A DNA stretch of 64,000 nt, from positions 744,001-808,000 of the forward strand of contig NZ_JAUSQX010000001.1 of the NCBI RefSeq assembly GCF_030811535.1, given 5' to 3'. The notes beneath the pieces are model-generated. The model made no database searches. It was not told the DNA's origin and saw nothing but the letters and a program-made list of their open reading frames with translations. This DNA comes from Trueperella bonasi. GTDB taxonomy: Bacteria; Actinomycetota; Actinomycetes; Actinomycetales; Actinomycetaceae. A program made the translations under genes and the position numbers. Positions 1 through 64,000 of this stretch are shown piece by piece. Positions within the stretch are counted from its first letter, which is position 1, and each line of letters starts with the position of its first letter.

Positions 1-273
1 CTTCACTTTCCCAAGCGCACGATGATCATGGCCGTGCTTTCCGCGTCAACGGTCGCCGACTTTTCCTTTCTCAAGGAACAGCTCGAACTCACAGATTCTG
101 ATCTGTCCAAGCAGATGCGCACGCTCGCCGAGGCCGGCTACGTCAACGTTCGCAAGATCGGCCACGGCCGCTCAGGCAGTACCGAATATTCCGCCACCCG
201 CAAGGGCCGCAAAGCCTATGCCGCCTACAAGAAACAGCTGGCAGGCATGCTCGGTCTCGACCCCGAGGTGTAG
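1..273 (+). CDS. winged-helix transcriptional regulator, 5' end outside window
   Basis: The reading frame is open to the first base of the window, so the annotated Met at 22 is probably internal and the N-terminus is missing. The visible part has the order helix-turn-helix (about FLKEQLELTDSDLSKQMRTL), a turn, then a wing with G-x-SGSTEY and a basic end (ATRKGRKAYAAYKKQ). This matches the small HTH_34/winged-helix regulators that often precede ABC exporter genes. It ends 96 bp before the ABC ATPase and runs in the same direction, so local control of that exporter is the natural guess (inference). A MarR-type fragment is the alternative. Confidence 0.75.
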   Translation, partial: LHFPKRTMIMAVLSASTVADFSFLKEQLELTDSDLSKQMRTLAEAGYVNVRKIGHGRSGSTEYSATRKGRKAYAAYKKQLAGMLGLDPEV

Positions 274-369
274 CTCGCTGGGTTGTCTCGTAAAGAAAGA
301 GTAGGGCAAAATAGCAGGGGCTTAGACTCCCGCTCTGCCCCATTGCAAGAGGAAGGCACACCTAGACGA

Positions 370-1335
370 ATGAGTCTCGAGATCAAGCAGTTATATAAAT
401 CATTTGGGTCCACGAAGGCGCTCGATGGCATGGACTTTACCGTCCATCCGGGCGAGCTATACGGTTTCGTCGGCTCCAACGGCGCCGGAAAAACGACGAC
501 GATGCGCATCGTCCTCGGCGTACTTTCGGCTGATTCGGGCGAGGTCCGCATCGACGGGCGGCCGCTGACTTTCGAAGATCGGCAAAACTTCGGATACATG
601 CCTGAAGAGCGCGGGCTCTATCCGAAGATGACGGTCGGTGAGCAGCTGGTTTATTTCGCCCGCCTGCACGGCATGTCGGAATCGGATGCTAAGAAGGCGA
701 TGGAGTATTGGACCGACCGACTAGGCGTCGGCATGCGCCGCGGCGACGAGGTACAAGCGCTTTCGCTTGGTAACCAGCAGCGCGTCCAGCTTGCGGCCGC
801 GCTCGTGCACGATCCCGATGTGCTCGTGCTCGATGAGCCATTTTCTGGCCTCGATCCGCTTGCCGTCAACGCAATGAGCGAGGTGCTTCGCGAGAAGGCG
901 GATCAGGGCGCTACCGTCGTTTTTTCCTCGCATCAGCTCGACCTCGTTGAGCGCCTGTGTGACCGCGTGGGCATCGCCTCGCTCGGCAAAATCGCTGCCG
1001 AAGGCCCAATCGACGAACTGCGTAGCGCGAGCGCGGACGTCGTGCTCGAAGTTGAAACGTCTGAACCACATGCACTCGCCGAAGCTCTCCGACAGCTTGG
1101 CCTGCATCCGGAAGCCGGCGATCGCAATGTCACGCGCGTCAAACTCGCGCCTGGCGCTTCCGACCAGGAGATCTTGCACGCCGCACTCGCGCTGGGCCCC
1201 GTCCACAGCTTCACGCACGTGCGGCCCTCGCTCACCGATCTTTTCGGCAATATCGTCGAAGTTCCAGAACCCGCACAGGACGAAAAGAAGAAGCCCGGCT
1301 TTTTCGCTCGTCTGTTTGGAGGTAAGAAGGCATGA
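370..1335 (+). CDS. ABC exporter ATP-binding subunit
   Basis: This is the cytoplasmic ATPase of a two-component ABC exporter (NatA/YhaQ type). Visible motifs are Walker A GSNGAGKTTT, signature LSLGNQQRVQ, Walker B VLVLDEPFSGLDP and switch His in SSHQ. A C-terminal domain of about 100 residues ends in a basic/aromatic tail (KKKPGFFARLFGGKKA). An upstream TTG at 283 would add 29 residues unlike the family, so the ATG at 370 is preferred; GAGGAAGG lies a little far (13 nt) upstream. The stop overlaps the permease start in ATGA at 1332-1335, giving translational coupling. Substrate (Na+, drug or peptide) cannot be told from sequence. Length 321 aa. Confidence 0.9.
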   Translation: MSLEIKQLYKSFGSTKALDGMDFTVHPGELYGFVGSNGAGKTTTMRIVLGVLSADSGEVRIDGRPLTFEDRQNFGYMPEERGLYPKMTVGEQLVYFARLHGMSESDAKKAMEYWTDRLGVGMRRGDEVQALSLGNQQRVQLAAALVHDPDVLVLDEPFSGLDPLAVNAMSEVLREKADQGATVVFSSHQLDLVERLCDRVGIASLGKIAAEGPIDELRSASADVVLEVETSEPHALAEALRQLGLHPEAGDRNVTRVKLAPGASDQEILHAALALGPVHSFTHVRPSLTDLFGNIVEVPEPAQDEKKKPGFFARLFGGKKA

Positions 1336-2555
1336 TTCGCCATATCATTCGGCGTGAATTTCAGACGCTGTCCAAAAGTAAGTCAATGCGGATTTCCACG
1401 GCGGTCATCGTCATTCTTATCTTGGTGGCCGGAGTGGTCGCACGCTTTGTTATGAGTGACGACGGCGATCAGGAGGAGGGCGCTCAACCGCCCGCCGCTT
1501 TGACCATCGCCGTGGAAGAGCAGATGGCCGATTACGCCGCACATCTGGAAGCATCTGGCCAGGGCGTGGTGGTCATCGAAAATATCGGCGAGGCCGAGGC
1601 GGAGAGTTTCTTGCGCGAGCGCGACGAAGCCGAGGTAGATGGCCCGGCCGTCGTTCTCGCGGGCGATCCGGGTGAGCCCCTAATCGTCGCACCCTCGGAC
1701 GGCGTTTCCGGGGCTGACCGCGTCTTGACGCATCTAGTCAACACGGCGGCCACTGCGTGGTTCATGGAATCCGAAGGACTCCAGCTCGACGACGCCGATT
1801 ACGCGGCGCTTTCTTCAACCATCGCCGTTCCGGTGGAGACGATCTCGTTCGGGGGCGCGAATCTGATTATGACTAACCCGGTGGGATACTTTACGTCCTT
1901 GGCCGGCATCTTTGTCATGTTCATGATGATCATGATGGGAATTACGACCATCGCAAACGGCGTCCTCGAAGAAAAGTCCTCGCGAGTGGTTGAGATCATT
2001 TTGACCACGGTTCGCCCGCGCACGCTCCTACTTGGCAAGGTGCTCGGGATTGGCCTGTTTTTGCTGGTGCAGTTTGCGCTCTACGTCCTCGCTATCGTCG
2101 CTGCGCTGAATATTGCCGGAGTGTGGATGAGCCTGAATCTTGGCCCGTATATCGCTTCGATGTTGGTGTGGTTGCTACTCGGATTCTTCTTCTACGTGAC
2201 TCTGACCGGAGCGCTTGCGTCTACGGCTTCACGTCAGGAGGATTTGGGTGCGGTGACAACGCCGATTTCGTTTGGGATGCTCGTTCCGTTTTACGTTGGC
2301 TTTATCTTGGTACCAATGGCTCCCGAATCACTGGCCACTAAGATCGTGTCAATGATTCCCGGTTTCTCCCCGTTCGTCATGCCGGTGCGCCAAGCGTACG
2401 ACGCCGTCACCACGGTCGAACTTGCTATCGCTGCCGTCCTTGCCCTGTTGGCTATCCCGCTGGTGGCGCGACTTGCCGGCAAGATCTACGAAAATTCGAT
2501 CCTGCACACGGGCAAGAAGCTCAAGATTTCGCAGGCGCTACGCGCTAAGAATTAG
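1332..2555 (+). CDS. ABC exporter permease, NatB/ABC2 type
   Basis: Integral membrane partner of the preceding ATPase (407 aa). There is one N-terminal membrane segment (about residues 20-38), a long extracytoplasmic domain (about 45-170), then five or so hydrophobic segments between about 180 and 385. This is the ABC2_membrane_3 layout of NatB and YhaP. The conserved loop E-K-S-S-R-V-V-E-I-I-L-T-T-V-R-P before the second group of helices is typical of the family and contacts the ATPase. It is translationally coupled to the ATPase gene. It ends 3 bp before the convergent marR stop, with no hairpin terminator between them. Confidence 0.88.
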   Translation: MIRHIIRREFQTLSKSKSMRISTAVIVILILVAGVVARFVMSDDGDQEEGAQPPAALTIAVEEQMADYAAHLEASGQGVVVIENIGEAEAESFLRERDEAEVDGPAVVLAGDPGEPLIVAPSDGVSGADRVLTHLVNTAATAWFMESEGLQLDDADYAALSSTIAVPVETISFGGANLIMTNPVGYFTSLAGIFVMFMMIMMGITTIANGVLEEKSSRVVEIILTTVRPRTLLLGKVLGIGLFLLVQFALYVLAIVAALNIAGVWMSLNLGPYIASMLVWLLLGFFFYVTLTGALASTASRQEDLGAVTTPISFGMLVPFYVGFILVPMAPESLATKIVSMIPGFSPFVMPVRQAYDAVTTVELAIAAVLALLAIPLVARLAGKIYENSILHTGKKLKISQALRAKN

Positions 2556-2558
2556 CGA

Positions 2559-3086
2559 TCATGCGCTAGATTCTGAACGCTCCTTGAGGGCAGCCAGAAT
2601 TGCTCGCAGGTACTCGGCCGCTGGCTGGGTGTACTCATCGCCCACCTCGGCGAGCACTTGCCTCTCCAGATCGAGGGTGTCCCTCATCGCTAGGTCAACG
2701 GCCTGCACGCCTTTCGCGGTTGCGCACACTTGCACGATCCGCCCGTCGCTGGCTGAACTCTTCCGGCTGACCAGGCCGCTGGCCTGCATGCGGTCAATGC
2801 GGTTGGTGATGGTGCCGGAAGATACGAACGTGTCTTTCATGAGTTGGCCTGCGGTGAGCGTGTGCGAGGGCGCTCGGCGCAGGGCTGCGAGCATCTCAAA
2901 TTCCCACGTTTCTAAACCGTGCTTTGCATAAATCGCTCGGCGTACCTTCGCGAAGTGACGGTTTATTCGCAGGAGGCGAGAAAAAATTTCGAGCGGTTCC
3001 ACATCAAAATCGGGCCGTTGCCGGCTCCACGAAGCGACGACGTCGTCCACCTCGTCGCAGGTCATTACATTTTGAGCTGTCTCCAT
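2559..3086 (-). CDS. MarR family transcriptional regulator
   Basis: 175-residue winged-helix repressor of the MarR family. The core contains W-E-F-E-M-L-A-A-L-R-R-A, a recognition helix region TAGQLMKDTFVSSGTITNRI and the wing LVSRKSSASDGRIVQV, with the D-x-R signature of MarR wings. The N-terminal 30 residues are longer than usual, and a second Met at residue 8 is an alternative start. No Shine-Dalgarno precedes the ATG; a TAAACT hexamer ends 6 nt before it, which would suit a leaderless transcript. It converges with the ABC exporter genes. A palindrome at 3128-3141 is a plausible autoregulatory operator. Confidence 0.88.
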   Translation of the reverse strand: METAQNVMTCDEVDDVVASWSRQRPDFDVEPLEIFSRLLRINRHFAKVRRAIYAKHGLETWEFEMLAALRRAPSHTLTAGQLMKDTFVSSGTITNRIDRMQASGLVSRKSSASDGRIVQVCATAKGVQAVDLAMRDTLDLERQVLAEVGDEYTQPAAEYLRAILAALKERSESSA

Positions 3087-3127
3087 GCACCGAGTTTACT
3101 TCACGTTAAGATAACAGGGAATTATCC

Positions 3128-3141
3128 TGCACAATCGTGCA
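3128..3141. promoter_or_regulatory. candidate MarR operator palindrome
   Basis: TGCAC-AATC-GTGCA: 5-bp inverted arms around a 4-bp centre whose two middle bases are also palindromic. It lies 42 bp upstream of the marR start codon, in the expected -35/upstream region. MarR-family dimers commonly bind such TTGCA-like palindromes (family knowledge). The assignment here is by position and symmetry only. Confidence 0.45.
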
Positions 3142-3189
3142 TGGTGTCTCGAAGTTCTATAATCATTTCCGCGGCCCTACCACTATTTT

Positions 3190-5037
3190 TCACGTGAACT
3201 GCTCGGCAAGCTCGGCCGCCTCGAGCCAGTCCATTTCCAGCTCTTCCAAAGTGTCTCTAAGTTCGGCGATCTGTTTACCCAATTCGGCAAGCCGCGCATA
3301 GTCTTCGGTTTCGCTCACGGTGGCCGCCGCTTCGGTCTGCTCGAGGCCAAGCGCCTCAATCTGTTCGCGCACCCGCTTCATTTTGCGCTCTGCGCGCTCC
3401 ATCGCCTTCCGGGCCTCGCGTTGTTTCGCGGCGTTCGAGCGCCCCTCCGGGGCAGCACCCGATACAGCACCGCCCGGCACAGCAGCGCCTTGCTCTTCGA
3501 CGCGCACGAGCTCCATGTACTGCTCAACTCCGCTAGGTAAGTCCCGCAGTTTGCCATCGATCACGGCCACTTGGTGGTCGGTGGTTCGCTCCAGCAGATA
3601 CCGATCATGCGAAACGACGACGAGCGTACCCGGCCAAGAGTCAAGCAGATCTTCGATCGCCGCGAGCGTATCGGTGTCCACATCGTTGGTCGGTTCATCG
3701 AGAAGCAGCACGTTGGGCTCACGCATGAGCAGGCGCAACAGCTGGAGGCGGCGTCGTTCCCCGCCCGAAAGCTCGGCGACCGGTGTCCAGGCTCGCTCCC
3801 GGGTAAAGCCGAGCTGTTCGACCAGCTGCGAGGCGCTCGTCGGCTTTCCACCGATCTCCACGTGCGTTTTGATATCCGCCACCGATTCCACAACCCGTCG
3901 ATGAGCCACCTCGTCGAGCTCGCGCGTGTCCTGAGAAAGAACGGCCAGTTCGACCGTCTTCCCGGTTTTGACCGCTCCTGCCGTCGGCTCCAGCCGGCCC
4001 GCAATCAGGCCGAGCAGCGAGGACTTGCCAGCGCCGTTGGCGCCAAGGATTCCGATGCGCTCACCGGGCGCGAGGCGCAGCGTCACATCGCGCAAAACCG
4101 GCTCACTACTTCCCGGCCAGGAAAACGACACGTTTTCGAGATCCACGACCTTCTTGCCCAACCGCTGCGTTGCTATTCGGGCAAGTTCGACGGTATCGCG
4201 CGGGGGAGGCTCGTTCGCGATCAAGTCGTTGGCCGCCTCGATCCGGAACTTCGGTTTGGCCGTCCGTGCCGGTGCTCCCCTGCGTAACCATGCGAGTTCT
4301 TTCCGTAGCAGATTGGCACGTTTATCGGCGTCTTGCTGTGCGATCCGCTGCCGTTCGGCGCGTTGCAAAACGTAGGCCGCATATCCGCCCTCATAAGTTT
4401 CCACGTGGCCCGCCATCGGCGCTCGCCCGCCGGGTCCATCGTGTCCGGGTACCACTTCCCACAGGCGTTCGCACACGGCGTCGAGGAACCAGCGGTCATG
4501 GGTCACGACGACGAGCGCGCCGTCGCCACCGAACCGCTCCTTGAGGTAGCCCGCCAGATAGGTGACTCCCTCGATGTCTAGGTGATTGGTCGGCTCGTCG
4601 AGTATCACGACGTCGGCCGGTTTCACTAACGTTGCCGCGAGCGCTACTCGCCTGCGCTGCCCGCCGGAAAGCTCCCCCACATGGCGGGTCAGGTCAACGT
4701 CGGGAATAAGTCCCTGGTGGATTTCGCGGATCTTAGGATCGGATGCCCACTGGTAGGTTTCGGCCTTGCCGTGAATTGCTTCTCTCACACTTTGTTCGGG
4801 CGAAAAATCGTCAGCTTGGCCGAGCGTGGAAAAGCGCGTGCCTGACACCATGGTCACGCGCCCGGTATCGGGCTCGAGATCGCGAGTGAGCAGGCGGAGC
4901 AGCGTGGATTTTCCGCCGCCGTTGGGGCCGACGACGCCGATACGATCGCCGTCTTCGAGCGAAAGGTTCAGGCCGCCGAGGATCGGGCGAGCGCCGAGCG
5001 TGACTCCCACGTCTTCCATGCCGAGTATGTGTGCCAT
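3190..5037 (-). CDS. ABC-F family ATPase (Uup-like)
   Basis: 615-residue soluble tandem ATPase. The first cassette has Walker A GPNGGGKS, signature LSGGQRRRVA and DEPTNHLD. The second has GANGAGKS, LSGGERRRLQ and DEPTNDVD. A linker (P-site tRNA interaction motif region) lies between them, and the last 90 residues are charged and predicted coiled coil (EARKAMERAERKMKRVREQ). This is the Uup-like ABC-F layout; such proteins act on the ribosome rather than as transporters. The ATG overlaps the ispE stop by one base (TAATG), so it is the distal gene of the rpf-ksgA-ispE operon. In other actinobacteria an ABC-F gene also commonly follows ispE. Confidence 0.93.
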   Translation of the reverse strand: MAHILGMEDVGVTLGARPILGGLNLSLEDGDRIGVVGPNGGGKSTLLRLLTRDLEPDTGRVTMVSGTRFSTLGQADDFSPEQSVREAIHGKAETYQWASDPKIREIHQGLIPDVDLTRHVGELSGGQRRRVALAATLVKPADVVILDEPTNHLDIEGVTYLAGYLKERFGGDGALVVVTHDRWFLDAVCERLWEVVPGHDGPGGRAPMAGHVETYEGGYAAYVLQRAERQRIAQQDADKRANLLRKELAWLRRGAPARTAKPKFRIEAANDLIANEPPPRDTVELARIATQRLGKKVVDLENVSFSWPGSSEPVLRDVTLRLAPGERIGILGANGAGKSSLLGLIAGRLEPTAGAVKTGKTVELAVLSQDTRELDEVAHRRVVESVADIKTHVEIGGKPTSASQLVEQLGFTRERAWTPVAELSGGERRRLQLLRLLMREPNVLLLDEPTNDVDTDTLAAIEDLLDSWPGTLVVVSHDRYLLERTTDHQVAVIDGKLRDLPSGVEQYMELVRVEEQGAAVPGGAVSGAAPEGRSNAAKQREARKAMERAERKMKRVREQIEALGLEQTEAAATVSETEDYARLAELGKQIAELRDTLEELEMDWLEAAELAEQFT

Positions 5038-5954
5038 TAGTCCTCGCGAATGTGGGCGCCGGGGGCGGGCCCGTAGGCGGTGATCACCTGCGTGTCCGGG
5101 TAGCGGGCGGCAAGTTCGGCGGCGAGGGCGCGGAGCGTGGCTGGCTCGGTCAAGACGGCGACCGTCGGGCCCGATCCGGAAAGAATGGCGGCGTGCCCAT
5201 CGGCGCGCACTTGCACGAGCACATGACCGAGTTCGGGATTGAGCGAGACGGCGGGCTGCTCGAGGTCATTGACCATCGCGGCCGCGACATCCGCGAGCGT
5301 TCCGGAGCTGAGGGCTTCCCGCAGTTCCACAGTGGAGGCCGGCTCGCCCGCATCCGGATTCAGGCGATCGAATTCGCGGAAAACCTCGGGGGTTGACAGG
5401 CCATCGGAACGAGTGAGCAGCACCCAGCCGTGAATCGCCATCACGGGGACCTCGTGCAGGTGCTCTCCCCTGCCCTGCCCATGGGCGATTGACCCCTTGA
5501 GCGCAAACGGCACGTCCGAACCAAGATCGGCAGCGATGTGTTCCAGATCGTGATCGGAAAAGCCCAAGTCCCACAGCTTGTTCAGCGCAACGAGTGTGCC
5601 TGCCGCGTCGGCGGAACCGCCGGCCATGCCGCCCGCGATCGGAATGCGCTTCGTGATTTTGATCCGCGCTCCGGGAGCGTCGGCCGATCCGAGCAGGCCC
5701 CGGCGTCGTAAAAGTTCGTGGGCAGCCCGCATCGCCAAGTTCGATCCGTCCACCGGCAGCTCTGCGACGTCGATCGATCGGTCCGGGCTTGTAAATTCGA
5801 GGCTCAGCTCATCGGCAGGGGTAACCTCGACGTCGTCGAAAATATCGAGCGCCTCAAAAACCGTGTCGAGCGGGTGGAAGCCGTCCGGGCGCGGCCCGCC
5901 GACGCGCAAACCGAGATTAACCTTTGCGGGAGCTGAAACTAGAACGCGTTGCAC
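5037..5954 (-). CDS. ispE: 4-diphosphocytidyl-2-C-methyl-D-erythritol kinase
   Basis: GHMP kinase of the non-mevalonate isoprenoid pathway; it phosphorylates CDP-ME with ATP. Seen: N-terminal substrate motif SAPAKVNLGLRVGG, the glycine-rich ATP motif PIAGGMAGGSADAAGT, and C-terminal SGSGPTVAVL. The frame extends to an ATG at 6005, but that would overlap ksgA by 47 bp and add 17 non-family residues. GTG at 5954 starts VQRVLVSAPAKVN, the normal family start, 4 bp after the ksgA stop, so it was chosen (305 aa). Third gene of the rpf operon. Confidence 0.94.
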   Translation of the reverse strand: MQRVLVSAPAKVNLGLRVGGPRPDGFHPLDTVFEALDIFDDVEVTPADELSLEFTSPDRSIDVAELPVDGSNLAMRAAHELLRRRGLLGSADAPGARIKITKRIPIAGGMAGGSADAAGTLVALNKLWDLGFSDHDLEHIAADLGSDVPFALKGSIAHGQGRGEHLHEVPVMAIHGWVLLTRSDGLSTPEVFREFDRLNPDAGEPASTVELREALSSGTLADVAAAMVNDLEQPAVSLNPELGHVLVQVRADGHAAILSGSGPTVAVLTEPATLRALAAELAARYPDTQVITAYGPAPGAHIRED

Positions 5955-5958
5955 GTGC

Positions 5959-6873
5959 CTATCGTAGCCCAGCGGCGGCAATCGCCAGAAAATCCTCCAC
6001 GCCAAGGCGCTCCCCGCGCAGCGACGGGTCGACGCCGGCCGCGCGGATCACCTCTTCGGCACGTTTGGAGCTGCCTGCCCAGGGACCAAGCGCAGCCCGC
6101 AAGGTTTTGCGCCGTTGTGCAAAGGCCGCATCGACCACCGCGAAAGTCTCCTCGCGAAGCTCAGCCGGGTATCGTTCGTGGCGTTCCATGTGCACCAGCG
6201 CAGAATCGACGTTGGGCACCGGCCAAAAGACGCTTCGCGATATCTTCGTACCGCGGCGTACGTTCGCATACCAATTCGCTTTCACCGACGGGATGCCGTA
6301 GGTACGCGATCCGGGCTCAGCCGCAAGGCGATCGGCCACTTCGAGCTGCACCATCACCGTCACGGATCGCAGCGATTCAAGCTCCTCGAGCAGTGTGAGA
6401 ATGACGGGGACCGCCACGTTATACGGCAAATTTGCAACCAGGTATTCCGGCTCGAACCGCACACCACTTTCGGCGTCTTGCGCAGGCAGCACATGACCCT
6501 GCGCAGGTGGCACATCACATACAGCGTTTGGCACGGCGAGGTCACCGGCCCGCACATCCATCGCGTCGCTAGCAAGAACCGCGAATCGATCGGCGGCCTC
6601 GGGCATAAGATTGCCGATCGTCGTCGGTAACTGCCGGGCAAGTAGCGGATCAATTTCAACTGCCGAAACGAAAGCACCGACCTCCAACAGGGCAAGCGTC
6701 AAAGAACCGAGCCCCGGCCCAACTTCCAGCACGCGATCACCCGCGGCCGCGCCCGCGTCGCGAACGATACGCCGAACCGTTCCGGCGTCGTGCACAAAAT
6801 TCTGGCCGAGTGTCTTCGTCGGCCGGATCCCAAGCTGCTCAGCCAGCTCGCGGATCTGAACCGGGCCAAGCAC
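5959..6873 (-). CDS. rsmA: 16S rRNA (A1518/A1519) dimethyltransferase
   Basis: KsgA/RsmA dimethylates two adjacent adenines in the 3' terminal hairpin of 16S rRNA. Seen: [14 protein letters not shown] motif [12 protein letters not shown], catalytic NLPYN, and the C-terminal [13 protein letters not shown] and ERLGVEDF. The GTG start at 6873 shares a base with the rpf stop (TAGTG), which gives the normal start [15 protein letters not shown]. The longer ATG frame would run into rpf. Odd feature: an insertion of about 24 residues just before NLPYN, built partly from a duplicated 7-codon unit ([11 protein letters not shown]), absent from the family members I can recall. 304 aa. Confidence 0.94.
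6479..6515. repeat. 21-nt tandem duplication inside ksgA
   Basis: Two 16-nt copies (TGCGCAGGCAGCACAT at 6479-6494 and TGCGCAGGTGGCACAT at 6500-6515) match at 14 positions and are offset by exactly 21 nt, so the frame is kept. They encode the PPAQ and LPAQ parts of the KsgA insertion, suggesting slippage-driven expansion of a surface loop. Confidence 0.7.
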
Positions 6874-8084
6874 TAGTACCAGCCACGAGCTTGGGAATGC
6901 CCCCAAGCTCCACACGGACTACCGTAGCGGCCTTGAATATAGCCCAGGCCCCACCGGATTTGCGTTGCCGGATTGGTCTGCCAGTCCGCGCCTGCCGATG
7001 CCATCTTCGAACCGGGCAGGGACTGCGGAATACCGTAGGCACCCGAAGAGGGGTTCATTGCCGTGTGATTCCAGTTTGACTCCCGCTGCCACAGCGCATC
7101 CAAACACGACCACTGGTCCATCCCCCAACCGTAGGATGCCAGCATGCCCTGTGCGATCTGGCGGGAGGAACCCGCCGGAACCGGCGCCGCCGGTGGCGGG
7201 GCCACCTGGCCGCCTCCACCATGGCCTGATGCGGCGCCGCTGGGAGCGGGGGCCTGTTCTTGAGTGCCTACCCGAATGACCTCGGTTACCGGTTCGGCGG
7301 CAACTGTCTCGATGAGCAGCACACGCGAAGATTCTTCCCCGTCGCGGTAAGTGACCTGATAGTTCCGCGTACCCGATCCTGCGACGCCCGCGGTTTCAAC
7401 CTCTTCCTCACCCTTGGGTAAGTTCGGATCCTCGATCCGCTCGGTCTGATGTTCCGCCGCGAACTCTTCGATAACCGATTCTGTCGTGACGCGCACGATC
7501 GTTACCGGCTGCTCGCTAACGAGCTCCGAAAGCGAGACAGACACCTCGTCACGAGCACCGATCTCAATTCCTGCCTGCGCGAAAGCAGCGGCATACGTCT
7601 GTGCCGTGTCGGTATCGATTCGCACGGTTTCGCCATCTACGGTGACGTCGAAGGATACGTCCGCAACATCTTGCACGTCGGTTTCTTCTTGGGTGGTTTC
7701 GACGACTGCCGCCATCGCGATCTCAGCCGGCGGCTTTCCCGAAGGTGTCAGCGGCAGGCCGATTGATAGGGTGGCGGCCAGTGACACCACGGATGCCGCT
7801 CCCGCCAGATGAAATGGTTTAGAAAGTTTGCGAGAGCCGAAAGATGGTTGCACGCGACTCGTCACCAATTCGTGATTCATCTTTTCCGCAAACGGCGTGC
7901 CACCGGCCACGGTGACACGTTCGACTACCGGTATCTCAGCGGTATCCGCAGACCGGCTCACCGGTGCTTGCGAAGCGCGCTCTGCCAGTCGGCGCGCCCG
8001 GCGCGAACCCGGTTTCGGGGGTGTATTAAGAAGCTCGGGGTCGAAAGGCACCGTTTTTCTATTGCTCGAGTTCCTGCTAGTCAA
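6873..8084 (-). CDS. rpfB: RpfB-like resuscitation-promoting factor / G5-domain lytic transglycosylase
   Basis: Secreted or membrane-anchored cell-wall hydrolase of 403 aa. It has a basic cytoplasmic N-terminus, a membrane segment at about 93-112, a ubiquitin-like/DUF348 repeat (about 140-200), a G5 domain (about 205-285), a Gly/Pro linker, and a C-terminal lysozyme-like domain (about 320-403). The catalytic domain carries [16 protein letters not shown] and the pattern [18 protein letters not shown], closer to the SLT-like variant common in Actinomycetaceae than to the classical Rpf domain. The start is TTG at 8084, supported by GGAGAG five bases upstream. It heads the rpf-ksgA-ispE-ABC-F operon, as in mycobacteria. 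Confidence 0.9.
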
Positions 8085-8138
8085 AATCTCTCCAGTGGGC
8101 CATGCTACAACTCGGCGGCCGTAACAATCTTGAGACCG

Positions 8139-8157
8139 ATTGTAACCAAATTGTTAT
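8139..8157 (-). promoter_or_regulatory. MtrA-like direct-repeat box upstream of rpf
   Basis: On the minus strand two 8-bp direct repeats, ATAACAAT and GTTACAAT, are separated by 3 bp, i.e. one helical turn apart. They lie 55-73 bp upstream of the rpf start. This resembles the paired 8-bp motifs described for the response regulator MtrA in corynebacteria. A further copy in the opposite orientation (GTAACAAT on the plus strand) lies at 8121-8128. A similar box precedes the NlpC/P60 gene in this window. Confidence 0.5.
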
Positions 8158-8230
8158 ATGAAGCAACCGGGGTGTGCGTGATCTTACAGTGTTTCCACGG
8201 CTCGGGTGCCACCGCGGCCGCGTCTGCCGG

Positions 8231-9214
8231 TCAGATTCCGTAGACGTCCCGCGTCGTCCGATCGATCCGCGCGCAGAACTCGTCCAAGCCAAATCCTCGC
8301 AATTCAGCAAGGAATTTCGCCGTATACACCACTGCCCACACCGCGTTTGGTTGGCCACGATACGGTTCGGGCGTCAGGTAGGGCGCATCCGTTTCCACGA
8401 GCATCAGTTCGGCCGGAATATGTTCGGCCCCGTTGCGCAGATCTTTATTCGCCGGATAGGTCACGTTTCCCGCGAACGAGGCATACCAGCCGTTTTCCGC
8501 AAGAATACGGGCCAGATCGGCGTCACCCGAAAAGCAGTGGAATACCGTCCGCTCGGGCGCACCATCGGCAAGCAGGATATCGACGACGTCGGCGTGGGCT
8601 TCCCGATCGTGGATCTGTAGTGGCTTATCCAGCTCTTTCGCGAGCGCAATGTGCTCGCGAAACGAACGCTTTTGGGCGGCTCGCCCCTCTTCGCCGGTAC
8701 GGAAATAATCGAGCCCGGTTTCCCCGACTGCGACGACCGCCTCGCTACTGCTCAGGCGCGCCACCTCGCCAATCGCCTCGTCGAGTGAATACTGCTCGTG
8801 ATGCGGGGCCACGCGTGGTTCGTTACCATCCGGGCCTACCTCGCGCACGCCCGCATGCAGCGGGGCCTCGTTGGGATGGATCGCGAGCGCCGCCCACAGA
8901 TTCGGATTACTAATGGCAAGATCGCGGGTCCATTCGAGCAGTGGGAGGTCGCAACCAGAGGAGATCGCCGCCCGCACGCCGGCCGCCTCCATACCTGCCA
9001 GATGATTGGCCAGCAAGAGCGGAGGCTTCCACCTGCCCTCGAGGTTCGTGTTTTGGACTAGCGGTTCGCCTACTTCGGGCACGGGATCGGGATAAAAATG
9101 AGTGTGGTTATCCACGATCGGCACGTCGAGCGCCTCCGGAATCTCAGGAAACGCGCGCTTACGGTCCCGCTTGGATCCCGGTTGCACTTTCGCGCCGGGC
9201 TGCTCGCCAGCCAC
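8231..9214 (-). CDS. tatD: TatD family metal-dependent hydrolase
   Basis: TIM-barrel amidohydrolase-type 3'-5' DNA/RNA exonuclease of the TatD family, 327 aa. Seen: N-terminal metal motif DNHTHF, central VGETGLDYF, QIHDREAH, FHCFSGD and LVETDAPYLTPEPYRG, with the usual metal His/Glu/Asp ligands. The N-terminus carries about 30 basic residues more than the shortest homologues. The GTG start at 9214 directly abuts the metG stop (TAGGTG), so it is co-translated with metG. The order metG-tatD-rpf-ksgA-ispE matches many actinobacteria. Confidence 0.94.
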   Translation of the reverse strand: MAGEQPGAKVQPGSKRDRKRAFPEIPEALDVPIVDNHTHFYPDPVPEVGEPLVQNTNLEGRWKPPLLLANHLAGMEAAGVRAAISSGCDLPLLEWTRDLAISNPNLWAALAIHPNEAPLHAGVREVGPDGNEPRVAPHHEQYSLDEAIGEVARLSSSEAVVAVGETGLDYFRTGEEGRAAQKRSFREHIALAKELDKPLQIHDREAHADVVDILLADGAPERTVFHCFSGDADLARILAENGWYASFAGNVTYPANKDLRNGAEHIPAELMLVETDAPYLTPEPYRGQPNAVWAVVYTAKFLAELRGFGLDEFCARIDRTTRDVYGI

Positions 9215-11050
9215 CTAGTTTTCTTCCTTGAGCGGATTGCCGTCGACGTCGTATCCCAAGCGGGCAAGCTCCTCGGCCACCACGGAATCGTCCAGCTTCA
9301 CGAAGGCCGGTTTCGGCTTGGAAATCGGCGTGCCCGGCTCGACGATGCGCCGCTCCCAGGTGCGAACATCCGCATAATCGCCCGTGATGATCGGATACGG
9401 GTAGTCGGTATCTAGGTCCGTGACTTCCTCAAGGCGCGGCATTGGCGCAATGTCACCGGTTCCGCCGAGCACCGCGTCGATTGTGTTCGAGGAGTGCGGC
9501 AGGAACACGCACATCATCGTGTTCAGATCAGAAACCGCCTGAATCAGTGTGTTCAGCACCGTTCCCAGGCGTTCGCGCTCTTCGGGGGCTTTAAGCTTAA
9601 AGGGCTCGGTTTTTGCCACGTAAGCATTGGCTTCTCCCACGAGCCGCATCACCTCGGCAAGGGCCGCCCGTTGCTGGTGACCACCGATCAGGGCGCCCAC
9701 CTTGTCGAAGCCCGCGCCAACGGCGTCGAGCAGTTCACGATCGACGTCCTCGAGCTCACCGGCCTTGGGAACCTCACCGAAGTTCTTCGCGATCATCGCG
9801 GCAGTCCGGTTGACGAGGTTGCCCCAGCCGGCCACGAGCTCCGAATTATTGCGACGCACGAACTCGCTCCATGTGAAGTCCGAATCTTGGCTTTCGGGCC
9901 CGGCAATCGAGATGAAATAGCGCAGGGCATCGGGCTGGTAGCGTTCGAGCACGTCACGAACGTAGATGACGATCCCCTTCGAAGACGAGAACTTCTTACC
10001 CTCCATCGTGAGGAACTCCGAGGCCACCACCTGGGTGGGCAGGTTCAGCGTGCCGAACTCGCCGGGCTCACCGCCGCGCTCACCCTCGCCGTTGTAGGCG
10101 AGCAATTCCGCGGGCCAGATCTGGCTGTGGAACACAATGTTGTCTTTGCCCATAAAGTAATAGGACAGCGCGTCCGGGTTCGTCCACCACTGCTTCCAGT
10201 CCTCAGCGCTGCCCGTGCCCGCCTTTTCGCGGCGGCGCGCCCACTCGATCGACGCAGACAGGTAGCCGACGACGGCGTCAAACCACACGTACAAGCGCTT
10301 GTTCGGTTTGTCTTCCCAGCCGGGAACGGGAATGCCCCAATTGATGTCACGACTCATCGCGCGCGGGCGGACGTCGTCGAGCAAATGCTTCGAAAAGGCG
10401 ATGACGTTCGGGCGCCACTTGCCGTCTTCTTCCACGCCGTCGAGCCACTGGCCAAGCGCCTGCGCGAGGGCCGGAAGGTCGAGGAAGTAGTGCTCGGTGT
10501 TCTTAAATTCCGGGGTCAGGCCCGAAACCTTCGAAACCGGGTCGATCAGATCGTGCGGATCGAGCTGGTTTCCGCACGCATCGCACTGGTCGCCGCGAGC
10601 GCCCGCCGCCTTACACAGCGGACACGTACCTTCGATGTAGCGGTCGGGCAGGGTGTTGCCCGTCTTCGGGTCGATCGCCACGGGCGTTTCTTCGACGATC
10701 ATGTACCCGTTATCGCGGCAGCCCTCGAACAGATCCATCACCACCTGCTCGTGGTTCTTCGTCGTCGTTCGCGTAAACAGATCGTAGGACAGGCCGAGCT
10801 TGACCAGATCTTCAACGATGATCCGATTGTTCTTATCCGCAAGCTCCTGCGGGCCCACGCCCTCCTGCTCGGCCGCAACCAGGATCGGCGTGCCGTGCTC
10901 GTCCGTACCCGAAACCATCAGCACGTCGTGGCCGCGCATTCGCATGTATCGCGAAAAAACGTCCGAGGGCACGCCAAAGCCGGCAACGTGGCCAATGTGG
11001 CGTGGTCCGTTTGCATAGGGCCAAGCAACAGCTGAAAGGATTTTAGACAT
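9215..11050 (-). CDS. metG: methionyl-tRNA synthetase
   Basis: Class I aminoacyl-tRNA synthetase, 611 aa, charging tRNA-Met. HIGH motif at residues 18-21 (NGPRHIGH), zinc knuckle around 140-160 (CPLC...CDAC), KMSKS loop as KFSSSKG at about 353, followed by the anticodon-binding helical domain. It lacks the C-terminal tRNA-binding (OB) extension, as in the shorter actinobacterial form. First gene of a metG-tatD pair. No T-box-like leader was recognised in the 230-bp region upstream, which it shares with the divergent nicotinamidase gene. Confidence 0.97.
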
Positions 11051-11280
11051 GCCTCAAGGGTAAGCGTTTTCGGCGCGCGAGGTGAAACCGCTCGCGGTTC
11101 GAGGCGCCGCTGCGGGTAGAATCGGGCGGCGATACCGCCACGACCGTGAAAATAACATGAGTTTGAGCCCGCGCATCGACGCTCAGCCTAAATAGCTCGT
11201 TTAAGTCAGTAGAAATTCCCGCCCGAAGGTCAAGTAAGATGGCGGGTAAGCTGATGTAAGCCGCGACCGAGGAGCATATT

Positions 11281-12270
11281 ATGACCAACCGCGCATTGAT
11301 TATTGTCGACGTTCAGCCGACCTTCACCGAAGGCGGCGCGCTGGGCGTTGAAGGCGGAAACGCTGTTGCCGAACGGATCGCAGATTTTGTAACCGAAAAC
11401 GCTGACGAATACGGGTTCATCGTCACCACCCAAGACTGGCATGTGGATCCGGGCGAGCACTTCTCCGACAACCCGGATTTTGTGGATACGTGGCCCCCGC
11501 ACGGAGTGGCCGGTACCGAAGAGGCCGAGCTCCACGAGGCGATTGCTTCGCTACCGCTCGACGACGGGGTGAAGAAGGGCGAATACGCGGCGGCCTATTC
11601 GGGATTTGAAGGCGTGAATGCGTCGGGCGACAGCTTGGAGATGATCTTACGCAATGCCGAAGTCACCGCGATTGACGTGGTTGGGATCGCCGAATCGCAC
11701 TGTGTGAAGGAAACTGCGCTCGATGCGCTGAAGGCCGGCTGGCCGGTGCGAGTCTTTTCCGATCTGACTGTACCGACCTCCGAAGAACTCGGCGAAGCTG
11801 CACGGGTGGAGATGGACGAGGCCGGGGTTGAGCAACTCGATTCGGGTGAGGCCTTCGGCTTTTACGAAGAAGAAGAGGACGTGCCGATTCCGGGCTTTGA
11901 TGACCTCGATGACCTTGATGACTTTGACGATAGCGACTTCGACACGGCTAACGAATACGACGTAGATGATGAATACGGCGCAGCAGATTTCAGCGACGAC
12001 GAGTACAGCGCAGACGACGAGTTAGCGAGCGAAGACGCGTTGGTTGAAGATGGTGATCTTTATAGTCTCGATGACTTTGGCGAACGCTCAGACGCGGAGG
12101 TGACCACGGCTGGCGAGGAAGCGAAGATCTCGGAGGACCTTGCCGATTATGACCTGTCCGACTTCGACCTCGATATCGACGCGGACCAAGATGCGGAACT
12201 GGATTTCTCTGCGGATGCAGATGAGGCCGACTTCGATTTTTCGGATATTGACTACAAGCCGGAATTCTGA
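11281..12270 (+). CDS. nicotinamidase-like isochorismatase-fold hydrolase with acidic C-terminal tail
   Basis: Residues 1-195 form a complete PncA-like domain: catalytic Asp10, metal ligands Asp52, His54 and His60 in QDWHVDPGEH, Lys98/99 before GEYAAAYSGFEG, and nucleophile Cys141 in AESHCVKETALDAL. PncA deamidates nicotinamide to nicotinate for NAD salvage. Residues 196-329 are a low-complexity tail in which 59 of 134 residues are Asp or Glu and only three are Lys or Arg, with motifs such as DDLDDLDDFDDSDFD and FDFSDIDY. Family members normally end near residue 190. The SD AGGAGCATATT precedes the ATG. There is no stop or frameshift between domain and tail, so it reads as a true fusion. Confidence 0.87.
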   Translation: MTNRALIIVDVQPTFTEGGALGVEGGNAVAERIADFVTENADEYGFIVTTQDWHVDPGEHFSDNPDFVDTWPPHGVAGTEEAELHEAIASLPLDDGVKKGEYAAAYSGFEGVNASGDSLEMILRNAEVTAIDVVGIAESHCVKETALDALKAGWPVRVFSDLTVPTSEELGEAARVEMDEAGVEQLDSGEAFGFYEEEEDVPIPGFDDLDDLDDFDDSDFDTANEYDVDDEYGAADFSDDEYSADDELASEDALVEDGDLYSLDDFGERSDAEVTTAGEEAKISEDLADYDLSDFDLDIDADQDAELDFSADADEADFDFSDIDYKPEF

Positions 12271-12317
12271 CTGCTAGGTTTCGGCTGCGCCAGTTCTGGC
12301 TGCTCGGGTTCTGGTAG

Positions 12318-13133
12318 CTAGCGGGCCGCAAGCGCGAGGTCATACAGCTCACCCTTGCGAAGGCCTTCCCGTTTGGCCACATGCGCGGCGGCATCCTTGA
12401 GGCGCAAACCGGCTTCGGCAAGAGCGAGTACCTCGGGAACGTGTGTGGCGGCGTCGCCCACCTGCTCGGTGGCGCCTTCGACGACGATGGTGACCTCGCC
12501 GCGTAGATCGTGCGCCCAATCTGCGAGTTCACCGAGCGAGCCGCGCTTGACCTCCTCGTGCGTTTTGGTGAGTTCGCGGCATACGGCCGCACGGCGATCC
12601 GGGCCGAATGCCTCAGCCATGGCCGCAAGAGTTTCGGGGACTCGGCGGGGGCTCTCAAAGTAGATCGTGGTACGCGTTTCGGAGGCGAGGCCCTCGAAGT
12701 ATCGACGCCGCTCCCCGGCTTTTCTAGGTGGGAACCCTTCGAAGGCAAAGCGATCGGAGGCGAGCCCGGAGATCGCTAGGGCGGTGAGGACCGCCGAGGG
12801 CCCGGGCACGACGGTCAGCGGCACGTACTCCTCGGCGGCGAGCGCGACGAGCCGGTAACCGGGATCGGATATCGAGGGCATTCCCGCATCAGTAACGACG
12901 ACGACTCGCTCGCCCGCTGCCGCCTGTTCGATGAGCGTGCCGGAAACTTCGCGCTCATTGTGCTCGTGATAGGCAATGATTCGAGCCGAGAGCGTCAGAC
13001 CGAGCCTGCCCGCGAGGTTCAGGAGGCGCCGGGTGTCTTCGGCTGCAATGAGGTCAGCGCCTTCTAATTCGGCGCGAAGGCGGGGCGAGGCGTCGTCGTC
13101 GTTTCCGAGCGGGGTGGCAGCCAAAACAATCAT
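12318..13133 (-). CDS. rsmI: 16S rRNA 2'-O-ribose C1402 methyltransferase
   Basis: 271-residue SAM-dependent tetrapyrrole-methylase-fold enzyme that 2'-O-methylates C1402 of 16S rRNA. Seen: N-terminal [20 protein letters not shown], the YHEHNE motif, [17 protein letters not shown] and [16 protein letters not shown], plus FFEGFPPRK-like [12 protein letters not shown]. It converges with the nicotinamidase gene. Its neighbourhood with the protein O-mannosyltransferase gene is conserved in actinobacteria such as mycobacteria. Confidence 0.96.
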
Positions 13134-13371
13134 GAACTCAGACTATCTTGCCGTTCCACGACCAGTGGAATGCCACAGAAGCTAGCCTTCGGCAGACCGG
13201 ACTGAAACTAGGCAGGCCGAGCTGAAAGGGCTCTCCAACCGCTACATATGGGAGCGCTTGCTCATAAGTGCGCCGATATCCCGAATTGCGGACGCTTACG
13301 TGTGATCCATTGCAACTTATTTCAGCTCCCTCGCACGGAGTCGCTAAGGTTGATGTCGGCACAATGGCCAG

Positions 13372-13390
13372 GCAGCGAAGATTTCGCTGC
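13372..13390 (+). promoter_or_regulatory. perfect hairpin in the leader of the 42-aa gene
   Basis: GCAGCGAA-GAT-TTCGCTGC, a perfect 8-bp stem with a 3-nt loop. It ends 16 nt before the strong Shine-Dalgarno of the small gene at 13418. No U-tract follows, so it is more likely a leader structure (RNA stability or translation control) than a terminator. Confidence 0.5.
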
Positions 13391-13417
13391 AACAACGAGG
13401 AAATCGAAGGAGGTCAG

Positions 13418-13546
13418 ATGATGAGCTTGAGTAAGTTGATACGTCGGGAGCCCAACGCAAAAGCGAAGGCATCCCACAACGCCCTGCTGAATGCAGCGCG
13501 CGCACATGAGCACGGCGTTCGAGCAGAAGTGCTAGGCAACCGATAA
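13418..13546 (+). CDS. 42-residue basic small protein of unknown function
   Basis: I do not recognise the family. The frame encodes 42 residues, MMSLSKLIRREPNAKAKASH followed by NALLNAARAHEHGVRAEVLG and NR, with an amphipathic helical look, six Arg/Lys in the first half and no membrane segment. Evidence that it is a real gene: a near-perfect Shine-Dalgarno GAAGGAGG 4 nt before a double ATG (13418 and 13421), a perfect hairpin upstream and a canonical terminator 47 bp downstream. It therefore forms a monocistronic unit of about 250 bp between divergent rsmI and the convergent peptidase gene. It could be a nucleic-acid-binding or ribosome-associated small protein (speculation). Confidence 0.6.
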   Translation: MMSLSKLIRREPNAKAKASHNALLNAARAHEHGVRAEVLGNR

Positions 13547-13592
13547 ATCAGAATAGATAGATCGGCATCGGCTGCCGGTCAACGAGAGAAAA

Positions 13593-13617
13593 GCGGACAA
13601 CGAGGTCCGCATTTTTT
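13593..13617 (+). terminator. Rho-independent terminator of the small gene
   Basis: Stem GCGGAC (13593-13598), loop AACGAG, stem GTCCGC (13605-13610), then A and six T. It sits 47 bp after the stop of the 42-aa gene. The remaining 120 bp up to the convergent peptidase gene show nothing recognisable. Confidence 0.8.
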
Positions 13618-13741
13618 CTGCCCAACAACAGCCGTGACAGAAACCGGACATTTGCTGTGACTTTGAGCGTTTCCGTGAACGTTTTGGCCATAAATCAGCT
13701 TTTCCTCACAACAAATGGCCCCGTTGCGGGCAGTGCAGAGG

Positions 13742-14110
13742 CTAGGCCCAGCCGGTTTCCCACAACAGGTCTTCCTCTATTCCGAAGTGGTGAGCCACCT
13801 CGTGGAATACCGTGATCAGCACTTCTTCGGCTACCTCGTCTTCGGTTTCACACATGCGCAACGTCGGCCCGCGGAAGATCCAAATCCGATTCGGTTCGGC
13901 GTAGCCGAAGAAGTCGCCGTCGGTAAGGGCGATGCCCTCGTAAAGCCCAAGCAGGTCTTCCCCGTCCGCGTCCTTGAGCTGTTCCTCGTTTGGTTCCTCC
14001 TCAATGAGGAACACCAAATTCTGCAATTGCGCCGCGAACTCTTCGGGAATTTCATCCAGCGCGTCGGCCACCAGCTCCTCGAAGCGTTCCGCGCTCATCT
14101 CCACAGCCAT
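13742..14110 (-). CDS. zincin-like metallopeptidase family protein
   Basis: 122-residue soluble protein of the actinobacterial 'metallopeptidase family' (zincin-like, DUF1025 type). The signature HEVAHHFGIEEDLLWETGW carries an HExxHH-like zinc site and the downstream Glu. The acidic middle (LIEEEPNEEQLKD) and GLYEG are typical. The frame extends to 14245, but the ATG at 14110 (MAVEMSAERFEEL) has GGGGAAG six bases upstream and gives the family length. Divergent from the mannosyltransferase gene. Substrate unknown. Confidence 0.88.
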   Translation of the reverse strand: MAVEMSAERFEELVADALDEIPEEFAAQLQNLVFLIEEEPNEEQLKDADGEDLLGLYEGIALTDGDFFGYAEPNRIWIFRGPTLRMCETEDEVAEEVLITVFHEVAHHFGIEEDLLWETGWA

Positions 14111-14210
14111 GGCACTTCCCCATTCCACATTTCGCGCGCTCTTCAAAGTTCCCATGACAACTCTACGCAGTGAACTCCCGCGATGACTAACATCCGGGCG
14201 GGGTAAGCTC

Positions 14211-16022
14211 ATGCGCGTGAGTAGCAAAACCTTTCTTTTAAGCACAGGCCGAAGCGAGCACTATGAAAACGAGCTTCGCGGCCGTCTCGGACTTTTCCCG
14301 AAAGGAGCCACCCTCCCGGCCCAAATTCGCCTCAAGGGTTGGATCATCACCGCCATCGCCGCCCTCATCGCGGCGCTCACACGATTTTCGCGCCTCACTC
14401 ACCCACACGCGATGGTCTTCGACGAAACTTATTACGTCAAAGGCGCCTTCTCCCTGCTTAATTACGGTTACGAGCGTAACTGGGAGGGCGACGACCAAAA
14501 CGAACTCTTCGTGGCCGGCGATCTTTCGGCGTTGCAGGCCGAGCCCGACCGCTGGGTGCACCCACCCTTTGGCAAATGGCTCATGGGCGAAGGAATGCGG
14601 ATCTTCGGTGACGACAACGGCTTCGGCTGGCGCTTCACCACCGCCCTTCTTGGCGTGCTCGCCGTTGCGCTGGTCGTCCGCCTAGCTCTACGCCTGTTTC
14701 ACTCGCTCACCCTCGCCGCCTTCGCAGGCATTGCAATGGCCCTCGACGGGATGGGGATCGTCCTCGCCCGCACCGGCCTGCTCGACAACATCCTCATGTT
14801 CTTTGTGCTCGCCGGTTTCTGGGCCATCCTGCGCGACCGCGAGTATTCACGCGCAAAGCTCGCCCACGCCGTCGCCACGAGCGAACTGAAATTTAACGAC
14901 GACGGCGCCCTAGTTCCCGCCGATCCGTGGGCCCCGCGCACCGGATTTCGACCATGGCTCCTGGCGGCGGGAGCGATCCTCGGTTTGGCATGCGGGGTGA
15001 AATGGTCGGGCGCCTATGCTGTGGCCGTCTTCGGATTATTCGTGTTCTTTTGGGGCGCTGCTGCTCGCAAGGCTGTTGGAGCGAAACTCTGGTGTGGCGC
15101 GGGAGTGTGGCGCGAGGGCTTCCCGGCGTTCATTCAGTACGTTCCAGTGGCATTCCTCGGATATCTCGCTGCGTGGATACCATGGTTCACCCATCCCGTT
15201 GGTTGGGATCGTCAATGGGCTCCCGAACAGCAAGCCCGCAACTCGGGGCTGCCGGCCGCAGAGCAAGTACCCATGCCGATCGACGGCGCCCCCGACGTCG
15301 TCAACTCTTGGCTTCACTATCACCTAGCTACGATGGAGTTCCACACCAGCTTGGACTCGGAACACACCTACCAATCCCAACCTTGGGCGTGGCTGCTGCA
15401 GATGAGGCCGGTGAGCTTCTACTGGCGCAATCAAGATAATCTTCCTGATGGGGCATGCGCTGCAGATGACTGCGTCGCGGCTATCACGTCAGTGGGCAAC
15501 CCGTTCGTGTGGTGGCTGGCAGCCGCGGCTCTCCTCGTGATTATCTGGGCTGCGATCCGGCATCGTGACTGGCGCGCATGGGCTATTCTGTCGGGTTACA
15601 TTGCGATGTATCTGCCGTGGTTCATGTACCTTGATCGGACAATTTTTCAGTTTTACGCGATCGCGTTCCTACCTTACGTAGTGCTTGCTCTGACGTACGG
15701 GATCGGATGGCTTACCGGGATGGTTAAGGTCCCGCACAGCGGCAATTCGCCTGCGCTAGATGAATTTGCCCCAACTGGATCAGCAATCGGGACTTGGGGT
15801 GGAATCGATATCGAAGTAGATATACGCGTGGAAGCTGGCGCACACGAGCTACGCCCCGCCGTCGTTGATATTCGCCCACCCGGAAAAGCTGCGTGGGCAC
15901 TATTGGGACTCATCACCGGCTTCATCGTCGCCGCAGCAATTTTCTGGATGCCGCTATGGTGGGGAACGCCAATACCTCGCGGATTCTGGCAAACCCACAT
16001 GTGGATGCCAAGCTGGATCTAG
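14211..16022 (+). CDS. pmt: dolichyl-phosphate-mannose-protein O-mannosyltransferase
   Basis: 603-residue polytopic GT-C glycosyltransferase that moves mannose from polyprenyl-phosphate-mannose to Ser/Thr of exported proteins. After a short cytoplasmic N-terminus, roughly ten membrane segments are visible. The catalytic first loop contains VFDETYYVKGAF (Asp-Glu pair), with the conserved HPPFGKWLMGEGMRIFG nearby. Large loops near 220-250 and 290-420 hold the PMT_4TMC-type C-terminal region (FYWRNQDN, YLPWFMYLDRTIFQFY). GGGG 7 nt upstream supports the ATG at 14211; GTG at 14217 is an alternative. Located as in mycobacteria next to rsmI. Confidence 0.94.
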   Translation: MRVSSKTFLLSTGRSEHYENELRGRLGLFPKGATLPAQIRLKGWIITAIAALIAALTRFSRLTHPHAMVFDETYYVKGAFSLLNYGYERNWEGDDQNELFVAGDLSALQAEPDRWVHPPFGKWLMGEGMRIFGDDNGFGWRFTTALLGVLAVALVVRLALRLFHSLTLAAFAGIAMALDGMGIVLARTGLLDNILMFFVLAGFWAILRDREYSRAKLAHAVATSELKFNDDGALVPADPWAPRTGFRPWLLAAGAILGLACGVKWSGAYAVAVFGLFVFFWGAAARKAVGAKLWCGAGVWREGFPAFIQYVPVAFLGYLAAWIPWFTHPVGWDRQWAPEQQARNSGLPAAEQVPMPIDGAPDVVNSWLHYHLATMEFHTSLDSEHTYQSQPWAWLLQMRPVSFYWRNQDNLPDGACAADDCVAAITSVGNPFVWWLAAAALLVIIWAAIRHRDWRAWAILSGYIAMYLPWFMYLDRTIFQFYAIAFLPYVVLALTYGIGWLTGMVKVPHSGNSPALDEFAPTGSAIGTWGGIDIEVDIRVEAGAHELRPAVVDIRPPGKAAWALLGLITGFIVAAAIFWMPLWWGTPIPRGFWQTHMWMPSWI

Positions 16023-16124
16023 CCCCACCAATGTCCGAAAGGTGCGCACCCGGCGTCGTTCGCACATTTCGCGGCTAAAGTAGGCCACAGACGCCAAAAC
16101 GTCCACACGATTCAAGGAGGCCTC

Positions 16125-17393
16125 ATGCGAGACGAAACGAAGTTCATCCACGCCGGCTATCAGCCCGGAAACGGCGAGCCCCGCCAGTTGCCAATCGTTC
16201 AGTCGACGACGTACAACTACGATTCCTCCGAAGACATTGCCGCTGTCTTCGACGAACCCACCCATGCGCTGATCTATTCGCGCTTCGCCAATCCGACCGT
16301 GATGGCCGTCGAGCAAAAGGTTGCCGATCTGGAGGGTGGAGCGGCCGCGATGGCGACCTCGTCCGGGCAAGCCGCGACCATGATCTCCATCATGAACCTG
16401 TGCTCTGCAGGCGACTCGTTCGTCACCTCCTCCGAGATTTACGGCGGAACGGTCAACCTGTTTTCCGTCACGCTCAAGAAGTTCGGCATCGAAGCGATCT
16501 ATGTCGATCAAGACGCGCCAGCCGAGGAAATTAAGGCCGCGTTCAAGGACAACACCAAGCTCCTGTTCGGCGAAACGATCGCCAACCCGTCCATGGCCGT
16601 GCTCGACCTAGAAAAGTTTGCGGGCATCGCCCACGATATGGGCGTGCCGTTCGTCGTCGACTCAACGTTTGCTACGCCCGTGCTGTGCAAGCCGATCGAC
16701 TACGGCGCCGACATCGTCATCCACTCCACCTCCAAATATATGGACGGCCACGCCGTGCAGGTGGGCGGCATGATCGTCGATTCCGGAAAGTTCGATTACA
16801 CAAGCGGCAAATTCCCGGACTTCACCGAACCGGACGAGTCCTATCACGGCGTCGTCTACACCAAGGACTACGCCGTAGCGCCGAACATCATCAAAGCGCG
16901 CATGCAACTCATGCGCGACTTCGGTGCGTATCCGGCCGCGCACTCGGCATTCATGCTCAACCTCTCACTTGAATCGCTCGACGTTCGCATGCGCCGCCAC
17001 TGCGAAAACGCCCAGAAAATCGCCGAATACCTCGACACCCGCCGTGACGTGCTCACAGACGTGCGCTACCCCGGCCTGCCGTCCTCGCCTTACCACGAGA
17101 TCGCCAAGAAATACCTCGACGGCGGCTTTTCCGGCGTCATTTCCATCGACGTCGGCAACCGGGAGAACGGCGTAACATTCATGGACTCACTCAAGCTGGT
17201 CGCCCGCGAAGTACACGTGGCCGATTCGCGTTCATGCGTGCTACATCCGGCTTCCATGACGCACCGGCAGCTCAGCGACGACGGCCTCGCTGAAGCGGGT
17301 ATCACGCCCGGCTTGGTACGCATTTCGGCCGGTTTGGAAAACGCGGACGACGTCGTCGAGGACCTTGCGCAGGCGCTCGACGCACTGGCTTAA
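16125..17393 (+). CDS. metY: O-acetylhomoserine sulfhydrylase (PLP-dependent)
   Basis: 422-residue member of the Cys/Met metabolism PLP family. It makes homocysteine from O-acetylhomoserine and sulfide, in the cytoplasm. PLP-binding Lys204 lies in HSTSKYMDGHAVQVGG. Other family motifs are YSRFANPTVMAVEQKVADLE, SSGQAATM, GETIANP and RISAGLENADDVVEDL. The ATG follows AAGGAGGCCTC. The 100-bp leader shows no SAM riboswitch that I can recognise. Cystathionine gamma-synthase/lyase is the alternative within this family, but the length (>420) and DESYHGVVYTKDYA insert fit MetY. Confidence 0.9.
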   Translation: MRDETKFIHAGYQPGNGEPRQLPIVQSTTYNYDSSEDIAAVFDEPTHALIYSRFANPTVMAVEQKVADLEGGAAAMATSSGQAATMISIMNLCSAGDSFVTSSEIYGGTVNLFSVTLKKFGIEAIYVDQDAPAEEIKAAFKDNTKLLFGETIANPSMAVLDLEKFAGIAHDMGVPFVVDSTFATPVLCKPIDYGADIVIHSTSKYMDGHAVQVGGMIVDSGKFDYTSGKFPDFTEPDESYHGVVYTKDYAVAPNIIKARMQLMRDFGAYPAAHSAFMLNLSLESLDVRMRRHCENAQKIAEYLDTRRDVLTDVRYPGLPSSPYHEIAKKYLDGGFSGVISIDVGNRENGVTFMDSLKLVAREVHVADSRSCVLHPASMTHRQLSDDGLAEAGITPGLVRISAGLENADDVVEDLAQALDALA

Positions 17394-17445
17394 GGCCGCT
17401 TGCCATGAGCCAAACACAAAATCTCTTGTAATGTAGCTCTAGCAA

Positions 17446-17467
17446 CAGTGTGGCCTAGGCAACACTG
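17446..17467. promoter_or_regulatory. 22-bp palindrome upstream of the DsrE gene
   Basis: CAGTGT-G-GCCTAGGC-A-ACACTG is palindromic over 22 bp except for one mismatched pair (the G/A flanking the centre). It lies 31 bp before the DsrE-like start codon, in the likely 5' untranslated or core promoter region. It could be a dimeric repressor operator or an RNA hairpin; no U-tract follows, so it is not a terminator for metY. Confidence 0.5.
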
Positions 17468-17497
17468 CCCGCATTTAGATCAAAAAGGGGAATACTC

Positions 17498-17842
17498 ATG
17501 GCAGATTACAAGCTCGTTTTCCACATCAACGAAAATGACCGCTGGCCCTTTACTTTGCGCTCGGTGCGCAATTTCGTCCGCGCACACCACGGTAATAAAG
17601 CGGTAGTTGTTGCCAACGGTGGGGCCGTTCGATCCTTTTCCCAGCTCGAGGCGGACCCGAATCGCATGGCTCGAATCCGCGGGTTGGAAGCCGAAGGGGT
17701 CGATTTCGTCGTGTGTGAAGTGGCCTTGAAGGAACGGCAAGTTAAAACTGAGCTGATTCCAGATTATGTTCGTGCGGTCGAAGCCGGAATCGTGGAGATC
17801 GCCAAATTGCAATCGGAGGGATACGGCTATGTCAAGGCATAG
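17498..17842 (+). CDS. DsrE/DsrF-like family protein
   Basis: 114-residue small cytoplasmic protein of the DsrE-like fold (YchN-like). Visible: VFHINENDRWPFTLRSVRNF, the ANGGAVRSF strand-turn and CEVALKERQVKTELIPD with one Cys (position 74), the position where sulfur-relay DsrE proteins keep the active Cys. The typical C-terminal AGIVEIAKLQSEGYGYVKA is present. Proteins of this type are linked to sulfur trafficking; being next to metY is in line with that, but no partner TusBCD genes are near. SD AAAGGGG lies upstream. Confidence 0.85.
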   Translation: MADYKLVFHINENDRWPFTLRSVRNFVRAHHGNKAVVVANGGAVRSFSQLEADPNRMARIRGLEAEGVDFVVCEVALKERQVKTELIPDYVRAVEAGIVEIAKLQSEGYGYVKA

Positions 17843-17865
17843 TCCTGCATGTGGACGATTCCTGT

Positions 17866-17890
17866 AAAAACCAACTGTTTACGGGTTTTT
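17866..17890 (+). terminator. weak A/T hairpin after the DsrE gene
   Basis: AAAAACC (17866-17872) and GGTTTTT (17884-17890) pair around an 11-nt loop, with the T-run forming part of the 3' arm. It is a weak intrinsic terminator candidate between the DsrE gene and the amidohydrolase gene. Confidence 0.4.
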
Positions 17891-17937
17891 AGACTAGGAT
17901 TTACTCTGACAGCAAACACTCTGAAGATGGAGGAACC

Positions 17938-19161
17938 ATGTCACTAGTTGACCTCAAAGGAAATATTGAGGCATTTAAAGACTGGCAAGAAGCACTGTAC
18001 ATTCACCTGCACCAAACACCCGAACTTTCCATGCAGGAGACCGAAACGCTCAAGCGCATCACACAGGAGCTCGAAGACATCGGCTACGAACCGGTTCAGG
18101 TTGGCGGTGGCGTCGTCGGCGTTTTGAAGAACGGCGAAGGGCCTACTATCCTTTACCGCGCTGATTTCGACGGGCTACCGGTCAAAGAAGACACCGGCTA
18201 CGAGTACGCTTCGACGGCGAAGCAAGTTGATCGCAGCGGCGTTGAACAGGACGTGATGCACGCGTGTGGGCACGATATGCACACCGCCACCGCTCTCGGC
18301 GCGGCCAAGATTCTCGCAGATAACAAGGATGCCTGGTCTGGCACCTATTTGGCACTTTTCCAGCCCGGTGAGGAGACTGCCGAAGGCGCACAGTCGATGG
18401 TCGACGACGGCCTGCTCGACAAGATCCCGACCCCCGACGTCGCCATCGGATCCCACGTTTTGACGGCGCCAGTATCAGGCAAGGTCGGCACCACGGCAGG
18501 CCCCGTGCTATCCACCGCCGCGTCCATGAAGATCACGATCCACGGCAAGGGCTCACACGGCTCGATGCCACATCTTGGCATTGACCCCGTGGTCATTGCA
18601 TCATCGGTGGTTATGCGCTTACAGTCCGTCGTCGCACGCGAAATCTCGCCGTTCGACTTCGGCGTTCTTACAGTCGGCGCATTCCAGTCCGGATCGAAGG
18701 CCAACATCATTCCGGCGTCAGCCGAGCTTTTGCTCAACATCCGTGCCTACAAGGATGAAGTTCGCGATCACATCATTGATGCCATTAAGCGCATCACGAT
18801 CGCGGAGTGCGAGGCGGCCGGAACGGAGCGCGAGCCCGAGTTCGAGCTCTTTGACCGCTTCCCTTCCACAATTAACGACGAAGAAGTTAACGCGCGCATT
18901 ACCGAATCGATGAAGAAGTACCTGGGTGAGGACCGCGTAGTCCAGCTTGACCCTGTGACTGCTTCAGAGGACTTCTCTAACGTCCCACGCGCATTCGGAA
19001 TTCCGTACGCATATTACGGCGTGGGCGGCTTCCTCGAAGGCCAGCCGACCTACCCCAACCACAACCCCAAGTTCCTTCCTGCACTGCAGCCGACCCTCAC
19101 CACGGGCACTGAGGCCGCAGCCGCAGCAGCACTCGCATACCTCGGCAAGGAGAACCAATGA
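17938..19161 (+). CDS. M20 family amidohydrolase (amino acid/peptide deacylase type)
   Basis: 407-residue zinc peptidase of the M20D amidohydrolase branch (hippurate hydrolase, N-acyl amino acid or indole-acetyl-amino acid hydrolase). Seen: N-terminal HLHQTPELSMQE, YRADFDGLPVKED, metal cluster HACGHDMHTATALGAAKIL, LFQPGEETAEGAQSMVDDGL, dimerisation insert GSHGSMPHLGIDPVVIAS and C-terminal TASEDFS. Strong SD GGAGGAACC before the ATG. Its stop overlaps the DHA2 transporter start in ATGA, so hydrolase and exporter are made together. The substrate is unknown; a deacylase coupled to an exporter or importer of its product is implied (inference). Confidence 0.9.
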   Translation: MSLVDLKGNIEAFKDWQEALYIHLHQTPELSMQETETLKRITQELEDIGYEPVQVGGGVVGVLKNGEGPTILYRADFDGLPVKEDTGYEYASTAKQVDRSGVEQDVMHACGHDMHTATALGAAKILADNKDAWSGTYLALFQPGEETAEGAQSMVDDGLLDKIPTPDVAIGSHVLTAPVSGKVGTTAGPVLSTAASMKITIHGKGSHGSMPHLGIDPVVIASSVVMRLQSVVAREISPFDFGVLTVGAFQSGSKANIIPASAELLLNIRAYKDEVRDHIIDAIKRITIAECEAAGTEREPEFELFDRFPSTINDEEVNARITESMKKYLGEDRVVQLDPVTASEDFSNVPRAFGIPYAYYGVGGFLEGQPTYPNHNPKFLPALQPTLTTGTEAAAAAALAYLGKENQ

Positions 19162-20864
19162 CCGAAAAATCCACGCAGGCAACCGAATTCAAGGGCAACG
19201 ATAAGCTGCTCCTTGGTTTCGTCCTTGCCGTTGTCACGTACTGGCTATTCGCCGGTACGATTGGCAACCTCATTTCCACTATCGTCGATGACATCGGCAC
19301 CGAATACATTTCGCAGTCGATCATGTCGCTCGCGGCGCCGATTGCCGGCCTGTTTTCGGGTCTGTTCATCGTTGTGCTCGGTGGTCTAGCTGACCGCGTT
19401 GGCCGCGTAAAGGTCACGCAGATTGGTCTGCTGCTTTCGGTTATCGGCTCGGCCTTGCTCGTATTTGCGATGGGGCCCGTTGCTACTCCATTCATGTTGG
19501 TCGGGCGCGTATTGCAGGGCCTTTCGACCGCCATGATCATGCCGGCCACCATGGCCCTTGTGAAGACCTATTGGGAAGGCGAAGCACGTCAGCGTGCCGT
19601 GTCGATGTGGTCGATCGGTTCGTGGGGCGGTTCCGGCTTCGCAGCACTATTTGGCGGAGTTATCTCGCAACAGATCAACTGGCGCTGGATCTTCATCGTG
19701 AACATCATCGTGTCAATACTTGCGATGCTGCTCATCGCGGGTACCCCGGAGTCAAAGGTTCCGCAAAAGGGCCCGAAGAAGCGTTTCGATTGGCCTGGCC
19801 TGATCGTGTTCCTGATTACGCTACTTGCGTTGATGGTTGCGCTCATCTTCGGTGCGAACATGCCACCGTATAACGACGCCGGCGAGCCGATGGGCTGGAC
19901 CTCACCGATCACACTGATTCTGATAGCCGTTGCCGTGATCGGAATGGTGATCTTCGTGCGCATCGAAAAGAATGCAACTAACCCGTTCATTGACTTTGGC
20001 CTGTTCAAGAACACCACCTTTACGGGTGCAACGATCTCGAACTTCCTAGCTAATGCAACGATCGGTCTGCTAAATGTTTCGCAGCTGGTGCTCATCGGTG
20101 CCCGCACGGAGGGCCAGGAGGGTTATCTCGGAACTCAAGGTGCCGGCCTACTGACCCTCAGCTACGGCATCATGATCGTCACCTTCATCCGATTCGGTGA
20201 GAAGCTACTCCAGCGTTTTGGCCCGCGTAAGCCAATGATCTGGGGAATGCTCATCGTTATCGCTTCCGCCGTGCTGCTGGTACCGACTTTCGTGTATCTC
20301 GACACCTACAAGATCCTTGCGATCATCGCTTACGGCCTGTTTGGTCTGGGCTTGGCGTTTTACGCGACGCCGTCCACGGACGCAGCTCTGTCGAACCTGC
20401 CGGCTGATCAGGCAGGTGCCGGATCGGGTATCTACAAGATGGCCTCCTCGCTCGGTGGCGCACTCGGCTTAGCGATCTCGTTGGCCGTGTTCAACGCTCT
20501 GAAGGCTGGCGAACCAATGGCTGTCGGTGTGGATTACGTCGGCGTTCAAGACAACGTATCGCTCCGCTTCGCAGGCATGGTGGTCATGATCATTAATGCG
20601 GCTATGGCTTTGGCGGCGATTCTGTCCATTACTCTCACCGTTCCGAAGGGTGGCGGCAGCCAAGACGGCGGTCAGATGGCTGAATCAGCCGCACCCGCAC
20701 CGCAACCGACCCTGGACGAATCGAAGATGCAAATCATGAACCGTTTGGCTGAGCTTCCGCTCAAGGATCTGCAGAGGCTTGAGAAGCAGCTCATAGTTAA
20801 CGAACTGGCCGAGATGGATGAATCCGTCCTGCGCCGACTCGTTGAGACCAAACGCAAAGACTAG
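19158..20864 (+). CDS. DHA2-family MFS transporter
   Basis: 568-residue membrane transporter with about 14 predicted membrane segments, the DHA2 drug:H+ antiporter layout. Motif A is visible as GLADRVGRVKVTQIG between segments 2 and 3, and motif C-like GRVLQGLSTAMIMPATMAL in segment 4/5. After the last segment there is an extra cytoplasmic tail of about 80 residues: a Pro/Ala linker and a Leu-rich amphipathic region (NRLAELPLKDLQRLEKQL). Translationally coupled to the M20 amidohydrolase. A related DHA2 gene lies at 31804, but without a hydrolase or tail. Confidence 0.9.
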   Translation: MTEKSTQATEFKGNDKLLLGFVLAVVTYWLFAGTIGNLISTIVDDIGTEYISQSIMSLAAPIAGLFSGLFIVVLGGLADRVGRVKVTQIGLLLSVIGSALLVFAMGPVATPFMLVGRVLQGLSTAMIMPATMALVKTYWEGEARQRAVSMWSIGSWGGSGFAALFGGVISQQINWRWIFIVNIIVSILAMLLIAGTPESKVPQKGPKKRFDWPGLIVFLITLLALMVALIFGANMPPYNDAGEPMGWTSPITLILIAVAVIGMVIFVRIEKNATNPFIDFGLFKNTTFTGATISNFLANATIGLLNVSQLVLIGARTEGQEGYLGTQGAGLLTLSYGIMIVTFIRFGEKLLQRFGPRKPMIWGMLIVIASAVLLVPTFVYLDTYKILAIIAYGLFGLGLAFYATPSTDAALSNLPADQAGAGSGIYKMASSLGGALGLAISLAVFNALKAGEPMAVGVDYVGVQDNVSLRFAGMVVMIINAAMALAAILSITLTVPKGGGSQDGGQMAESAAPAPQPTLDESKMQIMNRLAELPLKDLQRLEKQLIVNELAEMDESVLRRLVETKRKD

Positions 20865-20929
20865 CCGTTGGTATGTTGATACTCGAGAGTTAGCGTACTA
20901 GCTCGGATCGGAGTTCAACTGCAACGAAG

Positions 20930-20962
20930 GTGTGGCCCGGAGAATTCTTCTCCGGGCCACAC
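20930..20962. terminator. perfect 15-bp inverted repeat between convergent genes
   Basis: GTGTGGCCCGGAGAA (20930-20944), loop TTC, then its exact complement (20948-20962). It lies between the convergent DHA2 (+) and methyltransferase (-) genes. There is no T-tract on either side, so it is an I-type, probably bidirectional terminator candidate. The rest of the 348-bp gap (20865-21212) holds no convincing gene: only short unrelated frames and the repeats at 21135-21206. Confidence 0.65.
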
Positions 20963-21134
20963 CCATTTACCCCAACGCCCCATGTGCCCAAAGGCCCACT
21001 TTTGCATGAGGCACCTCGCCGGGCGCATTTTGCTACAAACGGGGCATGGTTGTCGGCAAACGGGGCAGCAATCACTCATCCCGGGCATGTTAAACGTGCA
21101 CCTTATCAGTGATTCCCACCCGGTTTGCCGGGGC

Positions 21135-21206
21135 GGTCAGGTTACCGAAGTTGGTCAGGCTCTCGGAGGTGGTCAGGCTCTCGATGGTGCTTAGCCTCTC
21201 GAGGGC
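21135..21206. repeat. four 18-nt tandem repeats past the methyltransferase stop
   Basis: Four consecutive 18-nt units on the plus strand: GGTCAGGTTACCGAAGTT, GGTCAGGCTCTCGGAGGT, GGTCAGGCTCTCGATGGT and a diverged GCTTAGCCTCTCGAGGGC. They begin 7 bp downstream of the methyltransferase stop on the minus strand. Read on that strand in the gene's own frame, they encode hexapeptide repeats LERLST-IESLTT-SESLTN-FGNLTA, with the next stop (TAA) only after a further 17 codons. Confidence 0.75.
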
Positions 21207-21212
21207 CTCGGC

Positions 21213-22415
21213 TCAGCGAGGCGTACTCGCACGAAGAACCGTGAATTTCGGGTTTCGCGCCAGTTGTTGCACCTGCTCGAATCGCGCCTCCACTTCCGAG
21301 CGGTAGCGCAGGTGGTTATTGTGCACCATGTACAACCTGCCACTCGGGCGCAGCAGCCGCCTCGAGGCGTCGAGCAGGCCTTGAACGAGAGTGGCGTCAA
21401 TTGCGGTGCCATCGTGAAACGGCGGATTGAGAAGAACGACGTCGGCACTCGCTTCTTCTTCCTCACCTGCAGCATCGTCCCAGGTGATCCGAGCTCGGCC
21501 ACCCTCCACAAACTCACCTAGAGTCAGAGAGGCCGACACGATGGCATCCGCGTGGGTGTCGGTCGCAAGAACTCTGGCCTCAGGCAGAGCATCCAGCACC
21601 GCGAGCACCACTGCGCCATTGCCGCACCCAAGATCAACCACGTCCAGATTGTCAGTCCGACGCCCTTCAGAGGGACGTTCCCAACTACTCCATGGATCGA
21701 GCGCAGCCTTGTGAGCGATGTTCTCAGCTTTCATGTCATTAAGGGCATGATCGAGGAGGAATTTTCCGCCCGCATCCTCGTCCGCGCCGCTGAACACCCC
21801 ACCAACTCCGAAGATAGGCCCGTATTCTGCCCTACCTACTGCCGGCGAGTAGGTTCGGCCAATCGCCTCACCACCGCCAATCAGCGTCCGGAATTTGCCC
21901 CGGCCGAGACTCGCCCGCACGTCGGTGAAATAGTTCGCGAGTGTGGCGTTGTGGCCGCGATCCATGTGTTTGTTGTTTGCACCAATCACAAGTATCCCAC
22001 CGGCTCCGGCCACTGCGGCCGCAATGTAGGCAGTCTCTTCCAAGGATTTCGGTACACGACCAATCGCAAGATCGATGGGTTTGGCCAAAAACTCCTCCAG
22101 CCGTAACGGACTCTCGAAGCCTGCAACATGAACGATTTTTCCGCCTCTACCGCCGGGTGTTCCCTCCGTCTGGATGCTCGCGGCCTCGTGAGCTCCGGCG
22201 TCTAGTTGCGCTCCGGCGCGCTCGGCTACTTCCAAAGCCCGGTGCGCTTGATCGATCGTGCGCGTGCCGAAGTAAATTACCTCCACGCTGCTCGATTCCA
22301 AAACGCTAGCGAGTAAATCTCCGCTCGGGTCGTCGAGTACGGCGATCCTCCGAGGTTTGGGCACCTCTTCGTTGGCAACATCGAGTATGAGGCGATCAAG
22401 TGTCGAAATTTCCAT
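21213..22415 (-). CDS. class I SAM methyltransferase, RsmC/RlmG-like
   Basis: 400-residue protein with two Rossmann-like halves. The N-terminal half is a degenerate methyltransferase fold (GGILVIGANNKHM). The C-terminal half has SAM motif I DVVDLGCGNGAVVLAVL and the catalytic LLNPPFHDGTAID, the N-P-P-F-H variant of RsmC and RlmG (guanine-N2 rRNA methyltransferases). The likely target is a guanine in 16S or 23S rRNA; which one cannot be decided here. The ATG at 22415 with GAGGA 7 nt upstream is preferred to the frame start at 22448. It begins 2 bp after the aldo-keto reductase stop (TGAGAATG), so they form an operon. In-frame repeats follow the stop codon. Confidence 0.85.
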   Translation of the reverse strand: MEISTLDRLILDVANEEVPKPRRIAVLDDPSGDLLASVLESSSVEVIYFGTRTIDQAHRALEVAERAGAQLDAGAHEAASIQTEGTPGGRGGKIVHVAGFESPLRLEEFLAKPIDLAIGRVPKSLEETAYIAAAVAGAGGILVIGANNKHMDRGHNATLANYFTDVRASLGRGKFRTLIGGGEAIGRTYSPAVGRAEYGPIFGVGGVFSGADEDAGGKFLLDHALNDMKAENIAHKAALDPWSSWERPSEGRRTDNLDVVDLGCGNGAVVLAVLDALPEARVLATDTHADAIVSASLTLGEFVEGGRARITWDDAAGEEEEASADVVLLNPPFHDGTAIDATLVQGLLDASRRLLRPSGRLYMVHNNHLRYRSEVEARFEQVQQLARNPKFTVLRASTPR

Positions 22416-22417
22416 TC

Positions 22418-23494
22418 TCACATCCTCGACTGGGTGGCATGCCACCACGTGTTGATTCCGGATTCCACGGCGTGTTCGTCAATGCGCCTCAGTTCTTCGG
22501 CACTGAAATCAGTGTTGTCGAGCGCTCCGAGCGTATCTTCAAGTTGGCGCACGGAAGAGGCACCGACCAACGCCGTCGTCACCGTGGCCTCACCCTGATC
22601 GCGCAGTATCCACGCAATCGCCATCTGCGCCAGGCTTTGCCCGCGTTCGGCCGCAATATCATTCAACGCTCGCACGTGGCCAAGATTCTCTTCGGTAAAG
22701 TAGGTTTCCGAAACTTTCCCCTTGCTAAGCCGCGAGCCCTCAGGCACACCGTCCAAATACTTGTTCGTCAGTAATCCCTGCGCGAGCGGGGAGAACGCGA
22801 TCACGCCCATACCTTCGGCTGCCGCCGTTTCCAGCAGCGAGGGTTCACCTTCTTCAACCCATCGGTTCAACATTGAATACGAGGGTTGATGAATCACAAT
22901 CGGCGTGCCCAATTCGCGCATGATCTCCTGCGCTTGCGCGGCCGCCGCAGCCGAATAGGAAGAGATCCCAGCGTACCGGGCCTTGCCGGAGCGTACGGCA
23001 TCGTGGAGTGCGAGCATAGACTCCTCGAGCGGAACATCCGGATCCGGGCGGTGGTGATAGAAAATATCAACATAGTCCATACCCAGGCGCATCAAAGATT
23101 CGTCAAGTGAGTTCAACAGATAGGCGCGTGAGCCGCCAAATCCCGTCGGCCCGGGCCACATCGCCATGCCGGCCTTGGTGGACACGACAAGTTCGTGGCG
23201 GTGAGCTCGCAGGTCTTTGGCAACGATTCGGCCAAAGTTCTCTTCGGTTGAACCTGCCGGCGGGCCGTAGTTGTTCGCAATGTCAAAGTGGATGACGCCA
23301 CGGCTAAAAGCGTAGCGCACGATGTCACGCTGGGTTTGAAACGGGGTGTCATCGCCAAAATTGTGCCACGTACCTAGCGCGATCCGCGGCAATTGTAGGC
23401 CGGATTTACCGCAGCGGACGATGGGGACGTCGTCGTACCGTGATTCGGCCGGGTTCCAGAAATCGTCGGTGGGCTGGAAGTTTTTTGGTTTCAT
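22418..23494 (-). CDS. aldo/keto reductase, YghZ (AKR14)-like
   Basis: 358-residue NADPH-dependent TIM-barrel reductase. Tetrad residues appear in FDIANNYG (Asp, Tyr), STKAGMAMW (Lys) and FYHHRPDPD (His). C-terminal cofactor motif ALVGASSVRQLEDTLGAL. The N-terminal extension with NPAESRYDDVPIVRCGKSGL and GTWHNFGDD is typical of the YghZ/L-glyceraldehyde-3-phosphate reductase group, which detoxifies methylglyoxal and related aldehydes. No clear SD before the ATG. First gene of a two-gene operon with the methyltransferase; divergent from the GST gene (74 bp). Confidence 0.9.
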   Translation of the reverse strand: MKPKNFQPTDDFWNPAESRYDDVPIVRCGKSGLQLPRIALGTWHNFGDDTPFQTQRDIVRYAFSRGVIHFDIANNYGPPAGSTEENFGRIVAKDLRAHRHELVVSTKAGMAMWPGPTGFGGSRAYLLNSLDESLMRLGMDYVDIFYHHRPDPDVPLEESMLALHDAVRSGKARYAGISSYSAAAAAQAQEIMRELGTPIVIHQPSYSMLNRWVEEGEPSLLETAAAEGMGVIAFSPLAQGLLTNKYLDGVPEGSRLSKGKVSETYFTEENLGHVRALNDIAAERGQSLAQMAIAWILRDQGEATVTTALVGASSVRQLEDTLGALDNTDFSAEELRRIDEHAVESGINTWWHATQSRM

Positions 23495-23532
23495 ATGTGC
23501 ATTGTTTCACGACGACGATCGGTCCGTGAGCG

Positions 23533-23562
23533 TTGACACCTGCGGGCGAAATCGCATAGCCT
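23533..23562 (+). promoter_or_regulatory. sigma-A-type promoter of the GST gene, likely leaderless
   Basis: TTGACA (23533-23538) and TAGCCT (23557-23562) with an 18-bp spacer. The -10 ends 6 nt before the ATG at 23569 and no SD is present, which suggests transcription starts at or next to the start codon. Confidence 0.5.
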
Positions 23563-23568
23563 AACACC

Positions 23569-24564
23569 ATGGCGAACATTGAAGATTCAACTACATTTGA
23601 TGCAGGCTACGTCGATACTGGAAACGCCTACGAGCGCGACATGCGCTACGTCACAACACGAATCACAAAAGACGGCCGTGATGGCCACACCCCCGAAGCT
23701 GGCCGCTACCGCCTGATTGCCGCTCGCGCATGCCCCTGGGCCAACCGCTCGCTCATCGTCCACCGAATCCTCGGCCTTGAAAACGCGATTTCCGTAGGCA
23801 CCCCCGGCCCCGTTCACGATCACAACTCTTGGACCTTCGACCTCGACGAAGGCGGAAAAGACCCGGTACTCGGCTACGAACGCCTACAAGAAGCCTATTT
23901 CGCCCTCGATCGTGATTACCCGCTGGGGATCACTGTCCCGGCGATCGTGGACGTCACCACCGGCAAGCTCGTCACCAATGATTTCGACCAGATCACCCGA
24001 GATTTTTCTTCGCAGTGGACCGAATTCCACCGCGAAGGAGCTCCAGACCTGTGGCCAGCCGAACACCTCGAAGAAATGGAAGACGTCATGAAACGCATCT
24101 TCACCGAGGTCAACAACGGGGTATACAGGTGCGGTTTTGCCGGCTCGCAAGAACACTACGAAGAGGCCTACGACAGGCTGTGGACCGCGATGGATTGGCT
24201 CGAAGAAAGGCTAGCGGACCAGCGCTACCTGATGGGCGAACACATCACGGAGGCAGACGTGCGCCTATTCACCACGCTCGTCCGGTTCGACGCCGTCTAC
24301 CACGGCCACTTCAAAGCCAACCGCAACAAGCTCACAGAGATGCCCGTGTTGTGGGCGTACGCGCGTGATCTATTCCAGACTCCCGGCTTTGGTGACACGG
24401 TGGACTTCCAGCAGATCAAGGAGCACTACTACGTCGTTCACACAGACATCAATCCGACCCAGATTGTTCCCAAGGGCCCCGCATTAGAGAACTGGCTGAC
24501 TCCGCACGGGCGCGAGGCGCTCTCGGACAATCCATGGAAAGATGGCACAGCTCCGACGAACTAG
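23569..24564 (+). CDS. xi-class glutathione S-transferase / glutathionyl-hydroquinone reductase-like
   Basis: 331-residue cytoplasmic protein. Thioredoxin-like N-terminal domain with catalytic Cys55 in AARACPWANRSLIV, then an all-helical GST C-terminal domain (about 165-300) with EADVRLFTTLVRFDAVYHGHFKAN. The CPWA motif and the long N-terminal extension are those of YqjG/EcM4-type enzymes, which reduce S-thiolated quinones. Actinobacteria generally use mycothiol rather than glutathione, so the thiol partner is an open point. Likely leaderless transcript. Confidence 0.9.
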   Translation: MANIEDSTTFDAGYVDTGNAYERDMRYVTTRITKDGRDGHTPEAGRYRLIAARACPWANRSLIVHRILGLENAISVGTPGPVHDHNSWTFDLDEGGKDPVLGYERLQEAYFALDRDYPLGITVPAIVDVTTGKLVTNDFDQITRDFSSQWTEFHREGAPDLWPAEHLEEMEDVMKRIFTEVNNGVYRCGFAGSQEHYEEAYDRLWTAMDWLEERLADQRYLMGEHITEADVRLFTTLVRFDAVYHGHFKANRNKLTEMPVLWAYARDLFQTPGFGDTVDFQQIKEHYYVVHTDINPTQIVPKGPALENWLTPHGREALSDNPWKDGTAPTN

Positions 24565-24578
24565 TTTCCCGCCGAGCA

Positions 24579-26387
24579 CTAATCCCGTTTCACCGTACGG
24601 GGATCGTTTTGGCCCAACCTTCCACGTCGCTTGGCACGTGGTCGAGCGGCTCGCTGCACCTTAATTTCCTCGCGCTCGCGTAACAACCGGCGTTCGACGG
24701 CGAGCTGGCGCTGGAAGCGTTGCTGTTCGCGTTCATCAAGATAGGCGACGTCGCTACGCAGGTCTTTGACGATCGCGAACATCATTGCTGCCACGATAAA
24801 TAGGAACGGGGTGGCAGCCACGATCGTCACGTTTTGGATGTTCGACAGCGCCTGGTCTCCTCCCGAGATCAGAAGCGTCAAACCAATTGCTGCCGTGAGA
24901 ACGCCCCACATGCCGGTCAACCACGTGGAAGCCGTCGCGCGGCCTCCCTGAGATATCGAGCCCATGACCGTCGATGCCGAATCGGCTGAGGTAATAAAGA
25001 AGGTGCCCAGTAGAACTACAGCCAAAATGCCGAAGTAAAAGCCGCCAGGAAGATTTTGCAGAAGATTAAACAGCTGGGATTCCGCTGATCCATCCCCGTA
25101 GATCGAGCTTCCCTCGTGTTCAAATTTGATCGCGCTGCCACCGAAAATGCTGAACCACACAAGAGATAAACCCGAGGGCACGAGCATCACGCCCAAGGCA
25201 AATTCACGAATAGTGCGACCACGTGAAATTCGTGCAATAAACATGCCTACGAATGGCGACCACGAAATCCACCAGGCCCAGTAGAAGATCGTCCAGCCAG
25301 AGAGCCACCCGGCTGCAGTACCGCCTTCGGCAGCCGCGGTTCGGCTGGCCATTTCAAAGAAGTTGTGGAAGTAGGCTCCAAGTGTTTCGGGCATAATGTT
25401 GAGCTGCGCGATGGTCGGCCCCAGAACAAACACGATGATTGCAAGCGCGGCAGCAATGATCATGTTGAAGTTTGACAGGTAGCGAATGCCGCGGCCAACG
25501 CCCGACATCGCAGAGATGAGGAAGGCAAGGGTCAACACAAGGACGATGCCCAGAATCAGGCCATTGCCCGGATTGTTGACCAGACCGGAGGCTTCCAGGC
25601 CGGCGCGGATTTGAAGAGCACCGAGCCCTAGTGAACATGCAGTGCCGAAAACAGTCGCGAAAATCGACAGTGAATCGATGGCCTTACCGAGCGCGCCGTC
25701 GGCTCTCTTCTGCCCGATCAGCGGAACAAAGGTGGAGGATATGAGCTGGCGCCTACCCACTCGATACGTTGAATAGGCGATCGCCATTCCCACGATCGCA
25801 TACATTGCCCACGGGTGAAGAGTCCAGTGGAACATGGCCTGAGCCATCGACGTTCCTGCCTCACCTGAGCCGTGCCCTGGTACTCCATCGCGGTAGAAGG
25901 CCAACGGCTCTGAAGCTCCGTAAAACATCAAGCCAATGCCCATGCCCGCGGCGAACATCATGGCAATCCAGGAACTGTTCGAAAATTCGGGGGCCTCGTT
26001 CGGCCCGCCCAGTCGGATCGTTCCGAATTTCGATGCTGCAACCACGAGCACAAAAATGACGAAGATCGTGGTGAGCAAAACGAATGACCAGCCAAGGTTC
26101 GTCAAGACCCAGTCGAATGCGCCCGAAGCGAATGATTCAAAATGTTCGGGCCGCAGTAAACCCCAGGCCACGACGCCGACAATGAGTAGGAGCGCCGGCA
26201 CTACCACGAGCCAGGAGATGCTGGCATCTTCGGATTCGGAGGCCAGCTGAACGGATTCTTCCTTGAGGTCAGAAGAGCTAATTTCCCCTTCGTGGGCTAA
26301 AAGTGCAGCGAGTTCCGATGTCGCCGAAACATCGTTCGTAGAATCCGCTACCTCGTCCGACTTTTCACTACTTGTCTTTTCCTGCAT
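24579..26387 (-). CDS. BCCT family betaine/carnitine/choline transporter
   Basis: 602-residue secondary transporter with 12 predicted membrane helices flanked by a charged N-terminal tail (about 70 residues, Ser/Glu rich) and a basic C-terminal tail (about 60 residues, Arg rich). This BetP-like arrangement is tied to osmosensing. Family motifs: [30 protein letters not shown] and [24 protein letters not shown]. Likely imports glycine betaine or a related osmolyte with Na+. The frame extends to a TTG at 26405, but ATG 26387 is preferred. Divergent from the DUF2254 gene; the shared region has three copies of ATAAGTCC. Confidence 0.92.
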
Positions 26388-26454
26388 AAGTCCAGTCTTA
26401 ACCAAAAAAAGGATAAGTCCACTCAGTTAAGGTTATTGTGAGCCGTATAAGTCC
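26386..26454. repeat. three direct copies of ATAAGTCC in a divergent promoter region
   Basis: Exact copies at 26386-26393, 26413-26420 and 26447-26454, spaced 27 and 34 bp. The first overlaps the BCCT start codon; the last sits about 50 bp upstream of the DUF2254 gene. A repeated octamer in a 115-bp divergent region is suggestive of binding sites for a shared regulator, perhaps osmotic. Confidence 0.4.
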
Positions 26455-26502
26455 TTTCTCACATCTGCATCCTGCCCATTGACCAAACCGTATGCTGATG
26501 CA

Positions 26503-27855
26503 ATGAGAGTATTTTTCAATCGCATCAAGCAAGTGCTTAACTCGCGGCTGTGGGCGTGGCCGCTGGTGACGGGCATCCTCGGGGCTGCGCTGGGCGTTCT
26601 CCTGACTTCCGTCTCGATCCCGGTAGACGCGGCGCTTTCGCGATTCTTGTGGCCGGGCGACTCCGAGTCGGCCGCATCGATGATCTCCTTTATCGCATCG
26701 ACCCTTTTAACGGTTTTAACGACGACGATCTCGATGACCCTCATCGTGCTCCAGGTTGCCTCCGGCACTTTTTCACACCAACTGCTTCGCGACTTTATTT
26801 CTTCGCGTGCCGTCCGCGGAATCTTAGGGGTCTACGTTGGCCTATTCTCCTACACCGTGATGGTCGGCCGCGCACTGGACACCGATGACGAAATCCCGCC
26901 GCAGCTTGCGATGACAGTGGCAATGGTCGGCATTTTCGTGGCGGTTGCGACGTTCATTTGGTACGTTTCGCGCGTGGTAGACATGGTGCGGGCTGACACG
27001 ATCCTTTCGACATCCGCAAGCCGCACGCTCAAGTTGGCGAAACCGTTGACGGAAGCAGAATCGGAAGACCTTTCTGAGGAGGATCTCAAGCGCCCCGAGG
27101 TTGCCGACGATGCAATCCCAATCCGTGCGGGAGTATTCGGTTTCGTGCAGTCCGTAGACGTCGAACACGCGGCTGACTGGGCGCGCGAACACGATTCGAC
27201 CGTAGTGATCGACATTAGGCCGGGTGACTCAGTGTTGGAAGGCCAGCCGATGGGGTGGTACTGGGGAGGCGAAGAGGAAGAGGCACCCGAATTTATCTAC
27301 ATCGGGGAAGAACGCGCTTCCGGCTCTGACTTCTCATTGGGGCTCCAGCAGATCCTTGACATTGCTGTGCGTGCACTTGGCACGTCGACTAACGATCCGA
27401 CGACCGTCACTCACGCGATTGGGCACGGCGGTCGGATATTGCGCGAACTTGCCGCCAACCCGTTGGAGCCCAAGGTGCGCTTCGACAAGCACAAGGACGA
27501 GGGTGAGGAGGAAGAACGCCGGGGGCGCCTGCTGGTGTGGGCTGCCACGCGGACAACCAATGAGCTGCTATCCCGATTCGTGGGCCATATTCGCCGGTAC
27601 GCCAGCGGGGATGTTCCGGTGCTTACCCGGCTGTTGCTGATGTTGGACTCGGTGGATCACATTGCCCAAGACTCCACCCGCGAGGTCATTAACGAAGAAC
27701 GCAAGCGCATCGTGAATTTGGCGCGGGCGAGCATCGAAGAAGAATACGATCTCAACATCGTTTTGGAAGCGGCACACTGGGATCACGATGAAGAGAAGCC
27801 GAACCCGGATGATGGCGATATTAGCGCTCACCACCGCACGCAGTTTGAGGTGTGA
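26503..27855 (+). CDS. DUF2254 membrane protein
   Basis: 450-residue membrane protein of the DUF2254 family. Four hydrophobic segments lie in the first 170 residues (for example LVTGILGAALGVLLTSVSI, SFIASTLLTVLTTTISMTLI). The cytoplasmic remainder contains the conserved IRAGVFGFVQSVDVEHAADW, DIRPGDSVLEGQPMGWYW and DFSLGLQQILDIAVRALGTS. The function of the family is not established. The frame could start at TTG 26479, but the ATG at 26503 (MRVFFNRIKQ) looks native. Downstream genes face the same way. Confidence 0.88.
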   Translation: MRVFFNRIKQVLNSRLWAWPLVTGILGAALGVLLTSVSIPVDAALSRFLWPGDSESAASMISFIASTLLTVLTTTISMTLIVLQVASGTFSHQLLRDFISSRAVRGILGVYVGLFSYTVMVGRALDTDDEIPPQLAMTVAMVGIFVAVATFIWYVSRVVDMVRADTILSTSASRTLKLAKPLTEAESEDLSEEDLKRPEVADDAIPIRAGVFGFVQSVDVEHAADWAREHDSTVVIDIRPGDSVLEGQPMGWYWGGEEEEAPEFIYIGEERASGSDFSLGLQQILDIAVRALGTSTNDPTTVTHAIGHGGRILRELAANPLEPKVRFDKHKDEGEEEERRGRLLVWAATRTTNELLSRFVGHIRRYASGDVPVLTRLLLMLDSVDHIAQDSTREVINEERKRIVNLARASIEEEYDLNIVLEAAHWDHDEEKPNPDDGDISAHHRTQFEV

Positions 27856-27966
27856 GAACGTTGCCTGCTGCGAGTATAAATCGCCTCGCTACAGGCGCAT
27901 AAAGCTCACGGAACATGCGGTATTCTAGCTAGATAACCGCCCGGCACTTTACTCCTAGGAGCATCA

Positions 27967-29268
27967 ATGGGTTTGCTTGATCGGTTCAAGCGGAGCACCA
28001 CACGCGAGGTTGATGTGAACTCTGACAAGGACGCCGAAACTCGCCAGCTTCCGCCTTCCCAGCGGATCACTCACACCCACCTATCCACAATTGCGAAGAA
28101 TAAATCGCAGGGCACCTGGGGTGGCATGGTTGCACCGCCAAACAGCCCGGTTTACGCTCTGGGCATCCCGCACTGGCTCGCTAAATACGGGCTGGGTGCG
28201 TGGATGCTCGTTGGCATCGCGCTCGTCGTCATTGGGATTACAACCGCACTTTCAACGGTGTCCGAGGTGTTCCTGGGCGTGTTCCTCGCATTCGTGTTGA
28301 CCTCCGTGCTCCATCCGATGGTCGACTGGCTGGATCGATACATGTCTCGCTATCTCGCCACCGCCATCGCGATGATCGTTGGCTTCCTCGTTTTTGGCGG
28401 CCTTGTGACGTACGTGATCTATTCGGTCGCGAACGAATGGCACGGGCTTGCCAAACAGTTCGAGGAGGGCGTGGAAGAGATCTTAACGTTCATCACCGAC
28501 GGCCCACTGCCCGTAGACATTACGCGTGAGGAAATTTCCAACGCCATCGATAATGCCGTTAGCGCGGGAACTGAATGGGTGCAGTCCAATGCTGGAACCG
28601 TCGCTTCCACAGTGGCCAGTAATGCCGGTCAATTCGCAATGATCATGACGATACTTGCGCTTGCCCTATTCGTAACGGCCACACTGTTAGCCCAGGGCCC
28701 CTCGATGTGGCTGTGGGTCATCAATCTTCTGCCGGGGCGTAATCGCGAGCGCGTGAACCTCGGTGCCTACGCCGGCTGGACGGCGTTTTCAGGGTATGCG
28801 CGCGGAACCGTCATCATCTCCATGATCAATGGGGTTTCGGCATTTATTTTCTTGACGATCGTTGGAGTTCCACTTGCTGCGCCGCTGGCCGTGCTCGTGC
28901 TTATCGGCACGTTTATTCCATTGATCGGTGCGCCCGCCGCAATGATCGTGGCAATGATCGTGGCGCTCGCTTCGGGCGGCGTGCTTGATTTCGTTATCGT
29001 TGGTCTGGGCATCGCGCTCATCGGCCAGCTTGAAGGTAACCTGTGGCAGCCGCTGATTATGGGCCAGCAGGTTTCGCTGCACCCTGCCGTCGTCGCTGTT
29101 GGCGTTGCCGCGGGCGGATTTGCGGGCGGTTTGATCGGTGCTGTGATCACAATTCCGATCATGGCGATTGTATGGTCGATTTACCGGACGCTCAACGAAC
29201 CCGAACCGCCGCTAGCCGAAATTCCGCACGTTTCCAAAGAACGGGTTCTTCCCGAGGACGACGATTAG
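27967..29268 (+). CDS. AI-2E family transporter (PerM/YdiK-like)
   Basis: 433-residue integral membrane protein with a hydrophilic N-terminal 70 residues and about eight membrane segments. The periplasmic-type segment (about 155-215, EEGVEEILTFITDGPLPVDI) and the conserved FIPLIGAPAAMIVAMIVAL, QLEGNLWQPLIMGQQVSLHP mark the AI-2E/UPF0118 family. Members export small signals or act as Na+/H+ antiporters, so substrate cannot be inferred. SD TAGGAGCATCA precedes the ATG. Confidence 0.9.
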   Translation: MGLLDRFKRSTTREVDVNSDKDAETRQLPPSQRITHTHLSTIAKNKSQGTWGGMVAPPNSPVYALGIPHWLAKYGLGAWMLVGIALVVIGITTALSTVSEVFLGVFLAFVLTSVLHPMVDWLDRYMSRYLATAIAMIVGFLVFGGLVTYVIYSVANEWHGLAKQFEEGVEEILTFITDGPLPVDITREEISNAIDNAVSAGTEWVQSNAGTVASTVASNAGQFAMIMTILALALFVTATLLAQGPSMWLWVINLLPGRNRERVNLGAYAGWTAFSGYARGTVIISMINGVSAFIFLTIVGVPLAAPLAVLVLIGTFIPLIGAPAAMIVAMIVALASGGVLDFVIVGLGIALIGQLEGNLWQPLIMGQQVSLHPAVVAVGVAAGGFAGGLIGAVITIPIMAIVWSIYRTLNEPEPPLAEIPHVSKERVLPEDDD

Positions 29269-29309
29269 ATTTGCGCCCGCGTGAGCGTATAACGCCGTAG
29301 AGTAGCGGT

Positions 29310-29786
29310 ATGGAACTTAGCCAGAACCTCAAACCTGTGGAAGGCCTTCTTGGTACGTGGGAGGGCTCCGGCATTGGCGTCTACCCCACCATCAAAACCT
29401 TTGAGTACCGCGAAGAAATCACGTTTAGCAACATTGGCAAACCGTTTTTGCATTATATTCAGCGCACGTGGAATGCCGATGGCGTACCTATGCATACCGA
29501 AACGGGATACTTGCGGCTTCCCGTGCAGGACGCGGTCGAATTGATTCTCGCCCTGCCCACCGGCCAAACAGAATTGCTCGAGGGCACGATCCATAGCGAC
29601 GATGCCGGTTTGCACATCGATTTGCGCGGCAGGGTGCAAAATTCTGCAAGCGCGAAACAGGTTGATGCCACCGAACGCACGCTGACGCTCACTGGTGAAG
29701 AGTTGAGCTCGTCGATGGCTATGGCGGCCGTGGGTGTTCCGATGACGAATCACCTGACTGCATCGTATAGGCGCAAGAACTCCTAG
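29310..29786 (+). CDS. nitrobindin-like heme-binding beta-barrel (FABP-like)
   Basis: 158-residue soluble beta-barrel of the nitrobindin/THAP4 C-terminal family, a heme protein that isomerises peroxynitrite to nitrate. Signature LLGTWEGSGIGVYPTI near the N-terminus, FTFSNIGKPFLHYIQRTW-like strand and the putative axial ligand His148 in TNHLTASYRR. No clear SD; TAGAGT ends 6 nt before the ATG, so a leaderless message is likely. Common in actinobacteria. Confidence 0.9.
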   Translation: MELSQNLKPVEGLLGTWEGSGIGVYPTIKTFEYREEITFSNIGKPFLHYIQRTWNADGVPMHTETGYLRLPVQDAVELILALPTGQTELLEGTIHSDDAGLHIDLRGRVQNSASAKQVDATERTLTLTGEELSSSMAMAAVGVPMTNHLTASYRRKNS

Positions 29787-29850
29787 GGTTTCACACGGGC
29801 ACCAAAAAATTGCGCTCGCCTTTCGATACCCCGCCCGGTATTGTGGTGGC

Positions 29851-30390
29851 ATGCGCTTGAAACTCAAACAAGCCTGGTGGGCGCTCCGACTGTGGACGAG
29901 CCGGCAGTGGACTGTAACGGGCATTGCGGGCCTGATCGTCGGCCTCATTATCGGCCTTGCGACCGTGCTTATTCCCAACCCGATTTTCGGCCGTGATATC
30001 CCGCCGGTGTGGTGGAACTATCCGGTGTGGATTGCGACCTCCGCTTTGATGGGTATGCTTGTTGCTACCTATGTGAAATCACCACAGATGGACGAGAAGT
30101 CCGAAACGCGTACCACCGCCCTTGGCACGGCCGGAGGAATTCTTGCCTGGTTCGCCGTCGGCTGCCCGGTGTGCAATAAAATCGCACTGATCGCACTTGG
30201 CTACTCGGGAGCCATTACCTGGTTTGCGCCGGTTCAACCCTGGCTGGGCGTGATCGCGCTGATATTTACGGCGCTTGCACTCGTTTACCGGCTCAGCGGC
30301 CAAATTTCGTGCACGATCAGCACCAAGCCAAAGGCCGAGGCCGTGGCAAAAGATTTGACCACGGCCTCGGCCCGGAACTTTATCGGTTAA
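29851..30390 (+). CDS. membrane protein with a GCPVCNK motif, unknown function
   Basis: 179-residue membrane protein with four hydrophobic segments (about 22-41, 55-73, 92-112, 120-145). The third ends in GCPVCNK with Cys105 and Cys108, a CxxC inside or at the edge of the membrane; the following YSGAITWFAPVQPWLGV is also well preserved looking. I recall similar unnamed proteins in actinobacteria but no assigned function. A membrane redox or metal role is only a guess. The 3' end contains a 14-bp perfect inverted repeat (30333-30372). No strong SD; TATTGT lies 6 nt before the ATG. Confidence 0.75.
   Translation: MRLKLKQAWWALRLWTSRQWTVTGIAGLIVGLIIGLATVLIPNPIFGRDIPPVWWNYPVWIATSALMGMLVATYVKSPQMDEKSETRTTALGTAGGILAWFAVGCPVCNKIALIALGYSGAITWFAPVQPWLGVIALIFTALALVYRLSGQISCTISTKPKAEAVAKDLTTASARNFIG
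30333..30372. repeat. 14-bp perfect inverted repeat within the end of a coding region
   Basis: GGCCGAGGCCGTGG (30333-30346) and its exact complement (30359-30372) around a 12-nt loop, within the last 20 codons of the GCPVCNK gene. It would make a very stable RNA hairpin ending 18 nt before the stop. No T-run follows, but the position suggests a terminator embedded in the coding region. Confidence 0.6.
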
Positions 30391-30406
30391 AACCTAGTCC
30401 TCAAGA

Positions 30407-30466
30407 TTAAGAAGCGCGAATACCGCCGCGCCCCATCATTCCCGCACCGATAAGTAGTACCTTCAC
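30407..30466 (-). CDS. 19-residue micro-ORF resembling a Rossmann-fold N-terminus
   Basis: GTG start at 30466 preceded by a perfect AGGAGG (4-nt spacing). It encodes VKVLLIGAGMMGRGGIRAS and stops at TAA. The sequence is a textbook first beta-strand plus GxGxxG dinucleotide loop, yet nothing follows. It may be the remnant of a dehydrogenase gene, a regulatory leader peptide, or a conserved micro-protein that happens to look like this. It lies between the GCPVCNK gene and ldh, antisense to both. The SD and the non-random sequence argue for translation. Confidence 0.4.
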   Translation of the reverse strand: MKVLLIGAGMMGRGGIRAS

Positions 30467-30658
30467 GTGTCCTCCTGTAGGTTTTACGGTCTGCTTTGAC
30501 CGCCTTTCTCACCGTATCGACCATTCCCGTGAAGGTCACGCCTTTACCCTGACCGCTTAGCCCGCTATAAATCCGGCACATTACTCACATCCGGTTGCCA
30601 TCTCGCAGAATGAAAACAGGTCCTTTCGCCCGGCAAAAGAACAGGGCAGAATTGAAAT

Positions 30659-31609
30659 ATGACTACTTTCGATACCAGCAAACTCACCGTCGTCGGCGCT
30701 GGCTCGGTCGGCACCGCTCTCGCCTACGCCTGCCAGATCCGCGGATCAGCCTCAACAATCGCGCTCTATGACATCAACGAACCCAAGGTCGAAGCCGAAG
30801 TGCTTGACCTCGCACACGGTTCGCAGTTCATGCAGGCAAGCCAACTCATCGGCGGGGCCGACATGGAGGTTACAGCCGGATCCGACGTCGTCGTTATCAC
30901 TGCCGGAGCAAAACAGCAGCCGGGCCAAACTCGCCTCGACCTGGCCGCCAAGAACGTGGCGATCCTTGAAGACATGCTGCCCAAACTGGTGGAATACTCA
31001 CCAGAGGCCGTCTTTATCTTGGTAACTAATCCTGTGGACGTGCTTACTTACGTGGCAACGAAAATCGTGGACCTGCCAGAAGGCAGGGTTTTCGGTTCGG
31101 GAACCGTGCTTGATTCCTCGCGGTTGCGCTGGCTGGTTGGAAAGAAGATCGGAGTCTCCGCACGGTCCGTACACGCGATGATGATCGGCGAGCACGGAGA
31201 TTCCGAATTTGCGTTGTGGTCATCGGCGTCGATTGGCCAGATCCCGTTGCGTAAGTGGACCAACGACGACGGCGAGCACGTTTTCGATCCGGAAACACTC
31301 AGCGCGATCGAAAACGAAGTTGTGAATGCCGCCTACCGGATTATCGACGGCAAGGGAGCCACCAATTACGCGATCGGAATTTCGGGGGCGCGGATCGTTG
31401 AGGCTGTGCTAGGCGATCACAAGAGCGTTCTACCGGTGTCGTCCATCGGGAGCGGCGCCGACGCTGATATCGCGCTCTCGGTGCCGTGCCTAGTGGGGCG
31501 GACGGGCGTTCTGCGCACACTCGAGATTGACTTGGACGAGGCAGAACGCGAAAAATTCGAGCATTCAAAGGCAACCTTGCGTAAGACGATTGCCAGCGTC
31601 GGGTACTGA
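30659..31609 (+). CDS. ldh: L-lactate dehydrogenase
   Basis: 316-residue NAD-dependent enzyme interconverting pyruvate and lactate. Dinucleotide motif VVGAGSVGTALAYA at the N-terminus, KQQPGQTRLDL with Gln at the specificity position (lactate rather than malate), catalytic His179 in MMIGEHGDSEF, and VTNPVDVLTYV. Points to fermentative growth. The ATG follows a purine-rich but weak SD. The upstream 270 bp has no Rex-like site that I can recognise; it holds the micro-ORF on the other strand. Confidence 0.96.
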   Translation: MTTFDTSKLTVVGAGSVGTALAYACQIRGSASTIALYDINEPKVEAEVLDLAHGSQFMQASQLIGGADMEVTAGSDVVVITAGAKQQPGQTRLDLAAKNVAILEDMLPKLVEYSPEAVFILVTNPVDVLTYVATKIVDLPEGRVFGSGTVLDSSRLRWLVGKKIGVSARSVHAMMIGEHGDSEFALWSSASIGQIPLRKWTNDDGEHVFDPETLSAIENEVVNAAYRIIDGKGATNYAIGISGARIVEAVLGDHKSVLPVSSIGSGADADIALSVPCLVGRTGVLRTLEIDLDEAEREKFEHSKATLRKTIASVGY

Positions 31610-31722
31610 CACGAGGCACTGCCGCCTTGACCGGAGAGCACCTAACGGGTTAAGACACCCCTCGTGTGGTGCTCCCTATGCCGTTTATGCTCCGCTCTTC
31701 ACCAATTTGAAGATTCAATGAT

Positions 31723-31749
31723 TATAACCCGCGTTAAACACCCGTGTTT
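31723..31749 (+). promoter_or_regulatory. -10 element and overlapping palindrome upstream of DHA2 gene
   Basis: TATAAC (31723-31728) is a good -10 hexamer without a convincing -35. Eight bases downstream lies the perfect palindrome AAACAC-CC-GTGTTT (31736-31749), which would overlap the transcription start, a typical place for a TetR/MarR-type repressor operator. Confidence 0.4.
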
Positions 31750-31803
31750 TGTGTCAAAATGGAGAAACAGCTTTGCAATGGCGCCAATCGGATGGGGCAA
31801 TAC

Positions 31804-33279
31804 ATGACCGAGGTCAGGGAATACCACGGAACCAAAACAGATCTGGCCGCACTGGTTATTTCAGTGCTCACGTTCTGGCTACTGGGCCAGTCGATGCTCA
31901 ATGTTGGCTTAACGGTCGGCAACGATCTCGGCATGGCACAAGGGCTGACCAATCTCGCAGTATCGATGGGCTCGCTCGTGTGCGGAATGCTCATCGTTAT
32001 GTGGGGTTCGCTTGGCGACATGTTCGGCCGTCTGAAAATGGTTCGAATCGGCCTGCTGCTCAATATCGTCGGCAGCCTGCTTCTCGTACTTGCCGCGGGC
32101 GGCCCCGCAATCGCCGGCGCGATGGTGCTCACCGGCCGCATTTTTCACGGCTTGGCCGGTGGTGCGGTCACGCCTGCGGCACTCGCCCTCGTTAACTCGT
32201 ATTGGCACGGCGATAAGCGAGCTCGCGCGATTTCCTACGTTTCCATGGGCACCTTCGGTGGTATGGCCGGAGCTTCGATCGTCGGCGGAGCCATCGCCGG
32301 CAGTCCACTCACCTGGCGCGGTATTTTCGCGATCTCGGTTGTCCTGTCGATTCTCGCGCTTTTCATGTTGCGCAAGACCCCCGACGTCGCCCCTCTGGCC
32401 GGATCCGGCAAGAAACTGGACGTCATCGGTATCGTGACCCTCGCGCTCGCCATGCTCTCACTCCAGCTCTATATCACCCAGGGCCCGGCACTTGGCTGGA
32501 CCTCCCCAGCAGCCCTCGGTATCGCTGCCGTACTCGTAGTTTCGATCATCGTGTTCGTCCGCCACGAACTAACCAGCAACGATCCGCTCATTGACTTCGC
32601 AGTTTTCAAGAACAGCACCTTCGCGGGCGCTATTACCGCGAATTTCCTAGTAACCACGACAGCCGGCATGATCACAGTCGCCCTGTGGGTTATGCAAGGA
32701 TCCGATCAGGGGTATGACGCTACGCGCGCCAGCTATCTCACGATCGGCTACCTCGTCTGCGTCCTCGCGTTCATTACCACAGGCGAAAAACTGATGAAGT
32801 CGAAGGGCTACCGGATCCCGATGCTCGCCGGTGCCGTGCTCGTCGCACTCTCCGTAGTTTTGCTGATGTTCACCAACTTGATGGTCAGCCAGTACGTGGT
32901 AGTCGCCGTCGTCGCCTTCTCAATCTACGGAGTAGGCCTAGCGTTGTTTGCAACACCGACGACGACGGCCGCTCTCAACTCTCTCCCCCAAGATATCGTT
33001 GGCGCAGGTTCGGGTATCTTGAAGATGGCGTCCTCGCTCGGATCCGCGATTGGCCTGGCGATTTCCTCCACTGTTTTCACAACCTTTGCCCAGCGCGGCA
33101 CAGGCTCAGAGATCGTAGGGCGCATCATCGAGTACACCGGCACCCAGGAAAATCTTGCGGTACGCCAGGCGGGCACGATCGCGCTTTTCACCCTGCTCGT
33201 CGGCGCGATTGTTGCGATTATTGCAGTCTGGTTCCTCATTCCCTCGCGGAAAGAGCAATTCGGGGAGTCAGCTGACTGA
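31804..33279 (+). CDS. DHA2-family MFS transporter
   Basis: 491-residue transporter with about 14 membrane segments, related to the product of 19158-20864 (shared patterns such as LLNIVGSLLLVLA, SNDPLIDFAVFKNSTFAGA and LPQDIVGAGSGILKMASSLG). Motif A appears as GSLGDMFGRLKMVRIG. Possible starts are GTG 31744, ATG 31759 and ATG 31804; the last has GGGG 8 nt upstream and gives the N-terminus MTEVREYHGTKTDLAAL. It lacks the long cytoplasmic tail of its relative. The 3' end overlaps the convergent symporter gene by 12 bp. Confidence 0.85.
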   Translation: MTEVREYHGTKTDLAALVISVLTFWLLGQSMLNVGLTVGNDLGMAQGLTNLAVSMGSLVCGMLIVMWGSLGDMFGRLKMVRIGLLLNIVGSLLLVLAAGGPAIAGAMVLTGRIFHGLAGGAVTPAALALVNSYWHGDKRARAISYVSMGTFGGMAGASIVGGAIAGSPLTWRGIFAISVVLSILALFMLRKTPDVAPLAGSGKKLDVIGIVTLALAMLSLQLYITQGPALGWTSPAALGIAAVLVVSIIVFVRHELTSNDPLIDFAVFKNSTFAGAITANFLVTTTAGMITVALWVMQGSDQGYDATRASYLTIGYLVCVLAFITTGEKLMKSKGYRIPMLAGAVLVALSVVLLMFTNLMVSQYVVVAVVAFSIYGVGLALFATPTTTAALNSLPQDIVGAGSGILKMASSLGSAIGLAISSTVFTTFAQRGTGSEIVGRIIEYTGTQENLAVRQAGTIALFTLLVGAIVAIIAVWFLIPSRKEQFGESAD

Positions 33280-34518
33280 TTTCATGTAGGTCTCTGCGTC
33301 GAATTCGGCCTTGTCGTGGAATCCTTCCACGTTCTCGGTCGCTTCAATCGCGTCGCCCTTGGCCATCTTGTCGATAACCATCGCGATCGCACCATCGCCG
33401 GTCACGTTCGTCGCGGTGCCGAACGAGTCGAGCGCAATGTAGGTGGCGATCATGAGACCAAGTGAGGCGTCGTCGAATCCGAGCATTGAGGCAAGCAGAC
33501 CAACTGAAGCCATGATCGCGCCGCCCGGCACGCCGGGCGCCGCGATCATGATGATTCCGAGCATGAACACGAAACCAACAAGGGCACTAGTCGATACGCT
33601 CAGGCCGTTCATGACGATAATCGCCATCGCAAAAGCGATGATCTTAGACATCGAGCCGGCAAGGTGGATCGTCGCGCACAGCGGAACCACGAAGGAGGCT
33701 ACCGTGCGCGAAACCCCGTTCTTCAATGTTTGCCGCAAGCTCACCGGAATCGTAGCAGCGGACGACGACGTGCCCAGCGCCGTAAAGTACGCGGGTAGCA
33801 TTGTGGCAAAGGCCTTGAACGGGTTCTTCTTCGCAATCGCGCCTGCAACACCGTATTGCGTTCCAAGGATAATCACTTCGAGAACGAGCACGAAGACCAC
33901 AATTTTGGCCACCGCCGCGATGATCGGACCGATGTTACCGGTGGAGGTGAGGTTGAGGAAAATGCCGAAAATATGCAGAGGTAGCAGCGGCACGATGACC
34001 TTCGAAATAAGGCTCGTGATAATTTCGCGGAACTCAACGAAGCCCTTGCGGATCACACCGCGCGGTGCGAGCGAAAGGCCGATGCCAATCACGAAGGCCA
34101 GCACGAGTGCCGTCATCACGCCGAAAACGGGCGGAATAGTGATATCGGAGATGTACCCGGTGAGGGCTTCGTTTTCGTCGCTGACGGTGAATCCGTCGTC
34201 GGCGGAAATAATGGAGGGGTAGATCGCTTTCGCGGCAAGGAACGTCAGGAACCCGGCGAATAGCGACGAACCATACGCGAGCGCCGCAGTGATGCCAAGC
34301 CATTTGCCTGCGCCGCGGCCGAGGTCGGCGATTGCGGGCACAATAAGTCCCACGATGATGAGCGGGATTGAGAAGCTCAAGAACTGGCTAAATAGATCGT
34401 TAAAGGTGACGAAGATTCGCGAGAGCCAGTCGGGGAAAACGAATCCGGCCGCGATGCCAAGGGCGATGGCGAGTATAACCCAGGGCAAAATTCCTGCCTG
34501 CTTGAGCTTAGATTTCAT
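33268..34518 (-). CDS. dicarboxylate/amino acid:cation symporter (DAACS)
   Basis: 416-residue SLC1/GltPh-like symporter with eight membrane helices and two re-entrant hairpins. The serine-rich hairpin 1 appears as LGTSSSAATIPVSLRQTLKN, the C-terminal hairpin region as MIAAPGVPGGAIMASVGLLAS and TATNVTGDGAIAMVIDKM. These match the dicarboxylate/amino-acid:cation family (glutamate, aspartate, serine/threonine). SD GGAGGAGCATCAC before the ATG. The gene converges with and overlaps the DHA2 gene. Confidence 0.93.
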   Translation of the reverse strand: MKSKLKQAGILPWVILAIALGIAAGFVFPDWLSRIFVTFNDLFSQFLSFSIPLIIVGLIVPAIADLGRGAGKWLGITAALAYGSSLFAGFLTFLAAKAIYPSIISADDGFTVSDENEALTGYISDITIPPVFGVMTALVLAFVIGIGLSLAPRGVIRKGFVEFREIITSLISKVIVPLLPLHIFGIFLNLTSTGNIGPIIAAVAKIVVFVLVLEVIILGTQYGVAGAIAKKNPFKAFATMLPAYFTALGTSSSAATIPVSLRQTLKNGVSRTVASFVVPLCATIHLAGSMSKIIAFAMAIIVMNGLSVSTSALVGFVFMLGIIMIAAPGVPGGAIMASVGLLASMLGFDDASLGLMIATYIALDSFGTATNVTGDGAIAMVIDKMAKGDAIEATENVEGFHDKAEFDAETYMKSVS

Positions 34519-34664
34519 GTGATGCTCCTCCGGTGAAAGTTCTGTGCTCGGAGTATCATCTCGTTATTTGTTGGTTTGGCACGGAAATGTCCACGGTTTG
34601 GCCGCTTAGTTAGCCAGCTCACGCGCGGCACGCAGGGTTGGTGGGCAATCGGGCCTTGGTGCTT

Positions 34665-35282
34665 TTAGTCGAAGATGACGCCAGCCGCGGGATCTGCCGC
34701 GAGCTTAAGGCACATCGCGATTTGCTGCGGCGTGGTCTTGCCGAGCGCGAGCGGTGGCAGCTGGCCAGGGCTGAAATAGCGGGCGTCCGTGGTTTCAATA
34801 TTCGGCTCGAACTTGCCACCCACCGCCTCACATTCGACGAAGATTTTCCAAATGCTCCACGGCAGCTCGGGTATGTTGTGCTTGGATCGATCCTGAATCG
34901 CGAGCACACGCTTTGCGCGGGCATCGAGGCCCGCCTCTTCCTTCACTTCTTTTTCGACGTTCTCCCGCAAAGTCTCGCCAATATCAGCCCAGCCGCCCGG
35001 GAGAGCCCAGCCATCGGCGTCGTAAACTAGGAGCACCCGGCCCTCGCGGATAATTACGGCCCGCGTATCGAGTTTCGGCGTCTGGTAGCCGGTTTCGTTG
35101 GCGAACAGATCAGCGACGACGTCGCACGGCAGCTCGGTGTATGCCGCGAGTATCTCCGTGGAGATTTCCCGAAGGCGCGTATAGCGCTCGTTGTCGAAGG
35201 CATCGGAGCAATAGGCTAAGCCGGTCTGGGCGATGGCCTGAATTTCCATCGCCCAATCGAGCCACTGTTCTTTGCTGCGCAT
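34665..35282 (-). CDS. NUDIX hydrolase with N-terminal domain
   Basis: 205-residue hydrolase. An N-terminal helical domain (about 1-65, MRSKEQWLDWAMEIQAIAQTGLAYC) is typical of the NUDIX_N_2 group. The NUDIX box spans GWADIGETLRENVEKEVKEEAGL, preceded by WALPGGW. Lys replaces the usual Arg in the REUxEE core (KEVKEE). Substrate is probably a nucleoside diphosphate linked to X, such as ADP-ribose. The frame extends upstream to 35363, but the ATG at 35282 is the family start. Upstream 35283-35577 has no gene; a 6-bp hairpin CGGGAA-GCACA-TTCCCG is seen near 35378-35394. Confidence 0.88.
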   Translation of the reverse strand: MRSKEQWLDWAMEIQAIAQTGLAYCSDAFDNERYTRLREISTEILAAYTELPCDVVADLFANETGYQTPKLDTRAVIIREGRVLLVYDADGWALPGGWADIGETLRENVEKEVKEEAGLDARAKRVLAIQDRSKHNIPELPWSIWKIFVECEAVGGKFEPNIETTDARYFSPGQLPPLALGKTTPQQIAMCLKLAADPAAGVIFD

Positions 35283-35577
35283 GGATAAAAGCCTATCTTG
35301 CTGCGGAAAATTTAGGGAGCAAACCCAGCTTTTCTCAGCGAAAATCGACTCTAATCGACACACTTACGAATGGGCGGGAAGCACATTCCCGTTACTGTTT
35401 TGGGGAGCCCTGAGTGGGTTCCGGGTGACTACCAGCAGCGCATTCGGTATGCTACACGCTAGTTACCAAACAGCGTTCGTTCCAATTTCAGGGAGTGTGT
35501 TAATTCCGATGGTGCTGTGATCTCCACTCGGCTTTACCGAGAAGCAACCGGATGTTTCGACGGCTTTGGAGATCGCT

Positions 35578-37229
35578 ATGCCCACTCTCGAGGTAACCAA
35601 TCTTTCCTTTTCATTTTCCGCCCAACCACTCTTAGATGGCGTTTCGTTCAGCGTTGGCGACAGTGAGCGCGCGGTACTTGTGGGACCTAATGGTTCCGGC
35701 AAAACCACGCTGCTGCGCCTTGTACGTGGAGAACTCCGCCCCGATCGTGGACACATCACCATGAGCAGTGCGGGCAACACTTCTATGCGCTTCCCGTGTA
35801 CATTCGTGATGCCACCGGTACGGTTCAAGACTATCTGGATGCCGTGTTGGCTGGCCCACGGGAGCTGCTCACTCGCTTCGACCACCTGACGAAGCAACTA
35901 TCAGCTGCCCAAAGTTCCGCGAGTCTCGTTAAAGATTACGATCAGCTAATCACCAGCCTTACTCTGGCCGACGCATGGTCGCTCGAAGCTCGAATCGATG
36001 AAGTGTTAGGCGGTTTAGGTCTAGGTCAGCTGAGTGCGCGTGGACGACAACGCGAAGTCGGCACCCTATCCCCGGGACAAGCAGGCAGGCTCGAACTGGC
36101 GGGTATCTTGTTGGCTAGACCAGCAATTTTGCTCTTAGATGAGCCCACCAATCATCTTGATGACGAAGCCATTGCCTTTCTGATCCAGCAAATTATAGAT
36201 TGGTCGGGGCCGGTGCTCATGACCAGTCATGATCGTACGTTCATCGAAGACACAGCCACGGTCATCTATGACCTTGATATTGCCCCATGGCAAGCTATAG
36301 CCACAGGGGAAGGTAGCGACGTGGTGTCTGGCGTGTACCGATGCTCTGGAACGTATAGCGATTATCTTGCCGCCAAACAACACGCCCGCATGCAGCATCA
36401 CAAGCTTCACGCTATGCAGCAATCTGAAAAGCGCGCGATTCGGAGTCATCGCCGTCGCAGTGAAGATATTGCTCGTGGTGGAGTGAAATTAGCGACGGCT
36501 CAGGGTAAGGCGCGTAAGTTCTTTTCTGATCGGGCAGAAACGACCGCGCTGCGGCGCACACGTAACGACGATAAACGCCTAGAAGAGCTTGCTAAACGTG
36601 AGGTGCGAAAACCCCGCGACTACCAACTGCGGCTCAATCTTCCACACGTTGAGCCGCGTGGTGGGTTAGCTGTCATGGCACGACGCGCCACGGTTCCAGG
36701 CAGGCTTGCCCCAATAACGTTTGACCTTGCCACAGGCGAACACTTATTACTGACTGGCCCGAACGGAGCAGGAAAAACTACGCTTCTCACTTGGCTCGCA
36801 AACGGGAAACCACCAAACAGTATGGAAACCACATCCAGCGGCAGCATATTCGTCAATGGGACGCTGGCGTACGTCCCGCAACGACTACCACGCACAGGCG
36901 ATCTCAACATCGCCCAGGAACATTGGACTGACGGGATCGGTGAATTAGGTGCGGGAATCCTCCACCCAGCCCTGTGGACCACCCCAGTCGGACAACTTTC
37001 AGATGGCAACCAGCGTCGAGCCCAGATCGCGTTAGCCGCGGCGCAGAAACCAGAGATTCTCATCATCGACGAACCAACCAACTACCTTGACCTAGCCGCG
37101 ATCGAAAAATTCGAGAACGCGCTCCGCCAATGGAATGGCACACTCATCATCGCCAGTCACGACCGCTGGCTCATCAACCACTGGCAAGGAACACACATCG
37201 AATTAAGCCCAGCAGATCCAACGACTTGA
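35578..37229 (+). pseudogene. ABC-F family ATPase broken by a one-base frameshift
   Basis: Two overlapping frames together make one tandem ATPase of about 550 residues. Piece 1 (35578-35889) has Walker A GPNGSGKTTLLRL and then runs into unrelated sequence. Piece 2 (35796-37229, GTG) continues as IRDATGTVQDYLDAVLAGP with LSPGQ, DEPTNHLD, second Walker A GPNGAGKTT, LSDGN and DEPTNYLD. Restoring one G in GCGGG-CAAC near 35774 joins them as ...SSAGQHFYALPVYIRDA. So it is a recent inactivation, a sequencing error, or less likely a programmed shift. Basic linker (RSHRRRSEDIARGG) as in ribosome-protection ABC-F proteins. Codon use is more AT-rich than its neighbours, suggesting transfer. A leader mini-frame MVL-stop lies at 35509-35520. 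Confidence 0.82.
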
Positions 37230-37276
37230 TCGCTAGACCTGCGTTAACACCCAACCGTCCCTGATTGAGAGGTTGT

Positions 37277-37561
37277 TTAACGATTGTAGATCGTGCCTCT
37301 TCGACCGATTGAGAAGACTTCAATGGTGATGATGCCGTGGATGAGTGCAAGGATTCGATATGAGCCAACGCGGTAACGCCACTCGCCCGAGCGATTAGCG
37401 GTCAACCCTTTTCCGAAGGCACGCGGATCAGCGCATCCATCGAGGTTGTTCTTCATCCATGCTGCAAGAATCCTCGCATCGAACCGATCCATCTTCTTCA
37501 ATTGTTTGCGCGCACGCGCAGTAAGCTCAACACGCCACACAACGCTCCGCGATTCCGTCAT
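37277..37561 (-). CDS. RelE/ParE family toxin
   Basis: 94-residue basic protein with the RelE/ParE fold pattern: VEWRVELTARARKQLKKMD-like N-terminal helices, SGEWRYRVGSYRILALI and ending in FSIGRRGTIYNR (usual G-H-R-x-x-x-Y becomes G-R-R-G-T-I-Y). Members of the RelE branch cleave mRNA at the ribosome; ParE members block gyrase. The WRYRVG-YRIL pattern favours RelE. The start overlaps the antitoxin stop by 4 bp (ATGA). Confidence 0.9.
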   Translation of the reverse strand: MTESRSVVWRVELTARARKQLKKMDRFDARILAAWMKNNLDGCADPRAFGKGLTANRSGEWRYRVGSYRILALIHGIITIEVFSIGRRGTIYNR

Positions 37562-37770
37562 GAAAGCTCAGACACGACGTCGTCAATACTGAATCGTTCA
37601 CCAGAATCTTCAGCGATTGCCTCACGTAGCTCTTGAAGATCGTAGACGTCCTCAATCTTCTCCAAGATCGCATTACGAGCGAAGTCGGAAATCGTGACGC
37701 CCTCGAACTGGGCGAACCTGCGCACTAGTTCCGCATCCTGCTCGTTCATACGGATAGTCATCGTGGCCAT
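37558..37770 (-). CDS. RelB-like ribbon-helix-helix antitoxin
   Basis: 70-residue acidic protein. The N-terminal MATMTIRMNEQDAELVRRFA and VTISDFARNAILEKIED are a ribbon-helix-helix DNA-binding domain. The C-terminal acidic part (AIAEDSGERFSIDDVVSELS) would wrap the toxin. SD AGAGGAA before the ATG. A 15-bp palindrome 27 bp upstream is the likely autoregulatory operator. Confidence 0.9.
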   Translation of the reverse strand: MATMTIRMNEQDAELVRRFAQFEGVTISDFARNAILEKIEDVYDLQELREAIAEDSGERFSIDDVVSELS

Positions 37771-37796
37771 AACGTTCCTCTCAAACCCCTCAATTT

Positions 37797-37811
37797 GAAT
37801 ACATCGTATTC
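37797..37811. promoter_or_regulatory. operator palindrome of the toxin-antitoxin pair
   Basis: GAATAC-ATC-GTATTC, a perfect 6-bp inverted repeat with a 3-bp centre, 27-41 bp upstream of the antitoxin start. On the coding strand TACGAT within it could serve as the -10 element, so binding by the RHH antitoxin would block transcription. Confidence 0.6.
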
Positions 37812-37835
37812 ACCAGCTGGCTGCTTCGCAAGAGA

Positions 37836-37876
37836 GAAAAACAAAAAGACGCTCACTTTGTATCAAAGTGAGCGTC
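37836..37876 (-). terminator. Rho-independent terminator of tRNA-Ala
   Basis: Perfect 13-bp stem, GACGCTCACTTTG (37848-37860), loop TAT, complement at 37864-37876. On the minus strand it is followed by a T-rich tail (complement of AAAAACAAAAA at 37837-37847). It begins 5 bp after the tRNA CCA end. Confidence 0.9.
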
Positions 37877-37880
37877 CTAG

Positions 37881-37956
37881 TGGTGGAGCTAGGGGGATTC
37901 GAACCCCCGACCTTTTCATTGCGAACGAAACGCGCTACCAACTGCGCCATAGCCCC
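37881..37956 (-). tRNA. tRNA-Ala (anticodon CGC)
   Basis: Full cloverleaf: acceptor GGGGCTA/TAGCTCC, D-arm GCGC-AGTTGGTA-GCGC, anticodon stem TTTCG/TGAAA with loop TTCGCAA, T-arm GGGGG-TTCGAAT-CCCCC, discriminator A and encoded CCA. The anticodon CGC reads GCG (Ala). 76 nt. Its 3' end faces the accessory ABC-F/toxin-antitoxin patch. Confidence 0.97.
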
Positions 37957-38021
37957 GCGTAGAAAAATCCTAACAAAGGGGCGCCTGCAACCCCGAATAA
38001 ATTCCCGTCTATTGCGTCACG

Positions 38022-39080
38022 CTAGGCACGACGGCGATCGAGCAACGCGTCCAGAGTTGATCCCCCACCGAGTACGTCAGAGCGCAACTCCTCCGTGCCA
38101 GTTACCCCGGGTGCAGGATTCGCGGCTTCAATTGGCTCATCACCAATACGTTCACCAACGCGGGTGGGCCGGTAGGGCACATCCGCCTCAGCTGTTTCCG
38201 GCGCTACATAAGGCTTAACCGTACGCCGCTGGATCGTGGGCTTCAGCGTATACGAGGGCGCCTCGAGTAGATCAGCTTCTCGGCCAGACTTTTCGGCAAG
38301 TTCCTCACCGTTAACGATTCGATCAACGCGAGCCACTCGCGGGGCGGGAAGCACCCGCTCCGGCTTTTCGAAGCCCGAGTGCTCGGTCTTCTTGGAGAGT
38401 TCTTTCGCCGCGGTAACCGAGTCCGCCCGGACATCTGCTGATTCAACTGGCTTCGCAACGTTCGATTCACTGTGCGCCGCAGCACCCGCCGAGACGGGGG
38501 CGTCCTTCTTGGTGTGGCCCGTGAGCTGGCGCCGAACATCTCGGCGCGAACGCAGAACCTTGTTTGCGCGGGAAATACGTCCTTCATCCTCCTCGTTCAA
38601 GGAGCTCCAGTTTGAGACGAGCACGCCGAGCCCAAGGAGATACGCCCCGCCTAGGGCTGTCGATGCAATCGCAACGCCTGCCGGAACGGACGTCGCTCCC
38701 GCCAAAATCCACAGCAGAACGGTCACCCCGACAAGCGCGGCGGCACCAAACAACGCGCGCTGCTGTGCCGCTGCACGCTGAGCGATTCGAGCTCGAGCAC
38801 GCGAACGATCACGCGCGGCGGCCCGCATCTTTGCCGCACTGGGAGCGCGGTGTTCGCGCTGGCCTTGTGGTGTGCTCATTGTTCGCTCCGTCGTAAAAAT
38901 TTTTCCGTGTTCACCGGTGTCTTGTTGCAGTGTTCGTTCCGTGATGATCCTCAGGTCCGCCGAGTATCGTTCACCGATTGGCGCGTCCGCGAGAACGGAT
39001 CGGTTTCTGGCTATTTGGGGAGCAACATAGGCTAAAAGCAAAAGCGCGCCAACTGCCAGTGCCGCCCCTTCAATACCCAT
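38022..39080 (-). CDS. SepX/GlpR-like membrane protein, likely divisome or polar-growth factor
   Basis: 352-residue protein with one N-terminal membrane segment (about 5-22), a basic cytoplasmic stretch (80-105, Arg/Ala rich), two closely spaced membrane segments (about 108-155), then a long disordered C-terminal region rich in Ala, Glu, Pro and Arg. This topology, and its place beside a MoeA-like glp gene and 5-FTHF cyclo-ligase, match GlpR of corynebacteria and SepX of Streptomyces, membrane partners of the division machinery. The sequence itself is poorly conserved in the tail, so the call rests on topology and context. It ends just before tRNA-Ala. Confidence 0.65.
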   Translation of the reverse strand: MGIEGAALAVGALLLLAYVAPQIARNRSVLADAPIGERYSADLRIITERTLQQDTGEHGKIFTTERTMSTPQGQREHRAPSAAKMRAAARDRSRARARIAQRAAAQQRALFGAAALVGVTVLLWILAGATSVPAGVAIASTALGGAYLLGLGVLVSNWSSLNEEDEGRISRANKVLRSRRDVRRQLTGHTKKDAPVSAGAAAHSESNVAKPVESADVRADSVTAAKELSKKTEHSGFEKPERVLPAPRVARVDRIVNGEELAEKSGREADLLEAPSYTLKPTIQRRTVKPYVAPETAEADVPYRPTRVGERIGDEPIEAANPAPGVTGTEELRSDVLGGGSTLDALLDRRRA

Positions 39081-39136
39081 GCATCAACGTTATGTCGGAC
39101 GGCGAGTTTTAGCGGGTATCTCGCGGAGGCGTGTTG

Positions 39137-39194
39137 CTAAAACACCTCCGAATCAGCAGGGTCAAAGCCGCAAATTCAGACTTCTAAAACACCT
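39137..39194. repeat. two 11-bp direct repeats upstream of the GlpR-like gene
   Basis: CTAAAACACCT at 39137-39147 and again at 39184-39194, 47 bp apart, in the 147-bp gap between the glp-like and glpR-like genes. The first copy also sits in an imperfect hairpin (GGAGG...CCTCC). Possible regulatory sites or a relic of duplication. Confidence 0.35.
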
Positions 39195-39227
39195 GCAACA
39201 CCAATCACACGCAAACAGCTCAGCACA

Positions 39228-40442
39228 TCAAGCATTCAATACAACGCACTCTAAGGTGTCGCCCACCTGCACCACACGCTGCCCTTCGGGCACAATAGCC
39301 AAGCAGTTCGCTTGGGCCAAAGCCGTCAGCAGCGGCCGCGCCGGATCACCCAGCGGCTCAACACGATAACCATCATGAGGGTTGCCAACCACTCGCGCCC
39401 GCACGAATTCCCGCTCACCCTCCGGCGATTCCCAAGACTTCTCGACGCTCGCTTGAATCGACCTGCGATGGATATTCGAATAACCGGCCATGTGCCGCAG
39501 GGCCGGCCGGATGAAAACTTCGAACGCCGTCATCGCCGCAACCGGCGAACCCGGTAAACAAAATACCGTGGTGTCCCCTTCGATCCGCCCAACGCCCAAC
39601 TGCCGCCCGGGCGCCATCGCAACGTTGTCGAAACGCACCGTACCCAAAGGCGAAAGCACTTCTTTGAGGGTGTCTCCCCCGCCGTATGAAAGCCCGCCGG
39701 TAGTGATGATAATGTCGGCGCGAACCAACTGGTCTTCAAGCATTTCCCTCAGGTCGCGCTTGTCGTCGGTCACGGCCCCGACTCGGAACACTTCCCCGCC
39801 AGAGTCTCGCACGGCGCTTGCCAGCGCATGAGAATTCGCGTCGTAAATTTTTCCGACGGCAGCGGGCATTCCGGGCTCTTGGAGCTCATCACCAATCGCC
39901 ATGATGACCACCCGTGGCGAAGGATGGACCATCACCGTCGAGTGCCCGGCCGAGGCGAGAACTGCAATCTGCCGCGAACCGATTCGCACCCCCGCACGCA
40001 AAAGCACGTCTCCGGCAGCGAAATCTTCCGCCCGCTGGCGCACATTCTCGCCTTCACGCACCGACCGGTACACCTGCACTTCCGCACGTCCCTGATCCGT
40101 GCTTTCAATCGGAACGACGGCCTCGGTGTCGGCCGGTAGGGACGCACCCGAGGAAATTCGCACGGTGGCACCTGCAACCAGCCGCGATGGATCGATCGTG
40201 TCTGCGCGGATTTCTTCGACGACGGGAAGCGCTACGGGGTTATCACGTGAAGCCCCCTCGACGTCGCCCGCCAGAACAGCGTAACCATCGCGCGCGGCAA
40301 GGTCCGCCTGTGGAACGTCAACGAGGGAGCGCACGTCTTCGGCGAGAACGCAGCCGACGGCGTCGGACAGGGCAACCGCAAATGGCGGCAGCGGTGCGGC
40401 TACGGTAAGGCACTCGTCAAGGTGCTCGGCGACGGACTTCAT
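39228..40442 (-). CDS. glp: MoeA/gephyrin-like protein, probable Glp division factor
   Basis: 404-residue MoeA-fold protein: domains I/II with LVDVPQADLAARDGYAVLAGD, domain III with TTGGLSYGGGDTLKEVL and CLPGSPVAAMTAFEVFIRP, domain IV at the C-terminus. MoeA inserts molybdenum into molybdopterin, but one actinobacterial paralogue (Glp) instead binds FtsZ and a membrane receptor in cell division. The context here (GlpR/SepX-like gene downstream, divergent 5-FTHF cyclo-ligase, no other moa/moe gene in this window) favours Glp. Some canonical active-site positions are changed (LAARDGYAV instead of the usual SAMDGYA). Confidence 0.85.
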   Translation of the reverse strand: MKSVAEHLDECLTVAAPLPPFAVALSDAVGCVLAEDVRSLVDVPQADLAARDGYAVLAGDVEGASRDNPVALPVVEEIRADTIDPSRLVAGATVRISSGASLPADTEAVVPIESTDQGRAEVQVYRSVREGENVRQRAEDFAAGDVLLRAGVRIGSRQIAVLASAGHSTVMVHPSPRVVIMAIGDELQEPGMPAAVGKIYDANSHALASAVRDSGGEVFRVGAVTDDKRDLREMLEDQLVRADIIITTGGLSYGGGDTLKEVLSPLGTVRFDNVAMAPGRQLGVGRIEGDTTVFCLPGSPVAAMTAFEVFIRPALRHMAGYSNIHRRSIQASVEKSWESPEGEREFVRARVVGNPHDGYRVEPLGDPARPLLTALAQANCLAIVPEGQRVVQVGDTLECVVLNA

Positions 40443-40526
40443 TTTGCCTCCCTAAGAATCCTCAGCCAGTTTACCGGAGAGCGTAGCGCATACATGAGTC
40501 GGGAGGTTCCGTGAGAGAATGGGGCC

Positions 40527-41174
40527 ATGTCCATCTCAGCGTTGAGTGTTCCTAATATTTCCAGCATGGAAGTCGAAGAAGGCAAGCAAGCCCTTCGCTC
40601 CGCTATCCGAGCTCACCGCAAGCAGCGGGGAAAGAAAATGTTGGAAAAGTTTTCCAAAGAATGGGCGCAAACGGTTTTGCATTTCGTTGGTGAGCGCGAG
40701 CTCGTAGCCTGCTACGTCTCCGTGAATAAAGAACCGCCCACGCGCGAAGTTGTCGCAGCCTTATGCGAGGCGGGAAAACGCGTGTTGCTACCCAAACTCG
40801 GCCCTGGCCTAACTCGTTCGTGGGGCTTGTATTCACCGCGGGAAGAGCTTGTGGAAATGGCTCCCGGCCGGCCTCCTGAGCCTCCCGGTGAGGCGCTCGG
40901 GCCCGAAGTTTTAGCCGACGTCGAGGCGCTCGTAATCCCGGCACTGGCGATTTCCCATCGCGGGGCGCGCCTTGGTCAAGGTGGCGGTTGGTATGACAGG
41001 GCGCTGAAGAAAGTCAGCCCCAATGCCCTAGTTGGCGCGATGATCTATCCCGAAGAGTTGCTTGAGGAGTCCATCCCGCAAGACGAAATGGACATGCGGG
41101 TTCCGTACGTTATCCATCCGACGGCGATCTTGCAGACAAGCGCCGCGAGAGAAGGCTGTCCACAGTTCGGCTAA
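40527..41174 (+). CDS. 5-formyltetrahydrofolate cyclo-ligase
   Basis: 215-residue MTHFS enzyme that converts 5-formyl-THF to 5,10-methenyl-THF with ATP. Seen: EGKQALRSAIRAHRKQR near the N-terminus, a YVSVNKEPPTREVVAAL strand and the ATP/substrate loop LAISHRGARLGQGGGWYDRAL. The ATG at 40527 gives 13 residues more than typical; ATG 40566 (MEVEEGKQALR) is an alternative. Divergent from glp, in the order seen in mycobacteria. Confidence 0.94.
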   Translation: MSISALSVPNISSMEVEEGKQALRSAIRAHRKQRGKKMLEKFSKEWAQTVLHFVGERELVACYVSVNKEPPTREVVAALCEAGKRVLLPKLGPGLTRSWGLYSPREELVEMAPGRPPEPPGEALGPEVLADVEALVIPALAISHRGARLGQGGGWYDRALKKVSPNALVGAMIYPEELLEESIPQDEMDMRVPYVIHPTAILQTSAAREGCPQFG

Positions 41175-41243
41175 CATCTAGGTTATCCACAGTTGGCACC
41201 TTGCGAACCCGGGTAGACATGGGCCGTCCACCATAATGGGGGC

Positions 41244-41912
41244 ATGGTTCACTCCCACCTTTCAAAGCCCCAGACGGCACGATCATCACCTTTGCGCGCC
41301 ATTCTTTGGCGATGGCGATGGGTGGGCGCAGCTATCTTTGCGGTCATGGCAATCCAAGCTATCGCGCCCGTTCCCGGTGACGAGCCATCAACGCCTATCG
41401 TCGTGACCACCCGCGAGATAGCTGCCGGCGAACTGCTCGAATCTGGCGACCTCACCATCCAGCACATCAGCTCCAACATCGCAGGAACCTTAGAACACGT
41501 GGACGATGCGGCCGGAGAGTATCTGGTCGGCCCGCTCCCCGAGGGGGCGCCCGTGCTCGCAAGCCACCTGCTCACCTCCGACTTCCTAGACAGCGCCGCC
41601 GAGGGCACCATCATCGTGCCCCTCACCATCGTCGACTCCGGTGGCACCGCACTCTTACAGCCGGGCGTGCATGTCGACCTGTACGCAATGCCAGAAGAAT
41701 TTTCCGAGATGACCGACGCCGAACGGCTTGTCGGCGGAGTCCGCGTTGCCGCGATCGCCACCAACAAGGGCACCTCTACCCTACTCGCCACCACTGAGGA
41801 CACCCACGTGTTCTACTTTGAAATTCCAGAAAGCGCGGTCAAGCGCGTACTGGGCGCGGGATCACGAGCGCCGCTACATGCCGTGCTATCCGGCCCACGT
41901 AGACCTGGCTAG
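41244..41912 (+). CDS. SAF-domain membrane protein (CpaB/FlgA-like)
   Basis: 222-residue protein with a basic N-terminus, a single membrane segment (about 25-45) and an exported SAF domain (about 52-115, IVVTTREIAAGELLESGDL then GAPVLASHLLTSDF). The C-terminal half resembles the RcpC/CpaB-type beta region (GTIIVPLTIVDSGGTALLQPGVHVDLYA). Such proteins handle surface polymers (pili, polysaccharide); here no pilus genes are adjacent. Actinobacteria often keep an SAF-domain gene next to 5-FTHF cyclo-ligase. Confidence 0.85.
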   Translation: MVHSHLSKPQTARSSPLRAILWRWRWVGAAIFAVMAIQAIAPVPGDEPSTPIVVTTREIAAGELLESGDLTIQHISSNIAGTLEHVDDAAGEYLVGPLPEGAPVLASHLLTSDFLDSAAEGTIIVPLTIVDSGGTALLQPGVHVDLYAMPEEFSEMTDAERLVGGVRVAAIATNKGTSTLLATTEDTHVFYFEIPESAVKRVLGAGSRAPLHAVLSGPRRPG

Positions 41913-41916
41913 ATGG

Positions 41917-42318
41917 CTACAAGTTCCCGAAATGGGGTGGCACATCCGCCAAAATTTCGCGATCGCGAGCAGACAGTACCGGCTTATCGGTAAAACTACT
42001 TCCGCCGTCACTGGTCTCACGGCTGTTATTCCGCTCGCCATCTGACTTGTGCTCCGGATTTCGCCCAGCTGATTTCTTCGCGGCTTGCCTTGGCTCTTGC
42101 CGAGTCCGGCGATCGCTCGCGTGCAAAACCTCTTCGGCGGACTCGAATTCACCCGCTTTGATCCGTTGGGCATCAACATCCGAGAGCATGACGACGCGGC
42201 GCGAGCCCCGGCGTCGTACCGGCTTACCAACGCTACGTACGGCATCATCGACCACCGGTTCCGATGACCGATCTGGGCTCCCGGAAGGATCGGATTTCTC
42301 GCTAGCGTTCACCGTCAT
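41917..42318 (-). CDS. 133-residue charged protein overlapping the pseudo-helicase gene
   Basis: I do not recognise the family firmly. The ATG at 42318 lies inside the last six codons of the large upstream gene (17-bp overlap), so it is translationally coupled to it. The product is hydrophilic and mostly disordered-looking: an acidic start, PVRRRGSRRVVMLSDVDAQR, basic stretch RRTRQEPRQAAKKSAG, acidic/Ser stretch, and the C-terminus LSARDREILADVPPHFGNL. A D-x-P-P-H-[FW] C-terminal tail is known to me from small actinobacterial proteins of unknown role. The frame stays open well upstream, but that part is out of frame with the helicase-like gene and not coding. Confidence 0.6.
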   Translation of the reverse strand: MTVNASEKSDPSGSPDRSSEPVVDDAVRSVGKPVRRRGSRRVVMLSDVDAQRIKAGEFESAEEVLHASDRRTRQEPRQAAKKSAGRNPEHKSDGERNNSRETSDGGSSFTDKPVLSARDREILADVPPHFGNL

Positions 42319-45300
42319 CACCAAGAACCGGACCCTCATCACCCAAGTCCAAGCTACCCGTAACCGAGTGATCCTCAGCGGGTTCTCGTGGCTCGGCCGC
42401 CACGGCGATGAGCCCCGAACGCCGCGCAACATTGCGCAACACGACGTCGATCTGCTCACCGCGCCGCTCAATCCCAAGCTCGGCCCGCAATTCATCCACC
42501 AGCTCGTCCTCGCCGCGCACCTTGCCATCGGAGGCAATCCACGCGATCATGTCATCCAGCTGATCATCGGTATAGGCTGCCAAACTCAAACCGGGAGCGA
42601 TCTGCGGCCGCTCACCGCGCGGGCGAAGTCCCTCATCCGGGTTATCGATCCCCGGATTCAGCTCGTCAAGTTCGGGCTCGTTCCACCCCTGCGCCAGCTC
42701 CACGCTCTCCTCTACCAAAGTTGGCACTCGCACCGGCGCGGGCTCATCAGGAAAACGTTCGCGTAACAATTCTTCAATCGCATTTACCTGGCCTTCCGGA
42801 TCGATAAACAGCGAACTTGAGAACGTCTGGAACACCTGCCAGCCACGCGAGTGCAAAACGTCGATCCAGAACCGGTCCCTGCGCCGCAATGACTTCTCAT
42901 TCACGTACGCCGGATCATCCATCACCACCGCGACCGCATACTCACCGCCACGTCCAACGACGAGCGGGATCCGCGGCGAACCCTGATAGCCGTAGGATGC
43001 GCGCGTTGACCAGCCGCGATCGTGCAAACGATTGGCGACGTCGGCAAGAAGCGGGGCGACCTCGTCGTCGGAAACGACGTGCGAAACCTCGCCACCACTT
43101 GCCTCATCAATCAGGCGCGAGAGCAAGCGCGGACCGGCAGTGGACACGCGGCGCGCGTCGATATCGCCGGGCCCAAGTGCAGAAACGATAGTCAGCTCCG
43201 AGCTCGCTGCGCAGACCGCGTCAATCAAACCGGCCGGACCGTCCGGCGTGGCCAGTGCACCAAAGCTGTGCAAAACCCGCCCGTGGACGGTCTTGCCATA
43301 GCCGACCGATAAGATCACGTGATCGCGCTTCAGCCCGGTTGCCTGCGTGATGTCAGTAATCACGAAACCGGCCAAATTTTCGACGTCCCGGGAACCGACC
43401 GTTTCAACCGCCTCCCGAACCCGATTCGCGTGAGTGGGCGACACCGTCACCACAGCAAGCGACTCCTCGGGGCGGCTCATCGCGTGGTCAAGAACCGCGT
43501 CAACAACCGCATCCACCTCAACCTGGGTCGACTCCACCGCGCCCTCGCCGGACGTGCCGGGCACGCCCCGCCCGTCGACGTACACGAGCTTGGAGCTCCG
43601 GGTGGCATCAACGCTCGGAGGAAGCGCCACGTGATCATAGCCGAGCTCTTTCAACGCGAAAGTCGATAACGCATCATGCTGTGCCTGGTAGGTGGGCAAT
43701 TCGGCCACCGGAAGCACGTCTGCGAAAACCTGCACGTTCTCGGCGCCAGGCCGCTTCAAATCCGCAACGAGCACCGCCTGCCGACCTCGCATCATCGGCG
43801 AAATCAGCTGGGCCACCGAATTGGCAGCCTCCACGATCACTAGATCCGCCCACGGCATCGGCGGAATAAACTCGGCCAACACGGTTGCCGGAACCACCCA
43901 CACCGGCCGGGCCGCCTGCACGAGCCGCGAATGGGTTGCAATCGCATCTCGCAGACCGCCCGTTCCCTGCTCGGCAAGAGCCTGGTCCAGTTTCAGGGTC
44001 TCTTGGCGCCTTGACTGCATCAGTGCACGCGAATTATTGACCACGGCACGCAACACGGGGCCTGCAAGCGTCCGAGTATGGGCACGATCGCACTCGCATA
44101 AGGTCTCGAGCAGCTTCACCAGATCGCGCGGGCCAAGGCTCGATAACGCGTCGGATTTCCCAATAATTTCTTCGAACACGGCGGAGGTGTATGCAAGATC
44201 GAGTTCCGCGGCAATACCTTCCGGTACAACGCCTCGGGCGACGACGTCGTCGAGAAATTCGCCAAAACCGGCCTCGCGCAAAGTGCCAAGCAGCGCATTG
44301 CGTTCGGGAAGGGTGGCCATGTGGTCCGCATCGGCACCGAGGGCGGAAAGCCGCGACTGCAGCTCTTCAAACTCCATGTCAAAGAACGGTTCACCATCGA
44401 GGTGACCCATGAGGGATTCGAGATCCTGCTGCACTTCGATGCGCGTAGCCCGAATTTGCGCCATGCCGTCGGGCAGCGTGGGCCAGCCGCCATCTGTGCT
44501 GTACCGGCGCCAAACCTCCCGGCGCTTTTGCACCTTAAGCAGTTCTTCGTGTAGGTTCGCGGTTGATTCCCCGGGGCGCACCAGATCCAGGGCCTGTTTT
44601 TTATAACGACGGCGGTCGGCAAGTTTCATCGAGTGCCCGTGCGAATCGCGCCAATCGCGCGGCGCGCAGGCGATCGCCATATTCAACGGCGAAGTTTCAA
44701 AAACTTGCGGAACGAACGTGTCAAGAGAATCAGAAATGCCGTCGAGCACGTCAATCTGTTCAAACCACTGCGCAAGCGTGGTGGGCTGCTTCATCGACGT
44801 TTCGCCAGCCGAGCGGGAAGATTGGCTAATTGCGGCCGGAACCCTGATATCACGGAGTCTGCGAACCGCATCGAGGGCTTTCGTGCCCTCGGAGGCGCTC
44901 GAAATTGTTGACGAGGCCCAGGCAGACGAAGAGATCTCGGGATCGAACGCACCCAGCTCCGCTGCTCTGTCCAAATCTGCACGTACTGCGTCGAAGCCCT
45001 GATCCTTCATCGTGTTAACAGCTTTTTGCCCGAGCCTTATTCGCGTTTGCGGGGCGTCATCTTGCGCCATCAAACTTGCGAGCTTTTCAAGGAGTTCGCG
45101 GACGGACGTACCCCATTCGGGCTCCTCACGATGCAAATCCCCCACAAAAGACTCGAGATCTTGACGTGCCGAAACCAAACGAGCTCGCAGCTCCAGCGTT
45201 TCGTCCGTAGGAAGTTCGGGGCGCTCCAAGCGCAAACCGGTTCGAATGCGCTGTGCAGCCCCGTCGACGTCGGAAAAATCCAGAACCAGATCGCCCAAGC

Positions 45301-46699
45301 CCAAGTGCTCGAGTTCGTCGATCAGTTGGCACCCGGAGGATAGCCTTGCCGGAACTACCAAAATGGAGCGATTCGACGCCGCGGCATCCGCACAGATTGA
45401 AGCTATCGTTTCAAACCGGCGCGAACCGGGCGGGCAATCCAAAACGACCGAACGGCCAGATGCCACCGCCTCTACGGCGTTAAGCTCTGCCACATCGAGA
45501 TCACCGGCGCCTCGCTCAACTTCTGGTGCGCGGTCCTCGTCTTTGCCCGGTGGAAGCGGCGTTACCGAAAGCTTCCGAGTCTTGGCATCACCCGCAAGCG
45601 CCATCATAATGCCCGACGTGCGGATATAGGGTTCCATCGCCTCCAAGTCCGCGAGTAACGTGCGCTCGGGGCGTTCAAAGCAACCCAAATGGGCCACCAT
45701 TTCACTCGCAAAACCGGGCAGGTACATTCGGCCAATTGACTCGGCCAACGCGAAAAGTTCGTCGAGATCTGCCGTGCGCTGGGCGGCCTGCCGCAGCTGG
45801 GTGAGATGCTCGGCTGTAGCACCGTTCTCACGCAATGCACGCAAAAATGCGGGATTGAATTCCGTGCGCTTCAACTGGCGAACAGCCGCGTCATCGCCGT
45901 CGAACTTTAGCTCGAGCGCACGAAACAACGCATATTCGTTAATTTCCTTCGCCTCGCGCGGCGGCTCGGCCTCAGCTGGCTCTGCCAACTGAGGCTGCTC
46001 TGGTCGGGCTCCGCCGTCATCAGCGGTGCTCGCATCTGGTTCGACGTCGCCGCTGGCCGGCTCGTCGCTGCTGGTCCATTCGTCGCCGTCACTTGCCGGT
46101 TCGACGTCGACCATCGCAAACTCGCCCGTCAGTTCGGGCGCGTCGAAATGGGCGGGCACACCCGGCTCAGTTGCGGGTGGTAACTCGGTCCAGGTGAACT
46201 GGCCTACTGCCAACGAGACCGGCGCATGACCATACTCTTCCGCAATACGCGCAGTTGTGGCATTCAGCCGCTGCAGATTCTTCATCGCGCGTTGCTGTGC
46301 AAAACTTTCCCGTACAAGCGAAGTGATACGCACGGGAGAACCGGAAGCAAACAGAGCGGACCCCGTGGGATGCGGATGGGTCAGATCTACGAGGGCGCTG
46401 CCCACATCGCTCGTCGTTTGGTCGGCTGTGAGGGCCCGCTCCGCCAGTTCTGCATGCCAATTTTCATACGCCTGATCGAGCAGTTCTTCGCGTGAGGCCG
46501 TCGGCTCGTCGCCGCTAACCTCCTGCTCCTGGGCCTCCTCGCCGGAGTCTGGATCTACGCTCTCTGCCACATTTTCAGCGGGCTCTACCGACTCATCGGC
46601 GCTCTCAACGCTCGGCGCACTCTGGCTAGGCTCATCTGGCGTTTGCGCACTAGGCACCGACTCCGGGGACTTTTTACGACGTCTAAAGAAAGGGCTCAC
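42302..46699 (-). CDS. DUF4011-type helicase homologue with decayed ATPase motifs and endonuclease-like end
   Basis: 1465-residue protein. Layout: basic start (SPFFRRRKK), a Ser/Glu/Pro-rich acidic stretch (to about 70), a DUF4011-like region (to about 380), a superfamily-1 helicase core (about 400-1190) and a C-terminal restriction-endonuclease-like domain (about 1225-1310, SLRRRDRFWIDVLHSRGWQV). The Walker A position reads CPPGSRRFETI at about 425, where relatives have PPGTGKSQTI; Walker B reads ADLVIVEAANSVAQ at about 950 instead of DLVIFDEASQV; motif VI reads IDAVCAASSE instead of NVALTRAR. ATP hydrolysis seems lost while the fold is kept. GTG 46699 is preferred; TTG 46738 would add 13 residues. 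Followed by a coupled 133-aa gene. Confidence 0.82.
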   Translation of the reverse strand: MSPFFRRRKKSPESVPSAQTPDEPSQSAPSVESADESVEPAENVAESVDPDSGEEAQEQEVSGDEPTASREELLDQAYENWHAELAERALTADQTTSDVGSALVDLTHPHPTGSALFASGSPVRITSLVRESFAQQRAMKNLQRLNATTARIAEEYGHAPVSLAVGQFTWTELPPATEPGVPAHFDAPELTGEFAMVDVEPASDGDEWTSSDEPASGDVEPDASTADDGGARPEQPQLAEPAEAEPPREAKEINEYALFRALELKFDGDDAAVRQLKRTEFNPAFLRALRENGATAEHLTQLRQAAQRTADLDELFALAESIGRMYLPGFASEMVAHLGCFERPERTLLADLEAMEPYIRTSGIMMALAGDAKTRKLSVTPLPPGKDEDRAPEVERGAGDLDVAELNAVEAVASGRSVVLDCPPGSRRFETIASICADAAASNRSILVVPARLSSGCQLIDELEHLGLGDLVLDFSDVDGAAQRIRTGLRLERPELPTDETLELRARLVSARQDLESFVGDLHREEPEWGTSVRELLEKLASLMAQDDAPQTRIRLGQKAVNTMKDQGFDAVRADLDRAAELGAFDPEISSSAWASSTISSASEGTKALDAVRRLRDIRVPAAISQSSRSAGETSMKQPTTLAQWFEQIDVLDGISDSLDTFVPQVFETSPLNMAIACAPRDWRDSHGHSMKLADRRRYKKQALDLVRPGESTANLHEELLKVQKRREVWRRYSTDGGWPTLPDGMAQIRATRIEVQQDLESLMGHLDGEPFFDMEFEELQSRLSALGADADHMATLPERNALLGTLREAGFGEFLDDVVARGVVPEGIAAELDLAYTSAVFEEIIGKSDALSSLGPRDLVKLLETLCECDRAHTRTLAGPVLRAVVNNSRALMQSRRQETLKLDQALAEQGTGGLRDAIATHSRLVQAARPVWVVPATVLAEFIPPMPWADLVIVEAANSVAQLISPMMRGRQAVLVADLKRPGAENVQVFADVLPVAELPTYQAQHDALSTFALKELGYDHVALPPSVDATRSSKLVYVDGRGVPGTSGEGAVESTQVEVDAVVDAVLDHAMSRPEESLAVVTVSPTHANRVREAVETVGSRDVENLAGFVITDITQATGLKRDHVILSVGYGKTVHGRVLHSFGALATPDGPAGLIDAVCAASSELTIVSALGPGDIDARRVSTAGPRLLSRLIDEASGGEVSHVVSDDEVAPLLADVANRLHDRGWSTRASYGYQGSPRIPLVVGRGGEYAVAVVMDDPAYVNEKSLRRRDRFWIDVLHSRGWQVFQTFSSSLFIDPEGQVNAIEELLRERFPDEPAPVRVPTLVEESVELAQGWNEPELDELNPGIDNPDEGLRPRGERPQIAPGLSLAAYTDDQLDDMIAWIASDGKVRGEDELVDELRAELGIERRGEQIDVVLRNVARRSGLIAVAAEPREPAEDHSVTGSLDLGDEGPVLGDDGER

Positions 46700-46780
46700 C
46701 CCTCCACCGTACCGAGAACAGAATTGAAGTCGGTGCAAGCGCGCCGAAAACGACGCATTCGAATCACGCGGAAATCTAGC

Positions 46781-47686
46781 CTAACTCACTGTTTGGACCT
46801 GAGAGTGCTGATCGCAAAAGACGCTATCCCCACAGTTTTCGCACGTCACAAGCCGGGCTCGGCAACTTGGCTCATCGCAGTTGTGCAAGAGCGACGTAGG
46901 GCCCTGACACTTATGGCACCGGCCAATCACCTCCGGATTCTCACCAAAATCCATGACTTCACGGCCGTCAAATACCGTGAGCGCGCCCTTCCAACGGCCC
47001 TTGTTGCCGAACTTTTCTGCGTAGCGCACAATCCCGCCATCGAGCTGCATCACATTAGAAAAGCCGCGGTTCTTCATCACGGCCGTCAACACTTCACAAC
47101 GGATACCGCCCGTGCAGTACGTGAGAATCGGAGTTTGCTTGAGATGATCGTACTCGCCCGCATCAAGCAGCTTAATAAAATCGTGCGTGGTGTTCGTTGG
47201 CGGAACGATCGCACCCTCAAAACGGCCAATCTCAGCCTCGATTGCGTTACGGCCATCAAAGAACACCAGATCGGGATTGTCGGCAATCACCTGCTCAACC
47301 TCCTCGGGCTTAACGTGCACTCCGCCGTCGATCACGCCACCACGATCCACCTTCAACTCGTCAGGCGCACCAAAGGCCACAATTTCCTTGCGCACCTTCA
47401 CCGATAGACGTGGAAAGTCAAGCGAGTTGCCGCGCTCATCCAGGCCCGTCCCCTCGGAAATTTTCCACTCGATATCGCGGAACGGCTCATATTCTTTGGT
47501 GGCCTTCTGGTATGCCTTAACCGCCTTCAGCTCCCCGCCCACCGTGCCGTTAATCCCATGCTCAGAAATGAGGATACGCCCGCGCAGGCCAAGACGCTCG
47601 CACAGGTTCCACTGCCACAACCGCACCGCATGCGGATCTGAAAGCGGCGTGAACTTGTAATACAGCAGGATTCGAGTTTGCACCAC
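46781..47686 (-). CDS. trhO: tRNA uridine-34 hydroxylase (rhodanese family)
   Basis: 301-residue TrhO/YceA-type rhodanese-like enzyme that makes 5-hydroxyuridine at tRNA position 34. N-terminal acylphosphatase-like domain (LLYYKFTPLSDP, ISEHGINGTVGG), rhodanese domain with catalytic Cys191 in LTYCTGGIRCEVL, and a C-terminal Cys-rich tail (CHKC...C...C...CENCGDSVFC) that may bind zinc. Starts at tandem GTG codons with GGAAG upstream. Lies between tRNA-Arg and the pseudo-helicase gene. Confidence 0.93.
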   Translation of the reverse strand: MVQTRILLYYKFTPLSDPHAVRLWQWNLCERLGLRGRILISEHGINGTVGGELKAVKAYQKATKEYEPFRDIEWKISEGTGLDERGNSLDFPRLSVKVRKEIVAFGAPDELKVDRGGVIDGGVHVKPEEVEQVIADNPDLVFFDGRNAIEAEIGRFEGAIVPPTNTTHDFIKLLDAGEYDHLKQTPILTYCTGGIRCEVLTAVMKNRGFSNVMQLDGGIVRYAEKFGNKGRWKGALTVFDGREVMDFGENPEVIGRCHKCQGPTSLLHNCDEPSCRARLVTCENCGDSVFCDQHSQVQTVS

Positions 47687-47722
47687 GATTCTTCCTTTCC
47701 GCTCGCCAAGGCGGGATGCGAG

Positions 47723-47795
47723 TGCCCTCGATAGGAATCGAACCTACGACACCGGCTTTAGGAGAGCCGTGCTCTATCCACTGAGCTACGAGGGC
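47723..47795 (-). tRNA. tRNA-Arg (anticodon CCT)
   Basis: 73-nt cloverleaf: acceptor GCCCTCG/CGAGGGC, D-arm AGCTCAGTGGATAGAGC, anticodon stem CGGCT/AGCCG with loop CTCCTAA (anticodon CCT, reads AGG), T-arm TAGGTTCGATTCCTA, discriminator A. No CCA is encoded. Confidence 0.96.
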
Positions 47796-47861
47796 GAGCT
47801 AGCTGGCGCCAGCGCGTAAATCCTACCGGATTGGCCCAGTGTGCGCGAAACTCAAGCTCGG

Positions 47862-48809
47862 CTAGCTTTCGGCTACGATTCCCGGCTCATCAGGATCGAC
47901 GTACTGAACGGGTTCGGGCCCGACGTCGTCACCAAGCCGCACCCGGCGCGGAACAACCATCGTGGGGCACGCCGAATAGCCCAGGAGGGTTTGCGACGTC
48001 GATCCGAGTAACAAACCGGCGAATCCGCCGCGCCCGCGCGTACCAAGAACGAGAAGATCCGCTTCATCCGATTCGCGCGCTAAAACATGTGCTGGGCTAC
48101 CTTCCACCGCCGTAATCTCGGTATCGATCTGGCGGCCTTCATCCACATCGGCCAGCGCTTGCCTCATTTCGACTTCCAACTCCTGAAGGTGTTCCTCGCG
48201 GAACGCATGGGCAGGCACCCAAGCTGCGGCCGCCGGATTAACTGCGGTAATAATCTTCAGCGTGGCATTCCACCGGTCCGCCTCCCACACCGCGCGCTGG
48301 AGTGCCATCTTCGAATGATGCGAACCATCAACACCGCATACCACACGCCTGATCGGAAGATGGGTATTCGGGCTCTCAGTTGGCACCACCACGGTTGGGC
48401 AGTAGGCATTGGCCGGCACGGCGGATGACACGGTGCGCAGCAGGCGATCGGCAAGCCGATTTGTACTCTGGGCCCTTCCTCCAACGACGACGAGGGCCAC
48501 CCGTTTCGAAATCTCCACCAGCACCTCGGTCGGATCACCGAACTCGAGCGCGGACGTAACTTCCACGCCCTGGCCGGAAACGGATGCCACCGCGTCGTCA
48601 ACTATCTGCTTTGCCGAATCGAACAGTTGGTTTGCCCTTTCCCGATTTTCTTGAAACTCCGGGGTCATATAGTGGGAGGGCAACTCGTAGCCACACACCA
48701 CGTGGAGGCGGGCATCCCGTGCGCGGGCCTGCGCGTGTGCCCATTCGAGTGCTGCACCACCCGCTTCAGAACCATCTATTCCTACGACAACAATATTTTC
48801 ATGCGCCAT
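47862..48809 (-). CDS. tandem universal stress protein (UspA family)
   Basis: 315-residue cytoplasmic protein with two Usp domains. Domain 1 starts VVVGIDGSEAGGAALEWA and domain 2 VVCGVDGSHHSKMALQRA. The second has the full ATP loop GTRGRGGFAGLLLGSTSQ; in the first the loop is altered (GGRAQSTNRLADRLL), so perhaps only domain 2 binds ATP. The longer frame to 48881 is rejected because ATG 48809 has AAGGAGG at ideal spacing. Typical of actinobacteria under hypoxia/stress. Confidence 0.94.
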   Translation of the reverse strand: MAHENIVVVGIDGSEAGGAALEWAHAQARARDARLHVVCGYELPSHYMTPEFQENRERANQLFDSAKQIVDDAVASVSGQGVEVTSALEFGDPTEVLVEISKRVALVVVGGRAQSTNRLADRLLRTVSSAVPANAYCPTVVVPTESPNTHLPIRRVVCGVDGSHHSKMALQRAVWEADRWNATLKIITAVNPAAAAWVPAHAFREEHLQELEVEMRQALADVDEGRQIDTEITAVEGSPAHVLARESDEADLLVLGTRGRGGFAGLLLGSTSQTLLGYSACPTMVVPRRVRLGDDVGPEPVQYVDPDEPGIVAES

Positions 48810-48913
48810 TGCATCCTCCTTACGGTCATTCTCCCATTGGTATGTGAGGTTTTCTAGTGTCGTAGATCTAGTGCCGCTCAATCCCCATCACGCTCTTTAA
48901 GCAACAAGCAACA

Positions 48914-48941
48914 GAAAAGGGATCCTCGCGGATCCCTTTTC
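48914..48941 (-). terminator. terminator of the NlpC/P60 gene
   Basis: Perfect 12-bp stem GAAAAGGGATCC (48914-48925), loop TCGC, complement to 48941. On the minus strand the 3' arm ends CCCTTTTC, giving a short T-run inside the stem. Located 46 bp after the NlpC/P60 stop and before the usp promoter region; possibly works in both directions. Confidence 0.75.
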
Positions 48942-48987
48942 ATGAAAACTTAAGTCTGTCGGCTAAACCCAGCACCAACGGCGCAGT

Positions 48988-49746
48988 TTAGCCAAACACG
49001 CGGATGACGACGGGGGTTCCGATAACGTAGTCGGATCCCACCTGGGTGCCCATCGAGGGGTTCCAAGCGCCAATGTGCTGGCCACCGCCCACCGAAATGC
49101 CAACGTGCCCCGGCCAGTAGAGGATATCGCCTGGCTGGACCTGCGAGTACGGAACCTGACGGCCAACTGACAGAACGGAGCTGGTGTAACCGCCAATGTG
49201 CACACCGTGCTGGGCATAAACGTAACGAACGAACCCGATGCAGTCCCAGCCCGCGGGAGTAGTTCCGCCCCAGCGGTAAGGAGCACCCGCGTATGCAAGT
49301 GCAGTGCCCGCAACAGCGCTACCCGAACCGGAGTAGGACGCCGCAGGTGCCTGCTGAGCTGGAGCTGGAGCTGGAGCGTCACCTTGATCCGACGAAGCGC
49401 CACCTTGAGCCTGCTGACCGTATCCGCCATTTTGCGCGGCAGTTTCCTGCTGAACTACCTGTTCAGCAACCGGAGCTTCGGCTTCGATAACAACCTGTTT
49501 CATCTCCCAATCGCCGCCTGAAACGGTGTTGAGCTCAATCGAGGCAACCTCATTAGTCTCAACTGCAGGCGACTCAAGCGCCGCTGCAACCTTTTCAACC
49601 TCAACCTGATCTTCGGTCGGTGAGGCAAATGCGATTGGCGCACCGATACCCATCAGCATTCCTGCTGCGGATGCGGTGGCTGCTGTCGTCATGGTCGACT
49701 TCGAGAAGGTCTCCCGAGGCTTAACCATTTCGTGACGTCCCGCCAT
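48988..49746 (-). CDS. secreted NlpC/P60 peptidoglycan endopeptidase
   Basis: 252-residue exported cell-wall hydrolase. An N-terminal signal sequence ends near AFAS (residue 42), followed by an Ala/Gln/Pro-rich linker (45-140) and the NlpC/P60 domain (145-252). Catalytic triad: Cys169 in GWDCIGFVRYVY, His214 in GHVGIS and probably His224 in GGQHIGAW. The usual DCSG is DCIG here. SD GGAG before the ATG. Promoter and an MtrA-like box lie 75-114 bp upstream. Family members cut D-Glu-mDAP (or Lys) cross-bridges during daughter-cell separation. Confidence 0.92.
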   Translation of the reverse strand: MAGRHEMVKPRETFSKSTMTTAATASAAGMLMGIGAPIAFASPTEDQVEVEKVAAALESPAVETNEVASIELNTVSGGDWEMKQVVIEAEAPVAEQVVQQETAAQNGGYGQQAQGGASSDQGDAPAPAPAQQAPAASYSGSGSAVAGTALAYAGAPYRWGGTTPAGWDCIGFVRYVYAQHGVHIGGYTSSVLSVGRQVPYSQVQPGDILYWPGHVGISVGGGQHIGAWNPSMGTQVGSDYVIGTPVVIRVFG

Positions 49747-49820
49747 AAAAATCTCCGTAAAGCTACTGAACTAACGTTGACACCCGCAAAAGTCGCCATG
49801 ACTTCTTGGGCACATGGATC

Positions 49821-49860
49821 AGCATAACGGCAGAATAACTTTTTGTCACGATTTGGTAAC
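49821..49860 (-). promoter_or_regulatory. promoter and MtrA-like box of the NlpC/P60 gene
   Basis: On the minus strand GTGACA (49844-49849) and TATGCT (49821-49826) are 17 bp apart, a fair promoter. Direct repeats GTTACCAA-ATC-GTGACAAA (49842-49860) with the same 8-3-8 spacing as the rpf box overlap its -35. A response regulator bound there would act at the polymerase. Confidence 0.5.
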
Positions 49861-49867
49861 AATGACA

Positions 49868-50557
49868 TCAGTCACTGAGATTTTTAACGAAAATTCCCTT
49901 GGCAACATCGGCGGAAAGCCGCACGGAATAAGCCCCCTGGCTCACCACTGCACTTTCAGATTCGACAACATCCACCGTTACCTTCGCACCCGGCAACAGC
50001 TCCTCGTACTCGAGCATCGCCAAAACATCAGCATGCAATTGCACCGCTTCGGCAATCCGCACGATCTCATATTCCGTCTCACCGTCAGCCTCTTCCACAT
50101 CCATAATGGACACGAGCCCTGATTCGCTCACGTTATTGATCGTCGTCGCATCCTGAGAAGGAATCGGATTGCCGAACGGATCCGTCGTCGGATTGCCGAG
50201 AAGGGCTTCGATTCTATTGGCGACGTCGTTCGAAACAACGTGCTCCCACCGGCACGCCTCATCGTGAATATCGGGCCAGTCGAGTGTGATCACGTCATGC
50301 AGAAGTCGCTCGGCGAGCCGATGGCGGCGCATCACCTGGATTGCGCCTTCCCGGCCAATATCAGTAAGTATGATTTCGCGATTTGGCGCCATCGTCACCA
50401 AACCATCACGCTCCATCCGGCTCACCGTCTCAGAAACCGTGGGTCCCGACTGTTCAAGGCGCTCCACAATCCTCGCCCGCAATGCGGGGATGCCCTCCTC
50501 ATAAAGCTCATAGATCGTTTTGAGGTACATCTCGGTCGTATCGATCAATTCATTCAC
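49868..50557 (-). CDS. dtxR: DtxR/IdeR-type iron-dependent repressor
   Basis: 229-residue three-domain metalloregulator. With the GTG start at 50557 the residues fall exactly on DtxR numbering: Met10, His79, Glu83, His98, Cys102, Glu105 and His106 (HDEACRWEHVV) are all in place, so both metal sites are intact. HTH: ALRARIVERLEQSGPTVSET. A C-terminal SH3-like domain (about 150-229) is present. This strongly supports GTG 50557 (SD in GGAGGAGGGGG) over the longer frame. Iron-loaded DtxR represses siderophore and heme genes; none are seen in this window. Confidence 0.95.
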   Translation of the reverse strand: MNELIDTTEMYLKTIYELYEEGIPALRARIVERLEQSGPTVSETVSRMERDGLVTMAPNREIILTDIGREGAIQVMRRHRLAERLLHDVITLDWPDIHDEACRWEHVVSNDVANRIEALLGNPTTDPFGNPIPSQDATTINNVSESGLVSIMDVEEADGETEYEIVRIAEAVQLHADVLAMLEYEELLPGAKVTVDVVESESAVVSQGAYSVRLSADVAKGIFVKNLSD

Positions 50558-50694
50558 GGAAACCCCCTCCTCCACTCGCCACCCGCTCATAATATCCAAT
50601 TTGGTTCCTTGCCACAGGTTGAGCCCGTTGTACTACCCGTGCCACACAGTGGGAAACCTCCCCACGATTGGCCGCCGCTTTGAGACCATGGGGT

Positions 50695-51807
50695 ATGACC
50701 ACCAGTACTCCCCCACATCTACCAAAACTACCTCGCGACGGCCGGTTTGGCTCGGGCCCATCCAAGGTGCGGCCCGAGCAGATTGCCGCCATTCAAAGCC
50801 CGCCCATGGGCACCTCGCACCGCCAGACTGGCGTGCGCGAAGTCGTCGCTTCAATCCAAATCGGTTTGGCCGAACTTTTCCGACTACCTGAAGGCTACGA
50901 AGTGTTACTCGGCAACGGTGGGGCAAGCGCATTGTGGGACGCAATGAGTTTCGCCCTCGTTGAAAGTTCGGCACAGTGCGCCGTCGTCGGTGAATTCTCC
51001 GGCAAAGCCGCCCGCGCGCTCGAGCGCGCACCGTGGCTTAACACCCCGGACATTCGCAGGGCCGAGCCTGGCCAGGTGGTCCAGTGCGAATCAGCACCCG
51101 ATATCGACGCCTACGTTTACGCACATAACGAAACATCCACCGGAGCACTGACACCGCTGCGGCGCTTTGGCGAAGAGAGCGCCCTTACGCTCGTCGATGG
51201 CACATCGGTAGCTGGCGGGATCGACGTCGACATCTCGGCTGCCGACTTCTACTACTTCTCGCCACAAAAATGCTTTGGTGCCGACGGCGGCCTGTGGCTG
51301 GCGCTCGCATCACCAGCCGCATTGGAACGGATCGAACGCCTGAGCGGGCAGCGTTGGATCCCAGACTTCCTCAATCTGCAACTCGCGGTCACGAACTCAC
51401 GAAAGGCCCAAACGCTGAACACGCCCGCCGTTGCCACCTTGCTCATGCTCGCCAACCAGATCGACTGGATACTTGCCCAAGGCGGCCTGCCCGCGATGGA
51501 AGAGCGCACCCGCCTCAGCTCCGGAATCATTTACTCGTGGGCTGAAGAACGTAGCTTCGCCAATCCGTTTGTCGCCGCCGAATACCGGTCACCAGTGGTG
51601 TGCACGATTGATTTTTCCGACGACGTCGACGCCGCAGCTATCGCCCGCGAACTGCGTCAGCATTCGATCGTCGATATCGAACCCTACCGTTCGCTAGGGC
51701 GAAACCAGCTGCGGATTTCCACGTTCCCCGCCATCGAGGCTGACGACGTGCGAGCGCTACTCGCCGCAATTGACGCCGTCGTTGATTCGCAGGGAGTTGC
51801 GGATTAG
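50695..51807 (+). CDS. serC: phosphoserine aminotransferase
   Basis: 370-residue PLP enzyme of serine biosynthesis, actinobacterial SerC type. Conserved DGRFGSGPSKVRPEQ and NGGASALWDAMSF at the N-terminus, PLP Lys192 in SPQKCFGADGG, and LRISTFPAIEADDV at the end. ATG 50695 (MTTSTPPHLPKLPRDGRF) is preferred to the TTG at 50668. Divergent from dtxR. Overlaps the convergent permease gene by 4 bp. Confidence 0.94.
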   Translation: MTTSTPPHLPKLPRDGRFGSGPSKVRPEQIAAIQSPPMGTSHRQTGVREVVASIQIGLAELFRLPEGYEVLLGNGGASALWDAMSFALVESSAQCAVVGEFSGKAARALERAPWLNTPDIRRAEPGQVVQCESAPDIDAYVYAHNETSTGALTPLRRFGEESALTLVDGTSVAGGIDVDISAADFYYFSPQKCFGADGGLWLALASPAALERIERLSGQRWIPDFLNLQLAVTNSRKAQTLNTPAVATLLMLANQIDWILAQGGLPAMEERTRLSSGIIYSWAEERSFANPFVAAEYRSPVVCTIDFSDDVDAAAIARELRQHSIVDIEPYRSLGRNQLRISTFPAIEADDVRALLAAIDAVVDSQGVAD

Positions 51808-53267
51808 GCGACGCCGAGCGCGTTCGTGATGGGCTCCAACAGGAAGTACACGACGAACAGAGCGGAGGTGAGCCACATGAGGGGGTGCACCTTGCTCGCC
51901 CGGCCGACCACCGTTTGCATGAACACGTAAACGATGAAGCCCACGCCGATGCCCACCGTGATCGAGTAGCCGAATGGCATGAAGATAATAGTGATAAATG
52001 ATGGGATGGCGACGGCGAGATCCTGCCAGTCGATGTCCACGACCTGTTGCATCATCATGAAGCCGACCACGACGAGGGCTGGTGCTGCAGCTTGCGAGGG
52101 GACGAGGGCAAAAAGTGGTGCGAGGAACGTTGAGAGCAAGAAAAGGATGCCGGTAAAGATTGCCGACAGGCCGGTTCGGCCGCCTTCTCCAACGCCGGTC
52201 GCTGATTCGACGAACGAGGTGTTCGACGATACCCCGCCCATGCCACCGGCAATGGCGCCAACCGAGTCGATCATCAGGATCGCTTTCGTGCGCGGTGGGT
52301 TGCCGTCTTCATCGAGCAGATCGCCTTCGGCTGCGACTGCGACCATCGTGCCCATGGTGTCGAAGAAGTCTGCGAGCATCACGGAGAAGGAAAGAACGAC
52401 GACGGCGATGATGCCGAGTTTCTGGAACGGGCCGGTGATGGAGAATTCTCCGAGTGTGGAAAATTCGGGAACATTGACCGGGGAGCCGGTGAGCTTGGGC
52501 TCGGTGAGCCCCCAGCCGCCGACTTTGCCGACTGCTTCGATGATGATGGCCAGGATGGTTGAAGCGATGATCGACCAGAGGATCGCTCCTTGAACTCCGC
52601 GCACCATGAGCGCGATGGCGAGGAAAAGTCCGAAAATAAACACGACGAGCGGCCAGGTAGAGATCGAGCCGTTGACGCCGAAGACGAGCGGTGTGCCCTC
52701 ACCTGCGGAGACGATGCCCGCGTTGACAAGCCCGACGAGCGCGATGAACAGGCCGATTCCAACCGAGATGGCCGTGCGGAGCACCTTCGGTACTGCGCGG
52801 AAGATTGCTTCGCGCAGACCGGTCACAACGAGGAGCAGGATGACGATTCCTTCGATGACGATGATGCCCATGCCGTCTGCCCAAGTCATGCCGGGCAGCT
52901 GGACGATCGTGTAGGCGACGATCGAGTTGAGCCCGAGGCCAGCGGCGAGCGCGAGTGGGAAGTTTGCCACTGCCCCCATCAAGATTGTCATGAGACCGGC
53001 AACGAGTGCCGTGCCGGCAGCAATCGCTGGAATGTTAGGTTCCGCGCCACCGCCCAAGAACTGGCCAGTGCTATCGGGGCCGGAAAGAATGAGGGGGTTG
53101 AGGACGAGGATGTAAACCATCGAGAAGAAGGTTACGAGTCCGCCGCGCAATTCTTGACCGACTGTGGTTCCACGTTCGGTGAGCTGGAATGTGCGGTCGA
53201 ACCAACCTTGTTGGAGCGGTGCTTGATGTTCTTTCTGCGTGGGCGCAGTGCCTTTTGAGTCGTTCAC
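51804..53267 (-). CDS. NCS2 family purine permease (AzgA-like)
   Basis: 487-residue nucleobase transporter with about 12-14 membrane segments. Marks of the AzgA (adenine/guanine/hypoxanthine) branch: RGGLVTFFSMVYILVLNP at the N-terminus, LAAGLGLNSIVAYTIV, ADFFDTMGTMVAVA and [21 protein letters not shown] proton-driven importer for purine salvage. The adjacent 124-bp region to manA shows repeated TCTCACATT(C/G)CGA-like pieces but no clear structure. Confidence 0.93.
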   Translation of the reverse strand: MNDSKGTAPTQKEHQAPLQQGWFDRTFQLTERGTTVGQELRGGLVTFFSMVYILVLNPLILSGPDSTGQFLGGGAEPNIPAIAAGTALVAGLMTILMGAVANFPLALAAGLGLNSIVAYTIVQLPGMTWADGMGIIVIEGIVILLLVVTGLREAIFRAVPKVLRTAISVGIGLFIALVGLVNAGIVSAGEGTPLVFGVNGSISTWPLVVFIFGLFLAIALMVRGVQGAILWSIIASTILAIIIEAVGKVGGWGLTEPKLTGSPVNVPEFSTLGEFSITGPFQKLGIIAVVVLSFSVMLADFFDTMGTMVAVAAEGDLLDEDGNPPRTKAILMIDSVGAIAGGMGGVSSNTSFVESATGVGEGGRTGLSAIFTGILFLLSTFLAPLFALVPSQAAAPALVVVGFMMMQQVVDIDWQDLAVAIPSFITIIFMPFGYSITVGIGVGFIVYVFMQTVVGRASKVHPLMWLTSALFVVYFLLEPITNALGVA

Positions 53268-53391
53268 CCACTAAGTTTCACATTGCGAAGAACTGATCGC
53301 AAGCAAAATCTCACATCGTGGACGCTATCTGACTCACTTTCGTCTCACATTGCGAGAAGGCCCGATCTCGCCGGCCCTTTTGCCGCTGGAT

Positions 53392-54657
53392 CTAGGGCAC
53401 GGAAGCTTGCACGAATCGCCCGATCCCGCGAACTTTGGCAGGCCCGTCGTCAGCGCGCACGAACACCGCCTGGCCGGTATTGACCAAAAGATGCTGCCCC
53501 GATTCGACCCACAGATCGGCAGCGCCGTCTAGGCTCGCGATAATTCGCGGCCCCCCGCCGCTCAAACGGTAGGTGCGGCCGGCATTTCGAAGCTCAATGA
53601 TTGAGAGTTCAAAGTCATCAACTGGAGCATAGAAAGTGGACTGAATTGGCGAGATTCGCTCTGGCGCTATTCGAATGGGCGGAGCAGCAACCGTTTCAAC
53701 AACGGCAAGCAATTCTTTGACGTCGACGAATTTGTTCGTCAACCCGGCACGTAATACGTTGTCGGAGTTCGCCATGATTTCCAGCCCGAACCCGGCAGCG
53801 TACGCGTGAACGGTTCCAGCTGGCGTAAACATCGCCTCTCCCGGTTTCAACGTGACCGGATTGAGTAGTAGCGAGGCAACAATTCCCGGATCGCCCGGGT
53901 AGTGGGCGGCGAGCGTTCCCACCATATCGTCGGCTCGCGGCGAGGGCGAATCTTTCGTCAGCCTTTCGGCGCACGCTTCCACCACCTCGGCAACAGGATC
54001 GGCGCCCGGGCGCGAATCTTCTAACAGTAACGAGGCGAACGCGTTTCGAACGCCGTGCGCATTTGGCTCTTTACGGATATATTCCGCGATCTCCTGCGTC
54101 AGCCGAGCATCCAAGCCCTCCAGTACGCCTAAAATTCGCCGCGGTGTACGAAATCCAACCAAGGCATCGAATTTCGTAATTGCGTAAACGAGTTCGGGCT
54201 TATGATTTTCATCCTTGTAGGAACGATCCCACGCGTCGAGTTCAATACCCTTCGCGTTTTCGCGCTGATAGCCTACGCGAGCCTGTTCAGTGGACGGGTG
54301 AACCTGGAGGGAGAGCGGCTGGGCGGGGGCAATAAGCTTCAATAGAAAAGGTAGCTCGCCACCGTGATGTTTGGCCACCGCCGCGCTCAAGGAGCCCTGA
54401 GGGTCCGCCGCAATATAGTCACGTAAATCAGCACCAGCGCCCGCCCGCGAACGGACGCCTTGGCCCCCGTCGCTCAAGTCTTGGCGAGACAGCGCGCGGG
54501 CGCCGGCTCCAACGTCACAGCGCGCGGGCGCAGCCCGGTGGGCTCCCAGCCACAGTTCTGCAACCGGAAAATCGGCGGGCGGCAAACCGAAGAATCTCGG
54601 GATGAGATCCGGTGATCCCCAGTCGTAATCGCGAACGCGCCCTTGAATGACGTGCAA
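53392..54657 (-). CDS. manA: mannose-6-phosphate isomerase, class I
   Basis: 421-residue zinc enzyme interconverting mannose-6-P and fructose-6-P, feeding GDP-mannose and thereby protein mannosylation (pmt at 14211). Motifs: VRDYDWGSPDLIPRF, ELWLGAHRAAP, LQVHPSTEQA, YKDENHKPELVYA and GTVHAYAAGFGLEIMANSDN. TTG at 54657 starts just after the DUF3027 stop with AAGGA 8 nt upstream; no ATG fits. An insertion of about 25 Gly/Arg/Ala-rich residues (RALSRQDLSDGGQGVRSRAG) follows the GAH motif and looks loop-like. Confidence 0.93.
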   Translation of the reverse strand: MHVIQGRVRDYDWGSPDLIPRFFGLPPADFPVAELWLGAHRAAPARCDVGAGARALSRQDLSDGGQGVRSRAGAGADLRDYIAADPQGSLSAAVAKHHGGELPFLLKLIAPAQPLSLQVHPSTEQARVGYQRENAKGIELDAWDRSYKDENHKPELVYAITKFDALVGFRTPRRILGVLEGLDARLTQEIAEYIRKEPNAHGVRNAFASLLLEDSRPGADPVAEVVEACAERLTKDSPSPRADDMVGTLAAHYPGDPGIVASLLLNPVTLKPGEAMFTPAGTVHAYAAGFGLEIMANSDNVLRAGLTNKFVDVKELLAVVETVAAPPIRIAPERISPIQSTFYAPVDDFELSIIELRNAGRTYRLSGGGPRIIASLDGAADLWVESGQHLLVNTGQAVFVRADDGPAKVRGIGRFVQASVP

Positions 54658-54661
54658 GAAT

Positions 54662-55450
54662 TTATTCCTTGACGAGGTCCAAGCCGGCGTCGTCAAGCAC
54701 GGGATCAGACTGGTCCCAGATCTTGGCGTGCGCTCGCACGTCGGTTTCCGAGTGGGCGCCGCAGCCGTGATCGAGTGAAACCACCCGTGCGTCGAACGCC
54801 GACCATTCGTTTGCACACACTCCGAAGAGTTGGCGTGCTGAACCGCCCATGTGCATAAGATATCCGCAACTGGAGCACGTGGCGCTAGCGGCTCGGGTGG
54901 ACTGGTTGTCCGGCCCGCCCTCGCCTTCGTACCAGCGTTTAAAAGCTCCTGTGCGCCCTCGATCGGACAGGACGCGAGCGCGCCCTAAACCCAATTCGTA
55001 TTCGGCGACGACGTCAGCATCCACACCCGTGGCCTCAAAGCCTTCGATGAGTTGTGAATCTTCTGAGGCCTGCAGGTTGTCGTCATCTGGCTTGTACGGG
55101 AGCCGGTCGGTTCCGCTTACGTCACCCGGGCGCACTCGATCGGCCCAGGGTATCCAGTCAGGGGCGAGCAGCGCATCTGGCCCGGGATGCACAGATATTT
55201 CGTTCACCTTCGCCGTCCGGCCGCGCGGTATGCGAGAGAGAGTAACGGTCCAAAACCAACCGCGATAGCCGGGGAGCAGGCACGTAAAGGCGTGCGTTAC
55301 AACCCGTTCAGCTTCTTGGACGACGCCGGCGTGCTCGCCAATGCTGGAACGGTGTGCAACTTCATCCAACGCGGCGCGGGCCACGTCTACGGCGTTTGCG
55401 AGAGTTTTCTCTTTTGTGATTTTTTGGGTTGGGTTGATTCTATTCGACAT
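54662..55450 (-). CDS. DUF3027 domain protein
   Basis: 262-residue actinobacterial protein of unknown function. N-terminal GYRGWFWTVTLSRIPRGR and an acidic middle (PDDDNLQASEDSQLI), then a Cys/His cluster: TCSSCGYLMHMGG, GVCANEWSAFDARVVSLDHGCGAHSE, likely a zinc site. ATG 55450 overlaps the cold-shock gene stop by 11 bp with GAGG at good spacing, so the two are coupled; this CSD-DUF3027 pair recurs in actinobacteria. Confidence 0.88.
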   Translation of the reverse strand: MSNRINPTQKITKEKTLANAVDVARAALDEVAHRSSIGEHAGVVQEAERVVTHAFTCLLPGYRGWFWTVTLSRIPRGRTAKVNEISVHPGPDALLAPDWIPWADRVRPGDVSGTDRLPYKPDDDNLQASEDSQLIEGFEATGVDADVVAEYELGLGRARVLSDRGRTGAFKRWYEGEGGPDNQSTRAASATCSSCGYLMHMGGSARQLFGVCANEWSAFDARVVSLDHGCGAHSETDVRAHAKIWDQSDPVLDDAGLDLVKE

Positions 55451-55817
55451 CAAAATCCTCGGCCAGAGTTCGCAGGGCTTGAGCAATCCTCGGCCCTCCA
55501 TTGGGGTAGCGCCCCCGGCGAAGCGTTGTGGATGCAGAGTCAAGGATCTTGATCAGGTCCTCAACAATTGGCACCATGTCTTCGGGCGATCGCCGGTTTG
55601 CGGCAGCCAGGGATACTTGTTTCTCAATGGGTGTCACGTGCATGGCGATAGGGCCGCGCCTAGTTTCCCCGACGATGTAATCAACACGAGTACCCGGGCG
55701 CAGGCGCGCGCCAATAGGGACGGAATGGGCCGGAAGATAGACTTCCTGACCGTCGTCGCCGGAAATAAAACCGAAGCCCTTCTTCTCGTCAAAGAACTTC
55801 ACCTTGCCTGTTGGCAC
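55440..55817 (-). CDS. cold-shock domain protein with C-terminal extension
   Basis: 125-residue protein. Residues 1-65 are a CspA-type domain, VPTGKVKFFDEKKGFGFISG with RNP1-like GFGFI and a diverged RNP2 (EVYLPAH instead of DVFVHYS). Residues 66-125 form a helical extension (EDMVPIVEDLIKILDSASTT). The GTG start at 55817 gives the normal domain start; the frame continues upstream to 55988 but that part is not family-like. Nucleic-acid chaperone, coupled to DUF3027. Confidence 0.87.
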   Translation of the reverse strand: MPTGKVKFFDEKKGFGFISGDDGQEVYLPAHSVPIGARLRPGTRVDYIVGETRRGPIAMHVTPIEKQVSLAAANRRSPEDMVPIVEDLIKILDSASTTLRRGRYPNGGPRIAQALRTLAEDFDVE

Positions 55818-56015
55818 GTCGCGCTCTCTTTCATAGCAAATTAAAGTAGGTCCTATCATTATGGCACTTTCTTGCCCGCGGTAAATCCTTCCGCGCTTTC
55901 TCACAGTCACACGCCCGGTTCCACTTCGCCGTTGGCGCAGAATGCATTGTTCGAGCGCTAGTGTTGGTAAGTTGGTGGGGCATGCCACATTCGTGCCCGA
56001 TTTTGGGAGGTTTGG

Positions 56016-57959
56016 TTGAGAAAGTTCCGCTTGGCCGCCGTCGGTTTCTTTGCAATCGGCTCCATCCTCGCGCCATCTTCGGCGCTTGCCGCACCGCCGC
56101 TAGATTTGGACGATAATTTCACTGACACCGCAGATATTGCGGGCAACGACGCCGAAATCGCCTCTGCGTTAGACGAGATTCCGGGTAATGATCTGTGGAT
56201 CATCACGGTTGATAACACCGATGGTTTGGGTGTCGAGCAGTGGGCTCAGCAAACGCATGAGAAGTCTGGCTTGGAAGTGTATGACGGCGTGTTCGTTGTG
56301 GCTGTCGACGATTCCGAAGTTGGTTGGTATGCGCCGGGACCGGAACCTGGGGTTTCGGCGACGACCATAGCGAAGTCGTGGACCGATGAGATCCAGGAGT
56401 TATTCAGCTCTGGAAATTGGGATGAGGGGCTGCTCGGAATCGCCCAGAATGTTGCGGCCGTGGCAGATGGTGGCGATCCAGTTGTTGGCGGGCCAGAACC
56501 TTTCCCGTGGCTCGCAGTTGGCGGTGTCATCATAGTGATCGGCGGCGGTGTTGCAGGAGTTTCGACCGTGCGTAAGCGCCGTGCCGAGGCGCAGCTCGAG
56601 GCAGATTCGAATGCGAAAGTGATAGAAGCTTCCAGCGCTTTGTTGCAGACCGACGACGACGTGCGGGCAGCTACCGCTGAGCTTGAGTTTGCACGGGCCG
56701 AGTTTGGTTTAGAGGCGACTAAAGATTTTCAAAAGACACTCGGAGCGGCACGTGAAGCGACGCAGAAGGCGTTTAACATTCACGGACAGCTTCACGATGC
56801 CGATCCTGAAAGCCCCGAAGAAAAAGTTTCAATGGCGGCTAGGATCAACCAGTTGGTTTCGAGCGCTCAGGCCGCATTGGCGCAGCACACTAAGCAATTT
56901 TCCGAGTTGCGCAATCTGGCGGCTAATGCGGATACCAAGGTTGCTGAGATTGATACGAGGATGGACGAAATCAAGGATCGTTCAGATCTAGGCCGCCGCA
57001 CGCTGGCCAATCTCGAGTTGAATTATCCGGCTACGGCGCTTGAGACTCTTCGCACTTATCCCGAGCAGGTGGCTCACCTACTCACAGCGACTGAAGAATC
57101 GCTCACGGCAGCACGGCAAGAAATCGAAGCCGGCGATCGCAACGGCGCGGTTCCCTACATTCGCATCGCGGAAGGAACGTTAGATCAGGCATCGCAGCTC
57201 AATGAGATGATCCTTGACGCTCCGCGTGTGCTTGAGGCCAAGCGGGAAGGTGTTGCGCGGCAGGTTGCCTCTCTTTCAGCAGATATTTCGGATGCAAACC
57301 GCTTGGCTTCCGATGATCCGACCGTGACGAAACTTCGCGTGCACGCCGAAAATATCGTACGCCGCGCGAATTCGGGCCAGTCCGATCCGTTTCTCATGGC
57401 CGAAGAACTCCACGAAGCCGAGGCAAATATAGACATGGCTCTCGAGCCTTTCCGGCAGGCTGACGAAAACCATAGGAGACTCCAAGCCGATGCCGAGCGG
57501 GCTCGCAGCCTCGCCCATGCGGCGATGAGGGAGGCGGATGCGTCTATTTCTCGCTATCGCGCCTCCACTCGATCAGGCGCTCGGGAGCAATTTGCGCGCG
57601 CGCAAAGTGACTATCAGGCTGCTGGCGTAGCTTCTGATCCGCAAGAAAAGATTCGGCTGTATGATTCCGCTAGGCAGGCTGCTAATCGCACGCGGCAAGC
57701 GGTTTTCAACGACATCGAACAGTCCTATTACGGCCACGGTCCTCACCGCTCGGCGGCCCGAGATTCCTACGCGGGCGCGATGGCAGGTTCGATCGTTGGC
57801 GGTCTTGCCCGCGGCCTGATCATGGGCGCATTGGGTGGCGGGGGTTCGCGTGGCCGATCGAGTGGCTTTAGTGGCGGCAGATCGAGTGGTTTTGGTGGCG
57901 GCCGAGGCCGGAGCAAGGGTGGCGGGAGCCGCCCTACCGGAGGTCGCCGCGGATTTTAG
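56016..57959 (+). CDS. TPM-domain membrane protein with coiled coil and Gly-rich tail
   Basis: 647-residue protein. Signal peptide (1-25), extracytoplasmic TPM domain (about 35-150, VDNTDGLGVEQWAQQTHEKS), a membrane segment (about 168-188), a long alpha-helical, coiled-coil cytoplasmic part (195-575) and a Ser/Gly/Arg-rich C-terminus of YgcG/TPM-type (SGFSGGRSSGFGGGRGRSKG). TTG start with GGGAGG five bases upstream. The next gene, 72 bp on, is pspA; TPM and PspA genes are often neighbours and are thought to work together at the stressed membrane. Confidence 0.88.
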   Translation: MRKFRLAAVGFFAIGSILAPSSALAAPPLDLDDNFTDTADIAGNDAEIASALDEIPGNDLWIITVDNTDGLGVEQWAQQTHEKSGLEVYDGVFVVAVDDSEVGWYAPGPEPGVSATTIAKSWTDEIQELFSSGNWDEGLLGIAQNVAAVADGGDPVVGGPEPFPWLAVGGVIIVIGGGVAGVSTVRKRRAEAQLEADSNAKVIEASSALLQTDDDVRAATAELEFARAEFGLEATKDFQKTLGAAREATQKAFNIHGQLHDADPESPEEKVSMAARINQLVSSAQAALAQHTKQFSELRNLAANADTKVAEIDTRMDEIKDRSDLGRRTLANLELNYPATALETLRTYPEQVAHLLTATEESLTAARQEIEAGDRNGAVPYIRIAEGTLDQASQLNEMILDAPRVLEAKREGVARQVASLSADISDANRLASDDPTVTKLRVHAENIVRRANSGQSDPFLMAEELHEAEANIDMALEPFRQADENHRRLQADAERARSLAHAAMREADASISRYRASTRSGAREQFARAQSDYQAAGVASDPQEKIRLYDSARQAANRTRQAVFNDIEQSYYGHGPHRSAARDSYAGAMAGSIVGGLARGLIMGALGGGGSRGRSSGFSGGRSSGFGGGRGRSKGGGSRPTGGRRGF

Positions 57960-58031
57960 ACGCCTGCCGCCCAGTCGGCGTCGTTTTACCTGTCCAGTTC
58001 CAACAATCAATTAACTAGAAAGGTCATTCTC

Positions 58032-58787
58032 ATGGCAGAAAAGCAGTCCATCCTTGGGCGAATTTCCCAGTTGGCAAAGGCCAATATCCACGCTCTTATT
58101 GATCGCGCGGAAGATCCGCAGAAGATGCTCGATCAGATGGTGCGCGACTACACGAACTCCATCGCCGAGGCCGAAGATGCTGTAGCGGTGACGGTGGGCA
58201 ACCTTCGCCTAGCCGAAGCGGACTACAATGAGGACATTTCCTCGGCCCGCGAATGGGGCCAGAAAGCTCAGGCGGCGGTAAACAAGGCCAAGGAAATGCG
58301 CGAATCGGGCAATGAGGAGGGCGCGGTGAAGTTCGACAATCTTGCCCGGGTCGCTCTTGAGCGCCAAATCCAGTACGAGGGCGAGGCGCGCGCAGCCGAA
58401 CCCATGATTAACTCGCAGCAAGAAGTCGTCGACAAGCTTAAAGACGGCCTCAATGTTATGCGCAGCAAGCTCGATGAGCTCAAGCGCAATCGGGACCAGC
58501 TTGTGGCTCGCCAAAAGTCTGCCGAGGCCCAAAACCGCGTGCAGGACGCCATTGGCTCGATTAACGTTCTCGATCCGACCTCCGAGCTTTCCCGTTTTGA
58601 GGAACGCGTTCGGCGCCAGGAAGCTATTGCTGCTGGCCGCGCCGAAGTCTCGGCCTCATCGCTTGATGACCAGTTTGCCGAGCTGGAAGCCTCACGAGAT
58701 ACGACGGAGATCGAGGCTCGTCTAGCCGCTTTGCAGGCTGGTGAAGAGCCCAAGGCTATCGAGGGCAAAGAGTTCACCTCTTACTAG
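58032..58787 (+). CDS. pspA: PspA/IM30 family membrane-stress protein
   Basis: 251-residue, almost wholly alpha-helical peripheral membrane protein (ESCRT-III-like). N-terminal amphipathic helix ILGRISQLAKANIHALIDRA followed by DPQKMLDQMVRDYTNSI, then a hairpin of long helices. C-terminal region (Glu-rich, DDQFAELEASRDTTEIEARL) fits the actinobacterial type. It would assemble on damaged membranes. Forms a unit with the upstream TPM gene. Confidence 0.93.
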   Translation: MAEKQSILGRISQLAKANIHALIDRAEDPQKMLDQMVRDYTNSIAEAEDAVAVTVGNLRLAEADYNEDISSAREWGQKAQAAVNKAKEMRESGNEEGAVKFDNLARVALERQIQYEGEARAAEPMINSQQEVVDKLKDGLNVMRSKLDELKRNRDQLVARQKSAEAQNRVQDAIGSINVLDPTSELSRFEERVRRQEAIAAGRAEVSASSLDDQFAELEASRDTTEIEARLAALQAGEEPKAIEGKEFTSY

Positions 58788-58888
58788 TCACCTCGGGCTA
58801 AAGATCCACCCCAATCAGGATACGTCTCGAATTGTGAGAAGCATTCTGGTCGGGGCGGATTTTTATCCGAAATAAATACAATACCAAT

Positions 58889-59473
58889 ATGTACTTTCTT
58901 ATCGATGGCGAAAACATCGACGCAACTCTCGGGGTAAATATCCTCAAACGGGCCCCGCATCCGGAAGAGCGGCCCCGCTGGGATCGCGTGCTTAAATACG
59001 ATCCGTGGGCACCTGAACATTTAGAAGCGGATGACCCCTCGCACGACGCGCGCACCGCCAAGGGCCTCTTCTTCCTCAACGCCAAGCAACGCACCGCGAT
59101 GACCTTCGTCCAAGCACTCCTGGCCATCGGTTGGACCCCCATCCTGCTGACCTGTGAAGAACCTAGCGTCAAGATCGTCGACGCCGGTATTCAACGGACA
59201 CTGGCAGCGATCGGCGAATCCCGCCCGGGGGCAGACATCATCATCGCCACTCACGACGTCGACTATCTCCCCCACATCGCTGACCTGCTCGACGCCGGAC
59301 ACCGCGTTGCCATCGTTTGCTTTCGCGAATTCCTTTCAGCACAGATTGCGGAATTGGAAAACCGCGGGCTCTTGATTGTTGACCTTGAATACGATGTGGG
59401 AGCTTTCAATCAGATGTTGAATCGGCTCTACCCGATTGACCTTAAAGATTTCGATCCGATGGACTTCCTCTAG
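58889..59473 (+). CDS. NYN (PIN-like) domain protein
   Basis: 194-residue putative ribonuclease of the NYN/LabA group. N-terminal strand and first acidic residue in YFLIDGENIDATLG, further Asp in ADIIIATHDVDYLPHIADLL (third acidic patch, THDVDY in place of SGDSDF), ending in a short acidic tail (DLKDFDPMDFL). No SD precedes the ATG; TACAAT ends 6 nt upstream, so the message is probably leaderless. Target RNA unknown. Confidence 0.88.
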   Translation: MYFLIDGENIDATLGVNILKRAPHPEERPRWDRVLKYDPWAPEHLEADDPSHDARTAKGLFFLNAKQRTAMTFVQALLAIGWTPILLTCEEPSVKIVDAGIQRTLAAIGESRPGADIIIATHDVDYLPHIADLLDAGHRVAIVCFREFLSAQIAELENRGLLIVDLEYDVGAFNQMLNRLYPIDLKDFDPMDFL

Positions 59474-59523
59474 CAGCTCTTCACACTTTTACCACTACCT
59501 CGGTTCGAGATCCCAGTGGCGTT

Positions 59524-59552
59524 TTGACACTTTTCGCCTATAGGGCAAGATT
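59524..59552 (+). promoter_or_regulatory. promoter of the two-component operon, likely leaderless
   Basis: A perfect -35 TTGACA (59524-59529) and AAGATT (59547-59552) with a 17-bp spacer. The -10 ends 5 nt before the ATG at 59558, and there is no SD, so transcription probably begins at the start codon. Confidence 0.6.
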
Positions 59553-59557
59553 GACTT

Positions 59558-60301
59558 ATGGTCTCACAGCTAGGTAACGATAAGCCCAAAATTTTAGTGG
59601 TTGACGACGAGCCCACGATTCGCGAACTCCTATCGGCGTCGTTGCGCTTTGCCGGTTTCGACGTTGCAACCGCCGAAGATGGCACTGCGGCGATCAATAT
59701 CGAACGTAATTTTCAAGCGGACCTCGTCATACTTGACATCATGCTGCCCGACATGGACGGGTACGAGGTGCTCGAGGAGCTTCGCGAACGCGAACCAGAC
59801 CTACCCGTGCTTTTCCTGACTGCAAAAGACGACGTGCAAGATCGCGTGCGCGGGCTCGAGATCGGCGCGGATGACTACGTAACGAAGCCCTTTTCGCTCG
59901 AGGAAGTTGTAGCTCGAATCCACGCGATTTTACGGCGAACAGCCCCCGAATCAAAGGACTCGGAAATCTTGCGCTACCACGATCTAGAAATGGACGAAGG
60001 CTCCTATGAGGTGCGCAGAGCCGGGCGCGAAGTTGAACTTTCACCCACCGAGTACCAGCTCTTGCGATATCTCCTCATCAATGCCGAACGGGTCGTGTCG
60101 AAAATTCAGATCCTTGAACACGTGTGGGACTACAACTGGGAAGGCGAAGCTTCAATCGTCGAATCCTATATTTCATATTTGCGGCGAAAGATCGACAGCG
60201 CTGAGGCGCTCGGCATGACAGATCCCGAGGAAGCGGCCGCACTCGAGCCGCTCATTCACACCAAGCGCGGGATAGGATACGTGCTCCGGCGAGCAAAATG
60301 A
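59558..60301 (+). CDS. OmpR-family response regulator
   Basis: 247-residue regulator: receiver domain with acidic pair DD (16-17), phospho-acceptor Asp60 in VILDIMLPDMDG, FLTAKDD and Lys in DYVTKPFS; OmpR/PhoB winged helix with VELSPTEYQLLRYLL and SIVESYISYLRRKID. Overlaps the kinase gene in ATGA. Resembles MprA/TcrA-type regulators; the wing has an insertion (SAEALGMTDPEEAAALEP) before LIHTKRGIGYVLR. Targets unknown. Confidence 0.93.
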   Translation: MVSQLGNDKPKILVVDDEPTIRELLSASLRFAGFDVATAEDGTAAINIERNFQADLVILDIMLPDMDGYEVLEELREREPDLPVLFLTAKDDVQDRVRGLEIGADDYVTKPFSLEEVVARIHAILRRTAPESKDSEILRYHDLEMDEGSYEVRRAGREVELSPTEYQLLRYLLINAERVVSKIQILEHVWDYNWEGEASIVESYISYLRRKIDSAEALGMTDPEEAAALEPLIHTKRGIGYVLRRAK

Positions 60302-61815
60302 CCTCGAAAAATTTCCCCGACGACCGGCCAACACCGAAGGTATGGCGCACGCTTTCGGTGCGCATCGTCTTCGTATTCATGTTGCTTATGGCCTTCGTGC
60401 TCATCATGATCTCCTGGCTCGCAACCGTCACGCTCCGCAGCTCGCTTATTGACGAAACCGATCGCAACTTACGCTCCTCGGGCCGAACCATGGCAACGGT
60501 CACCATTGAACAGCTCCTCGACGACTCCCAATCCCAGATTTTACCGAACGAGTTTTACCTCTACATCACATATGACAACCCCTACGAGTCGGAGCCGGTC
60601 ACAGAGTTCACGGTTGTCAATCAGATTATCGCGGAGGAAAATGGCACGCCGGCCGATCCGCGCGAGTTGGCCCAGCGGCCCACCTCCGCGCCATTTACCG
60701 TGCCCTCCACGATCGAAGAGCAAGAGTGGCGGATTATTACTGCCGACCTTAGCTACTCACCCACCAATCTAACTTCCGTTGGTTCTGTCGTCATCGGCCT
60801 GCCCATGGAACCAATAGAAGAGACGGTACGCAACCTCGCTGGCGCACTTGCCACCCTCGTCCTCATTACCCTTGTACTCGGAGCGCTAACCGCCTATTTG
60901 CTCGTCGACCAGTCGCTCACCGGGCTTCGTGACATCGAACGCGCAACCCACGAAGTGGCTGCACGCAATCTGTCTGTTCGCGTTCCCACGGGCACGGATG
61001 GCTCCGAAGTGGCACTACTTGGCGCATCGATTAACCGCATGCTCTCCAGAGTCGAGGAGTCCTTCGAAGCGCAAGCCGCATCCGAACAGCGGATGCGCCA
61101 ATTCGTCTCCGACGCCTCACACGAGCTACGCACACCTCTGGCAACGATTCGGGGCTATGCCGAGCTTTATCGGCTCGGCGGAGTGCCCGACGACGGCGTG
61201 GAACTTGCCATGTCCCGCATCGAATCCGAGTCTCAACGTATGGCTCACCTGGTTGATGACCTACTCCAACTCGCCCGGCTTGACGAGCGGCGAAAAATCA
61301 ACATGCAAGCAGTTGACCTCGCCTCCACCGCGATCAACACAATCCACGATTTCCACGTTCGTGCCCCCGACTGGCCCGCCACCGTCGTCGGACTCGACGG
61401 CGGGGAGCCGCGCTCCGTCGTCGTCACCGCTGACGAAGAAAAAGTGACCCAAGTTATTACGAACCTGATCTCTAACGTGCGCACTCACACCCCGGAAGGA
61501 ACTCCCATCGAGGTGGCGGTCGGAATTGATCCGGCGAATCCGAAGACGGGCGTGGTTGAGGTACGAGACCACGGGCCGGGAATCGCGCCGGAGGACGCCG
61601 ACCGCATTTTCGAACGCTTCTACCGCACCGATTCCTCGCGCTCGCGGGTCAGCGGCGGTTCCGGGCTCGGCCTCGCTATCGTTTCAGCGATCATGCACAT
61701 CCACGACGGGCAGGCCTCCGTATCCGAAACTTCCGGCGGCGGGCTGACCGTCCGCCTAGAATTCCCCGGCGTGCACGGCGGACAAACCGGCGATGAAAAT
61801 CCGTGCGGGGTTTAG
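60298..61815 (+). CDS. sensor histidine kinase
   Basis: 505-residue membrane kinase, partner of the upstream regulator. TM1 about 21-45, an extracytoplasmic sensor (about 50-175), TM2 about 180-203, HAMP (205-258), HisKA with phospho-acceptor His275 in SDASHELRTPLATIRGYAEL, then N box NLISNVRTHTPEG, G1 DHGPGIAPEDADRIFERFYR and G2 GSGLGLAIVSAIM. Layout similar to MprB/TrcS. The 3' end overlaps the convergent plsC gene by 4 bp. Confidence 0.93.
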   Translation: MTSKNFPDDRPTPKVWRTLSVRIVFVFMLLMAFVLIMISWLATVTLRSSLIDETDRNLRSSGRTMATVTIEQLLDDSQSQILPNEFYLYITYDNPYESEPVTEFTVVNQIIAEENGTPADPRELAQRPTSAPFTVPSTIEEQEWRIITADLSYSPTNLTSVGSVVIGLPMEPIEETVRNLAGALATLVLITLVLGALTAYLLVDQSLTGLRDIERATHEVAARNLSVRVPTGTDGSEVALLGASINRMLSRVEESFEAQAASEQRMRQFVSDASHELRTPLATIRGYAELYRLGGVPDDGVELAMSRIESESQRMAHLVDDLLQLARLDERRKINMQAVDLASTAINTIHDFHVRAPDWPATVVGLDGGEPRSVVVTADEEKVTQVITNLISNVRTHTPEGTPIEVAVGIDPANPKTGVVEVRDHGPGIAPEDADRIFERFYRTDSSRSRVSGGSGLGLAIVSAIMHIHDGQASVSETSGGGLTVRLEFPGVHGGQTGDENPCGV

Positions 61816-62522
61816 TCCTCTGAAAGTCTCGGATTTGCCGTTTCCTGATCGAGCATTTCTATAATGTGACGACGCACCCGCCCCGTGAAATCCTCTGCGC
61901 TCTCACCTTCGCGCGCCTTCATCGGCTTGCCAATGTACATGCTCACCGGCGGGCGGTTTGGTGTCGGCAAAACAGCGCCCACGGGCATGGCTTCGTGACC
62001 GCCGCTCATCGCGAGCGGCACGATCGGAACATCAAACTTCATGGCGAGCGCGGCGGCACCAGTTTTAAACTCCCCCAACTCGCCCGTGCGCGAACGGGTG
62101 CCTTCCGGAAATATAAGAATTGGAATGCCCGCACGTAGGAGGCGGGAGGTCATACCCTTGGCGCGGCCAGCATTTGGATCGCGCGGATCAACCTTGCGTT
62201 CAATCGGATAGGTGTTAAAAAACAGGGAGGTAAGTTTAGAAATGGTCGGTTTGCGATAAAAATAGTCTGCCGCCGCTCCAGTGGCGAGCTGGTCAGTCAT
62301 GTGATCCGGCAAAAGAGTGAACACCATCGGCGCATCAAGATGCGAAGAGTGATTGCCCACCACAATGTAGGCTCCCTCCAGACCCTCGACGTTGTGCTGC
62401 CCCGACACGCTCGTATCGAGCACGGATTTAATCACCGGGCGGGTCAAGAACTTACGCACCCCGCGGCGCATATTCTTCTTCGACTCCGAATGGTAGTCGT
62501 CGAGCGGGTGCAGATTGGTCAT
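61812..62522 (-). CDS. plsC: 1-acyl-sn-glycerol-3-phosphate acyltransferase
   Basis: 236-residue membrane-associated acyltransferase of phospholipid synthesis. Catalytic HX4D at His58-Asp63 in GNHSSHLDAP, and FPEGTRSRTGEL in the phosphate-binding block. Starts 4 bp inside the SDR gene end (coupled). The last 30 residues are charged. Confidence 0.92.
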   Translation of the reverse strand: MTNLHPLDDYHSESKKNMRRGVRKFLTRPVIKSVLDTSVSGQHNVEGLEGAYIVVGNHSSHLDAPMVFTLLPDHMTDQLATGAAADYFYRKPTISKLTSLFFNTYPIERKVDPRDPNAGRAKGMTSRLLRAGIPILIFPEGTRSRTGELGEFKTGAAALAMKFDVPIVPLAMSGGHEAMPVGAVLPTPNRPPVSMYIGKPMKAREGESAEDFTGRVRRHIIEMLDQETANPRLSED

Positions 62523-63307
62523 CGACGGCCCTTATTCAATTTCTTGACAACCGCTGCCACAGCCGGCGCGGGCGCATGCTTGGCTAGAAATCCGGTGATC
62601 TTAAATCGTTTCGACGGCGTGGAGGTCGTTTTGCCTTTTTCCACGTCCGCAAGGCACTCTTCGATGACGCGATCGGCGTCCAGCCACAGCCAACTTGGGA
62701 TCGACGACGTCGACACCCCGGATCGCTCATGGAACTCGGTTCTAACCCACCCGGGAATGAAAGAGACGACCTGCACGCCATGTTTGCCTACTTCGATTGC
62801 CAGCGAATCCGACCACACGCGCACGAAGGCTTTAATCGCCGAATACGCACCCATAGGCGCTGCTGCCGCCATCGAGGACGTGTTGATGATGACTCCTTCA
62901 CCGCGTTCTTTCATTGCGGCCGCCGCTGCGCCGCCGAGCACCATCGGGGCCCTCGCCATCAGCTGCGTGCCCCGCAAAAGAGGTTCTGGATCCGCCGTCG
63001 CCATCCGCGTGTACAAGCCAGCACCGGCGTTGTTGACGAACACGTTAATCGGAGACTCGGTAGAGCTGAGCCGTTCGCTAACCGCCCGAACGCCGTCGTC
63101 AGAGCTCAAATCCGCCGGCAGGGCTTCCACACGAACACCATTTTTACCCAGCTCAACGGCAACTTCCTCAAGACGTTCGGAATTGCGTGCCACAAGAACG
63201 AGATCGAGCCCGCGCCGAGCTAGATGACGTGCGAACATGAGACCTAAGCCCGACGAGCCGCCAGTGATCAGCGCCCGCCCGCGTAAAGGTGAGTTGTTAT
63301 CAGCCAT
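62519..63307 (-). CDS. short-chain dehydrogenase/reductase
   Basis: 262-residue NAD(P)-dependent SDR, classical DltE-like. Cofactor loop TGGSSGLGLMFARHL, NNAGAG, active-site Ser144/145, Tyr155 and Lys159 (GAYSAIKAF), then PGWVRTEF. The C-terminus is basic and hydrophobic (AAVVKKLNKGRR) and may contact the membrane. Pairing with plsC points to lipid metabolism (inference). Confidence 0.92.
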   Translation of the reverse strand: MADNNSPLRGRALITGGSSGLGLMFARHLARRGLDLVLVARNSERLEEVAVELGKNGVRVEALPADLSSDDGVRAVSERLSSTESPINVFVNNAGAGLYTRMATADPEPLLRGTQLMARAPMVLGGAAAAAMKERGEGVIINTSSMAAAAPMGAYSAIKAFVRVWSDSLAIEVGKHGVQVVSFIPGWVRTEFHERSGVSTSSIPSWLWLDADRVIEECLADVEKGKTTSTPSKRFKITGFLAKHAPAPAVAAVVKKLNKGRR

Positions 63308-63404
63308 GTGTCCTACGATAGTTGCGAAGCGGTGGGAAGTCTTACTGTTTAGATAATAGTCATTCTAGGTAGAATCTCGTTCGTCCTCGAATTAATGGAG
63401 TGAG

Positions 63405-64000
63405 ATGTCGCAAATTGACGTGCCGGCGTGGCTCACGCCTTCTTTTGCGCGGTCGGCCTCGGCGGTTGGCGCGGCCGCCGAACGCGAGCACATCGAACGG
63501 GTGTGTGCCGAATTTATCAAGCTATGGTCGACGCCAAACCGCCATTTTCACGACATCCGACATCTGTGTGATGTGCTCACCCGCATTGACATGCTCAGCT
63601 CCGAGGCACACAACGTTGATGTGGTCAGGCTTTCCGCGTGGGCCCACGGGTGCGTGTTTAACTCGAGCGACCAACAGGCATACGTGCACCAAGGCGGGGA
63701 GAACCGCGCCGAATCTGCGCGCGTGAGTGCCGAACTGTTTGAGAAAATCGGAATCCCGAGCGAGGTGGTACAACAAATTTCCAAACTGATCTTAGATATG
63801 CGCAAACATCCGCTACCCACTCTGGAATCTCGAGTAGTCGTTGGGCAGGATTTGGATCTGCTAGTTTTGGTGGACGCCCACCTAGGTTTCCTTGCGAGCC
63901 AACCGCAAAAGTATCGGGATTACGTTGATGGTATGCGTGCGGAGTACTCGCATCTACCGTTGGAGGATTTCGCGAGCGCAAGACTGGCAGTGGTCAATAG
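63405..64000 (+). CDS. HD-like phosphohydrolase homologue with altered metal site, 3' end outside window
   Basis: The frame is open to the end of the window (198 complete codons). Matches the COG4339-like HD family: NRHFHDIRHLCDVLTRID, AWAHGCVFN, GENRAESARVSAELF, ISKLILDMRKHP and YRDYVDGMRAEYSHLPLEDF. In relatives the second block is WFHDAVYD; here the HD dyad reads His-Gly, and DADL-like later reads DAHLGFLA. The metal site is therefore probably impaired. SD GGAG 4 nt before the ATG. Confidence 0.8.
   Translation, partial: MSQIDVPAWLTPSFARSASAVGAAAEREHIERVCAEFIKLWSTPNRHFHDIRHLCDVLTRIDMLSSEAHNVDVVRLSAWAHGCVFNSSDQQAYVHQGGENRAESARVSAELFEKIGIPSEVVQQISKLILDMRKHPLPTLESRVVVGQDLDLLVLVDAHLGFLASQPQKYRDYVDGMRAEYSHLPLEDFASARLAVVN

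Follow-up and report, generated by a model that had tools for sequence, protein, structure and literature searches.

A giant SF1 helicase homologue without ATPase and nuclease residues is retained at a fixed locus across an actinobacterial order, next to the gene of a small tail protein

The window analysed here, a stretch of 64,000 nucleotides of Trueperella bonasi (contig NZ_JAUSQX010000001.1, positions 744,001 to 808,000), carries a giant gene whose product resembles an SF1 helicase without the residues of an ATPase, and the question is what a genome of 1.9 Mb keeps such a gene for. The initial annotation described a DUF4011-type helicase with an endonuclease-like domain, with all ATPase motifs changed and with selection, rather than random decay, acting on it. 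The reading frame is as described there: it lies on the minus strand (42302..46699), starts with a GTG at 46699 with a GGAGG just 5' of it, and runs for 1465 codons to the stop at 42302-42304.

Alignment with orthologues agrees with the initial annotation that Walker A, Walker B and motif VI are all changed. The remnant Walker A (aa 420-432; 45404..45442) reads PPGSRRFET versus PPGTGK[ST]QT in orthologues (GPPGTGKSQT in active ones). The remnant Walker B (aa 952-960; 43820..43846) has VEAAN in place of DEAS, with loss of the motif's Glu. Motif VI survives as a remnant (aa 1158-1169; 43193..43228) that reads AVCAASSEL versus AITRARARM, with both Arg absent. On these changes, a working ATPase was rejected. 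A second Walker A, which by the initial annotation would have refuted the loss, does not occur elsewhere in the protein, as a scan of the 1465 aa for [AG]x4GK[ST] found none. Among Pfam profiles, the MTES_1575 nuclease domain alone matched the giant protein (PF18741; 43.7 bits, above the curated cut-off of 38.2, E 2.9e-11). In this Vsr-like domain (aa 1220-1310; 42770..43042), a conserved Asp and a conserved Glu, presumed to be metal ligands, are replaced by Pro1245 and Val1259. The dead nuclease is a loss beyond those listed in the initial annotation. The giant protein has no Pfam match to DUF4011 (PF13195), and the only trace of that family is a weak sub-threshold match at the N-terminus of a relative, L022 (E 0.011), so that the DUF4011 label for this part of the giant is weak. 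The protein further contains a conserved N-terminal domain (aa 75-176; 46172..46477) with W81, HPxG at 110-113, G166 and W170, shared by dead and active members, and a conserved C-terminal domain (aa 1358-1430; 42410..42628) that is helical in the structural model.

The AlphaFold model, which covers residues 248-1440 (pLDDT 89.9), matched Aquarius, Ighmbp2, Senataxin, Upf1 and Dna2 in the PDB. It predicts two RecA domains in an Upf1-like arrangement (2xzo: VIA Z 17.1, 4.5 A over 404 residues), confirming at the level of a predicted structure that the giant has an SF1 helicase core of the Upf1/Ighmbp2/Dna2 type. In contrast to these SF1B proteins, which are active enzymes, the giant has its motifs Ia and II separated by an insert of about 430 aa that is helical (aa 494-925; 43925..45220). 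Folded alone, the insert gave a pLDDT of 93.7 and no PDB match at E<=0.001; its best VIA Z was 7.2, a value uninformative for helical bundles.

A homologue of the giant was present in 39/39 relatives, and across the order the gene was found in 146 of 149 genomes from 20 families (141/143 of those of good quality), the smallest genome being 0.8 Mb. Its occurrence beyond the order is limited, mainly to family f38. Synteny, scored with HMMs, places a convergent SAF-domain gene (41244..41912, plus strand) as a fixed neighbour in both dead and active loci, followed by a second fixed neighbour, the gene for 5-formyltetrahydrofolate cyclo-ligase (40527..41174, plus strand), present in 75 of 86 long loci. 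On the other side, a rhodanese-type gene (46781-47686, minus strand) precedes the giant by about 80 bp in the same orientation; it is not conserved there (0/86 long loci), and a universal stress protein gene is commoner at that position. Intact orthologues from families f4 and f17 adjoin the same convergent SAF gene, several also having the genes for the folate cyclo-ligase and MoeA farther along, and this common neighbourhood reflects vertical descent at one locus and not a mobile defence island. The SAF/competence locus of Micrococcus luteus (PMC8467076) was considered as the same locus and rejected because the arrangement differs; the HTH-17 regulator matching that locus was absent from the giant loci except for one BldC-like match (L281). 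The core genes of Pseudomonas aeruginosa include one with DUF4011, which flanks a defence hotspot (PMC10250203), another case of a DUF4011 protein encoded by a fixed chromosomal gene.

Among about 200 distinct homologous sequences, only eight orthologues had GKS/T at Walker A, all of them from families f4, f17 and f45, the last outside the order; these eight sampled active orthologues retain both GKS/T and DEAS. The Walker A loss is clade-wide, a point that the initial annotation had proposed to test, and this argues against a recent pseudogene. Intact Walker A and Walker B stand at the same locus in L217, L219, L221, L222 and L223 (f17) and in L176 and L179 (f4), and Walker A is lost in two f17 relatives, L218 and L220. 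A fragment in f4 (L241), whose genome is 73% complete, has PPGTGATQ at Walker A, so the motif may have been lost in f4 too. In a tree of the giant homologues computed without the motif columns, the 68 in-order dead sequences formed one clade (SH-aLRT 99). By parsimony, the losses of Walker A and of Walker B each took four changes, outgroups included. Several independent losses inside the order were considered on this count, but a grouping of every in-order dead sequence, the two f17 members among them, into one clade was not rejected (AU p 0.152). Intact orthologues still occupy this locus in two families, which shows that both Walker motifs had gone early in the order's history, and probably once for most of the order. 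The nuclease signature changed to Pro and Val/Leu together in the group of f1, f3, f8, f9, f13 and f20, and by this alignment the loss of the conserved nuclease residues is common to the subclade of the T. bonasi giant. In most families, that of T. bonasi included, both catalytic centres have been lost. Several members of f5, f6, f11 and f15 retain the acidic nuclease residues, indicating that the ATPase went first in those lineages. The losses were therefore stepwise and extended to the nuclease, and the earlier description of the motifs as uniformly decayed is not entirely accurate. Meanwhile, the f14 orthologues L209, L210, L211, L236 and L237 apparently lack the nuclease domain, with no alignable MTES_1575 region, and L013 has a long low-complexity insertion within its pseudo-nuclease domain.

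Pairs of giant genes with dS from 0.1 to about 1 gave dN/dS of 0.06-0.27, below 1 as the initial annotation had expected; the active pair L176-L240 gave 0.26. When omega was pooled by region over 16 dead pairs, it was lowest in the pseudo-nuclease (0.043), followed by 0.069 in the N-terminal domain, 0.071 in RecA2 and 0.073 in RecA1, versus 0.44 in the disordered linker. By these rates, the whole fold, dead domains included, is shown to be under strong purifying selection. Conservation relative to the whole protein was also compared between active and double-dead members at matched divergence. In active members, relative identity was 1.35 in RecA1, 1.29 at Walker B and 0.95 in the insert segment aa 640-745 (44465..44782; WR, RR, RPG, LH, W, WPxLP), versus 1.03, 0.91 and 1.30 in double-dead members, in which this segment is the most conserved of the insert and the nuclease reaches 1.18. 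As measured by relative identity, constraint has not been relaxed but has shifted: it has left the ATP site and now lies on the helical insert and the pseudo-nuclease.

A small gene without prior annotation overlaps the last codons and the stop of the giant. This ORF (41917..42318, minus strand) encodes a disordered-looking protein of 133 aa with the C-terminal tail LSARDREILADVPPHFGNL, in which PPHF occurs; the tail consensus is D-x-R-L-L-x-[DE]-x-P-P-H-[WFY], the x before P-P-H being also given as [VR]. A search 3' of the giant on its own strand found a tail ORF at 149 of 188 loci; three controls (opposite strand, upstream and shuffled sequence) gave 0/188 each. Its start falls within -60..+100 nt in 136 of these 149 cases, most commonly with a 4-nt overlap (53/149), and it is also found 3' of intact orthologues and of the f38 copies. 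At the level of gene arrangement, these positions demonstrate a coupling of the giant with the PPH[WFY]-tail protein. The tail protein matched no Pfam or NCBIfam family. Its profile was found in 117 of 148 class genomes, mostly in one copy and mostly without the giant, and in many class genomes that lack the giant the tail protein stands beside the same SAF gene. Therefore, the giant cannot be its sole partner. Although the search also accepted His after PPH, the 149 giant-adjacent tails all have W, F or Y there; of 60 genomes lacking the giant, 39 have His and 21 an aromatic residue. This split may reflect phylogeny. Many of the class-wide tail proteins (L287-L370) also share another conserved stretch ahead of the tail, LPD.T.DE..GWG.

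What, then, is the giant for? The reading that we favour, by a modest balance of probability drawn from comparative genomics, is that it is a non-catalytic scaffold descended from an active helicase-nuclease and working with the tail protein. A DUF4011/PDC-S37-like active SF1 helicase-nuclease at the fixed locus would have given rise to the order-wide descendant, which would now serve as a structural subunit with no catalysis of its own. Together, the helicase and pseudo-nuclease domains may form a rigid clamp or scaffold, with the helical insert and the pseudo-nuclease as putative docking faces, and the disordered tail protein, to judge from the gene coupling, could tether the complex to a partner present class-wide. 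By analogy with RecC (PMC1185551) and AddB (PMC4824097), in which inactivated helicase and nuclease domains are retained as structure, the giant might plausibly bind nucleic acid without translocation. The analogy, dead helicase plus dead nuclease domains that are maintained, is functional: RecC and AddB belong to a UvrD/RecB-like lineage, whereas the giant is Upf1-like and has no known active motor partner. A role as an AddAB/RecBCD substitute was rejected, since AdnAB-size nuclease ORFs are present in the host genome, separate from the giant. The PriA pseudohelicase of Deinococcus radiodurans (PMC4504706) likewise shows a clade-wide loss of ATPase motifs, and it retains DNA binding and a protein partner; unlike the SF1 giant, it belongs to SF2 and its partner, DnaB, is known experimentally.

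The origin of the giant brings in a rival to the scaffold, namely that it is still a diverged anti-phage protein that works by sensing or as a decoy instead of by catalysis, derived from systems of the Hhe/ProA/PDC-S37 type. The giant shares with these the order of N-terminal domain, SF1 AAA_11/AAA_12, MTES_1575 nuclease and C-terminal domain, and its intact orthologues match over about 770 aa, scoring 742-828 bits with anti-phage ProA (NF058533) and 769-868 bits with PDC-S37 (PADLOC, a 1550-position model). However, even these scores are far under the NCBIfam cut-off of 1500 for ProA, and the giant itself reached 213 bits with ProA, 69.7 bits with Hhe (NF042953; curated cut-off 2000) and 218 bits with PDC-S37, the last in three stretches, best in the C-terminal part and not full-length. 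The giant differs from all three in having neither ATPase nor nuclease residues, and, in contrast to patchy defence islands, it is a universal, single-copy and syntenic core gene of the order, retained in tiny genomes; we regard a present defence role as unlikely. Among other relatives, the MTES_1575-type giant HEPN-transglutaminase-helicase-Vsr-wHTH proteins (PMC3710099) share an SF1 helicase, a Vsr-like nuclease and a C-terminal domain, but the T. bonasi giant is shorter, no HEPN or transglutaminase domain was found in it, and both of its catalytic centres are lost.

The strong constraint on the RecA domains would also suit a nucleotide sensor or regulator, one that binds ATP or another nucleotide through the Q-motif and the RecA cleft without hydrolysis and switches a partner. 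The Gln of the Q-motif contacts adenine, and it is retained in 57 of 76 dead members, so ATP binding without hydrolysis is possible in relatives; Asp402 is retained in 69/76. Yet the Lys, the Ser/Thr and the glycines of the P-loop are gone, and the T. bonasi giant has Glu405 for the Q-motif Gln and has lost both the Glu of Walker B and the arginines of motif VI, which leaves this reading rather unlikely. That the giant instead acts on an active DUF4011 paralogue of its own host, as a regulator or inhibitor, could be imagined from the large active paralogues of some relatives (L051-L056), but there is no AAA_11 match above cut-off in the genome of T. bonasi or in G007, both of which have the giant, and we give the idea very little weight. 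A pseudogene on its way to loss would explain the stepwise loss of motifs along the tree and the apparently missing nuclease domain of f14. It is at odds with ORFs intact throughout, even in reduced genomes, with dN/dS well below 1, with the very low omega of the dead domains and with near-universal retention; dN/dS and retention rule out a recent pseudogene, a slowly decaying one is hardly credible, and together with the clade-wide loss they bear out the selection that the initial annotation had proposed.

Neither the helicase fold nor the parent family of the scaffold proposed here is new, and pseudohelicases have been recognised before, one by one, as RecC, AddB, D. radiodurans PriA and Utp25. 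The literature searched held no description of the giant protein, nor of any core orthologue that is double-dead order-wide, has intact relatives at its own locus and comes with a tail-bearing partner spread over the class. It is possible, and we put it forward tentatively, that the locus encodes a new actinobacterial core complex in which a class-wide PPH[W/H]-tail protein is served, in one order, by a co-translated, defence-derived dead giant scaffold. Because intact, ATPase-dead and ATPase-plus-nuclease-dead orthologues exist at one locus in many species, the non-catalytic function of a helicase-nuclease becomes directly testable. Meanwhile, the class-wide PPHW-tail protein, which belongs to no Pfam or NCBIfam family, offers a concrete way into a so far undescribed core function of actinobacteria.
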